Shown here one piece after another: positions 1-44,102 of a stretch of 44,102 nt of DNA. The stretch spans positions 1 to 44,102 of the forward strand of contig CACBGP010000004.1 in assembly GCA_902538745.1 (NCBI GenBank), in the 5' to 3' direction. Origin of the DNA: an uncultured Pelagibacteraceae bacterium (GTDB lineage Bacteria > Pseudomonadota > Alphaproteobacteria > Pelagibacterales > Pelagibacteraceae). The translations under genes and the position numbers were made by a program. Every line of letters begins with the position of its first letter. The first letter of the stretch is position 1. The notes beneath the pieces were generated by a model. The model saw only the letters and a list, made by a program, of their open reading frames with translations, searched no databases and was not told where the DNA came from.

Positions 1-896
1 GAGTCTGAAACTCCTTTTTGAATAACTGGCTTTAAATTTTCAATATTTTCAAAAAAAGGACTACTCATCTCTTGTTCGTGAACTCTCATCCAGTTTTTGT
101 TTCCTTTATAAGTATTAATTTCACCATTATGGGCGACTGCTCTAAACGGTTGAGCCAAACTCCAGCTCGGAGCGGTGTTAGTTGAAAATCTCTGATGAAA
201 AATTGCAAATCTTGAAATAAATCTTACATCCCTTAAATCTAAGAAAAAATCTGAAATAGCTTCAGCTAAAAACATTCCTTTATAGATAATTGATTTAGCA
301 CTTATTGAACAAATATAAAAATTATTTAATGATAAATTGAACGCTTTATTCTCAATTTTTTTTCTTGTTTCATAAATTTTTCTCTCAAGATCTTTATCAA
401 GTAGATTTTTATTATTTGCTTTGAAAAGTACTTGAATTATCTCTGGCATTGTTTGAAAAGCCTTTTCTCCTAAAACTTTTGGATTAACAGGCACCTGCCT
501 CCAACCATAAATACTAAAATCATTTTTTGTTAACTCACTTTCTACAATCGTTTTACAGCTTTCCTGTGCAGCATAATCATTCCTAGGTAAAAAAATCATC
601 CCAACACAAATATCAGAACCATCGTGTGTGTGACCTGTAACTTCTATTTTTTCAACAAAAAAATCTTTGGGTATTTCTAAATGTATTCCTGCCCCATCAC
701 CCGTTTTTCCATCAGCATCAACAGCCCCTCGATGCCAAACAGCTTTTAAAGCTTCAATTCCATATTCTACAACTTCTCTTGATTTTTTTCCCTCTGTCGA
801 TGCAATTAATCCCACTCCACATGCATCATGCTCCATTTCTTTAGAATAAACATTATTTTTAGTAAGTAATTCTAAATTTTTTTTATAGATGCTCAT
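1..896 (-). CDS. gltB: Glutamate synthase large subunit, N-terminal part (partial)
   Basis: Glutamate synthase transfers the amide of glutamine to 2-oxoglutarate. The visible 298 residues are the class II glutamine amidotransferase domain. They start MSIYKKNLEL and reach a DACGVGLIA motif, where Cys26 would be the nucleophile exposed after removal of a short propeptide. The phrases WHRGAVDADGKTGDGAG, FSTNTAPSW and AHNGEINT are family hallmarks of the amidotransferase site. The 3' end runs off the left edge, so the FMN and iron-sulfur domains are not seen. The ATG overlaps the gltD stop by one base (TAATG), so the two subunits should be cotranscribed and translationally coupled. Identification is secure. 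Confidence 0.96.
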   Translation of the reverse strand, partial: MSIYKKNLELLTKNNVYSKEMEHDACGVGLIASTEGKKSREVVEYGIEALKAVWHRGAVDADGKTGDGAGIHLEIPKDFFVEKIEVTGHTHDGSDICVGMIFLPRNDYAAQESCKTIVESELTKNDFSIYGWRQVPVNPKVLGEKAFQTMPEIIQVLFKANNKNLLDKDLERKIYETRKKIENKAFNLSLNNFYICSISAKSIIYKGMFLAEAISDFFLDLRDVRFISRFAIFHQRFSTNTAPSWSLAQPFRAVAHNGEINTYKGNKNWMRVHEQEMSSPFFENIENLKPVIQKGVSD

Positions 897-2335
897 TATG
901 CAACTTTTGATTTTTTTAATTCTATATTCTCAAGATAAGACTTGATTGATGACGCCGCATCTCTTCCATCTTTTATTGCCCATACCACTAAAGATGCACC
1001 TCTTACAATATCTCCAGCAGCAAAAACACCTTTGATATTTGTCTCCATGGTATCAAAATCAGCTTTTATTGTTCCCCATTTTGTAACTTGTAACTCTTGT
1101 GCTTCAAATAATAATGGCAAGTTTTCTGGATCAAATCCTAAAGCTTTTATTACCATATCTGCTTTAATTTCAAACTCAGATCCTTGTTTAATTTCTGGTC
1201 TTCTTCTACCTGAGTCGTCTGGATCTCCAAGTTGGATTTGATCTATAATTAATTTTTCGATTTTATTTTTTCCTTTAAATTCTTTTGGACTAGACAACCA
1301 AACAAATTCAACACCTTCTTCTTCTGCGTTAGCTACTTCTCTTGCAGATCCAGGCATATTATCTTTATCTCTTCTATATAAGCATTTAACCGAGTTCGCT
1401 TTTTGTCTTACTGAGGTTCGAACACAATCCATTGCTGTGTCCCCACCTCCAATAACTACAACATCTTTACCTTCGGCATTTAATATACCTTTATCAAATA
1501 AATCAACTTTGTCTCCTAATCCCTTTTTATTTGATGCTGTTAAAAACTCCATAGCAGGAAAAATATTATCTAAGTCATTCCCTGGTAGATTAATCTCTCT
1601 TGGTTTATAAACTCCGGTAGCAATTAAAATTGCATCATGTCTTTTTCTCAGTTGCTCTAAAGTTGCATCCTTACCAACTTCAAAATTTTGTTCAAATTTA
1701 ATTCCACCATCTTTCAACAATTTGGTTCGTCTCTCAACTACATGTTTTTCTAATTTAAAATTTGGTATACCGTAAATTAACAAGCCACCTGCTCTGTCAT
1801 ACCTATCATAAACAGTTATTTGATATCCATTTTTTCTAAGTTGTTCAGCAGCTGCAAGTCCAGCTGGTCCAGCACCAATTATTCCAACACTTTGATCTTT
1901 TTCATGTTTAACTGAAATTGGTTTTACCCATCCATTCTCCCATGCACTATCTGTAATATATTTTTCGACTGATCCAATTGTAACAGTGCCATGGCCTGAC
2001 TGCTCAATAACACAGTTACCCTCACACAATCTGTCTTGTGGACATATTCTACCACAAACCTCGGGCATGTTGTTTGTGCTCTGAGATAACTCATAAGCTT
2101 CCTTTAATCTGCCCTCAGCAGTCAATTTGAGCCAGTCTGGAATATTATTACTTAAGGGACAATGTACTTGGCAAAAGGGAACACCACATTGAGAGCATCT
2201 ACTTGACTGCTCTTGTGCTTTTTGAGTTATAAATTCGTCATAGATTTCATTAAAATCATCTTTTCTATTATCTACTCCTCTTTTAGGTGGAGTTTGCTGA
2301 CCTATTTTGACGAATTTTAGCATTTTATCAGTCAT
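896..2335 (-). CDS. gltD: Glutamate synthase small subunit
   Basis: This is the 479-residue beta subunit, which takes electrons from NAD(P)H and passes them to GltB during ammonia assimilation. The N-terminal half has cysteine clusters for two 4Fe-4S centres (CSQCGVPFCQVHC, then CGRICPQDRLCEGNC). A first dinucleotide fold follows (VGIIGAGPAGLAAAEQL, about residues 150-166), then a second (VVVIGGGDTAMDC, about 291-303) and a C-terminal FAAGDIVRG FAD motif. Length is normal for the family. It is the first gene of a gltD-gltB pair. An inverted repeat at 2392-2412 lies in its upstream region. Confidence 0.97.
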   Translation of the reverse strand: MTDKMLKFVKIGQQTPPKRGVDNRKDDFNEIYDEFITQKAQEQSSRCSQCGVPFCQVHCPLSNNIPDWLKLTAEGRLKEAYELSQSTNNMPEVCGRICPQDRLCEGNCVIEQSGHGTVTIGSVEKYITDSAWENGWVKPISVKHEKDQSVGIIGAGPAGLAAAEQLRKNGYQITVYDRYDRAGGLLIYGIPNFKLEKHVVERRTKLLKDGGIKFEQNFEVGKDATLEQLRKRHDAILIATGVYKPREINLPGNDLDNIFPAMEFLTASNKKGLGDKVDLFDKGILNAEGKDVVVIGGGDTAMDCVRTSVRQKANSVKCLYRRDKDNMPGSAREVANAEEEGVEFVWLSSPKEFKGKNKIEKLIIDQIQLGDPDDSGRRRPEIKQGSEFEIKADMVIKALGFDPENLPLLFEAQELQVTKWGTIKADFDTMETNIKGVFAAGDIVRGASLVVWAIKDGRDAASSIKSYLENIELKKSKVA

Positions 2336-2391
2336 ATTTTTTTAAAATTTATGGCAAGATATACATTGTTTTTGTTAGTAAAAGAAATATA

Positions 2392-2412
2392 TAGGTCAGT
2401 AACTTTGACCTA
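2392..2412. promoter_or_regulatory. Inverted repeat upstream of gltD (possible operator)
   Basis: Perfect 7-bp arms TAGGTCA and TGACCTA are separated by 7 nt (GTAACTT). The repeat sits in the 183-bp divergent gap between gltD and uppP, about 57 bp from the gltD start. The size and spacing suit a dimeric regulator. It does not resemble an NtrC site, and I cannot name the factor. A transcribed hairpin is the alternative. Confidence 0.4.
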
Positions 2413-2518
2413 ATTATAACATTATTTAGCTTAAATCCTACTTAATCTGATTTTTGCATATCTAATATGATTAAATCGAATTGTTTAAAATGAATATTTT
2501 TTAAGTTACGACACTTAT

Positions 2519-3286
2519 ATGTTTCGAGATTTTATAGAAATTTTAATTCTTTCTTCAATTCAAGGAATTTCAGAATTTTTACCCATAAGCTCATCAGCTC
2601 ATTTAATATTGGTATCAAACTTTTACGATTTAGAGACAAGTTCTTTGTTGATAGATATAAGTTTACATTTAGGCTCATTAATTGCGGTAATTTTTTATTT
2701 TAGAAAAGAGTTATTTGATCTAAGAAATAATAATAAATTATTAAGTTTAATAATTATTGGTTCTTTGCCTTTGATAATATTTGGATATATTTTATATACC
2801 ACTGAGTTTATTAATCTTTTAAGAAACACAAAAATAATTGCAATAACAACATTGTTTTTTGGATTCATACTTTTTTTTGCTGATCAAAGAAAAACTGATC
2901 GAAATATCTCTACTGATTTGAATATTAAGTCAATTTTATTAATAGGTTTATTTCAAATATTAGCATTAATACCAGGAGTTAGTAGGGCTGGAATAACAAT
3001 TACTGCAGCAAGATTTTTAAATTTTAATAGAATTGACTCTAGTAAAATTTCTTTTTTATTATCTATACCTGCTTTAGCAGGAGCAAGCTTTCTAGGTTTG
3101 AGTGAGGCTTTTGAACAATCAATAGAAATAAATTATTTATTATTGATTGCTACGTTCTTATCATTTATGTTTTCATTTTTTACAATTAAATATTTTCTTA
3201 AATTTATAAATAAAATTTCCTTCAATATATTTGTAGTATATCGAATAATTCTTGGCTTAATTTTATTTTTAATAATATATACTTAG
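2519..3286 (+). CDS. uppP: Undecaprenyl-diphosphatase UppP (BacA)
   Basis: This integral membrane enzyme of 255 residues dephosphorylates undecaprenyl diphosphate to recycle the lipid carrier of peptidoglycan and surface polysaccharide synthesis. The N-terminal IQGISEFLPISSSAHL segment carries the conserved Gln/Glu motif and Ser cluster. The second signature, LIPGVSRAGITITAARF (about residues 152-168), matches the family PGxSRSxxT motif, with Ala in place of the second Ser. The rest is a series of hydrophobic helices. The gene is divergent from gltD. Its TAG stop overlaps the convergent transporter gene by 4 nt. Confidence 0.94.
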   Translation: MFRDFIEILILSSIQGISEFLPISSSAHLILVSNFYDLETSSLLIDISLHLGSLIAVIFYFRKELFDLRNNNKLLSLIIIGSLPLIIFGYILYTTEFINLLRNTKIIAITTLFFGFILFFADQRKTDRNISTDLNIKSILLIGLFQILALIPGVSRAGITITAARFLNFNRIDSSKISFLLSIPALAGASFLGLSEAFEQSIEINYLLLIATFLSFMFSFFTIKYFLKFINKISFNIFVVYRIILGLILFLIIYT

Positions 3287-4173
3287 GTTGTTTTCTTAAT
3301 CAATGGAACTAGTTGAGATAATAGGACTCCACTCAATATGAAAAAACAACCCAGTAGATTATTAATTCCTAATATTTGATTTAAAAGAAACCAAGCCGCA
3401 ATCGTTGCGAATACACCCTCCAAAGAAAAAATTATTGCTGCTGGTGCAGGTGTTATATTTCTTTGGGCATAAATTTGTAAAACAAATGCAAAACCACCTG
3501 ACAAAATTCCAGCATATAAAATTGAATCTAATTCATTCAAAATATTTTCAATTATAAATTCTTCAGAAAATAAACCTATAACAAATGAAAATAGAGCAAC
3601 TAGTAGAGTTTGAATCGCGCCAATTGTTAATGGTAAATTGTACTTTTTAATAATCATACCAGTAAAAATAATATGCGTACTCCAAAATAAAGCACCCAAT
3701 ATTACAAGAGTGTCACCTAGCCTTACAGTTGCATCTTGAAAATTTGTTAATAAATACCCACCAATCAAACATAAAATTACTGATGGCCATACACTCCAAT
3801 GTAAAAAATCTTTTTTAAAGATGAAAATAATTATGGGGACCATTGGCACATAAAAAATTGTAAAAAAAGCAGCATTAGCTACATCGGTGTAAAGCAACGC
3901 AACCTGTTGTAATGCTGAGCCTAGAAATAATGACACTCCAATTAAAAGGGACAGAATAATGAATGTTTTCGTATCAAATCTAAATTCCTTTTTTAGTTTT
4001 TTTGCTTCAAACAATAATGCTAAAGGAATAATTGCCAAAAAACCTACAAAAAATCTTACAGAATTAAAAGTGAATGGACCAATATCATCCATACCTGTAT
4101 CCTGTGCAATGAATGTAGTCCCCCAAATGAAAGTGCACAGTAATGCACTAAATAGCGATAGAGTTTTTGACAT
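3283..4173 (-). CDS. DMT-family permease (EamA domains)
   Basis: This 296-residue membrane protein has about ten hydrophobic helices arranged as two EamA repeats. The N-terminal LLCTFIWGTTFIAQ and the second-half GALFWSTHIIFTGMI are typical of drug/metabolite transporter superfamily members. The substrate cannot be told from sequence; relatives export metabolites or take up amino acids and nucleotides. The start codon lies 5 nt after the aceF stop on the same strand, so it is probably the last gene of an aceE-aceF-transporter transcript. That may hint at a link to central carbon flux, but streamlined genomes often join unrelated genes. Confidence 0.88.
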   Translation of the reverse strand: MSKTLSLFSALLCTFIWGTTFIAQDTGMDDIGPFTFNSVRFFVGFLAIIPLALLFEAKKLKKEFRFDTKTFIILSLLIGVSLFLGSALQQVALLYTDVANAAFFTIFYVPMVPIIIFIFKKDFLHWSVWPSVILCLIGGYLLTNFQDATVRLGDTLVILGALFWSTHIIFTGMIIKKYNLPLTIGAIQTLLVALFSFVIGLFSEEFIIENILNELDSILYAGILSGGFAFVLQIYAQRNITPAPAAIIFSLEGVFATIAAWFLLNQILGINNLLGCFFILSGVLLSQLVPLIKKTT

Positions 4174-4178
4174 ATTTT

Positions 4179-5441
4179 TTATACAGCTAATTTATAAGCA
4201 AAATTTTTTCCAAGATTATCTTTCAAATCGTTGTTAAATCGAGCAGCTTCAGCTCCATCAATTATCCTATGATCATAAGATAAAGATAAAGGTAGAATTG
4301 TTCGTGTTATGAACTTTCCATCAATAAAAATTTGTTTTTTTTGAGATTTACCAACTCCTAGAATTGCGACTTCAGGGTAATTAATAATAGGTGTAAAAAA
4401 AGAACCACCAATACCTCCTAGACTCGTTATAGTCATAGAACCACCAAATAATTCTTTTTTGTCAATTTTAAGATTTCTGCATTGATCACTTAATTTTTTA
4501 AGCTCAGTACCTATTAAAGTTATGTTCTTGTTATCAGCATTTCTTAGTTTTGGTACCATAAGCCCATGCTTTGTATCCACAGCTATTCCAATGTGATAAT
4601 ACTTTTTTAGAGTCATTTTTCCTTTATCAATTTCATCAATAGACGAATTAAAATTTGGAAATTTTTTAAGTGATGCAGTTAAAGCTTTGACAATAAAAGC
4701 TAAAGGAGTAATTTTTTTTTTTTCTCCAGTGTAAATATCTGTTAGAGAAGTTCTAAACTCCTCTAATTCGGTTATATCTGCTTCATCATGATTGGTTACA
4801 TGAGGAATATTAGACCAAGAATTCATAAGATATTTAGATGAAAGTTTTTTTACTCTTGGAATATCCTTTATTTCCGTTTTTCCAAATTCAGAGTGAGGAT
4901 ACTCTAGTTCTATCATTTCATCTTTTTTGAATTCTTTTTCAATATTTCTCTCAGGAGTTTTTGCAACAAATGACTTAACATCACTTTCAGTTACTCTTCC
5001 TAATCTTTCACTACCTTCAACTTTACTAATATCAACACCAAGTTCTCTAGCAAATTTTCTGACTTTTGGTGAGGCTGAAGTCTTTTTTGAAAAATCTTTT
5101 ACGATAATATTTTTTGGTTTAACTTCTTTTTCAATTTCTATTTTGTTTTCTTTGATATTTTCTTTTTTAGTTGATTGTATTACTTTAGTTTCTACATTGT
5201 TGTCTTTTAATTCAATTTCTAAAATCTTACTACCCTCAGAAACCTTATCGCCAACTTTTAAGTTTAATTCTGTAACTAGTCCATCATGTAATGAGGGAAT
5301 TTCAACACTCGATTTATCACTTTCAATTGTGATTAAAGGGTCATTTTTTTTAATCTCTTGACCTTTTTTGATTAAAATTTCAATAACCTCTACATCTTTG
5401 AATTCACCAATGTTTGGAACTTTTATATCTTTTTTGGACAT
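4179..5441 (-). CDS. aceF: Pyruvate dehydrogenase E2, dihydrolipoyl acetyltransferase
   Basis: E2 transfers the acetyl group from lipoate to CoA in the pyruvate dehydrogenase complex. The reading frame is open for 26 more codons upstream, but MSKKDIKVPNIGEF is the proper E2 start, leaving a 1-nt gap after aceE; the protein has 420 residues. The domains are one lipoyl domain (1-78, lipoyl Lys43 in ESDKSSVE), a charged linker, a peripheral-subunit-binding domain (about 122-160, SPKVRKFARELGVD) and a catalytic domain ending in SYDHRIIDGAEA, with His391 and Asp395 as the catalytic pair. Its single lipoyl domain closely resembles the one fused to the adjacent E1. Confidence 0.96.
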   Translation of the reverse strand: MSKKDIKVPNIGEFKDVEVIEILIKKGQEIKKNDPLITIESDKSSVEIPSLHDGLVTELNLKVGDKVSEGSKILEIELKDNNVETKVIQSTKKENIKENKIEIEKEVKPKNIIVKDFSKKTSASPKVRKFARELGVDISKVEGSERLGRVTESDVKSFVAKTPERNIEKEFKKDEMIELEYPHSEFGKTEIKDIPRVKKLSSKYLMNSWSNIPHVTNHDEADITELEEFRTSLTDIYTGEKKKITPLAFIVKALTASLKKFPNFNSSIDEIDKGKMTLKKYYHIGIAVDTKHGLMVPKLRNADNKNITLIGTELKKLSDQCRNLKIDKKELFGGSMTITSLGGIGGSFFTPIINYPEVAILGVGKSQKKQIFIDGKFITRTILPLSLSYDHRIIDGAEAARFNNDLKDNLGKNFAYKLAV

Positions 5442-5442
5442 T

Positions 5443-8400
5443 CTATAGTTTTGTTGGCATAGGTTTGTCAGTATCAATCTTATACTTTTTAATTGCTTCT
5501 TTAGCATATTTTGATGCAATAAGCTGTTCCTTAGCTAAGATGCTTAACCCATATGTTGTGATATGTTCCTTATCAACCTCAAAAAATTTTCTTAACTCTT
5601 TTCTTGTATCACTTCGTCCAAATCCATCTGTTCCTAGTGAATAAAAACTTTTGTTTACATAAGGTCTTATCTGATCGGAGTTCATTCTCATATAATCAGA
5701 GGCTGCTAAAATTGGCCCTTCAGCGTTACCTAAACATTTTTCTACATAGCTTTTTTTAGGTTCTTTATCAGGGTTTAGAAGATTATATCTCTCTACTTCA
5801 AGACCGTCCCTTCTTAATTCGTTAAAGCTTGTTACACTCCAAATCTCACTATCGATTTGATATTCATTTTGTAATATTTCTGCACCAGCTATCATTTCTC
5901 TTAATATTGTGCCAGATCCAAGAAATTGAATTTTAGTTTTTTTATACTTATTAAACTCCTTTATTTTGTACATTCCTTTTAAAATACCCTCCTCACATGA
6001 TTTATCTTTTGGCATTTCTGGATGAGGATAATTTTCATTCATAGTTGTAATATAATAAAAAATATTTTCATTTTTCTCATGCATTCTTCTTAAACCTTCT
6101 CGAAAAATGACTGCAAGCTCATAATGAAATGTTGGATCATATGATATGCAATTAGGAATAGTTGAAGCCATTAAATGACTATGACCATCCTGATGTTGTA
6201 AACCCTCTCCAGCAAGAGTTGTTCTCCCAGCAGTAGCTCCAATCAAAAATCCTCTAGACTGACTATCCGCACCTGCCCAAGCAAAATCCCCAATTCTCTG
6301 AAAGCCAAACATTGAATAGAAAAGATAAATTGGGATCATTTCAATATCATGATTGGTATATGAAGTTCCAGCAGCTATCCACGATGACATTGCTCCAGCT
6401 TCATTAATTCCTTCTTCTAAAACTTGACCGCTCTTTTCCTCTTTATACGAACTTAGTTGAGCAGAGTCCTCTGGCTCATATTTTTGACCCTCATGTGCGT
6501 AAATTCCTATCTTTTGAAAAAATCCTTCCATTCCAAAAGTTCTTGCTTCATCAGGAATAATTGGGACCATTCTTGGCGCAACATTTTTATCTCTCAAAAG
6601 ATTTGTCAACATTCTAACTAGTGCCATTGTGGTCGACATTTCTTTTTCACCAGTTGAAACTTTCATATTATCAAAAATGTCTTTTGGAGGTGCTTTAATA
6701 GGTTTTGCATAAGTAGTTCTCTCAGGAATAAAGCCACCCAACTGAAGTCTTCTTTCTTTGATGTATTTTATTTCAGGAGAATTTTGATCTGGCTTATAAT
6801 ACTCAATATTTTTAACCTGCTGGTCTGTTAATGGAACATCAAATCTATCTCTATAATACATTAGGTCTTCAACATCTAATTTTTTAGTCTGATGAGTTGT
6901 ATTTACGCTCTCACCACTTTTACCCATGCCATAACCCTTTATAGTCTTAGCAATTACTACAGTGGGACTACCGACATTTTTAGATGCTTTGTCATATGCT
7001 GCAAAAACTTTATGGGGATCATGCCCACCTCTATTTAATCTCCAAATATCCTTATCTGAAAGACTTGAGACAAGTTCCGAAGTTTCTGGATATTTTCCAA
7101 AAAATTTTTCTCTAACATAAGCGCCATCTCTTGCTTTCATTGCTTGATATTCTCCATCAACTGTTTCATTCATTGTCTTAATAAGGTGACCTGTTTTGTC
7201 ATTCGCTAACAGTGAATCCCAATATGAGCCCCAAATTACTTTAATGACATTCCATCCGGCTCCTCTAAAAATTCCCTCTAATTCTTGTATAATTTTTCCA
7301 TTACCTCGCACTGGACCGTCTAATCTTTGAAGGTTACAATTTATAACAAATATAAGATTATCTAAATTTTCCCTAGCTGCTAAACCAATTGCTCCTAAAG
7401 ACTCTGGTTCATCCATTTCTCCATCACCTAAAAATGACCAAACTTTTCTACCCTCATCCTTAATTAGGCCTCTGTTAATCAAGTATTTCATATATCTTGC
7501 TTGATAAATCGCTAACATTGGTCCTAAACCCATAGAGACTGTTGGAAATTGCCAAAAGTTTGGCATTAACCAAGGATGTGGATATGAAGATAAACCGCCA
7601 GGCTTAACTTCCTGTCTAAAACTGTCCAATTGTTTTTCATTAAGCCTTCCTTCAAGGAATGCTCTAGCATACATACCAGGTGCACTATGACCTTGAAAAT
7701 ATATAAGATCTCCACCGAATTTATTATTTTTAGCTCTCCAAAAATGATTCATTCCAACATCATATAAAGTTGCTGCAGATGCAAAAGTTCCAATATGACC
7801 TCCAAGTTCAGGAAATTTTTTATTTGCTCTCACTACCATCGCAGCAGCATTCCATCTAATTAATGACCTAATCCTTCTTTCTATATTCTGATCACCATTT
7901 GATTTCCTCTCCTCACTCACAGGAATCGTATTTATATAAGGGGTATTTTGTGTGTATGGAATATTGGCGCCCTCCATATAAGCTTTATTAATTAATTCCT
8001 TAATCAAATAGTGAGCTCTGTGATTACCATCTTTTTCGATGACATCTGATAGAGATTCTATCCATTCATGTGTCTCTAAAGGATCAATATCACCCTCATT
8101 TACAACTTCAATTTTGCTAGGTTTTTCTTTCTCTAATTCTGGAATTTGCTTTTCTTGTTCTTTATTTTTCTTTAAAGAATTTTCCGCCTCTAAAATTAAA
8201 TTTTCAGTATTTTTTGGAACCTCTTCTAATTTAGAAAATTTTTTACTAGGGCTTGATATATTGAGAAGCAAATCCCCTTTTGAAACTTTATCACCAACCT
8301 TTACCTCAATGTTTTCAACTTTACCTGAAAAAGTTGATGGAATTTCAACACTAGATTTGTCACTTTCAATAGTGACCACTGGATCATTTATTTTAACTTC

Positions 8401-8481
8401 TTGACCTTCTGCAACAAGTAATTCAATTACCTCAACATTTTCAAAATCGCCAATATCAGGAACTAATAATTTTTCAGTCAT
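5443..8481 (-). CDS. aceE: Pyruvate dehydrogenase E1 with N-terminal lipoyl domain
   Basis: E1 decarboxylates pyruvate with thiamine diphosphate and reductively acetylates lipoate. The protein has 1012 residues, about 125 more than Escherichia coli AceE. The excess is an N-terminal lipoyl domain (1-76, Lys42 in ESDKSSVEIPS) followed by a Lys/Glu-rich linker (about 77-130). The homodimeric-type E1 follows, with GHIGTFASAATLYDVG, the ThDP motif GDGEMDEPES (352-361) and the NCNLQRLDGPVRGN segment. Lipoyl domains normally sit on E2, or sometimes on E3 or the E1 beta subunit, so this fusion is unusual. No E3 gene lies in the window. The start follows a 207-bp gap that presumably holds the operon promoter. 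Confidence 0.95.
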   Translation of the reverse strand: MTEKLLVPDIGDFENVEVIELLVAEGQEVKINDPVVTIESDKSSVEIPSTFSGKVENIEVKVGDKVSKGDLLLNISSPSKKFSKLEEVPKNTENLILEAENSLKKNKEQEKQIPELEKEKPSKIEVVNEGDIDPLETHEWIESLSDVIEKDGNHRAHYLIKELINKAYMEGANIPYTQNTPYINTIPVSEERKSNGDQNIERRIRSLIRWNAAAMVVRANKKFPELGGHIGTFASAATLYDVGMNHFWRAKNNKFGGDLIYFQGHSAPGMYARAFLEGRLNEKQLDSFRQEVKPGGLSSYPHPWLMPNFWQFPTVSMGLGPMLAIYQARYMKYLINRGLIKDEGRKVWSFLGDGEMDEPESLGAIGLAARENLDNLIFVINCNLQRLDGPVRGNGKIIQELEGIFRGAGWNVIKVIWGSYWDSLLANDKTGHLIKTMNETVDGEYQAMKARDGAYVREKFFGKYPETSELVSSLSDKDIWRLNRGGHDPHKVFAAYDKASKNVGSPTVVIAKTIKGYGMGKSGESVNTTHQTKKLDVEDLMYYRDRFDVPLTDQQVKNIEYYKPDQNSPEIKYIKERRLQLGGFIPERTTYAKPIKAPPKDIFDNMKVSTGEKEMSTTMALVRMLTNLLRDKNVAPRMVPIIPDEARTFGMEGFFQKIGIYAHEGQKYEPEDSAQLSSYKEEKSGQVLEEGINEAGAMSSWIAAGTSYTNHDIEMIPIYLFYSMFGFQRIGDFAWAGADSQSRGFLIGATAGRTTLAGEGLQHQDGHSHLMASTIPNCISYDPTFHYELAVIFREGLRRMHEKNENIFYYITTMNENYPHPEMPKDKSCEEGILKGMYKIKEFNKYKKTKIQFLGSGTILREMIAGAEILQNEYQIDSEIWSVTSFNELRRDGLEVERYNLLNPDKEPKKSYVEKCLGNAEGPILAASDYMRMNSDQIRPYVNKSFYSLGTDGFGRSDTRKELRKFFEVDKEHITTYGLSILAKEQLIASKYAKEAIKKYKIDTDKPMPTKL

Positions 8482-8575
8482 TTTTATGTTTTATACACTA
8501 TAAAAATATAGTTAATTGCAAATTTTAACACATTCTGTCCTATTTTTTGACACTCTTTTACTCTTAAATGCAAAA

Positions 8576-8692
8576 ATGATTAAAAAGATACTAAAATTAC
8601 TTATTCATTCAAATTATAATACACACGTAGACGCTAAAATGTGGATACAAAAAATATTACTAGAAGGGAAATACGGAAGGATAAATTCCTAA
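8576..8692 (+). CDS. Possible 38-residue basic small protein
   Basis: An ATG-initiated ORF begins MIKKILKLLIHSNYNTHVDA and ends KYGRINS, with no recognised domain. Its first part is amphipathic and basic. It fills most of the space between aceE and the thiolase gene. Its TAA overlaps the thiolase stop by exactly 4 nt (CTAA), the same arrangement seen at the uppP, HIG1-like and plsC ends, which mildly favours a real gene. No clear ribosome binding site is visible, and an ORF this short can arise by chance. Confidence 0.38.
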   Translation: MIKKILKLLIHSNYNTHVDAKMWIQKILLEGKYGRINS

Positions 8693-9864
8693 ATTCTTTC
8701 AACACATAAAGCTATACCCATTCCACCTCCAATACAGAGAGTTGCACAACCCTTGCTTTTTTTTTGTCTCTTCATTTCATGTACTAAAGTTACAAGTATT
8801 CTTGCTCCTGATGCACCTATAGGATGACCTAGCGCGATTGCACCACCATTTACATTAACTTTGTTTGGGTCAACACCCAACTCACGAATTACAGCTATGC
8901 TTTGAGCTGCAAAAGCTTCATTAATTTCAAATAAATCAACCTCATCTAAATTCCATCCAGCTATATTAATTGCCTTGCGAACAGCTTCTATTGGCCCTAG
9001 ACCCATTAAAGTTGGATCTACTCCAACTGATGCCCATGACACTATTTTTGCAAGCGGATTGATAGATTTTTTTTCTGCTTCTTCAATAGTGGTTAAAAAT
9101 AAAGCTGCAGCACCATCATTTATACCAGAAGAATTTCCAGGTGTGACTGTTCCATTTTCTTTGAAAACTGTTTTAAGTTTTTCTAGATCAGAAATTTTTA
9201 GACCTATTCGTGGATGCTCATCTAAGTTTAGCAGGTTATTACCTTGATTAATCTTGACTAACTCATCATCAAATTTGCTATTTTTGATTGCCTCTTCTGT
9301 TTTTTTTTGAGAATTTAGAGCAAACTCATCTTGTTCCTTTTTAGATATGTCAAATTTTTTTGCAATATTTTCTGCTGTAACCCCCATATGATAATTATTA
9401 AAAGCATCCATTAATCCATCATTAATCATTGTATCTATTAGTTTATCTTCTGAAATTTTTCTTTCGTCTCTAAAAAAAATTGAATGTGGTGCTATTGACA
9501 TATTCTCTTGCCCCCCAGAAATAACGTTTAATGACTCTCCCAATTTGATAGATTGATATCCCGATATCACTGCTCTTAATCCAGACCCACAAACTTGATT
9601 AATTATATGTGCTGGTTTTGAAATTGGTATTCCAGCATTTATTGCAGCTTGTCTAGCAGGGTTCTGTCCAACGCCAGCAGTCAATACTTGGCCCATTATT
9701 ACTTCATCTACCTCATCTGGACTAAATTTAGTTAGTTTTAAAGCTTCTTTGATTACTAAAGATCCAAGCTGATCAGATCTCATTTTTTTTAATGAACCTC
9801 TATAAGATCCTATAGGTGTCCTAACAGCACTAACAATCACCACTTCTTTTGATTTATATGTCAT
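8689..9864 (-). CDS. Acetyl-CoA C-acetyltransferase (thiolase)
   Basis: This 391-residue thiolase reversibly condenses two acetyl-CoA into acetoacetyl-CoA, or acts in beta-oxidation. Cys92 in QVCGSGLRAV is the acyl-carrying nucleophile. GGAIALGHPIGASGARIL gives the active-site His, and CIGGGMGIAL near the C terminus carries the second catalytic Cys. EINEAFAAQS and NGTVTPGNSSGINDGAAA are further family signatures. Overall similarity is to the PhaA/AtoB biosynthetic type rather than FadA, but phaB or other butanoate genes are not adjacent, so the pathway is undecided. It has its own 72-bp AT-rich upstream gap, next to tRNA-Arg. Confidence 0.94.
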   Translation of the reverse strand: MTYKSKEVVIVSAVRTPIGSYRGSLKKMRSDQLGSLVIKEALKLTKFSPDEVDEVIMGQVLTAGVGQNPARQAAINAGIPISKPAHIINQVCGSGLRAVISGYQSIKLGESLNVISGGQENMSIAPHSIFFRDERKISEDKLIDTMINDGLMDAFNNYHMGVTAENIAKKFDISKKEQDEFALNSQKKTEEAIKNSKFDDELVKINQGNNLLNLDEHPRIGLKISDLEKLKTVFKENGTVTPGNSSGINDGAAALFLTTIEEAEKKSINPLAKIVSWASVGVDPTLMGLGPIEAVRKAINIAGWNLDEVDLFEINEAFAAQSIAVIRELGVDPNKVNVNGGAIALGHPIGASGARILVTLVHEMKRQKKSKGCATLCIGGGMGIALCVERI

Positions 9865-9936
9865 TAATTTTTAAATTTATCTTATAATTAAAATATACTA
9901 AAAATTAATATATTGTATTTAAATAAAATTATAAAT

Positions 9937-10013
9937 GCGCCTGTAGCTCAACTGGATAGAGCGCTTGGCTACGGACCAGGAGGTTCTGGGTTCGACTCCT
10001 AGCAGGCGCACCA
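9937..10013 (+). tRNA. tRNA-Arg (anticodon ACG)
   Basis: A 77-nt cloverleaf includes an encoded CCA. The acceptor arms GCGCCTG and CAGGCGC pair fully. The D arm is GCTC/GAGC, and the anticodon stem CTTGG/CCAGG encloses the loop CTACGGA, giving anticodon ACG (read as inosine at position 34). The T arm CTGGG/CCTAG with TTCGACT has one G-T pair. The tRNA would decode CGU, CGC and CGA. Confidence 0.98.
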
Positions 10014-10023
10014 AAAAATATAA

Positions 10024-10122
10024 ATGTTTGATTGGCTCCTTAAATCTTCCCTGCAAATGTCTGTAATTTATTTTTTCATAATAATCTTTATTATTTTATT
10101 AATTTTAACTTTTATATTATAA
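10024..10122 (+). CDS. Possible 32-residue single-helix membrane peptide
   Basis: The ATG ORF starts MFDWLLKSSLQMSVIYFF and continues as an unbroken Ile/Leu/Phe helix to the C terminus. This would make a small membrane peptide with one transmembrane segment. It begins 11 bp after the tRNA-Arg CCA end and stops 7 bp before the thioesterase ATG, so it fits an operon position exactly. No family is recognised. AT-rich DNA easily yields short hydrophobic ORFs, so confidence is moderate to low. Confidence 0.4.
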   Translation: MFDWLLKSSLQMSVIYFFIIIFIILLILTFIL

Positions 10123-10129
10123 AAATTCT

Positions 10130-10543
10130 ATGACAGATAAATTTGAGCAAATTAGTCTAAAAACAGGATTTATGAAACACAATGGTGGAGTTTTATTTAG
10201 ACAAATTTCTGAAAATCATTATGAGTTTAAATCTACAATAACAAAAAACCATTTAAATTCAGCTGGTATCACTCACGGTGGTTACCTTGCGGCTTTAATT
10301 GATGCTGGTGCTGGTTCAGCTGCTCACAGATCAGCTAAACCTTCACCATGTGTAACAATTTCATTGGATTTAAAATTTATTGGTACATCTAAAATTGGAG
10401 ATGAAATTGTAGGTCATGTTAGAATTTTAAAAAAAACCAAAACACTCGTGTTTTTATTTTGTGAGCTTAAGTGTAAAAATGAAATAATTACTGCCGCAAA
10501 CGGCATTTGGAAAATCTTAAAAAATAAACCCATTAATATCTAG
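10130..10543 (+). CDS. PaaI-type hotdog thioesterase
   Basis: This 137-residue single-domain hotdog protein probably hydrolyses an acyl- or aryl-CoA thioester. The ITHGGYLAALIDAGAGSAAH segment (about residues 48-66) matches the HGG active-site turn and central hotdog helix of the PaaI/YdiI group, and VTISLDLKFIGTSKIGD is the following conserved strand. The substrate is unknown. It lies 117 bp after tRNA-Arg, with only the putative small membrane peptide between. It may work with the nearby acyl-CoA enzymes, but context alone does not show this. Confidence 0.87.
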   Translation: MTDKFEQISLKTGFMKHNGGVLFRQISENHYEFKSTITKNHLNSAGITHGGYLAALIDAGAGSAAHRSAKPSPCVTISLDLKFIGTSKIGDEIVGHVRILKKTKTLVFLFCELKCKNEIITAANGIWKILKNKPINI

Positions 10544-10620
10544 TATGTATTTGGCTAATTAGTTAAAGATAAAATATACCTGACGAATAAATATTAATTG
10601 TTATATAAATTTTATATATG

Positions 10621-10751
10621 TGCTAAAATAAAACTGCTTATTTTTGAAATGAGAACTTTTTAGCTTCCGATTCGGTCTTGTTTTAGTCTATTTTTGTTCT
10701 TTAGTGCTAACAATATCTGGTAGGTGAAAAAAAAAGTATACTAAACATAGA
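10621..10751 (+). promoter_or_regulatory. Possible extended -10 promoter and long leader of the helicase gene
   Basis: TGCTAAAAT at 10621-10629 fits an extended -10 element (TGn followed by a TATAAT-like hexamer), preceded about 20 nt upstream by TTGTTA. Transcription from here would give a leader of about 115 nt before the helicase ATG at 10752. The leader has a less AT-biased stretch around 10663-10680. I recognise no riboswitch or conserved fold in it. Confidence 0.3.
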
Positions 10752-13235
10752 ATGTCTAAAAATAAAATATCTGCAATTCTAGGTCCAACAAATACTGGAA
10801 AAACCCATCTTGCGATAGAGACAATGTTGTCTTTTGAAAGTGGTATGATTGGTTTTCCGTTAAGACTGTTAGCACGTGAGGTCTACGACAAAGTAATAAA
10901 AAAGGTAAACATTGAAAAGGTAGCATTAATAACTGGTGAAGAAAAAATTATTCCATCAAACTCTAAATATTTTTTATGCACTGTTGAATCTATGCCAATT
11001 GATAAACAATTGGATTTTGTTGCTGTTGATGAAATTCAAATGTGCTCAGATCATGAACGAGGTCATATTTTTACGGATAGACTTTTAAATATGAGAGGTG
11101 AAAAATTAACAATGTTTATGGGTTCAAATACAATTAGGAATATTGTTGCCAAATTAGACGACGATGTAGAATTTATTAATAGAAATCGTTTGTCAAAACT
11201 TTCTTATTCTGGCCATAAAAAAATTTCCAGAATAGATCGAAAAACAGCTATAATTGCATTTTCTGCGGAAGAAGTATACGCAATAGCTGAACTTATTAGA
11301 AGACAGAAAGGGGGAGCCTCAATCGTTATGGGTTCTCTTAGTCCAAAGACTAGAAATGCTCAAGTCGAATTATATCAATCTGGTGATGTTGATTTTTTAG
11401 TTGCAACAGATGCAATTGGAATGGGTATAAATATGGATCTCAATAATGTCTATTTTTCAAATTTAAAAAAATTTGATGGAAAAAAACTAAGACGATTAAA
11501 CTTATCCGAAATTGGTCAAATTGCTGGTAGAGCAGGGAGATATATGAATGATGGAAGTTTTGGTATAACCGGTCAATGTGGGATAATTAGTCCTGAAAAT
11601 GTTGAATTACTTGAAAATCATAAATTTGAGGAGATTAGCTGTTTATTTTGGAGAAATTCAAATTTAAATTTTAATAACTCAACTTCATTAATAAAATCAC
11701 TAGATGAAAAACCCCACAAAGACTGGTTGAGAAAAATATACGAATGTGAAGATGAAAAAGCCTTAAAGTTTTTTTTAAAAGACAAGAACTTTGGAAATAT
11801 CGAGTTCAATCAAGAAAAGTTAAAACTTTTATGGGAATGTTGTCAAATACCAGATTTTGTTAAAAAAACATATGGTAATCATTATGAGGTAATTGGAAAC
11901 GTTTTTAAATATCTAAACAGTAAAAAAGGCAAAATTTCTAACGATTATTTACGATTACAGCTTATGAAACTTGATAAATTAGATGGAAATGTAGATTCTT
12001 TGTCAAATAGAATTGCAAATGTAAGAACTTGGTCATATGTTTCAAATAAAAATAATTGGGTTGAAGATCAGAACTATTGGATAGAAAAAACTAAGTTATT
12101 AGAGGATAGACTTTCAGACAGATTGCATGAGGAACTTACAAAAACTTTTATTGATAAACGTGCAAGTATTCTTGCAAGAGGTTTAAAGCAAGATATGGAG
12201 TTTGATACAAAAATTTTAGAAAATAATGATGTAATAATCGACAATCAATTTATCGGTAAAATAAATGGTCTCAAATTAGAATTAGATTTAAAAAAAGGAG
12301 CATTAGAAACTGACATTAAATCCCTAAAAAAAGCTGCCAGACAATCTGTTGGCCCTGAACTCGAAAAAAGAGTTAAAATTATATTAGATACTGGTCTTAT
12401 TGAACTTAGGGATGATTCTAAAATTTATTGGAATGACTCAGTGATCGGAAGGTTGACTGCTGGCAAAGATTATTTAAATCCTAATTTGGAATTAGTAGTT
12501 GATGATATTTTAGAACAAGATCAAAAGCGAAAATTATCAGATTTTATTGGTAAATGGTTAAAAAACAAAATTGGTACAGTTTTAAAAAGTTTAATTGATT
12601 TAAAGAATATAAAAGAAAAAAATCCATCAACAAAAGCTTTAGCATATCAACTTTATGAAAATAACGGTGTAATTAAAAGAGAACAAGTTTCTGAATATTT
12701 AAAAAAGTTAGATCAAAATGAAAGAAAAACTTTACGTAACATAGGAGTGAAATTTGGTAGATATCACGTGTTTTTGTATAAATTGATAAAACCTGATGCT
12801 GTTTCCTTGAGAACACTATTATGGAAAAATTATCATCAAAAATATTTCAATTTAAGACCTCCGACATTTGGTTTGAACTTTTTATATGATAAGGATTTTA
12901 AAAATAAAAATTTCATGCTGTTATGTGGATTTGAAAAATTTGACACTTTTTTTGTTAGAATTGATATTCTTGAAAGATTGTTTATACAAATATTGAATTC
13001 TGATAATAAAGAGAAAAAAAAGATGATCAAAATGGTCCCAGAGATGATTAATCTACTAGGCTGTAGCAGAGAAAATTTTAAAAAGTTAATTAGTATGATG
13101 AACTATAAAATTTTTGAAAAAAATAATGAACTTTATTTCCAATATAACCCCCCAAAAAAGAACAAAAAGTTTTTTTTAAAAAAACCTAACAAAGAAAGCC
13201 CCTTTATGGTTCTTAAAAATCTTAATTTAAACTGA
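10752..13235 (+). CDS. Suv3-like superfamily 2 RNA helicase
   Basis: This 827-residue helicase resembles the mitochondrial degradosome helicase Suv3, whose bacterial relatives are widespread in alphaproteobacteria. Motif I is GPTNTGKTH (11-19), motif II is the Suv3-type DEIQ (93-96) rather than DEAD, and motif VI is QIAGRAGRY (near 257). VATDAIGMGINMDL and the LARE(V) segment are also typical. The long C-terminal half has no motif I can name and ends in a Lys-rich tail. The expected role is ATP-driven RNA unwinding in RNA turnover; pnp is also in this window, though about 29 kb away. It leads a helicase-terB-fdxA-carD gene run. Confidence 0.9.
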   Translation: MSKNKISAILGPTNTGKTHLAIETMLSFESGMIGFPLRLLAREVYDKVIKKVNIEKVALITGEEKIIPSNSKYFLCTVESMPIDKQLDFVAVDEIQMCSDHERGHIFTDRLLNMRGEKLTMFMGSNTIRNIVAKLDDDVEFINRNRLSKLSYSGHKKISRIDRKTAIIAFSAEEVYAIAELIRRQKGGASIVMGSLSPKTRNAQVELYQSGDVDFLVATDAIGMGINMDLNNVYFSNLKKFDGKKLRRLNLSEIGQIAGRAGRYMNDGSFGITGQCGIISPENVELLENHKFEEISCLFWRNSNLNFNNSTSLIKSLDEKPHKDWLRKIYECEDEKALKFFLKDKNFGNIEFNQEKLKLLWECCQIPDFVKKTYGNHYEVIGNVFKYLNSKKGKISNDYLRLQLMKLDKLDGNVDSLSNRIANVRTWSYVSNKNNWVEDQNYWIEKTKLLEDRLSDRLHEELTKTFIDKRASILARGLKQDMEFDTKILENNDVIIDNQFIGKINGLKLELDLKKGALETDIKSLKKAARQSVGPELEKRVKIILDTGLIELRDDSKIYWNDSVIGRLTAGKDYLNPNLELVVDDILEQDQKRKLSDFIGKWLKNKIGTVLKSLIDLKNIKEKNPSTKALAYQLYENNGVIKREQVSEYLKKLDQNERKTLRNIGVKFGRYHVFLYKLIKPDAVSLRTLLWKNYHQKYFNLRPPTFGLNFLYDKDFKNKNFMLLCGFEKFDTFFVRIDILERLFIQILNSDNKEKKKMIKMVPEMINLLGCSRENFKKLISMMNYKIFEKNNELYFQYNPPKKNKKFFLKKPNKESPFMVLKNLNLN

Positions 13236-13238
13236 TAA

Positions 13239-13652
13239 ATGTTTTTTAAAAAAAAAGAAAAAGTAGACATTAATAGTAATTTGACTCAAATATGTGCTCT
13301 TTTAATTCATGCAGCAAAAATTGATGAACACTTTTCTGAAAAAGAAGAAAAAATTATTAAACAAACAATGCTAAAAATTGGAGTAAAGAAAGATCATTTA
13401 GACAAATTATTTAGCGAAGCGATAAAAATTGAGGATAATTCCAATCAAATTCTTAATTTTACAAAAGAAGTCAAAAATATGAATGATCAAATCAAAATTC
13501 AAATTATTGAAGCATTATGGAGAATTATTTACTCTAATAAAGATGCTGACATCTACGAAACAAGTTTAATGAGAAGGCTTGGGGGATTATTGTATGTTGA
13601 CAATAAAGTAATGGGAGACATTAAAGAAAAGATAAAAAGTGAGAATTTATAA
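13239..13652 (+). CDS. TerB-like protein
   Basis: This 137-residue, mostly helical acidic/basic protein matches the TerB/DjlA-N family (COG4103-like). It has [24 protein letters not shown], an acidic helix pair of the TerB type, and a repeat of the theme in [15 protein letters not shown]. Members bind metal or sit at membranes, but this clade has no defined function. It begins 3 nt after the helicase stop and overlaps the ferredoxin ATG by one base. In many alphaproteobacteria this slot holds a small S4 RNA-binding protein (recalled from general synteny), so the occupant here is unusual. Confidence 0.8.
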
Positions 13653-13978
13653 TGACATATTTAGTAAATGATAAATGTATTAAATGTAAGCTGACTGATT
13701 GTGTTGATGTTTGTCCAGTTGATTGCTTCTATGAAGGTAAAAATATGCTTGTAATTAAACCCGATGAGTGTATAGATTGTGGCGTTTGTGAACCTGAATG
13801 TCCTGTTAATGCTATCCAAGCTGACACAGAACCAGGTAGCGATAAGTGGCTGGAGATAAACAAAAAATATTCTGAAATCTGGCCAAATATAAGTGAAAAA
13901 AAAGATCCACCTTTGGATCACGAAAATTATAAAGATGAGCAAAATAAGTTTGAAAAATATTTTAAAGAGAACATTTAA
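13652..13978 (+). CDS. fdxA: Ferredoxin FdxA (7Fe type)
   Basis: This 108-residue ferredoxin is predicted to bind one 3Fe-4S and one 4Fe-4S cluster and to act as a low-potential electron carrier. The N-terminal cysteines lie in [18 protein letters not shown] and the second set in [16 protein letters not shown]. The C-terminal half is the long tail typical of FdxA ([18 protein letters not shown]). It starts on the terB stop (TAATG). Its last 44 nt also encode the N terminus of CarD in another frame. Confidence 0.95.
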
Positions 13979-14804
13979 AAATAAATCAAAAAAAACAAAA
14001 AAAGCTGGTAAAACAAAAGTTGCTAAAATCAAAAAAAGACCTATCAAAAAGAATAAAAATTTAGGAAAGTTAAAATCAAAAAAAATTATTCAAAAAAAAC
14101 AAATTAAAAGTAATCAAAAAAATACAGAGTTAAAAACTGAAAATTTAAGGATTTCTAAGGGGACCGAAATAAAACCTGAGATAAAAAAAGTAAACAAACA
14201 AGCAACTGAAAAAAGAGAATATAAGATAAAAGATTATGTTGTTTACCCTAAACATGGTGTTGGACAAATTTCTGAATTTAAAAAGATTAGTATTGGTGGG
14301 ATAGATGTCGAAACATATGTTATAAAATTTGAAAAAGACAAAGCTAATGGCATGGTTCCAGTCAACAAGCAATCTCATCTTCGTCCACTAGCTAGTATTA
14401 ATCAAGTTAATAAATGTATTTCAATTTTAAAAAGCAAACCAAAAATTAAAAGGTCAATGTGGAGTAGGAGAGCACAAGAATATGAGGCTAAAATTTCATC
14501 AGGCAAAATTTATGAATTGGCTGAAGTAGTAAGAGATCTAAACAAAGGAGACGATTTAATGGTTGATCAATCTTATAGTGAAAGACAACTTTTTGAAAAA
14601 GCTTACGAAAGGATTTTATCTGAATTTAAAATAATATTGAATATTTCTCTAGAAGACACTCAAAAAAAATTGGATAAAGCCCTAAAAAGAAACGTTGAAA
14701 GCCAAAATAAACAAGAAGTCACAGCAGTTAAAACTTCAACACCTAATATACAAGATGAAGAGCCGATTTCAGAAAATGATAATGATGAACCTATCGAAGA
14801 GTAA
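13935..14804 (+). CDS. CarD-family transcription regulator with lysine-rich extension
   Basis: CarD proteins bind the RNA polymerase beta subunit and promoter DNA and stabilise open complexes. The CarD domain starts near residue 94 ([19 protein letters not shown]), with [12 protein letters not shown] and the helical region [10 protein letters not shown] following. Ahead of it lies a stretch of about 90 residues dominated by Lys, and the protein ends in an acidic tail. The start is ATG 13935 (289 residues). A GTG lies further upstream at 13893. No ATG, GTG or TTG occurs in frame between the fdxA end and the CarD domain, so overlap with fdxA is required. Alphaproteobacterial CarD is usually far shorter, roughly 170 residues. 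Confidence 0.9.
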
Positions 14805-14806
14805 AA

Positions 14807-14846
14807 AAAAACGCCTCTCACACATAACGTTATGAGAAGCGTTTTT
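14807..14846. terminator. Bidirectional terminator between carD and the basic-peptide gene
   Basis: AAAACGC-CTCTCA pairs with TGAGAAGCGTTTT, broken by one C-A mismatch, around a 12-nt loop that contains CATAACGTTATG. The A run before it and T run after it give a U tract in both directions. It sits between the carD stop and the convergent stop of the 25-residue gene, so it can serve both. Confidence 0.85.
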
Positions 14847-14865
14847 AATAAAGAATACTAAGTTA

Positions 14866-14943
14866 TTATCTTCTTCTTCTTTTTTTAGCTTTTTTCTTAG
14901 CTTTTTTCTTAGCTTTCTTTGCTTTTTTTCTTCTTTTAGCCAT
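14866..14943 (-). CDS. 25-residue Lys/Arg/Ala-rich basic peptide
   Basis: The ORF encodes a peptide starting MAKRRKKAKK, continuing with three AKKK/AKK units and ending KKRRRR before tandem stops (TAATAA or similar). Every residue after Met is Lys, Arg or Ala, so it would bind nucleic acid or other polyanions, like a histone H1 tail. AGGGAG, about 7 nt before the ATG, is a strong Shine-Dalgarno match. A hairpin-forming repeat lies just upstream and a terminator just downstream, so the unit has all parts of a complete gene. Function is unknown. The resemblance to the lysine-rich extension of the neighbouring CarD is compositional. Confidence 0.7.
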   Translation of the reverse strand: MAKRRKKAKKAKKKAKKKAKKRRRR

Positions 14944-14965
14944 CTTTAGCTCCCTTTTTAGTTTA

Positions 14966-14985
14966 ACGAATCAAAATTGATTCGT
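14966..14985. promoter_or_regulatory. Perfect inverted repeat in front of the basic-peptide gene
   Basis: Arms ACGAATCAA and TTGATTCGT (9 bp) are separated by 2 nt and lie 22 bp upstream of the ATG at 14943, on the far side of the Shine-Dalgarno sequence. It may be an operator, or a leader hairpin that controls mRNA stability. Confidence 0.5.
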
Positions 14986-15088
14986 AATTACTTATTTTTA
15001 TTTTTTTATGAACGTTATGTCAATTCTTTAATTAAAGTTAAAATTTTTTAAAAGAACAATTTAATTAAAAAAAAAATTTAATATTTCT

Positions 15089-15118
15089 AAGCATAAAAAA
15101 GTTAATGTTTATGCGCTT
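15089..15118 (-). terminator. Weak terminator after the acyl-CoA synthetase gene
   Basis: Read on the minus strand, AAGC(GC)ATAAA can pair with TTTATGCTT across a loop of about 10 nt. A T10 run follows after a short AT-rich spacer. It starts 24 bp after the ligase stop. The bulge and the offset T run make it a poor match. Confidence 0.35.
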
Positions 15119-15141
15119 TATAATCAAATATTTTACCAAAA

Positions 15142-16887
15142 CTAATAAAGTTTTTCTAAATCTTCTTTATATTTTTTCAAAATTATTTTTCTTTTTAATT
15201 TTAAAGTAGGTGTTAGCATTCCATTTTCAATTGTAAATTCCTCTTTTATTAATTTAAATTTTTTTACTTTTTCTACTGACGACAAAGTTTTATTTAAATC
15301 TTCCAAATAAACTTCAATTTCTTTTTTATTTTTATTACTTTCACTCACGATCAATGCAACCAGATACGTTTTTTTGTCTCCATATACAAAGCTTTGTTTT
15401 ATTTTATCATTTAAACATAGTAAATTTTCAATTTTAGAAGGTGATATGTTGTCTCCACCAAGATTAACAATTATTTCTTTTTTTCTATCTGTTATTTTCA
15501 AATTTCCTTCTTTTGTAATTTCACCTATATCCCCTGTATGTAACCATCCGTCTTTAATAACTTCATCAGTTTCTTTTTTTTTATTCCAGTAACCAAGCAT
15601 GACGTTTTCTCCTTTTACTAAAATTTCTCCATCATCAGCAATTTTTACTTGGTTTGTCTTGAAAGGGGGGCCCACTGTTTCAATCATAATTTTTTCAGGA
15701 ATATTACAACTAACAACAGGAGAGGCTTCAGTTAATCCATATCCTTGTAAGGTTGGTAATCCTATAGAATTCAAAAATTCACCAATTTTTTGATCTAAAG
15801 CACCCCCTCCAGAAACAAAGGCCTTTAGTTTGCCACCAAATTGATTTTTAATTTTTCTTCTTACCAACTTTTGACAGAATATATTAATGAAATTTTCTCT
15901 AAAACTTAATTTACCTTTATTTAGTTTTTTAATCCCGAGTGAGATGGTAGATGAAATTAACTTCTTCTTAAGACCTTTCTGTTTCGTGAAATTCATATAA
16001 ATTTTACTGTATAAATTTTGATAAAACCTAGGGACTGCTGTCATTATTGTTGGTTTTGCAACGGCCATATTGGATAATAATTTTTCCAGACTTTCGGCAT
16101 AATAAACTTTTGCTCCAAGTGAAATTTGAACAAATTGAACCGTATGTTCATATGAATGAGATAATGGTAACCACGTTAAAAAGACTGGTTTTTCATTTTT
16201 AAATAAAGGTACTAAAATATCTAATGCTCCCTCACAATTGGATAAAATTCCCCCATGACTCAACATTACTCCTTTTGGGTTTCCAGTTGTTCCAGAAGTA
16301 TAAATGATACACGCAAGATCATTTCTTTTTAGATTGGTGTTTATAGAGTGTTGAATTTTAAAGTTCTGATCAATCATTATAGTTTGCCAATCAGTAAAAA
16401 TTTTTTGAAAAAAATCCAATTCTTCATCAAGGTCATCCATAGAAATAACTTTAATGTCTTTTGTTAAATATTTTTTAATTTTATCAAATTGTTCTTGAGT
16501 AGAGATAATACAAACTTTTGGCATACAATCTTTAATTATATATTCATAATCTTTATCAGAATAAGTCGTAAATAAAGGTACAGTCACTCCACCAGCATTC
16601 ATAATTGATAAATCGGAAATTAACCACTCTGGTCGATTTTCTGAAAGTAACAAACACCTGTCTCCTTTAGATATTATCTTTTTCAAATATGTAGTTAATA
16701 TCCTAATTTGTCCATCAACTACTCTCCATGAATAATTAGTAAGTTGTCTTAATTCTGGTAACTCGTGTCCTTTTGGTTTTAAATTTGTCAAAAACGCAGA
16801 CTCATTCATACTAAATTTTTTTGGTATATTTTTTTCAGATTTTTTAAAAAAAAGTTCTACAAGACTATTGATATTTTTTAATTCCAT
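15142..16887 (-). CDS. Long-chain acyl-CoA synthetase (AMP-forming)
   Basis: This 581-residue ANL-superfamily ligase activates a fatty acid to acyl-AMP and then acyl-CoA. The P-loop-like motif is IIYTSGTTGNPKGVMLSH, the adenylate-binding motif is QGYGLTEASPVVSCN, and HTGDIGEITKEGNLKITDRKK is the hinge region. The early RPEWLISDLSIMNAGGVTVP segment is typical of the long-chain FadD/ACSL group. Translation from further upstream would run through the tRNA, so MELKNINS (ATG 16887) is the start. It lies 6 nt after the CCA end of tRNA-Leu and is probably cotranscribed with it. Chain-length preference is not predictable here. Confidence 0.93.
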   Translation of the reverse strand: MELKNINSLVELFFKKSEKNIPKKFSMNESAFLTNLKPKGHELPELRQLTNYSWRVVDGQIRILTTYLKKIISKGDRCLLLSENRPEWLISDLSIMNAGGVTVPLFTTYSDKDYEYIIKDCMPKVCIISTQEQFDKIKKYLTKDIKVISMDDLDEELDFFQKIFTDWQTIMIDQNFKIQHSINTNLKRNDLACIIYTSGTTGNPKGVMLSHGGILSNCEGALDILVPLFKNEKPVFLTWLPLSHSYEHTVQFVQISLGAKVYYAESLEKLLSNMAVAKPTIMTAVPRFYQNLYSKIYMNFTKQKGLKKKLISSTISLGIKKLNKGKLSFRENFINIFCQKLVRRKIKNQFGGKLKAFVSGGGALDQKIGEFLNSIGLPTLQGYGLTEASPVVSCNIPEKIMIETVGPPFKTNQVKIADDGEILVKGENVMLGYWNKKKETDEVIKDGWLHTGDIGEITKEGNLKITDRKKEIIVNLGGDNISPSKIENLLCLNDKIKQSFVYGDKKTYLVALIVSESNKNKKEIEVYLEDLNKTLSSVEKVKKFKLIKEEFTIENGMLTPTLKLKRKIILKKYKEDLEKLY

Positions 16888-16893
16888 AAAAAA

Positions 16894-16978
16894 TGGTGGG
16901 CGAAGAGAGAATCGAACTCTCACTTCTTACGAAACACGATTTTGAGTCGTGCGCGTCTACCAGTTCCGCCATTCGCCC
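16894..16978 (-). tRNA. tRNA-Leu (anticodon CAA)
   Basis: An 85-nt class II tRNA includes an encoded CCA. The acceptor arms GGGCGAA and TTCGCCC pair perfectly. The anticodon stem CACGA/TCGTG holds the loop CTCAAAA, giving CAA, which reads UUG. A variable arm of about 13 nt follows, then the T arm GAGAG/CTCTC with TTCGATT. Confidence 0.98.
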
Positions 16979-17037
16979 ATAATTGTTTAATAATTTATTA
17001 AATAGTATAAGAACTAAAATTATAATAAAACCAAAAA

Positions 17038-17643
17038 ATGTTTAATAATCTTTATAAAAAGTGTTTAGATTTAGCAGCACACAAAAGTTCAAAGTACTAC
17101 TTGGCAATTGTATCTTTTGTTGAAAGTTCTTTTTTTCCTATTCCTCCAGACGTTATGATTATACCAATGGTAATCTCAAAAAAGAGTGATTTTATCAAAA
17201 TCTTTCTTATAACTACGATTTTTTCTGTTTTGGGTGGTATGTTAGGTTATTTAATTGGAGCTTTTTTTTTTGATTTTGGATCACAAATTATGAGTTTTTA
17301 TGGATATGAAAATAAATTATCGAGTATCAAAGAAAATTTAGTTACTAGTGATAGTTTTTATGCCTGGCTAGGTATACTTTTTTTAGCAGGATTTACACCT
17401 CTTCCCTATAAAGTTTTTACCATTGCAAGTGGCCTAATAAGTTTTAATTTTTTTATATTTATAGTTATTAGTTTTGTTTCAAGAGGGTTGAGATTTTTTA
17501 TAGTCTCATACCTCTCTTATAAATTTGGGAATTTATTTACTGAATTTATGGAAAAGCACGGGTCAAAATGGTTTACAATAATTGGATTATTAATTGTTAT
17601 AATTGGCTTATTGATTTATCTAATTATAAAATTTTATGTTTGA
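17038..17643 (+). CDS. YqaA/DedA-family membrane protein
   Basis: This 201-residue polytopic protein belongs to the SNARE-associated/DedA superfamily, whose members include lipid scramblases and transporters. It carries the family arrangement FVESSFFPIPPDVMIIPM near the N terminus, and LAGFTPLPYKVFTIASGLISF with a conserved Pro and Lys in the second half, followed by an Arg (VSRGLRFF). The family's usual phrase is a hydrophobic loop with E...PxPxD. The exact substrate is unknown. The stop region overlaps the dsbB ATG by 8 nt, so translation of the two is likely coupled. Confidence 0.86.
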   Translation: MFNNLYKKCLDLAAHKSSKYYLAIVSFVESSFFPIPPDVMIIPMVISKKSDFIKIFLITTIFSVLGGMLGYLIGAFFFDFGSQIMSFYGYENKLSSIKENLVTSDSFYAWLGILFLAGFTPLPYKVFTIASGLISFNFFIFIVISFVSRGLRFFIVSYLSYKFGNLFTEFMEKHGSKWFTIIGLLIVIIGLLIYLIIKFYV

Positions 17644-18121
17644 TTTAAAAAATGAATTCTACCTAAAAATTATTTTAATTATTAGCTTTACTGCATTAAT
17701 TTTTGCGTATTTCGTAGAACATATTTTAGGTCATCAACCATGCAATTTATGCATTATTGAGAGAATTCCTTATGGGATAACTATAATCTTAATCGCAATG
17801 ATTTTTATCATAAAGAAAAATCAAAAATTTTTAACTTTGTTGCTAATTCTTACCTTTGTCTTTTCGTTTACAATTTCTGTTTACCATTATGGAATTGAGC
17901 AAGGTTTTTTTCAAGAATCAACTGTATGTAATGCGAGAAATTTTACAGAAAATATAACTAAAGAAGATTTACTTAGAGAGTTGAGTAAAAAAACCATAAG
18001 CTGTAAAGATGTGACATTTAGGATTTTAGGATTATCACTAACAAGTATTAATATTGTAATAAGTTTATTATTTATTATAACTTTTATAAAAATTTTTATT
18101 AAATATGAAAAAAACAAGTAA
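17636..18121 (+). CDS. dsbB: Disulfide bond formation protein B
   Basis: DsbB reoxidises the periplasmic thiol oxidase DsbA and passes electrons to quinone. The 161-residue protein has four hydrophobic segments. A CNLC pair (Cys36, Cys39) follows helix 1, and a second periplasmic pair (Cys98, Cys123) lies between helices 3 and 4, as in the family. HQPCNLCIIERIPYG is the signature. It overlaps both neighbours, the YqaA-like gene by 8 nt and coq7 by 17 nt. The quinone-modifying enzyme encoded next may reflect the shared dependence on ubiquinone. Confidence 0.93.
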   Translation: MFDLKNEFYLKIILIISFTALIFAYFVEHILGHQPCNLCIIERIPYGITIILIAMIFIIKKNQKFLTLLLILTFVFSFTISVYHYGIEQGFFQESTVCNARNFTENITKEDLLRELSKKTISCKDVTFRILGLSLTSINIVISLLFIITFIKIFIKYEKNK

Positions 18122-18635
18122 TAAAGTTGAAGAGTTTATAAGAGTTGATCATGCAGGTGAAAGAGGGGCTGTCAAAATTTATGAAGGTCAACTGTTGGCT
18201 CTAAATACAATTGTCAAGAATGAGAATCTAAAAAAGACAATTGAAGATATGAAAGAGCATGAGATAGAACATTGTCAATTTTTTGAAAATGAAATAAAAA
18301 AAAGAAATATTAAGCCTACAAGATTTTTACCTTTATGGGACTTAATGGGTGTAGGTTTAGGATTTGGATCAACGTTATTAGGAAAAAAAGCAGCGATGTT
18401 GTGTACTGCATCAGTTGAGGAAGTAATAGACAAACATTATTTAGATCAAATTAATCAGTTAGGTCCAGAAGAAAAAGAATTGAAAAAAAAAATAACTAAA
18501 TTTAGACAAGATGAGCTAGATCATAAAGATATTGCCTATGAGGAGGGTGCATCAAAAAAAGGTTTTTACTCAATTATGGACAAAATAATTAAAACAGGTT
18601 CAAAAATAGCTATTCGTATTTCAGAAAAAGTTTAG
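18105..18635 (+). CDS. coq7: Demethoxyubiquinone hydroxylase Coq7
   Basis: This carboxylate-bridged di-iron monooxygenase (176 residues) performs the last ring hydroxylation in ubiquinone synthesis. The ligands are recognisable as DHAGERGAVKIYEGQ (Glu19), the helix HEIEHCQFF, VEEVIDKHY and DELDHKDIA, giving the ferritin-like E...ExxH...E...ExxH pattern. The ATG lies inside the last codons of dsbB (17-nt overlap). It ends 3 nt before the convergent HNH gene. ubiE and ubiB, other steps of the pathway, are at 28170-30442. Confidence 0.93.
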   Translation: MKKTSNKVEEFIRVDHAGERGAVKIYEGQLLALNTIVKNENLKKTIEDMKEHEIEHCQFFENEIKKRNIKPTRFLPLWDLMGVGLGFGSTLLGKKAAMLCTASVEEVIDKHYLDQINQLGPEEKELKKKITKFRQDELDHKDIAYEEGASKKGFYSIMDKIIKTGSKIAIRISEKV

Positions 18636-18638
18636 AGA

Positions 18639-19208
18639 TTAAGCCTCAAGCTCAACATCCCAATATAAATAATCCATCCAACTTTTATGTAAATAATTTG
18701 GAGGAAAATTTTTTCCGTTACGATGTAAATCTTCTGTTGTAGGTTGATAAGGGTACTGACTTAACTTCATTCCTGATGTTTTTAAAAGTTTACCACCCTT
18801 TTTAACATTACATTCAGAACAAGCTGTTACAACGTTATCCCAATTAGTTTCTCCCCCTTTAGATCTTGGCAACAAGTGATCAAAGGTTAGCTCTTCACCA
18901 CTACCACAATATTGACAAGAAAATTTATCTCTTAAAAAAACATTAAATCTTGTAAAACTTGGTTTAGTTTGGGGCACAATATAATTTTTTAATGCAATAA
19001 CGCTCGGTAGCTGCATATTAAACGATGGACTCCTAATTATTCTATCATAACTACTTACTATAATAACTCTATCTAAAAATACCGACTTGACAGTATCTTG
19101 CCAAGACCACAAAGATAAAGGATAATAGCTTAGCGGTCTATAATCTGCATTTAAAACTAATGCAGGACATTTTTCTAAGGAAACATTTTGTTCAACAAAA
19201 TTATTCAT
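18639..19208 (-). CDS. HNH endonuclease-domain protein
   Basis: A 189-residue protein has a C-terminal HNH domain: FSCQYCGSGEELTFDHLLPRS, then GGETNWDNVVTACSECNVKKG. The two CxxC pairs should hold a structural zinc, and DH...N...N gives the nuclease motif. The N-terminal 90 residues (ALVLNADYRPLSYYPLSLW) are characteristic of a group of chromosomal HNH proteins found across alphaproteobacteria. Its role, whether DNA repair or something else, is not established. No mobile-element context is present. Confidence 0.9.
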   Translation of the reverse strand: MNNFVEQNVSLEKCPALVLNADYRPLSYYPLSLWSWQDTVKSVFLDRVIIVSSYDRIIRSPSFNMQLPSVIALKNYIVPQTKPSFTRFNVFLRDKFSCQYCGSGEELTFDHLLPRSKGGETNWDNVVTACSECNVKKGGKLLKTSGMKLSQYPYQPTTEDLHRNGKNFPPNYLHKSWMDYLYWDVELEA

Positions 19209-19246
19209 TAAGTAATTGTAGCTTAATTAAAAAATTATTTCAATAA

Positions 19247-19906
19247 TTAGAGATTATTAAATTTTTCTAAAATATAATTTAATCCTATGCTTGAAGCTTC
19301 TACTGGGATATGATGTCCACAGTTTTTTATGAGTTGAGTTTCTACATTTACATTATTCCTAATAAAAAAATCCTTAGCCTCAAGTAAAAAGTTGGGTGAC
19401 ACTATTTCATCTGCGTCACCATGAATCATCAAAATATCTGCATCAACATTTTTTTTTTTCATCAAATATTCTTGATTAATTATTTTTCCTGAAAAACCTA
19501 CTATGCAGCTATATCTTTGATCAGAGATTAATCCCAAGTTTAATGACATCATACACCCCTGGCTAAAACCAGATAAACAAATTTTATTATTCTGTAAGTT
19601 AAACTCATTTTTTATCTCATTTATAAATTTATTTAGTTTAGTCTCTGCTTTTTTAGATTCATCTAGAATATATTGAGGATCATCCTTTGATAAATCAAAC
19701 CACTGATAACCTGAAGGGTTTATTTCACATTTTTCATGACCGTTTGGACAAATAAAAATTGTATTAGGTAAATGACGTCTCCAGCCTAAAGATAGCATAC
19801 TAATATCTTGACCATCACCCCCATACCCATGAAGTAAAATTATTGCATTCTCAATCTCCAAATCATTCTCAGGTTTCAATATTATTGAATCAAGACAAAA
19901 TGTCAT
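19247..19906 (-). CDS. Carboxylesterase/phospholipase-type alpha/beta hydrolase
   Basis: This 219-residue alpha/beta hydrolase of the carboxylesterase/lysophospholipase (PF02230-like) group has the oxyanion segment LLHGYGGDGQD. The nucleophile elbow is GFSQG (Ser115), the acid is Asp167 in MIHGDADEIV, and the histidine is His199 in NCGHH. There is no signal peptide, so it is likely cytoplasmic. The natural ester substrate is unknown. It is separated from the HNH gene by 38 bp and is divergent from the HIG1-like gene. Confidence 0.92.
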   Translation of the reverse strand: MTFCLDSIILKPENDLEIENAIILLHGYGGDGQDISMLSLGWRRHLPNTIFICPNGHEKCEINPSGYQWFDLSKDDPQYILDESKKAETKLNKFINEIKNEFNLQNNKICLSGFSQGCMMSLNLGLISDQRYSCIVGFSGKIINQEYLMKKKNVDADILMIHGDADEIVSPNFLLEAKDFFIRNNVNVETQLIKNCGHHIPVEASSIGLNYILEKFNNL

Positions 19907-19954
19907 AGTTTGTAATTAATGTTTTTTTAATGTAGAACACCCTACAATAAACTA

Positions 19955-20158
19955 ATGATTTCTGGAATAATTTTAAAAGTATTATCAATAGCACTATTAA
20001 TCGTAGTAGGAATAGTCCTTATACTTGGAATCGGAACTTTATTTAAAGGTGGAGAGACTAGTAAAAAATACTCAAATAAATTAATGCAGTTACGAGTGAT
20101 ATTACAATTTATTGCTATTATCGTATTAGTGGGTTTTGCTTATTTTTTTAAAAACTAA
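19955..20158 (+). CDS. HIG1-like twin-transmembrane protein
   Basis: This 67-residue protein has two membrane helices joined by a basic loop (GETSKKYSNKLMQLRVILQF). The KLMQLRVILQF turn is the hallmark of the HIG1 family, which associates with cytochrome oxidase in mitochondria; bacterial relatives are common in alphaproteobacteria. It may tune a respiratory complex, but there is no direct evidence here. Its stop overlaps the convergent tlpA stop by 4 nt. Confidence 0.8.
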   Translation: MISGIILKVLSIALLIVVGIVLILGIGTLFKGGETSKKYSNKLMQLRVILQFIAIIVLVGFAYFFKN

Positions 20159-20664
20159 TTATAAAGTTTTAGCCACTCGATAAAATTTTCTTCATTAAAA
20201 TCTATTGAACCAATAACCCTAGCAAATTCTTTTCCATTTTTATTAATAAAAATTGAGGTTGGAATTCCTCTTAAAGCAAACTTTTTTGTTAAATTAATAT
20301 TTTCATCAAAATATAAATTTAAATTTTTAATATTCAAATCATCAAAAAATTCTTTAGCTTTTTTAACATTGTCCTGTCCAACATTTACAGGAAATATTTT
20401 AAGCTTATTTAAACCTTTGTTTGATTTCAATAAATCTAACGATGGCATCTCTTCTCTGCATGGAGCACACCAAGTTGCCCAAAAGTTTAGTAATAAAATG
20501 TTTCCTTTATAATCACTTAAATTTATTTGGTTATTTTGATCATCTAAGACAGTTAAATTTGTATATTCTTTTAATTCTTTATTAATTATAAGGTTTTTAA
20601 TATTCAAAGTTTCATTTGCATACGTATTTGAAATTAAAATTATAAATATTACTAAAAATCTCAT
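20155..20664 (-). CDS. tlpA: TlpA-like periplasmic thioredoxin
   Basis: This 169-residue protein has an N-terminal signal peptide (MRFLVIFIILISNTYA) and a thioredoxin fold with WATWCAPCREEMP (Cys66, Cys69), followed by GIPTSIFINKNG with the cis-Pro. TlpA-like proteins keep periplasmic cysteines reduced, often for cytochrome c oxidase assembly. The gene is divergent from argH with a 24-bp gap, an arrangement frequent in alphaproteobacteria. Exact partner unknown. Confidence 0.9.
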   Translation of the reverse strand: MRFLVIFIILISNTYANETLNIKNLIINKELKEYTNLTVLDDQNNQINLSDYKGNILLLNFWATWCAPCREEMPSLDLLKSNKGLNKLKIFPVNVGQDNVKKAKEFFDDLNIKNLNLYFDENINLTKKFALRGIPTSIFINKNGKEFARVIGSIDFNEENFIEWLKLYN

Positions 20665-20688
20665 ATTAAAAAGGTATAAATAATTAGC

Positions 20689-22080
20689 ATGGTAAAAAAT
20701 AAAAACAATAAGGCAATTTGGAATAGTCGAATAAAAACAAAGACATCTGCTCTTTATAAAAAATATGGGAGCTCAATTAGCATTGATAAGAAACTTTTTA
20801 AAGAAGACATAATGGGATCTATCGCTCATGTAGAAATGCTTTTTAAACAAAAAATTATTTCTTTTAAAATTAAAAATAAAATTATCTATGGCCTTAATAA
20901 AATCGAAAAAGAAATACTGAATAAAAAATTTGAATTTAATAAAGAATTTGAAGATATTCATATGAACATAGAAAAAAGACTCACACAATTGATAGGTGAC
21001 GATGCAGGCTACATTCATACGGCCAGATCAAGAAATGATCAAGTTATTACAGACTTAAAGATATGGATGAAATCAGCAACTCAAAATATAGACTTAAATT
21101 TAAAAAAATTGATTAAAACTAATCTTAAGATTGCAGAAAAAAATATTAAAACTATTATGCCAGGTTTCACTCACCTAAAAAACGCTCAAGCTTTATCTTT
21201 AGGTCATTACTTAATGTCATATGTTGAAATGTTTACTAGGGATAGAAAAAGATTTTTAAATAATTTAGAAAGTCTTAATGAAAACCCTCTTGGTGTATGC
21301 GCATTAACGGGAACTTCCTTTAATATAGATAGAAAACTTACTACGAAAAAATTAGGTTTTAAAAACCCTACTAACAATTCAGTAGATACGGTATCGGACA
21401 GAGATTATGTTTTAGACTTTTTGTATTGTTGTTCTGTATGTGCAATGCATATATCCAGAATAGCTGAGGAATTAATAATTTGGAACTCCGATGGTTTTAA
21501 CTTAATAAATTTATCAGACAAAGTTGTAACAGGATCTTCCATAATGCCTCAGAAAAAAAATCCAGATATGCTAGAATTTTTAAGAGGCAAAACAGGAGGG
21601 ATGTACGGCAATTTATTTTCAATGTTAACTGTGCTTAAAGGTTTACCTCTATCTTATTATAAAGATCTTCAAGAAGATAAAGAGATAATCTTTAAAACTA
21701 ATGAAACTTTGGAAAACTGTTTAGAAATTCTTAACGAAATTTTAAATAATTTTAGTCCAAATAAAAAAAGAATGTTAGAGTTGGCTAACGATGGTTATAT
21801 TACTGCGACTGATTTAGCTGACTATATTGTTAAAAATCATTCTAAATCTTTTAGAGAAGCTTATCAAAAAACAGCTGCAATCATAAATATGGCTGAAAAA
21901 AGAAAAAAAAAATTAAATGATTTAACATTATATGATTTAAAAAAAATTGAACCAAATTTAACAGAAGATGTTTTAAACGTATTCGATTTAAAAAATTCTG
22001 TAAATTCAAAGAAATCTTATGGAGGAACTGCTTTTGATAATATTAAAAAAATGATAATAAAATATAAGAAACAATTATGA
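20689..22080 (+). CDS. argH: Argininosuccinate lyase
   Basis: ArgH cleaves argininosuccinate to arginine and fumarate, the last step of arginine synthesis. The 463-residue protein carries HTARSRNDQV, the fumarase-superfamily loop GSSIMPQKKNPD with the catalytic Ser, and PGFTHLKNAQ. Length is normal. It starts a run with lptM, lysA and plsC, its TGA overlapping the lipoprotein ATG. The pair ArgH-LysA joins two amino-acid pathways, a common alphaproteobacterial gene order. Confidence 0.97.
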   Translation: MVKNKNNKAIWNSRIKTKTSALYKKYGSSISIDKKLFKEDIMGSIAHVEMLFKQKIISFKIKNKIIYGLNKIEKEILNKKFEFNKEFEDIHMNIEKRLTQLIGDDAGYIHTARSRNDQVITDLKIWMKSATQNIDLNLKKLIKTNLKIAEKNIKTIMPGFTHLKNAQALSLGHYLMSYVEMFTRDRKRFLNNLESLNENPLGVCALTGTSFNIDRKLTTKKLGFKNPTNNSVDTVSDRDYVLDFLYCCSVCAMHISRIAEELIIWNSDGFNLINLSDKVVTGSSIMPQKKNPDMLEFLRGKTGGMYGNLFSMLTVLKGLPLSYYKDLQEDKEIIFKTNETLENCLEILNEILNNFSPNKKRMLELANDGYITATDLADYIVKNHSKSFREAYQKTAAIINMAEKRKKKLNDLTLYDLKKIEPNLTEDVLNVFDLKNSVNSKKSYGGTAFDNIKKMIIKYKKQL

Positions 22081-22202
22081 TGAAAAAATTTTATCTTTTA
22101 TTGATAATTTGCCTATTAGTAATGTCTTGTGGAAAACGGGGAGATCCTACCTATAAAGAACCAAATTCCAAAATACCTTATTTTGTTACAAAATATTCAT
22201 GA
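22077..22202 (+). CDS. lptM: Small lipoprotein (LptM/YifL type)
   Basis: A 41-residue lipoprotein starts MMKKFYLLLI and has lipobox LVMSC (Cys18), followed by GKRGDP, close to the CGxKGP start of the LptM/YifL family. In Escherichia coli LptM helps the LPS translocon LptD mature. It lies between argH and lysA, as in other alphaproteobacteria. Its ATG overlaps the argH stop and its TGA overlaps the lysA start (ATGA). Either of two adjacent ATGs (22077 or 22080) may be used. Confidence 0.85.
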   Translation: MMKKFYLLLIICLLVMSCGKRGDPTYKEPNSKIPYFVTKYS

Positions 22203-23413
22203 AATATGTAAATAAAAATTTTTTAATAGAGGGTATTAAAGCATCTTATTTAGCCAAAAAATTTGGAACTCCGCTGTATTGTTATTCATTAAAAAGGCTA
22301 AAAAATAACATAAGTAATTTAAAAAATAATTTTAAAAAAATTGATCCAATTATATGCTTTTCTGTAAAATCTAATCCCAATACAAATCTGTTACGTGAAA
22401 TTAATAAACAGGGTCTTGGTGCTGATGTTGTTTCCATTGGTGAACTAATGAAAGCCCTTAAAGCAGGTATAAAACCAAGAAATATTGTTTTTTCAGGAGT
22501 AGGTAAAACTAAAGTTGAAATTGAATACGCCATTAAAAAAAAAATTTTACTAATAAATGCGGAGTCTAAAAATGAAATTTTGCAAATAGAAAAAGTTGCT
22601 AAGAAATATAAAACTAAAGTTAATGTAGGAATTAGGTTAAATCCAAATACTGATGCAAAGACTTTAAGCCAAATATCAACAGGGAAAAAAGAAAATAAAT
22701 TTGGAGTTTCCGACAAAGTGTTTTTAAAACTTGTCAAATATGTGAAAAAATCAAAAAATTTAAATTTGAAATGCTTAAGCGTCCATATTGGAAGTCAAAT
22801 CTTAGACTTAAAACCATATGAAAAAATGTTGGGGATACTTGATAAAATTATAAGGAAAACCAAATTCAATTTTGAATATATTGATTTAGGCGGTGGAATG
22901 GGAATTAATTATAATAACGATAAGAAAATTTTAAATCTAGATAAATATTCCAATAGTGTAAAAAAATTTTTAAGAAAAAATAAATCTAAAATTATACTAG
23001 AACCAGGTAGATCTATAATTGGTAATACAGGGGTTTTGATATCAAAAGTAATTTATAATAAAGAGGGATACAAAAAAAATTTTATAATATTAGATGCAGC
23101 TATGAATGATCTTATGAGGCCAGCCTTATATGATGCAAAACATCAAATTAGACCAGTTGTAAAAAATAATAGCTATGCAAATAAAGTTTATGAATTTGTT
23201 GGCCCGATCTGTGAGAGTACTGATAAATTTGGTGCATACAAAAACTTTCAAAAATTAAGGGAGAATGATTTAATTATAATTTGTGATGTTGGAGCTTATG
23301 GGGTATCCTTAAGTTCAAATTATAATTTAAGACCCAAACCAGCAGAAATATTGATTGAAAAATCAAAAGCTAAGGTGATCTCAAAAAGACAAAAGCTTAT
23401 TGAAATAATTTAA
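22199..23413 (+). CDS. lysA: Diaminopimelate decarboxylase
   Basis: This PLP enzyme of 404 residues makes lysine from meso-diaminopimelate. The PLP lysine is in ICFSVKSNPN, the phosphate-binding glycine run is in IDLGGGMGINY, the substrate-binding motif is EPGRSIIGN, and the active-site Cys is in GPICESTDKFG. The fold-type III barrel and the C-terminal sheet are both complete. It overlaps the lipoprotein gene by 4 nt and is followed 12 nt later by the acyltransferase. Confidence 0.97.
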   Translation: MKYVNKNFLIEGIKASYLAKKFGTPLYCYSLKRLKNNISNLKNNFKKIDPIICFSVKSNPNTNLLREINKQGLGADVVSIGELMKALKAGIKPRNIVFSGVGKTKVEIEYAIKKKILLINAESKNEILQIEKVAKKYKTKVNVGIRLNPNTDAKTLSQISTGKKENKFGVSDKVFLKLVKYVKKSKNLNLKCLSVHIGSQILDLKPYEKMLGILDKIIRKTKFNFEYIDLGGGMGINYNNDKKILNLDKYSNSVKKFLRKNKSKIILEPGRSIIGNTGVLISKVIYNKEGYKKNFIILDAAMNDLMRPALYDAKHQIRPVVKNNSYANKVYEFVGPICESTDKFGAYKNFQKLRENDLIIICDVGAYGVSLSSNYNLRPKPAEILIEKSKAKVISKRQKLIEII

Positions 23414-23425
23414 AGTTATCTAAAT

Positions 23426-24127
23426 ATGATAAGAAACTTTTTATTTTCATTTTCTTTTTTTTCAGGAATTATTTTTATATCAATAATTTTTTTACCCTCA
23501 CTTTTGTTACCACAAAAAATTACTTTGTTTGGTGGAAAACTCATGGGTTATTGGTCCCAATTTTGTCTAAAAATCATTTTATCAACGAAAATAGTTATTA
23601 AAGGAAAGGATAACTTAATTAATGACGAAAAGTTTTTCATCGCCTCTTCACATCAATCAATGTTTGAAACCTTCTTTCTTCAAACTATTTTTAATTCACC
23701 AGTGTTTATTTTAAAAAATGAACTTATCAGAATTCCTGTTTTTGGATGGTACTTAAAAAAGATAGGCTCTATTTCGATAAAAAGAGACAAAATTACTAAA
23801 GATAATCTAAATTTTTTTAACGATATTTCAGAAAAAATTAAAAATTCTAAAAGACCAATAGTTATTTTTCCTCAGGCCACAAGAGTTTTACCTGAGGACC
23901 GACCACCTTTTAAAAAAGGGGCATCTAGGATTTATGAAAAATTAAATATTTTGTGTCAGCCAGTTGCAATCAATTCAGGTTATGTATGGCCAAAAAAAGG
24001 TATAAAAAAAAGCAATAAAATAATTACTGTATCTATACTTAACCCAATTAAACCTGGTTTACAAAAAGAGGAATTTTTACAAGTACTTGAAAAAAGAATT
24101 TATGATGAACTAGATTTAATTTGCTAG
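23426..24127 (+). CDS. 1-acyl-glycerol-3-phosphate acyltransferase (PlsC-like)
   Basis: This 233-residue acyltransferase has an N-terminal membrane helix and probably forms phosphatidic acid from lysophosphatidic acid. The catalytic motif is SSHQSMFETF, giving HX4E where the family consensus is HX4D, although Glu also occurs in some members. The substrate-binding motif is FPQATRV instead of FPEGTR. Both changes are conservative, and the rest (ILKNELIRIPVFGWYLKKIG) is clearly of the family. It ends a four-gene run, and its TAG shares the CTAG tetranucleotide with the convergent dnaN stop. Confidence 0.87.
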   Translation: MIRNFLFSFSFFSGIIFISIIFLPSLLLPQKITLFGGKLMGYWSQFCLKIILSTKIVIKGKDNLINDEKFFIASSHQSMFETFFLQTIFNSPVFILKNELIRIPVFGWYLKKIGSISIKRDKITKDNLNFFNDISEKIKNSKRPIVIFPQATRVLPEDRPPFKKGASRIYEKLNILCQPVAINSGYVWPKKGIKKSNKIITVSILNPIKPGLQKEEFLQVLEKRIYDELDLIC

Positions 24128-25236
24128 CCTTTCATTGGCATTACAATAAAAATACTATCAAAATCACTTGGATCCTTTATTAAGACAGGTGATCCCATAT
24201 CATTAAAATATAGCTCAATTTTCTCACCATCTAATTGGGATGCTACGTCAATCAGATACCTTGAATTAAAACTAATTTCTAGGTCATGGTCAAATTTTGT
24301 TGAGAGTGTCTCATTACCATCTCCACTATTTGAATTATTAACGGACAAATTTAAAGTATCTTTTGTCAGATTAAATTTCACACCATCTTTTTTATCAAAT
24401 GATACTGATGCAACCCTATCAACTGAATCTAAAAATAATTTTAAATCAATCTCTAATTTTTTTTGATTATTTTTCGGTATAACTTGAATATAATTTGGAA
24501 ATTTACCATCAATAAGCTTTGAAATTAAAATACTATTACTTAATTCAAATTTAATTTTTGACTTCATGTTCGAAATTTTTACTTCACCATCATAATTATC
24601 TAAGATAGCACATAATTGAAAAATAGTTTTTTTTGGCAAGATTATAGGCTCAAAATCTATTTGTTTTTCTAATCTTATCTTTGAAATTGACATTCTGTGA
24701 CTATCTGTTGCTACAGCTGTTAAATATTTTTTTTCATCAACTTCTGTTTGGTGAAAGTATATACCACTTAAATAATGCCTTGTTTCATCATTCGAAATTG
24801 AAAACTTACATTTATTTAATAATTTTAGCAATTGTTTAGATTTAATCGAAAATTCGTTATGATTAAAATTTTCATCAGTTACAGGAAATTCTGAATGACT
24901 TATACAATTAAGATTAAAAATAGATTTATCTGACTCAAGATGTAACTTATTCTTATCATTTAGAGTTAAATTGATTTTTTTTCCAGAGGAAATTTTTCTC
25001 ACTATGTCATAAATTACAGAAGACGTTGTGGTAGTTTTGCCTTCTTCAAGCACTTCAATATTATTAATTTGATGAATAAAAATTATATCTAGATCTGTTG
25101 CAGTCAAAATTAATTTTGAATTATTAGCATTAAAGAGAATATTTGATAATATTGGTAGTGTACTCCTTTTTTCAATAACCCCTTGACAGTAATTTAATGC
25201 TTGTTGTAAATCCTGTTGGTTTACACTAAACTTCAT
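24124..25236 (-). CDS. dnaN: DNA polymerase III beta sliding clamp
   Basis: This 370-residue clamp starts MKFSVNQQDLQQALNYCQGVIEKRSTLPIL and ends VMPMKG, close to the family's usual VMPMR(L) C terminus. Three repeated clamp folds are consistent with the length. DnaN tethers the replicative polymerase. The ATG overlaps the dnaA 3' end by 11 nt, so the two are coupled. Confidence 0.97.
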   Translation of the reverse strand: MKFSVNQQDLQQALNYCQGVIEKRSTLPILSNILFNANNSKLILTATDLDIIFIHQINNIEVLEEGKTTTTSSVIYDIVRKISSGKKINLTLNDKNKLHLESDKSIFNLNCISHSEFPVTDENFNHNEFSIKSKQLLKLLNKCKFSISNDETRHYLSGIYFHQTEVDEKKYLTAVATDSHRMSISKIRLEKQIDFEPIILPKKTIFQLCAILDNYDGEVKISNMKSKIKFELSNSILISKLIDGKFPNYIQVIPKNNQKKLEIDLKLFLDSVDRVASVSFDKKDGVKFNLTKDTLNLSVNNSNSGDGNETLSTKFDHDLEISFNSRYLIDVASQLDGEKIELYFNDMGSPVLIKDPSDFDSIFIVMPMKG

Positions 25237-26650
25237 TATCTTTTGTATTATATAATATTTGATTTTTTAATTTATCTATATTTTCTGCCATATCTTTATC
25301 ACTTTCTTTTAACTTCTCTATCGTTTTTACTGAATGAATTATAGTAGTATGGTCTCTATTTGAAAATTCTCGTCCTATCTCTGGTAAAGATTTAGACGTT
25401 AGAATTTTTGTAAGATATATAGCAGTTTGTCTTGGTCTTACCAAGTATCTAGATCTTCTAGAGGACAGCATTTCATTCTTACTAATTTTAAAAAATTTAC
25501 ACACTAAGGTCTGTATTAAATCAATAGTAACCTTATTTTCGCTAATGTTTAGTAAATCTTTTAAAACAATTTTACTCTCTGCCAAATTAGGTAATTTGTT
25601 ATATATTCTAGAAAATGAAATTAGGCGATTAATAGCGCCAACTAATTCTCTTATACTATTAGAAATTTCAAGGCTTATGAAATCTTTAATCTCCTTTGAA
25701 ATTTCTATCTTATCTGCATAAAGCTTATTTAATTCATTAATCTTTTTTTCAATGATATTTTTTCTCAATTGAAGATCAGGTTTTTGTATATCCACGACTA
25801 GTCCTCCAGAAAATCTAGACTTTATTCTTTCTTGAATTCTAGATAATTTATTAGGCGGTCTATCTGCAGATACTATAATTTGACTACCCTTTTCTAGTAA
25901 TGCATTGAAGGTATGAAAAAACTCTTCCTGCATAGCCTCTTTACCATTCATAAATTGAATATCGTCTATTAGCAAAATATCGGTGTTTCTAAAATATTCC
26001 TTAAACTTCACCATATCGTTTGCTTTTATCGATTTAATAAACTGGTACATAAACCTTTCCGCCGGAATAAACATAACTTTTTTTTTTTCCTTTAGTTCAA
26101 ATCCGATAGAATTTAAGAGATGTGTCTTACCCATTCCAACACCTCCATAAATATACAAAGGGTTATATTGAGAAAAATTTTCAGTAACCTTCAATGAGGC
26201 CTCATATGCAAGCTTATTACTGCTACCAGTTACAAAATTTTCAAACCTTTTATTATGATCTACACGGTTATATTGGAGAAAAGAGTCTTTTAAGAAGGAG
26301 ATATTTTCACTTTTTTTCGATAAAATATTAATATTATTTTGATTTTGAAAATTTATATTTTTTTCTATAATTTTAAATTCAATGCGAATTAAATCTTTCT
26401 TAAATAGCTTAACAATCTGTAAAATTTGATCCAAATATCTTGATGTTATCCAATCTCTTATGAATCTAGTTGGTACTGAAATTAATATATAGCTATTGAA
26501 TTCCTCAATGAAATCGATCTTTTTTAACCAGCTCTCATAAACTTCAGAGCCTAATTTTTTTTTCATCTCACTTTGAATTAATTGCCAATCTAATTTATTT
26601 GATTTTGATTTATTTAAGTCTGAGTTTTTATAGATATTTTCTATATTCAT
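25226..26650 (-). CDS. dnaA: Chromosomal replication initiator DnaA
   Basis: DnaA is the AAA+ initiator, here 474 residues. The N-terminal domain (WQLIQSEMKKKLGSEVYESWL) is followed by a variable linker, Walker A GGVGMGKTHLLN, Walker B ILLIDDIQFM and the C-terminal DNA-binding signature SNRDHTTIIHSVKTIE. GAGGAG immediately next to the ATG reads on the other strand, so no strong ribosome site is evident. A 311-bp gap with paired repeats lies upstream. It is followed directly by dnaN. Confidence 0.97.
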   Translation of the reverse strand: MNIENIYKNSDLNKSKSNKLDWQLIQSEMKKKLGSEVYESWLKKIDFIEEFNSYILISVPTRFIRDWITSRYLDQILQIVKLFKKDLIRIEFKIIEKNINFQNQNNINILSKKSENISFLKDSFLQYNRVDHNKRFENFVTGSSNKLAYEASLKVTENFSQYNPLYIYGGVGMGKTHLLNSIGFELKEKKKVMFIPAERFMYQFIKSIKANDMVKFKEYFRNTDILLIDDIQFMNGKEAMQEEFFHTFNALLEKGSQIIVSADRPPNKLSRIQERIKSRFSGGLVVDIQKPDLQLRKNIIEKKINELNKLYADKIEISKEIKDFISLEISNSIRELVGAINRLISFSRIYNKLPNLAESKIVLKDLLNISENKVTIDLIQTLVCKFFKISKNEMLSSRRSRYLVRPRQTAIYLTKILTSKSLPEIGREFSNRDHTTIIHSVKTIEKLKESDKDMAENIDKLKNQILYNTKDNEV

Positions 26651-26720
26651 GAGGAGACTTGAGTAAGAGCTATAATAAAAATTATTGCAACAAAATATTT
26701 TATAAATTCAAAAAAAAATA

Positions 26721-26735
26721 AAATCTAGGATTGTG
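26721..26735 (+). repeat. Direct repeat copy 1 upstream of dnaA
   Basis: AAATCTAGGATTGTG matches copy 2 at 14 of 15 bases and is preceded by an A run like copy 2. It lies about 71 bp from the dnaA ATG. On the dnaA coding strand it reads CACAATCC(T)AGATTT. Confidence 0.65.
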
Positions 26736-26766
26736 CAACATGAAAAGTTTGTAAGAAAAAAAATTT

Positions 26767-26781
26767 AAATCTGGGATTGTG
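26767..26781 (+). repeat. Direct repeat copy 2 upstream of dnaA
   Basis: AAATCTGGGATTGTG differs from copy 1 by one base and lies 46 bp further from dnaA. The preceding A run is also shared. The pairing suggests a protein-binding site used in tandem. Confidence 0.65.
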
Positions 26782-26961
26782 TTAAAATTTTTAAAAAAAT
26801 TTAATTTAAATTTTTTTATTCAAGGATTTATTAATAAAATTTATGATTGAACTCAATGAGTCCATGTTATTTACTAAATCTAAATGTTGTATGAAAATAA
26901 ATTTTGATTGTAGATTTTGTAGATCCTGAGGTTGTATCGTCAAAACAACTTATAATATAAA

Positions 26962-27222
26962 TTATATAGTAGATATTTTCTTAGTTATCCTGGAAATATT
27001 TCTTGATGCATTTTGTTTTTTAATTATTCCAGTTTTAGCAATCTTCATTAATTCAGAATTCAACTTAGGTAAGAATTTTATTGCTTCTGACTTGTCTTTT
27101 TTTTCTAATAAAAGATTCATCTTTTTTATTGCATTTTTATATCTACTTTTTCTAATTTTGTTTACCGAAGTTTGCTTCGTTATTCTTCTTATTCTTTTAA
27201 TTGCTGATTTTGTATTAGCCAT
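26962..27222 (-). CDS. rpsT: 30S ribosomal protein S20
   Basis: S20 binds 16S rRNA in the small subunit. The conserved start MANTKSAIKRIRR fixes translation at 27222 (86 residues), although the frame is open for 17 more codons upstream. The protein is rich in Lys and Arg, with the helical KSRYKNAIKKMNLLL segment normal for the family. It lies downstream of mutM with a 51-bp gap on the same strand. Confidence 0.96.
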   Translation of the reverse strand: MANTKSAIKRIRRITKQTSVNKIRKSRYKNAIKKMNLLLEKKDKSEAIKFLPKLNSELMKIAKTGIIKKQNASRNISRITKKISTI

Positions 27223-27273
27223 GTGCGCAGGGGTATAACTTGAGAAATAGTATCGGTCAATCAAATAATTCAT

Positions 27274-28137
27274 TTATTTTTGACAGAAACTACAAAAGAA
27301 TGTTGATCTATTTGAAATATTTTTTTTTTGAATTAAGCCTTTACAATCTACTCGTTTACATTTTTGTCCCTCTCTCTGGTAAACTTTAAAATTATTTTGA
27401 AATGAACCTTTATTTCCTAACACATCTTTAAAGTCTCTTATTGAGGACCCCCCTCTTTTTATAGCATTTAGGAGGACTAACTTTGAGTTTTTAAAGATTT
27501 TTTTACACTCTGTTTTATTGATAGATTTTCCCTCTTTAATGGGATTTATCTTACTGAGATAAAGAATTTCACTAGCATAAATATTTCCAATTCCTGATAT
27601 AAAATTTTGGTCTAAAAGAAAACTTTTAACATTTTTTTTTTTATCTTTTAGATTGTCATAAATATAATTCATATTAAACTTTGAATCAAAAGGCTCTGGA
27701 CCTAATTTTTCAAATCTTTTTTTAAGTGACTTTTGATCTTTTATAATCTCAAAAAAACCAAATCTTCTAGGGTCATTGTATACTAATCTAAATTTATCGA
27801 AAAAAATTTCGATATGATTATGTTTATCAGGTAATTTTGGAGAATTATAAAAACTTGTATTTGTTAAAAAATTTTTTTTATTATGTTTCAAGAGGTGAAT
27901 TGTGCCACTCATACCAAGATGAATTAACAATTTATTTTTTTTAGATAAAAAAAGAATTAAATATTTCGAAAATCTATCAACATCTAAAATTATTTGGTTT
28001 TCTAAAATTTTTTCAAAATTTTGAGGTAATTTAATCCTTAAATTTCTATTCCTTACTATTACCTTTTTTATAGTTTTTTGTATTATTTTTTTATTTAATG
28101 ATTGTCTTATAATTTCTACTTCTGGTAATTCTGGCAT
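27274..28137 (-). CDS. mutM: Formamidopyrimidine-DNA glycosylase
   Basis: MutM removes oxidised purines such as 8-oxoguanine. The start MPELPEVEIIRQ supplies the catalytic Pro2 and Glu3. LIHLGMSGT and DPRRFGFF line the active site, QNFISGIGNIYASE is the helix-two-turn-helix, and the C-terminal zinc finger holds the CKRVDC and CSFC pairs. The length of 287 residues is normal. It is divergent from ubiE with a 32-bp gap, which must hold promoters for both. Confidence 0.97.
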   Translation of the reverse strand: MPELPEVEIIRQSLNKKIIQKTIKKVIVRNRNLRIKLPQNFEKILENQIILDVDRFSKYLILFLSKKNKLLIHLGMSGTIHLLKHNKKNFLTNTSFYNSPKLPDKHNHIEIFFDKFRLVYNDPRRFGFFEIIKDQKSLKKRFEKLGPEPFDSKFNMNYIYDNLKDKKKNVKSFLLDQNFISGIGNIYASEILYLSKINPIKEGKSINKTECKKIFKNSKLVLLNAIKRGGSSIRDFKDVLGNKGSFQNNFKVYQREGQKCKRVDCKGLIQKKNISNRSTFFCSFCQK

Positions 28138-28169
28138 TTCATACTATATTATTTGTATATTTAAATTTT

Positions 28170-28874
28170 ATGCAACAAGATCTTCAAAATAAAAAAGGAC
28201 TAGTTCAAAGTGTCTTTAACCAAGTTTATGATCAATATGATCTTATGAACGACCTAATGTCATTGGGTATTCATAGAATATGGAAAAAAAACTTATTAAA
28301 TATGATGAATCCTTCTATCAACCAAAATTTAATAGATGTTGCTTGTGGAACTGGAGATATAGCGAAAATCTATCTGAACAATGTAGGTAAAGATGCTGAG
28401 ATAACTTGCGTTGATCCAAATAAAGGAATGATAAATATTGCAAAAAAAAAATTACCTAATTATAAAAATCTAAAATGGTATTTATCCTCAGCTGAAAGTT
28501 TGCCTGTTTCGAGTAACTCCTTTGATTTTTATACTATTAGCTTTGGATTAAGAAATACAAAAAGTATAAAAAAATCTCTGAAAGAAGCATACAGAGTTTT
28601 GAAACCAGGAGGTCGATTTTTATGTCTTGAATTTTCAAAAATTCAAAACACTAATTTAGATAAACTTTATAAAAATTATTCGAAGCTAATTCCAGAAATT
28701 GGAAAAATCGTTGTTGGAAAAAAAGAGCCTTACCAATATTTGATTAAAAGTATTGAAAATTTTGTTAATCAACATGAACTCATAGACTTAATGCGTGAAA
28801 GCAAACTTGATAAGTGTGATTATACAAATTTGTCTGGTGGTATAGTTTCAATTCATAGTGGTTGGAAGATATAA
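28170..28874 (+). CDS. ubiE: Ubiquinone methyltransferase UbiE
   Basis: This SAM-dependent C-methyltransferase of ubiquinone (and menaquinone) synthesis has 234 residues. SAM motif I is LIDVACGTGDIAK, and the family signatures FNQVYDQYDLMNDLMSLG and SFGLRNTKSIKKSLKEAYRVLKPGG are broken only by small changes. It heads a six-gene run ending with the SH3 protein, and its TAA overlaps the ubiB ATG. Confidence 0.96.
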   Translation: MQQDLQNKKGLVQSVFNQVYDQYDLMNDLMSLGIHRIWKKNLLNMMNPSINQNLIDVACGTGDIAKIYLNNVGKDAEITCVDPNKGMINIAKKKLPNYKNLKWYLSSAESLPVSSNSFDFYTISFGLRNTKSIKKSLKEAYRVLKPGGRFLCLEFSKIQNTNLDKLYKNYSKLIPEIGKIVVGKKEPYQYLIKSIENFVNQHELIDLMRESKLDKCDYTNLSGGIVSIHSGWKI

Positions 28875-30442
28875 TGATCAAAAAATTAATAACATTATTT
28901 AAACTTGGAAGAAAAGTCGCAAAATCAGATGTTTTAGATATAGTCTCAAAATTTCAAGAGCCACCTTTATCTATTAAAATATTATTTAAAATTTTATCTT
29001 TCTCTTTTTCATCCAAAAATAATACACGATTAAAAAATAATGAAGGAGAAAACTTATCTAAATCTTTAGAGTCAATGGGTACAACTTTTATAAAACTAGG
29101 TCAATTCTTAGCAACAAGGCCAGACATTATTGGTGAAAGTTTATCGAAGGAACTTGAAAATCTTCAAGATAGATTGCCTCCTTTTTCTCAAGATCAAGCA
29201 AAAAAAATTATTAATGATGATTTAGGAGTAAATACCTATAACTCAATTATTGATTTAAGCGAACCTGTTGCAGCTGCATCTATAGCTCAAGTTCATAAAG
29301 CTAAAATAGACGATAATGGAACAATAAAAGATGTTGCAATAAAAATTTTGCGGCCTGATATTAAAAAAATTTTTAATGATGAAATTGATGCTATTATGTT
29401 ATGTGCATTCTTAGTTGAATCTTTAATAAAAAAAACAAAAAGATTGAAACTTGTAGAAGTAGTTTTTTTACTTAAAGAAATTACTAATCTTGAAATGGAC
29501 CTAAGATTTGAAGCTGCTGCTGCAAATGAATATGCAGAAAACACAAAAAATGATATTGGTTTTAATGTTCCGAAAATTTACTGGAATTATACTAGTGAAA
29601 ATGTAATGACACTAGACTGGGTAGATGGTATCTCAATTAGAGAAACTGAAGAGTTAAAAAAAAGAGATATAAATACAAAGAAATTAGCAGAAGATATTAT
29701 CCAAAATTTTCTTAGACATGCTGTTAGAGATGGTTTTTTTCATGCTGATATGCATCAAGGAAATATTTTGATAGATAATGATGGCCATATTATTCCTATT
29801 GATTTTGGAATTATGGGAAGGCTCGATAAAATGAGTAAAAGATTTTTAGCTGAAATACTCTTTGGTTTTATTCAAAGAGACTATAAAAAAGTAGCTGAGG
29901 TCCATTTAATCGCAGGTTTAGTGCCGAAAGATGTCCCAATAAATGATCTTGCTCAAGCTTTAAGGTCTATTGGTGAGCCTATTTTTGGTCAAGCAGTTAA
30001 AGATATATCTGGTGGAAAATTATTAAAACAACTTTTTGATGTCACAGAAAAATTTAATATGCAAACACAACCACAATTATTAATGTTACAAAAAACAATG
30101 GTAGTAGTTGAAGGAGTAGCAAGAAAATTAAATCCTGAAACAAACATTTGGACTACATCCAAACCTATTCTTGAAAACTGGTTGAAAGAAACGAAAAACC
30201 CTATGACTACAATTAATGAAACAATTAATAGTACATCAGAAGTAATCAAAAGATTACCAGAATTTCCAGAAATAATGGATAAAGCTAATCAGGCCCTTAC
30301 TTTTTTGGCTAGTGGACAAATTCCTCAAAACTCAAATTCTTATAATACATTGAGTGATAAAAGATCCGAAATGGTAGCTTTCAGAAATCAATCTATAATA
30401 GGTTTTTTATTGCTTGTAATTCTAGGCCTTCTAGTATTTTAA
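28874..30442 (+). CDS. ubiB: Ubiquinone biosynthesis kinase-like protein UbiB
   Basis: UbiB is an ABC1/ADCK atypical kinase needed for ubiquinone synthesis. The 522-residue form starts at ATG 28874, on the ubiE stop; a TTG 12 nt upstream would extend it by four residues. The family motif KLGQFLATRPDI appears as the KxGQ motif. AAASIAQVHKAK is the Ala-rich loop, FFHADMHQGNILI the catalytic loop, and IDFGIMGRL the metal-binding DFG. A C-terminal membrane segment (FLLLVILGLLVF) anchors it. Confidence 0.95.
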   Translation: MIKKLITLFKLGRKVAKSDVLDIVSKFQEPPLSIKILFKILSFSFSSKNNTRLKNNEGENLSKSLESMGTTFIKLGQFLATRPDIIGESLSKELENLQDRLPPFSQDQAKKIINDDLGVNTYNSIIDLSEPVAAASIAQVHKAKIDDNGTIKDVAIKILRPDIKKIFNDEIDAIMLCAFLVESLIKKTKRLKLVEVVFLLKEITNLEMDLRFEAAAANEYAENTKNDIGFNVPKIYWNYTSENVMTLDWVDGISIRETEELKKRDINTKKLAEDIIQNFLRHAVRDGFFHADMHQGNILIDNDGHIIPIDFGIMGRLDKMSKRFLAEILFGFIQRDYKKVAEVHLIAGLVPKDVPINDLAQALRSIGEPIFGQAVKDISGGKLLKQLFDVTEKFNMQTQPQLLMLQKTMVVVEGVARKLNPETNIWTTSKPILENWLKETKNPMTTINETINSTSEVIKRLPEFPEIMDKANQALTFLASGQIPQNSNSYNTLSDKRSEMVAFRNQSIIGFLLLVILGLLVF

Positions 30443-30450
30443 TTCACGAA

Positions 30451-31656
30451 ATGAAAAATTTAGATAATAAAAAAATTTTATTTATAATTTGTGGAGGAAT
30501 TGCTGCATATAAAAGTTTAGAGTTGATTAGATTATTTAGGAAAAATAAGGCCTCTATAAGAACAATTTTAACAAGGAGTGCTAAAAAATTTGTAACACCT
30601 TTATCGATCGCTTCATTATCGCAAGGGAGAGTTTACGAAGACCTTTTCAATATAGAAAATGAGTTAGAAATGGACCATATTGCTTTATCAAGATGGGCTG
30701 ATGTAATTATTGTTGCTCCTGTAACTGCAAATACTATTTCAAAACTTGCCTCTGGAAACGCTGAAGATTTAGCTTCAACTGTTATTCTAGCATCTAATAA
30801 ACAAGTTTACTTGGCTCCTGCAATGAATGTAAGAATGTGGGAGCATCAATCGACTAAAGATAATCTAAAAACTCTGAAGAATTATGGCTATAAAGTTATA
30901 GGTCCTATTACCGGTGATATGGCATGTGGAGAGTATGGTGAAGGCAAAATGTCTGAACCAATTGAAATATTTAATGAAATCCAAAATTTTTTTGAAAATA
31001 AGAAAGAAAATAAAAAAATTAAAGCTTTGGTTACCGCAGGCCCAACAAATGAATATATTGATCCTGTAAGATTTATTTCGAATAAATCAAGCGGTAAGCA
31101 AGGTTATGAAATTGCAAAATCTCTTCATAAAAGAGGATTTGATACAACTTTAATATCAGGTCCGACTAATCTAGATATAGATCAAGAAATTAGACTTATA
31201 AAAGTTGAAACAGCAGATGAAATGTTTAAAGCTACTCAAAAAAATTTACCAACAGATATTGCAGTTTTTTCAGCTGCAGTTTCTGATTTTAAGATTGATG
31301 TAAAAAGTAAAGATAAAATAAAAAAAAAAGAAAAACTAAATATCAAATTAGAGAGAAATGTTGACATTTTGAATTATATTTCAAATCATAATTCAATGAG
31401 ACCAAAGCTAGTTATTGGTTTTGCAGCCGAGACAAAAAATTTAGACATAAATGCCATAAAAAAACTTAAAGATAAAAATTGTGACTGGATCATTGCAAAT
31501 GATGTGTCTAAAAAAAACATTGGTTTTGATAGTGATTATAACGAGGTTACAATTCATTATAATGATTTTAAAAAGAGAAAAGAGACACTTTCACATAAAA
31601 AGAAATCTGAAATCTCTGAGGAGATTGTTGATAGAATTGTTATTCAGATGAATTAA
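30451..31656 (+). CDS. coaBC: Bifunctional phosphopantothenoylcysteine synthetase/decarboxylase
   Basis: Two steps of coenzyme A synthesis are joined in 401 residues. The N-terminal flavoprotein decarboxylase (CoaC) has GGIAAYKSLELIR, VAPVTANTISKLASG and PAMNVRMW, with the catalytic Cys in GDMACGEYGEG. The C-terminal ligase (CoaB) begins near ALVTAGPTNEYIDPVRFISN. The TAA overlaps the dut ATG by one base. Confidence 0.97.
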   Translation: MKNLDNKKILFIICGGIAAYKSLELIRLFRKNKASIRTILTRSAKKFVTPLSIASLSQGRVYEDLFNIENELEMDHIALSRWADVIIVAPVTANTISKLASGNAEDLASTVILASNKQVYLAPAMNVRMWEHQSTKDNLKTLKNYGYKVIGPITGDMACGEYGEGKMSEPIEIFNEIQNFFENKKENKKIKALVTAGPTNEYIDPVRFISNKSSGKQGYEIAKSLHKRGFDTTLISGPTNLDIDQEIRLIKVETADEMFKATQKNLPTDIAVFSAAVSDFKIDVKSKDKIKKKEKLNIKLERNVDILNYISNHNSMRPKLVIGFAAETKNLDINAIKKLKDKNCDWIIANDVSKKNIGFDSDYNEVTIHYNDFKKRKETLSHKKKSEISEEIVDRIVIQMN

Positions 31657-32093
31657 TGGTCAGAGTATTAATTAAAAAACTTGATCCTAGGGTTATTCTT
31701 CCATCTTATAAGACCAATGGAGCCTCGGGTATGGACCTAATGGCTTTTGTAAAGGAAAAAATTGTTATTAAACCACAAACCTCAGCTTTAATTCCAACAG
31801 GATTATCTGTCGCTTTCTCTGAAGATTATGAAATACAAATAAGGCCGCGTTCTGGCTTAGCAGCTAAAAACAACATTAGTGTTTTAAATACTCCTGGAAC
31901 TATTGACAGTGATTATAGAGGTGAATTAAAAATTATTATATTTAATTATAGTAATAATGATTTTGTGGTTAATAATAATGATAGAATTGCACAAATGATT
32001 TTGACCCCTATTGCAAAGATGGAGTTAGAGGAAGCAAATGAGTTACCCAAAACCTTAAGAGGAGAGGGTGGATTTGGCTCAACAGGTAAATGA
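31656..32093 (+). CDS. dut: dUTP diphosphatase
   Basis: This trimeric dUTPase of 145 residues removes dUTP and supplies dUMP for thymidylate synthesis. The five motifs are visible: ASGMDLMAF, RPRSGLAAKN, GTIDSDYRGELK, DRIAQMIL, and the C-terminal P-loop-like GEGGFGSTGK. It overlaps coaBC by one base and the next gene by 4 nt (ATGA). Confidence 0.97.
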   Translation: MVRVLIKKLDPRVILPSYKTNGASGMDLMAFVKEKIVIKPQTSALIPTGLSVAFSEDYEIQIRPRSGLAAKNNISVLNTPGTIDSDYRGELKIIIFNYSNNDFVVNNNDRIAQMILTPIAKMELEEANELPKTLRGEGGFGSTGK

Positions 32094-32839
32094 GTCAAAA
32101 TTTAAATAAAAGCCAGGTCGCGAGATTCTCAAGACAAATAATCTTAAAGAATATTGGTACTTTGGGTCAGAAAAAAATAATTAAATCTAAAGTTCTAATC
32201 ATTGGAATGGGGGGTTTAGGTTGTTCTGTTGCAGAATTTCTTACTAGAGCAGGTGTAGGTAGTCTAGGGATAATTGACTTCGATAATGTAGATATAACTA
32301 ATATTCATCGACAAAGTCTTTATGACGTAAAAGATATAAAAAAATCAAAAGTTATAGTGGCAAAAAAAAAATTACGTAAAATTAATTCAAACACAAAAGT
32401 TAGTTGTTACAAAGTTAAACTCAACAAAAGCAATATCCAAAATATAACAAGCAAATATGATTATATTATAGATGGATCAGATAACTTTAAAACTAAGTTT
32501 TTGATAAATGATTATTGTAAAAAAACAAAAAAATTTTTAGTGGTAGGAGCCATAAGTAAATTTGATGGACATATTTTTACTTTTAATTTTAAAAATAAAA
32601 ATACACCATGTATAAGATCCTTTTTTCAAGAAAAAGAAATCTCAGATGATATTTTAAATTGTGAATATGGTGGTGTTTTAGGGACTGTTGCGGGTATAAT
32701 CGGTACAATTCAAGCCAATGAAATATTAAAAAAAATTTTGAAAATTGGTAAAAATTTGAATGGATATATCCTTATACTTGATTTACTAAATCTAAATTTT
32801 AGAAAAGTTAAATTAAAAAAATTAAAAATATCTAAATAA
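32090..32839 (+). CDS. ThiF/MoeB/HesA-family adenylyltransferase
   Basis: This 249-residue E1-like enzyme adenylates the C-terminal glycine of a small sulfur-carrier protein such as ThiS or MoaD. The nucleotide-binding motif is LIIGMGGLGCSVAEFLTRAG. The catalytic Arg region is NIHRQSLY, and DGSDNFKTKFLINDYC is the family's second motif. MoeB and ThiF have four zinc cysteines; here the first pair reads CIRS rather than CxxC, and the C-terminal CxxC is absent, so the zinc site seems lost. The protein is clearly of this family, but the carrier is uncertain. Confidence 0.87.
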   Translation: MSQNLNKSQVARFSRQIILKNIGTLGQKKIIKSKVLIIGMGGLGCSVAEFLTRAGVGSLGIIDFDNVDITNIHRQSLYDVKDIKKSKVIVAKKKLRKINSNTKVSCYKVKLNKSNIQNITSKYDYIIDGSDNFKTKFLINDYCKKTKKFLVVGAISKFDGHIFTFNFKNKNTPCIRSFFQEKEISDDILNCEYGGVLGTVAGIIGTIQANEILKKILKIGKNLNGYILILDLLNLNFRKVKLKKLKISK

Positions 32840-33285
32840 TGTTACAAAAAATAATAGTATTACTTATTTTAACATTTTTTTATTTATCCAATTCTTTTGC
32901 GAATGAAATTTTTCTATCTTTAAAAAAAAGTAAGGTCAATGTCAGATATGGACCTAGCTTGGAGTCACCTATAAAATATATTTATAAGAAAATTAATCTT
33001 CCAATAAAACAAATTGATAAAAATGAAAATTTTCGAAGGATTATTGATGTAAAAAATAATAGCGGCTGGATACATGTTTCACAGTTGAAACAAATAAATT
33101 CAATTATACCGCTTAAGGATAAAATTTTATTTCAAAAACCATCTAATTTTTCAAAACCTTTGGCAAAAATTAAAAAAGGTAGAATATTAATTGTTAAAAA
33201 ATGTGATGAAAATTGGTGTCAAATTAAAACGTCCAAATTTAAAGGATGGATTAAAAACACCAATATTTGGGGGAAAATTAAATAA
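32839..33285 (+). CDS. Exported bacterial SH3-domain protein
   Basis: A signal peptide (MLQKIIVLLILTFFYLSNSFA) is followed by two SH3-like segments. KVNVRYGPSLESPIKYIY is the typical xVNVRxGPS start of the first, with SGWIHVSQL closing it. The second ends CQIKTSKFKGWIKNTNIWG. The protein of 148 residues probably sits in the periplasm and binds cell wall or protein. It closes the ubiE run and ends 15 bp from the convergent cysteine-rich gene. Confidence 0.88.
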   Translation: MLQKIIVLLILTFFYLSNSFANEIFLSLKKSKVNVRYGPSLESPIKYIYKKINLPIKQIDKNENFRRIIDVKNNSGWIHVSQLKQINSIIPLKDKILFQKPSNFSKPLAKIKKGRILIVKKCDENWCQIKTSKFKGWIKNTNIWGKIK

Positions 33286-33300
33286 CTTTAAAATATTTAG

Positions 33301-33480
33301 TTATTTTTGTTGCACACACACGTCTTTGATTACTGGCATATTTGCACAATCACCACATTTAGTTTTTTGCACAATACAACCGTCATCAAGAACTTGAACA
33401 TCAACAACTTTATCACATTTGGAACAAGTTGAAGAGATTGTAAGCCCACATTTTTTACAATTATAATTTTCAATTTGCAT
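33301..33480 (-). CDS. 59-residue cysteine-rich putative metal-binding protein
   Basis: The ORF starts MQIENYNCKKC and has eight cysteines in 59 residues, at positions 8, 11, 19, 22, 35, 42, 45 and 55, forming CKKC, CSKC and CGDC knuckles plus two single Cys. The pattern suggests a zinc-ribbon or iron-sulfur/metal storage protein. I recognise no named family. A competing reading frame over the same bases (33330-33515) yields a hydrophobic low-complexity product and is less credible. The gene is preceded by two Fur-type boxes at 33526-33576, which ties it to iron or metal status. It lies downstream of the katG-hydroxylase-DUF2061 genes on the same strand but probably has its own promoter. Confidence 0.72.
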   Translation of the reverse strand: MQIENYNCKKCGLTISSTCSKCDKVVDVQVLDDGCIVQKTKCGDCANMPVIKDVCVQQK

Positions 33481-33525
33481 ATGTACAAAAATAATATGAT
33501 GAAAAATGCTTTCAAGAAAAATCTA

Positions 33526-33540
33526 TGAGAATAATTATCA
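33526..33540. promoter_or_regulatory. Fur-type box 1
   Basis: TGAGAATAATTATCA is a 7-1-7 inverted repeat matching the Fur core TGATAATNATTATCA at all but one defined base. It lies 45 bp upstream of the start of the cysteine-rich gene, within promoter range. Confidence 0.68.
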
Positions 33541-33555
33541 TTAGCACATTTTTTT

Positions 33556-33576
33556 TGATAATGATTATTATTATCA
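33556..33576. promoter_or_regulatory. Fur-type box 2 (overlapping double 7-1-7)
   Basis: A 21-bp segment starting TGATAATGAT and ending TTATTATCA matches the classical overlapping Fur double-dimer site at 19 of 21 positions. It lies 15 bp from box 1. Two adjacent sites strengthen the call. In alphaproteobacteria, Fur-like boxes can be used by Fur or Mur rather than Irr. Confidence 0.72.
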
Positions 33577-33617
33577 AGAATTATCTAAAAAACGGATTAT
33601 GATTTTTTTAAAAATTT

Positions 33618-33857
33618 TTAATTTTTCGACTTGCTTGCCCACCATTTATCTAAAATGAAATACCAAACAGAGTTAGCTATTGGTTCAACAATCGCATCAG
33701 TCAATGCAATCATAAAAGAAACGTCAGCGACTAACATTAAAACAGTTATAGCTATCGCAAAGTGTCCAATTGTATAGATTATTGTTCTAAGGATAGAACC
33801 TTTATTATTTTGGTAAATATTACCTGCTGCTTTAAATATTCCGCTAGTTATTTCCAT
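33618..33857 (-). CDS. DUF2061 membrane protein
   Basis: This 79-residue protein has two hydrophobic segments and the DUF2061 pattern (SILRTIIYTIGHFAIAI, ALTDAIVEPIANSVWYFI). Members are predicted integral membrane proteins of unknown function. Its start overlaps the end of the upstream hydroxylase gene by 14 nt, so it should be translated from the same transcript, probably the katG transcript. Confidence 0.82.
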   Translation of the reverse strand: MEITSGIFKAAGNIYQNNKGSILRTIIYTIGHFAIAITVLMLVADVSFMIALTDAIVEPIANSVWYFILDKWWASKSKN

Positions 33858-34455
33858 TTTGTTCCTTAAAAGGGCTTTCTAGAACGCAAGCTACTAAGTG
33901 AATTCTAGCCTGTTCCCCACCATTAAAGAAATTGTGATATTTTGTGTTGTTAGTTATCCAAACTTTACCATCAGCAGGGAGATGTTTTGCAACATTCTCG
34001 ATTACCATCGAACAACCCTTGTTAGTAATAATTGGTACGTGCAGCCTACATTCTGGGTCTTTATGCCAGCTCAGTGTTGACCTTGGCTCTTTTAACAAAA
34101 GTCTTACTCTACCCAGTTTAAATCTTTTACTTAACGTGTCATAAACTTCTTTAAAATAAGTATTCTCAAATTCAGGGATTAATTGAGTGTATTTAGATTC
34201 ATCTATATCAACATCTCTACAAACTTCTTTTCCAGTTTCATCTGCTATAGTCCAATATTTACCTCGAATATTATTTCCTTCAATAGAGCTTTTGTCATTT
34301 GGAATTTGGTTTAATGATATTGCACCAAAGTGTGTTACTCCAGGAGAGTTAAATTTTTTAGCTTTTAAAATTTTATCTAAATCTTCCCTTAATCTTGTGA
34401 TATCAAAATTAAGGTCTGGGACCTCATAAAAATCATCGAAAGTTACTGATGGCAT
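33844..34455 (-). CDS. Aspartyl/asparaginyl beta-hydroxylase-like oxygenase
   Basis: This 203-residue protein matches the Asp/Asn hydroxylase fold (PF05118-like), a 2-oxoglutarate and Fe(II) dependent oxygenase type. The first iron ligand is His131 in LSWHKDPECRLHVPI, and the distal histidine His174 lies in NNTKYHNFFNGG. The following Arg (QARIHLV) would bind 2-oxoglutarate. The substrate could be a protein side chain or a small molecule. It lies 21 bp after katG on the same strand and overlaps the DUF2061 gene. A link to iron or peroxide control is inferred from context. Confidence 0.84.
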   Translation of the reverse strand: MPSVTFDDFYEVPDLNFDITRLREDLDKILKAKKFNSPGVTHFGAISLNQIPNDKSSIEGNNIRGKYWTIADETGKEVCRDVDIDESKYTQLIPEFENTYFKEVYDTLSKRFKLGRVRLLLKEPRSTLSWHKDPECRLHVPIITNKGCSMVIENVAKHLPADGKVWITNNTKYHNFFNGGEQARIHLVACVLESPFKEQNGNN

Positions 34456-34476
34456 AAAATAATCATTTAGTTTTTG

Positions 34477-36714
34477 TTAATTTAATTTCAAGTCAAATCT
34501 GTCCGAATTCATTACTTTAACCCACGCTGCGATAAAATCATTAATAAATTTATCACCTGAGTCCTCACATGCATAAACTTCTGCTAATGCTCTTAATTGA
34601 GAATTTGAACCAAAAATCAAATCAACTCTTGTCGCTTTCCATTTAATTTTTTGAGTTTTTCTGTCTTTCCCGACAAAAGTCTGCTCTGATTTATCTTCTT
34701 CTTTCCAAGTGGTATTCATATCTAGTAAGTTTATGAAATAATCATTTGTCAGATAACCAGGTCTTTTTGTAAAAACACCATGTTCTGAATTGTCATAATT
34801 AGTATCTAAAACTCTCATTCCACCTATTAGAGCTGTCATTTCAGGCGCTGTTAAACCCATCAACTGAGCCTTATCTACTAATTTTTCTTCTGCAGAAACA
34901 TTTGAAGTTCCACCATTCAAGTAATTTCTAAAGCCATCTGCTTGTGGTTCCAGAAGGCCAAATGAATTAATATCAGTTTGGTCTTGTCTCGCATCTCCTC
35001 TTCCTGCTGAAAATGGAACTTTAACTTTATAACCAGCTTTTTTTGCGGCCATTTCGATTCCAACACCACCTGCTAGTACAATTAAATCGGCCATTGAAAC
35101 ACTTTTTTTATTACTGTCAAATTTACTTTTGATTTTACTCAAGGCTTTAATCGCATTTGATAACTTTTTAGGATTATTAACTTTCCAATTTTTTTGGGGC
35201 TCTAACATTATCCTTGCACCATTAGCACCACCTCTTTTGTCTGATCCTCTAAAAGTTGACGCTGACGCCCAAGCGGTTGATACTAAATCTGAAATCGATA
35301 TTTTTGATTTAGAAATTTTATTTTTCAAATCTTTAATATCTTTTGACTTAAGTTTATATTTTGGTTTATCTATTGGATCTTGCCAAATTAACTGTTCTTT
35401 TGGAACTTCACTGCCAAGATAACAAACTCTAGGACCCATATCTCTGTGAGTTAATTTAAACCAAGCTCTTGCAAAAGCATCATGAAACTCTTTTGGATTT
35501 TGATGAAAATGTTTTGTAATAGGGCCATAACTTGGATCAACTTTCATTGAGATATCAGTTGTTTGCATCATTGGTGGGTGTAGCACACCTTTCTTATGTG
35601 CATCAGGAACCATTTTAATTTCTTGACCATTTTTCTTAGGCGTCCATTGGTGGGCACCAGCAGGGCTTTTTGTAAGCTCCCATTCATGTCCATATAAACA
35701 ATCTAAATAGCCCATGTCCCATTTAATGGGATTTTGAGTCCAAGCGCCCTCAATACCACTGCTTATTGTATCAACACCTTTTCCAGATTTGTAACCACTA
35801 TTCCACCCAGTAGACTGGTCTTGAAGTTTTGAAGCCTCAGGATCAGGACCCTTAAATGACTCAGATGCTGCACCATGCGATTTTCCAAACGTATGTCCTC
35901 CAGCAACTAATGCAGCTGTCTCATAATCATTCATAGCCATTCTGCCAAATGTCTCTCTAATATCATGTGCTGCAAGTTTTGGATCTGGATTAGCATCAGG
36001 ACCTTGGGGGTTAACATAAATTAAACCCATATGTGAAGCACCTAATGGTTGTTCTAAATCTCTTTTTCCACTATATCTCTCAACACCTAACATTTCTTTT
36101 TCCGAGCCCCAATAGATATCATCTTCTGGCTCCCAAATGTCTGTTCTACCAGCTCCAAAACCAAAAGTTTTGAAACCCATTGAGTCTAATGCAACATTAC
36201 CAACAAGTATAAATAAATCAGCCCATGAAATTTTTCTTCCGTACTTCTTTTTGATCGGCCATAAAAGTAATCTAGCTTTATCCAAATTCACATTATCTGG
36301 CCAAGAATTAAGGGGAGCAAATCTTTGATTACCTGTTCCAGCTCCGCCTCTACCATCACCAGTTCTGTAAGTTCCTGCAGCATGCCAAGCAAGCCTAATA
36401 AAGAGTGGTCCATAATGACCGTAATCAGCTGGCCACCACTCTTGTGAGTCAGTCATTAATTTTTTTAAATCTTTTTTCAGTGCTTTATAATTAAGTTTTT
36501 TAAACTCTTTAGCGTAACTAAATTTTTTATCCATAGGGTTAGATAAATTTGAGTGCTGACTAAGAATTTTAAGATTTAGGCTATTAGGCCAAAAATCTCT
36601 CACCGTTTGTCCCCGTCCTGCAGAAAACTTTGCGGGTGTTCCTGCCCCCGTAAAAGGACATTTGCTCATTTGATTTGCTTTAAAAGATTTATCTTTAAAA
36701 TTTTCAGTACTCAT
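34477..36714 (-). CDS. katG: Catalase-peroxidase KatG
   Basis: This 745-residue haem enzyme dismutates hydrogen peroxide. The distal triad is Arg107, Trp110 and His111 (RLAWH). The Met-Tyr-Trp crosslink residues Trp110, Tyr233 ([10 protein letters not shown]) and Met259 are spaced as in the family, and the proximal His274 is in [10 protein letters not shown]. Both halves of the duplicated peroxidase fold are present. AAGGAAA precedes the ATG. A near-consensus Irr box lies about 35 bp upstream, next to the irr gene, indicating control by iron/haem and peroxide. As I recall, several cultured SAR11 strains lack catalase, so this gene may be an accessory trait here. Confidence 0.97.
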
Positions 36715-36749
36715 TATTTTCCTTTAGATTAATTAGCTTTAGAAAGTAG

Positions 36750-36766
36750 TTTATAATGATTCTAAA
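36750..36766. promoter_or_regulatory. Irr box (ICE motif) upstream of katG
   Basis: TTTATAATGATTCTAAA matches the alphaproteobacterial iron control element TTTAGAA-N3-TTCTAAA with one mismatch. It is 35 bp before the katG ATG, and another half-site TTTAGAA lies at 36738-36744. The irr gene is immediately upstream. Confidence 0.65.
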
Positions 36767-36811
36767 AAGCTGTCAATTGGTTTAAAATGACGCTAAAGTG
36801 AAAGCAGATAA

Positions 36812-37210
36812 TTAGTCTTCTAGCTTAACAAGAACTTCGACAGATTTAATCTTTTTACCGTTTATTTTTTTTAAGATGTTTATTGGGCCTACATCAGAAT
36901 TTTCTAAATCAATCAACTTTTCATCTTTTAAATCATAAAAATGATGATGATCGGTAACATTTGTATCAAAATAAGTTTGGTTTGAATTAATCGGGATCTG
37001 TTTAAGGTATCCTTTTTTTTCAAAAGCATGAACAGTATTATAAATAGTTGCTAAAGAAATTTTGTTATTTTTTTGCTTCTTAATTTTCTGATCTAGCTCA
37101 TTAATCGTGAAATGAAATGTCTTTTCAGTATCAAATAAAACCTCACATATTTGAAGTCTTTGTTTAGTTGGTCGTAATCCAGAATTTCTCAATTTATCGA
37201 TATATTTCAC
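36812..37210 (-). CDS. irr: Fur-superfamily regulator, Irr type
   Basis: This 132-residue Fur-fold repressor/activator has the winged helix GLRPTKQRLQICEVL...LATIYNTVHAFEKKGYL. The His-rich metal/haem motif DHHHFYDL (His88-90) and the lack of CxxC zinc pairs fit the iron response regulator Irr better than Fur or PerR. Gene order irr-fabA-fabB-fabI is a known alphaproteobacterial arrangement that supports this. The start is ATG 37210. A near-consensus ICE box overlaps its own promoter region, and a second one sits before katG, suggesting autoregulation plus control of katG. Confidence 0.85.
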   Translation of the reverse strand: MKYIDKLRNSGLRPTKQRLQICEVLFDTEKTFHFTINELDQKIKKQKNNKISLATIYNTVHAFEKKGYLKQIPINSNQTYFDTNVTDHHHFYDLKDEKLIDLENSDVGPINILKKINGKKIKSVEVLVKLED

Positions 37211-37228
37211 TATTTAACCGTATTGTTA

Positions 37229-37245
37229 TTTAAAATTATTCTAAA
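37229..37245. promoter_or_regulatory. Irr box (ICE motif) in the irr-fabA intergenic region
   Basis: TTTAAAATTATTCTAAA differs from TTTAGAA-N3-TTCTAAA by one base. It lies 19 bp before the irr ATG and about 60 bp before the divergent fabA ATG, consistent with irr autoregulation. It might also influence fabA. Confidence 0.68.
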
Positions 37246-37304
37246 CTAAAGTTAAATTTATATTATATAATGGTAAAATCAAGTAAATAAGGGTACTCAA
37301 TTTT

Positions 37305-37805
37305 ATGAAAAAAAACTCATACTCGTATGATGAACTTATAAATTGTGGAGAAGGAAAATTATTTGGCCCAGGTAATGCTAAATTACCACTTCCACCAATG
37401 CTGATGTTTGATAGAATTACAGAAATTAATGATGACAAAGGAGCATTTAAAAAAGGTTCTTTAAAAGCTGAATTAGATATTAAAAAAAATCTTTGGTTTT
37501 TTGATTGTCACTTTAAAGAAGATCCTGTTATGCCTGGCTGTCTTGGTCTTGATGCTATGTGGCAGTTAGTAGGTTTTTTTTTAGGTTGGATTGGAAATCC
37601 AGGAAAAGGAAGGGCTTTAGGTGTAGGTACAGTGAAATTTACAGGAGAAGTTTTGCAAAATATAAAATTAGTAAAATATGAAATTGATATGAAAAAAATC
37701 ATGTCTCCTGGAGGTACTACAGTAGGTCTTGCCAATGGTATGGTTTTAGCCGATGATAAAAAAATTTATTCAGCAGACAATTTAAAAGTAGGATTATTTA
37801 AATAA
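37305..37805 (+). CDS. fabA: 3-hydroxydecanoyl-ACP dehydratase/isomerase
   Basis: FabA introduces the double bond for anaerobic-type unsaturated fatty acid synthesis. The 166-residue hotdog protein has the signature [20 protein letters not shown], with catalytic His and Asp in it, and the first residues match the family. It leads fabA-fabB-fabI, starting opposite irr. Its TAA overlaps the fabB ATG by one base. Confidence 0.97.
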
Positions 37806-39016
37806 TGAAAAGAGTCGTAATTACAGGTTTAGGGGTTGTTTCATGTCTAGGAAACAACCAAGATGAGGTATACAATTCTCTTTTAAACTCAAAGTCTGGA
37901 ATATCTTTCAGTCCAGAATATAAAGAACATAATCTTAAAAGTCATGTTCACGGTAAACCAAACATAAAACTTGAGGATTTTATTGATAGAAAAACAATAA
38001 GGTTTATGGGATCAGGCTCAGCATATAATTATATTGCAATGAAAGAAGCTATCGAGGACTCTGGGCTTGAGGAGAAAGAGGTAAGCAATTTTAAAACTGG
38101 AATAGTAATGGGCTCAGGTGGCCCGTCAATTGAAAATGTGATTTTGGCTGCAGATAAAACTAGAGCTAAAACTCCAAAACTTATGGGACCATTTATTGTT
38201 CCAAGAACAATGGCAAGCACTGCTTCGGCAACTTTGGCCGTACCTTTTAAAATAAAAGGGACTAATTATACAATGAGCTCAGCATGTGCAACTAGTGGGC
38301 ATTGTATAGGAAACTCTATGGAGTTAATTCAAATGGGAAAACAAGATATTGTCTTCGCTGGTGGAAGTGAAGAAATTCATTGGGCCATGACAGCAATGTT
38401 TGATGCAATGACTGCTTTGTCCTCAAAATATAATGATACACCTGAAACTGCTTCAAGAGCTTATGATAAAACAAGAGATGGTTTTGTTATTGCTGGTGGG
38501 GGTGGAGTATTGGTTCTTGAAGAATATGAGCATGCTAAAGCAAGAGGTGCCAAAATATATGCTGAACTCACTGGATATGGAGCAACTTCAGATGGTTATG
38601 ACATGGTAGCTCCATCTGGCGAAGGAGCTGTAAGATGTATGAAGATGGCAATGGCAACAGCAAAAAATAAAATTGATTATATTAATACTCATGGAACATC
38701 TACTCCTGTTGGAGACATAACAGAACTAAACGCTGTAAAAGAAACTTTTGGTGAACAAATTCCGAAAATTAGCTCAACAAAATCTTTATCAGGTCATCCT
38801 TTAGGAGCAGCGTCGGTACACGAGGCGATATATTGTTTAATTATGATGAAAAATAATTTTATTGCTGGTTCAGCTAATATCAAAGAAATGGACGAGGAAG
38901 CTAAAAAATTTCCAATTGTTGCAAAATCAGAGAAAAATGTTTCTTTAAATGCGGTTATGTCAAACAGTTTTGGCTTTGGTGGAACCAATGCTGCACTAGT
39001 TTTTGAAAAGGTTTAA
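37805..39016 (+). CDS. fabB: 3-oxoacyl-ACP synthase I
   Basis: FabB condenses malonyl-ACP with acyl-ACP and elongates the unsaturated intermediate made by FabA. The 403-residue enzyme has the nucleophile Cys in [11 protein letters not shown], the His residues in [12 protein letters not shown] and [13 protein letters not shown], and the C-terminal [15 protein letters not shown]. Full length. It overlaps fabA and is followed 2 nt later by fabI. Confidence 0.96.
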
Positions 39017-39018
39017 TC

Positions 39019-39804
39019 ATGAGCTTGATGAAAGGTAAAAAAGGATTAATCATGGGAGTTGCTAATGAAAGATCTATTGCTTGGGGTATCTCTCAAAAAC
39101 TTTCAGAGGCTGGCGCTGAATTAGCTTTTACGTATTTAGGTGATGCTCTTAAGAAAAGAGTGGTCCCTCTAGCAGAAAAATTAAATTCAAAATCAACTTT
39201 TAGCTGTGATGTTGAAAAAAAAGAAGAGGTTGTAAAATTATTTGAGAATATCAAATCTCAATGGGGAGAAATTGATTTTGTAGTTCATGCAGTTGCATTT
39301 TCAGATAAATCAGAATTATCAGGCGAATATTTAAATACAACTAGAGAAAACTTTTTAAGAAGTATGTTAATTTCATGTTTTTCATTTACTGAAGTAGCAA
39401 AAGAAGCATCAAAAGTGATGAAACAAGGTGGAAGTCTTCTTACATTAACTTACGAGTCTACTAAAGCTATTCCAAATTATAACGTAATGGGTGTGTGTAA
39501 ATCAGCTCTTGAGGCTAGTGTAAAATACTTAGCTAGAGATTTGGGCGTTAAAGGCATGAGAGTTAATGCGATAAGTGCTGGCCCTATTAAAACCTTAGCA
39601 GCTTCTGCTATTGGAGATGCAAAATTTTTATATAAATGGAATGAAGATCATTCATTCCTAAAAAGAAATGTTGATATTCATGATGTTGGCAATTCAGCAT
39701 TATATCTTCTAAGCGATCTTGCAAATGGTGTTACTGGTGAAATTCACTATGTAGATGCGGGATACAACAAAGTTGGAATGCCTGATCCAAAAAATATAAC
39801 TTAA
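39019..39804 (+). CDS. fabI: Enoyl-ACP reductase
   Basis: FabI (NADH enoyl-ACP reductase, 261 residues) completes each fatty acid elongation cycle. The nucleotide motif is GVANERSIAWGI, and the Tyr-(x)6-Lys active site is visible as NYNVMGVCKSALE. RDLGVKGMRVNAISAGPIKTLA is a further hallmark. It ends 2 nt before the convergent autotransporter gene. Confidence 0.96.
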   Translation: MSLMKGKKGLIMGVANERSIAWGISQKLSEAGAELAFTYLGDALKKRVVPLAEKLNSKSTFSCDVEKKEEVVKLFENIKSQWGEIDFVVHAVAFSDKSELSGEYLNTTRENFLRSMLISCFSFTEVAKEASKVMKQGGSLLTLTYESTKAIPNYNVMGVCKSALEASVKYLARDLGVKGMRVNAISAGPIKTLAASAIGDAKFLYKWNEDHSFLKRNVDIHDVGNSALYLLSDLANGVTGEIHYVDAGYNKVGMPDPKNIT

Positions 39805-39806
39805 TT

Positions 39807-42041
39807 TTAATATAAGTTTTGTCTTGATTTAACAGCTCTTAGCTCTATTAAGTTTTCGTGTCCAACACCATCTTTATCAATTCTGCTAAATACAGATTTA
39901 ATATTCCACCCATTATCTAAAAACCAATCAAATCCAGTTTCCAAAATAATCATTGAGTTATATTTTTTTTCAATAGTTGTATTATATTTGGTTGTTTCTC
40001 CAACAAAGTTAGCTTGTATATCTGATCCATCTGTAAGATCCTTATTAAAATCTATCTTAAAATAAGGAATAAATAATGAGTCGGTAAGGTAAATTTCTTT
40101 CTCAACGGCAGATCCTAAAGAAATTGATGATGTTTCAAGTTCTCTTTTGTCAAATTTTAGCTTTGAACTACTGCTACCTGTCTCAGAATATCCATCAAAA
40201 TTTACAAAACCGAGATCAAATTTGGAATAATTGTGAAATTTATAATTTTTACGGACATTCTTTAAATTATATTTAACCGAACCAAAAATTTGATTTGCTT
40301 TAAATTTACCTTTTACAACATTGGAAGGGTTTGAGGTATCAGTAATACGTGTTGTGGCATAAGTAGTTTTTCCAAACCCTAAAAAAGAATCGATATAATT
40401 TTTTTCAGATCCTTGCCAGGTATTATATAGGGAAAAATTATTTGATCTTGCTAAAAATCCAGTGCTATCTTTAGTGCCTATATTAGATTGATCATCTTCG
40501 CGCCTAAAAACAAGTCCAAATAAAGAACCTTTATTATAATTAACATCTGCACCTAATAAAAAACTCTCAGTTCTATTTATTATTCCTAAATCGCCACCTG
40601 AGCTAAGATTAAGTCTTCCTTTATTAATTGAGCCAGCTGTCCAAAATGCCCAATCTTTTGGTGTCATATTATAATTTTCTTTTAAATATTTTGTTAATGG
40701 TAGTTCACTAATTAAATCATCAATATTTTTTGAGGATAAATTTTTATATTTATCAATGTAATAATCAAATAATTCTGGGGGTATTTGTTCTTTGTAATTA
40801 TTTTGATTAGAAAGAGTCAATTTCATATCTTTAATTCGAGTTGATTTATTAATTCCAACTCTTCTAAACTGTTCCATTCTACGCATAACTTGATTGGTAG
40901 TATTGAACATAAATCTTTTAGCATGTTCTGTTTGTGCGTTTGCCATTCCACTTACTTGTTTGTCATCGAACGCATTGAAACCGCTAACTTCTGTTGATCT
41001 AATTGTTAATGTAGTTTGACCACTTACGGTTGCACTTTCACCAGCTGTTCCACCATATTCAATTACATACGCTCCAGTTGTATCATTTGTGCAATGTAAG
41101 TCATTCCATTTACCTTTTCTGCCTGATGGAGAACCGTACATATGAGCACAATTTTCATCCCCGTCATTTGCAGATGGGTGATCGTTAGGTTCATCAGTTA
41201 ACCAATTTGCATAAGAATAACCTGATGCAACTGTGCAATCCTCATGTGCAGGATCTGCCTTATTAACTCCTGGTGTTGCACTCTCAATTGCTACTTGACA
41301 AAAAAAAGTCTTTCCGTTTTCAGGTCCTGAAACCCATTCCCATGTACCTTCTCCTGCTAGAGCAGTACCTTGTCCTAAATCAAGACTTATAGCTGGATGG
41401 GTATTAGATGTATGTGTTGCATCATCAGATCCACCAATCCAAGTATTGGTACCAATTTTATTTTTAATAAAATTATTCTCAGCTTCACTTGTAATTGTTA
41501 CGAGATAACCTGTAAGACCTAAGTAAGTTGAAGCTTCTGCAGCAGTTTTTGCGTCTTCCCAATTAATAGTTCCAGTTACAAGTTCATAGTAATGACCATT
41601 TCCTGAAAAATAATTAGTACCAGCTGGAGTTACAGCAACAGTAATAGTAGGAGATCCAGCAACGCCATCGCCTTTAAATGATAATGTTGCAAGTGCGTTA
41701 TTAATATCATCTTGAGTTCCTCTAAAACCTATTTCAGTAAGAGAACTACCTGTACACTTAGAAGGGACACTTGAATTATCACTTGTATAATCACAATAGC
41801 CCTGTGCCTGCATTAGATTTGTAACAGAAGTTACCTTTATATTTCCATCCGATGCTACTGCTGAAACGAGGAGAGTTCCTGTATAACCGCTAATACTAGG
41901 TGTTGTTCCTGAACTTGATAATAAAACGAAATCAGTTGTATCAGTTGTTAAAGTTGAAGGCATAGTAACTGTGCCCGAATAAGCTTTATTACCGTTTAAA
42001 AGAAAGATAAAAATTATTAAACTCAAAACAGCTATTCTCAT
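39807..42041 (-). CDS. C-type lectin-domain autotransporter
   Basis: This 744-residue surface protein is not among the conserved housekeeping set. It has a signal peptide (MRIAVLSLIIFIFLLNGNKA, about 1-20), a Thr/Ser/Gly-rich beta region with a Cys pair (about 25-140), and a C-type lectin-like domain (about 148-332). That domain has WIGG (201-204), the EPN triad (284-286), DENC and WND (312-314), the pattern of calcium-dependent mannose-type sugar-binding lectins, plus a conserved terminal Cys pair. A linker follows, then a barrel-like region from about residue 465 to the C-terminal Tyr, with alternating-strand character typical of autotransporter beta-domains. The likely role is attachment to or capture of glycans at the cell surface. 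It sits between convergent fabI and pnp. Confidence 0.82.
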   Translation of the reverse strand: MRIAVLSLIIFIFLLNGNKAYSGTVTMPSTLTTDTTDFVLLSSSGTTPSISGYTGTLLVSAVASDGNIKVTSVTNLMQAQGYCDYTSDNSSVPSKCTGSSLTEIGFRGTQDDINNALATLSFKGDGVAGSPTITVAVTPAGTNYFSGNGHYYELVTGTINWEDAKTAAEASTYLGLTGYLVTITSEAENNFIKNKIGTNTWIGGSDDATHTSNTHPAISLDLGQGTALAGEGTWEWVSGPENGKTFFCQVAIESATPGVNKADPAHEDCTVASGYSYANWLTDEPNDHPSANDGDENCAHMYGSPSGRKGKWNDLHCTNDTTGAYVIEYGGTAGESATVSGQTTLTIRSTEVSGFNAFDDKQVSGMANAQTEHAKRFMFNTTNQVMRRMEQFRRVGINKSTRIKDMKLTLSNQNNYKEQIPPELFDYYIDKYKNLSSKNIDDLISELPLTKYLKENYNMTPKDWAFWTAGSINKGRLNLSSGGDLGIINRTESFLLGADVNYNKGSLFGLVFRREDDQSNIGTKDSTGFLARSNNFSLYNTWQGSEKNYIDSFLGFGKTTYATTRITDTSNPSNVVKGKFKANQIFGSVKYNLKNVRKNYKFHNYSKFDLGFVNFDGYSETGSSSSKLKFDKRELETSSISLGSAVEKEIYLTDSLFIPYFKIDFNKDLTDGSDIQANFVGETTKYNTTIEKKYNSMIILETGFDWFLDNGWNIKSVFSRIDKDGVGHENLIELRAVKSRQNLY

Positions 42042-42082
42042 AAAATAATCTAATTATTTTAATAATTTTTAAATTTTACATA

Positions 42083-44102
42083 TTAAACCAAAGCTTGTTT
42101 AATAGATAGTTTCACCTTTCCTCTATCAAAACCAATTACTTTAACTTTTACTTCATCGCCTTCTTTGACAACATCAGTTACTTTAGCAACTCTTTTATCT
42201 GCAAGTTCTGATATATGAACAAGTCCGTCTTGTTTTCCTAGGAAATTAACAAATGCACCAAACTCCATAATCTTCATAACTTTTCCAGAATAAATTTTAT
42301 TTAACTCAGCTTTGGCAGTGATATCTTTGATCATTTGCATAGCAATGTTTCTAGACTCTTCATCTGGAGCAGCAACTGTTACTATACCCTCATCATTTAC
42401 ATCAACTTTAGCACCTGATTTTTCAACTATCTCTCTTATGGTTGCTCCACCTTTTCCAATCACAGCAGCAATGTCTTTTTTATCAACATTAATTTTTTCC
42501 ATTTTTGGAGTGTGTTTTCCAACATCAGATCTTGAGGCTGATAATGCTTTATTCATCTCTCCTAAAATATGAACTCTTCCATCTTTAGCTTGGCTTAATG
42601 CCTGCTCCATTATCTCAAATGTAATTCCTGTAATTTTGATATCCATTTGAAGAGAAGTAATTCCATCTTTAGTTCCGGCAACTTTAAAGTCCATATCACC
42701 TAAATGATCTTCATCACCTAAGATATCTGATAAGACACTAAAATCATCACCTTCTTTGATCAAACCCATTGCTATACCTGCAACTGGTTCTTTTATAGGG
42801 ACACCCGCATCCATTAGTGCTAATGATGTTCCACAAACAGTAGCCATTGAAGATGAGCCATTAGATTCTGTAATCTCAGAAACTACTCTAAAAGTATAAG
42901 GGAATGCTTCTTTTGATGGCAATGAAGAATGTATTGCTCTCCATGCTAATTTACCATGTCCTATTTCTCTTCTACCAGTTCCAATTCTTCCTGTTTCTCC
43001 AACTGAAAAAGGTGGAAAATTATAGTGAAGCATGAATCTTTCTCTTTGTAATCCATCTAAACTTTCAATTCTTTGCTCATCATCCGATGTACCTAAAGTA
43101 GCTGTCACAATTGCCTGTGTTTCACCTCTGGTAAATAAAGCAGAACCATGAGTTCTTGGTAGTATACCTACTTCACAAGATATAGGCCTTACATCAGATA
43201 ATCCTCTACCATCAATTCTATTTTTATTTTTTAAAATGTCTGTTCTAACTATAGATTTTTCTATTTTTTTAAGTTCAGAATTAACATCAAGATCTGTGTA
43301 ATTTTCATCTTCCTCATAAAGTTTTTTAGCTTTGTCAGTAATTTGGGAAATTTGATTTGATCTATCTTGTTTATCTCTTGTCGCAAAAGCTTTTTTAAGA
43401 TCTTCTGTAAAAGTTCCCTCAAGTTTTTTCTTAACTTCTGATAGGTCTTTCTTTTCTACAGTCCATTCAGGTTTTCTACATTCTTTTGCAAGATCCTCTA
43501 TCATTTCAATCACAGGAACAAAACCTTGATGACCAAATTTAACTGCATTTAACATTTCTTCCTCTGTTAAACCACTCGCTTCAGACTCTACCATAAGCAC
43601 TGCATCTTTTGTGCCCGCTACAACTAAGTCTAATTTTGATTTTTCAAGCTCAGTTTTGGATGGATTTAAAACATATTTTCCATCAATAAAACCAACCCTA
43701 GAGGCTCCAACAGGACCCATGAATGGCATTCCTGATATAGCCAAAGCTGCTGATGATGCTGTAATTGATAAAATATCTGCTTCATTCTCTTTGTCGTAAG
43801 AAATTACAGTTGGTAATAACTGAACTTCATTTTTAAATTCATCAGGAAATAAAGGTCTGATTGGTCTATCAATTAATCTAGAGATTAATGTTTCACTCTC
43901 AGTCGGTCTTGCCTCTCTTTTGAAATACCCACCTGGAATTTTTCCAGCAGCATAGTATTTTTCTTGATAATTTACGGATAGTGGAAAATAATCAACATCA
44001 GGATTTACTTTTTTGGCTCCAACCACTGTTGCTAAAACAACTGTTTCTCCACATGTTGCGATTATTGCTCCGTCTGCTTGTCTTGCTACTTTTCCTGTTT
44101 CT
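42083..44102 (-). CDS. pnp: Polyribonucleotide nucleotidyltransferase (partial, 5' end off window)
   Basis: PNPase degrades RNA 3' to 5' by phosphorolysis and can add tails. The visible part starts within the first RNase PH domain ([11 protein letters not shown], then [21 protein letters not shown]) and extends past the second RNase PH domain ([27 protein letters not shown]). A KH domain ([20 protein letters not shown]) and an S1 domain ([19 protein letters not shown]) follow, and the protein ends shortly after S1. The open frame runs to the right edge, so the first residues and start codon are missing. The autotransporter gene follows on the same strand after 41 bp. Confidence 0.96.

Follow-up and report, generated by a model that had tools for sequence, protein, structure and literature searches.

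A 59-residue protein with eight cysteines is encoded by a short gene in the window (the whole 44,102-nucleotide stretch of SAR11 DNA that was analysed), and two Fur-type boxes lie upstream of its putative promoter. Relatives of the gene retain both the cysteines and the boxes, the same box precedes the iron gene sfuC, and genomes with the gene nearly always encode KatG. We propose, giving this reading an even chance, that the product is a Fur-controlled metal-site protein, activated by iron-loaded Fur (Fe-Fur) and made when iron suffices, which limits iron and peroxide damage alongside KatG. The arrangement of boxes and promoter is a new finding of this analysis. The features concerned are the following.

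33301..33480 including the stop codon, minus strand: gene for the 59-aa eight-cysteine protein (open reading frame with ATG start; dN/dS; cysteine conservation)
33488..33493, minus strand: putative -10 element, TATTTT, 7 nt before the ATG and 16 bp from the -35
33510..33515, minus strand: putative -35 element, TTGAAA (TTG 33 to 35 nt before the ATG in 191 of 195 regions)
33527..33545, no strand assigned: proximal Fur-type box, exact to GMKAATNATWATYATTMKC, its centre (33536) 21 bp ahead of where the -35 begins
33557..33575, no strand assigned: distal Fur-type box, exact match, 30 bp from the proximal box
34477..36714, minus strand: katG, catalase-peroxidase of 745 aa (two PF00141 matches in the open reading frame)
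36812..37210, minus strand: Irr-type Fur-family regulator beside katG (PF01475, E = 6.7e-20; NCBIfam IrrA, 126.3 bits at a cut-off of 150)

Conservation and distribution of the eight-cysteine protein

The original prediction described an eight-cysteine reading frame of 59 residues with CKKC, CSKC and CGDC knuckles, and the product of 33301-33480 has all three, with cysteines at residues 8, 11, 19, 22, 35, 42, 45 and 55. It was matched in 27 of 101 relatives, comprising 23 close orthologues with upstream boxes (type A) and four members of a distant second type without boxes (type B). In a genome collection, 233 stretches proved to be related to it, and 80 of them were retained. Comparison with the window copy gave dN/dS values of 0.034 to 0.181 in 10 cases, and one further comparison was saturated. 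Because of these matches and the low dN/dS, the reading frame is, judged by comparison of sequences, a real gene and not a chance frame. Homologues with fixed cysteine spacing had been named as the thing to look for in relatives, and they were found: all 106 distinct type A proteins have exactly eight cysteines in the same pattern, CxxC-x7-CxKC-x12-C-x6-CxxC-x9-C. Eight conserved cysteines are what two M(Cys)4 metal-thiolate sites call for, and a pair of such sites, the natural reading of this invariance, is what they most likely form. The view of a small, probably metal-binding protein under Fur-type control is thus borne out by the spacing in 106/106 proteins and by the boxes beside orthologues, while the label "iron-sulfur-related" would take its only cue from the cysteines.

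Family searches with Pfam and NCBIfam gave no family over its cut-off for the members tried, and PHROGs gave nothing under E 0.06. The Pfam zinc-ribbon models stayed below their cut-offs (DZR, 13.7 against 27.3 bits; Zn_ribbon_3, 11.5 against 27 bits), and for the window protein no rubredoxin, metallothionein or Bfd model in Pfam or NCBIfam matched at E up to 1. In the PDB, the best match by sequence was 6ydh_A, limited to the first 24 residues and at E 0.017. Two AlphaFold runs produced models too weak to reveal metal sites (mean pLDDT 56.2 and 66.2), with which Foldseek returned 43 matches, none at E <= 0.001 and zinc-ribbon chains among the non-significant ones. A viral origin was considered and dropped, as no relatives were found in viral contigs (type A and type B queries) or phages (type A query); for plasmids, the search covered type B. 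The literature within reach, which excluded most subscription papers and all supplements, held no paper recognisably on this protein.

Prevalence was assessed with a profile that combines type A and the distant type B. In the genus, 160 of 399 genomes matched (by E-value, type A in 150, defined as below 1e-26 and assigned by hand, and type B in 10), as did 38 of the 57 that are at least 90% complete; in the order, 177 of 397 genomes matched, spread over 9 of 13 genera. In the phylum, 4 of 398 genomes matched, one of them the window's own, and the two outside the order were type B. Absence of the gene is soft evidence throughout, since draft genomes are incomplete. L184 (start not found), together with L024-L027 and other type B members, was left out of the type A counts, L373 (short) out of the tree, and G1065 (no type A search) out of the tables. 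The list of carriers used with the tree lacked G208, G231 and G158, and the tree has no row for any of the three. HTCC7211 carries the gene (G425, L175, identified by gene coordinates), and the order-wide search gave no match to the combined profile in G443, which we take to be HTCC1062. The published iron transcriptome is that of HTCC1062 (PMC2864753).

Type B (L024-L027, L281-L283, L289-L291), a paralogue of type A, constitutes a second eight-cysteine family without a named family and also occurs outside the order, in G681 and G869. Its common form has 61 to 64 aa, eight cysteines and a CCGxDM ending. It aligns with type A over the N-terminal half and in most cysteine columns, at 30 to 39% identity, whereas the C terminus differs. 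No box pair was present in the nine type B upstream regions read, and the best single box scored 15/19 (L027). In different genomes, type A (L021-L023) and type B (L024) both adjoin dapB, with dnaJ near, as if one had replaced the other.

The surroundings of the gene vary. All tested neighbours were the same in 69 of 107 loci, with irr, katG, an aspartyl/asparaginyl hydroxylase-like gene and DUF2061 on one side and SH3, moeB, dut and others on the other; in 25 further loci the neighbours agreed over the part covered, and in 13, four of them type B, none was found. Other settings include a lipoprotein/SDR gene, YjbQ-like/photolyase-like genes, dapB/dnaJ, a position beside a GMC oxidoreductase, and fabI/pnp, several of these names being our reading of the sequences. 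Automatic grouping of neighbours gave at least 10 settings. In one clade (L011, L014, L146, L147, L194, L196), a Redoxin-family gene (PF08534) lies between the eight-cysteine gene and SH3. Elsewhere in the window, 39807-42041 encodes a secreted-looking protein of 744 aa with lectin-like and autotransporter-like stretches, as judged by eye.

Paired Fur-type boxes and promoter geometry

Two Fur-type boxes had been predicted at 33526-33540 and 33556-33576, and both are present, about 46 to 96 bp upstream of the ATG. The proximal stretch reads TGAGAATAATTATCA on the plus strand and has one mismatch to the 7-1-7 Fur core, the consensus used for this count; the distal stretch reads TGATAATGATTATTATTATCA. 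With up to three mismatches, GATAATNATWATNATTATC occurs six times in the window compared to a shuffle mean of 1.26, and six matches were reached in 1 of 100 shuffles; with up to two mismatches, only the two boxes are found, 30 bp apart. A scan of the 852.5-kb draft genome with a related pattern, allowing two mismatches, was exact at these two boxes only and found three further places with two mismatches (contigs C7, C9 and C10), the totals being 5 and 7 matches versus 3 and 5 for a reversed-pattern control. The C7 site lies just upstream of a gyrB-like reading frame. A stricter pattern applied to eight genomes gave 3 to 12 matches per strand versus 0 to 5 for its reverse, the control exceeding the pattern in G037.

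The boxes were also checked next to orthologues, counting separate boxes with at least 15 of 19 positions within 160 nt. At least two were present in 191 of the 195 type A upstream regions (two in 133, three or more in 58) and one in the other four, three of which (L286, L287, L288) come from other genera. When each of the 195 regions was shuffled, 172 had no box, 22 had one and a single region had two. The boxes are thus found at the promoter above chance and are kept by orthologues, also where the surroundings have changed, as expected of a Fur regulon member, and their conservation indicates that they belong to the eight-cysteine gene.

Promoter elements were recognized from their fixed distance to the start codon. 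TTG lies 34 nt before the ATG in 119 regions, 35 nt in 70 and 33 nt in 2; it is found at 36 nt in L078, L085 and L178, and there is none there in L286. Among 32 representatives (under 75% alike), 31 have TTG at 34 or 35 nt, and the hexamer that ends 6 nt ahead of the start codon shows, over 31 representatives, T in 27, A in 30 and the last T in 28. Of 31 other window genes, 2 have TTG at the same place, 2 have TAxxxT and 1 has both. The -10 abuts the ATG, so that the transcript apparently starts at or next to it and would be leaderless. A Shine-Dalgarno sequence was seen in 1 of 32 representatives versus 6 of 31 other window genes; since it is scarce in the latter too, its absence was rejected as proof of a leaderless mRNA, and this reading draws on the position of the -10 and -35.

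A box of at least 15/19 is centred 21 bp upstream of the -35 in 176 of the 191 regions and 22 bp upstream in 10, the other five (L020 group) having a degenerate box there (12-13) and strong boxes farther upstream. A second box of at least 15/19 is present in 188 of 191. Box-to-box spacings are 22 bp (8 regions), 30-32 bp (92), 41 bp (2), 49-51 bp (19) and 60-62 bp (16); in 51 regions the best-scoring second box is at 87 bp, and in L008, which represents that clade, a box at 30 bp scores just as high. The spacings cluster by helical turn, with a resultant of 0.84 for representatives (random 0/5000), 0.78 for distinct values (8/5000) and 0.95 for five hand-chosen classes (169/20000), figures that serve as guides and not as strict probabilities because related lineages share spacings. 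A position upstream of the promoter is the one expected of an activating box, and here the boxes lie upstream of the predicted -35 and in phase.

The box shared with sfuC and the probable direction of the iron response

In the window's genome, the next best box pair after that of the eight-cysteine gene, with one and two mismatches, precedes sfuC, a periplasmic iron(III)-binding gene. A box was found in 29 of 30 sfuC loci, in 22 of them as a pair 22 bp apart. In 21 of the 30, a TGCGACA or TTGACA-like element lies 19 to 24 bp upstream of the box centre, which places the sfuC box over the predicted -10; this pattern was not found at 8 of the 30 loci, and L246 had no box in the stretch cut. The accessible text of PMC2864753 gives sfuC as the most iron-limitation-induced gene of HTCC1062, up 16-fold, and that of PMC13271415 reports that sfuA and sfuB of HTCC7211 are raised when ferrichrome withholds iron. 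The box is thus shared with an established iron-responsive gene in a genome that encodes Fur, and this carries the link to iron beyond motif-spotting, on stronger grounds than the original prediction had.

Several observations were made alongside. Directly after sfuC, L115 has a 60-aa four-cysteine reading frame (4974-5156), for which Pfam gave nothing at E up to 0.01. In L248-L251, one Fur-type box or a pair lies in the gap that separates an alpha/beta-hydrolase-like gene from an Rrf2-suf operon diverging from it, and two relatives have a Fur-type box between nuoA and a tRNA gene (L253, 1722-1740; L254, 1655-1673). Positive regulation of nuo and sdh genes by Fe-Fur is reported for Caulobacter in the part of PMC3751524 at hand.

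The genome encodes Fur, Irr and a Zur-like protein beside the znu genes. Fur is distinct from both others and scores 99.2 bits against the NCBIfam Fur model, below the cut-off of 146. In another genome (G520:C5:56607-57030), the match to fur is split into two parts, each interrupted by a stop; the gene may be broken there, or the draft sequence may contain an error.

The two promoters are alike in having the same palindromic box, often paired, and unlike in its place, about 20 bp downstream of a -35-like element at sfuC and 21 bp upstream of the -35 at the eight-cysteine gene. Because the positions mirror each other about the -35 and helical phase is kept, we infer that Fe-Fur activates the eight-cysteine gene and represses sfuC. 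The original prediction that the gene responds to iron therefore gains support in its link to iron and shifts in meaning: with the boxes upstream of the -35, the gene is more likely on with iron, and the response is probably the reverse of that expected of an iron-starvation gene.

An iron-starvation role, with Fe-Fur repressing the gene, would make the product a companion of sfuC, e.g., a zinc-ribbon protein in an iron-sparing response. Repression is the commonest action of Fur in the portions available of PMC3751524 and PMC7762939, the same box does precede sfuC, and in HTCC7211, itself a carrier of the gene, sfuA and sfuB rise under ferrichrome (PMC13271415). Offshore lineages, which often have katG, are the iron-poor ones in the setting of PMC12636525, so that an iron-starvation gene would fit there too. 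However, wherever a -35 was found, the boxes lie upstream of it and not over the core promoter, with helical phase kept, and sfuC shows where a repressing box is placed. We consider repression rather unlikely, bearing in mind that an upstream box pair could also repress. That a different member of the Fur family, Irr or the Zur-like protein, binds the boxes, or that they serve a different gene, appears very improbable. It is true that irr lies about 3.2 kb from the boxes and that Irr is often a direct activator, as stated in the available part of PMC7762939. Yet the motif is the Fur core shared with sfuC, which makes Irr not the preferred regulator; the boxes keep a fixed distance to the promoter of the eight-cysteine gene in many settings, and no reading frame of at least 60 aa diverges directly from them in the window. 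The ICE motif of Irr differs from the Fur core.

The protein might also be an ordinary structural zinc ribbon, with two zinc ions bound by the eight cysteines and with iron control deciding no more than when it is made, a possible reading on the doubtful side. Its weak matches below cut-off are indeed to zinc ribbons (DZR, 13.7 against 27.3 bits), as are some of the non-significant fold matches, but no zinc-ribbon family matched over its cut-off, the boxes are common to iron genes, and none of the draft genome's strong sites is at znu.

Under the preferred reading, activation by Fe-Fur, the eight-cysteine protein likely forms two M(Cys)4 sites and its gene would be controlled by the iron regulator Fur. 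Bound to paired boxes upstream of a fixed -35/-10, iron-loaded Fur would most likely activate this gene, while from the same box over the sfuC -10 it would repress iron uptake. The protein would then be made under iron sufficiency and, with KatG, limit damage by iron and peroxide, possibly through thiolate sites that hold iron (or zinc) or through rubredoxin-like electron carriage.

Co-occurrence with KatG and comparison with known systems

Co-occurrence was examined in 115 genomes of the genus, comprising the window's own draft and others that are each at least 90% complete. KatG (PF00141) was present in 72 of 115 and PF00210 in 23, both together in none. One PF00210 protein was read, that of G012, which is 138 aa long and encoded beside irr; it is a rubrerythrin (PF02915, E 1.1e-30). 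As an observation on gene order, SAR11 seem to carry beside irr either katG (window 34477-37210) or a rubrerythrin-type gene (L307, 936-1887), never both in the 115 genomes; the adjacency to irr was read in the window and in G012. Without G1065, 61 genomes had type A and KatG, 10 KatG only, 1 (G514) type A only and 42 neither. KatG thus occurs in 61 of 62 type A carriers versus 10 of 52 non-carriers (Fisher, 2e-20, a value that ignores ancestry), and type A in 0 of 23 PF00210 genomes.

Ancestry was taken into account with a 96-row MiaB+Fur tree, built by a quick method and with 29 of 93 inner branches starred, on which type A changes 14 times and KatG 13 times. In 8 starred independent pairs, KatG differed the same way as type A in 5.6, the opposite way in 0 and not at all in 2.4; the sign test gave a median p of 0.031 (range 0.031-0.125) with type A leading, and of 0.0625 with KatG leading (5.3 of 9 pairs the same way). 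PF00210 differed the opposite way to type A in 3.0 of 8 pairs (median p 0.25). After phylogeny, the KatG association is borderline.

It is nearly an even prospect that the link reflects shared ancestry and a shared offshore habit with no working relation. Offshore lineages more often have katG, and most offshore genera share it, as the accessible text of PMC12636525 has it; the habit is a real confounder. The borderline sign test fits this explanation, as does the fact that the two genes are neighbours in many genomes, which makes the co-occurrence partly physical linkage. On the other hand, of the 15 carriers in which the two genes are not neighbours (different contigs, or a distance above 30 kb, as judged by eye from the coordinates), 14 still have KatG, and no independent pair goes the opposite way. 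Ten KatG genomes lack the eight-cysteine gene, a counterpoint to partnership tempered by the incompleteness of drafts. A broader speculation, unlikely to hold in full, is that KatG-bearing SAR11, lacking the rubrerythrin-type gene that other SAR11 have, use the eight-cysteine protein as an iron-on, Fe-Fur-activated iron/redox buffer. Its double Fur operator, which keeps phase, would mirror the repressing operator of sfuC, a single metalloregulator in a minimal genome would switch uptake off and the buffer on simultaneously, and gene and operator would move between loci as a self-contained unit.

As heterotrophs, SAR11 are dominant in an ocean that is often poor in iron, and their regulators are few. 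According to PMC2864753, HTCC1062 has Fur and Irr and no ferritin. If activation by Fe-Fur holds, the eight-cysteine gene would be a predicted iron-induced SAR11 gene and a possible route to handle iron sufficiency in cells without ferritin, and would lend itself naturally to comparing, within a single genome, one Fur box in a repressing and in an activating position.

Among known small proteins, zinc ribbons, rubredoxins, bacterial metallothioneins and Bfd ferredoxins resemble type A in their small size and CxxC knuckles, and their cysteine patterns differ from the eight-cysteine pattern described here. At the level of regulation, direct activation by Fur is known elsewhere, as reviewed in the available text of PMC7762939. 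The genes concerned, including Caulobacter nuo and sdh (PMC3751524, in the part at hand), share with the eight-cysteine gene the Fur-type boxes and a genome that encodes Fur. Unlike them, the predicted Fe-Fur-activated gene described here combines two phase-keeping boxes and an apparently leaderless promoter with a product outside known families.
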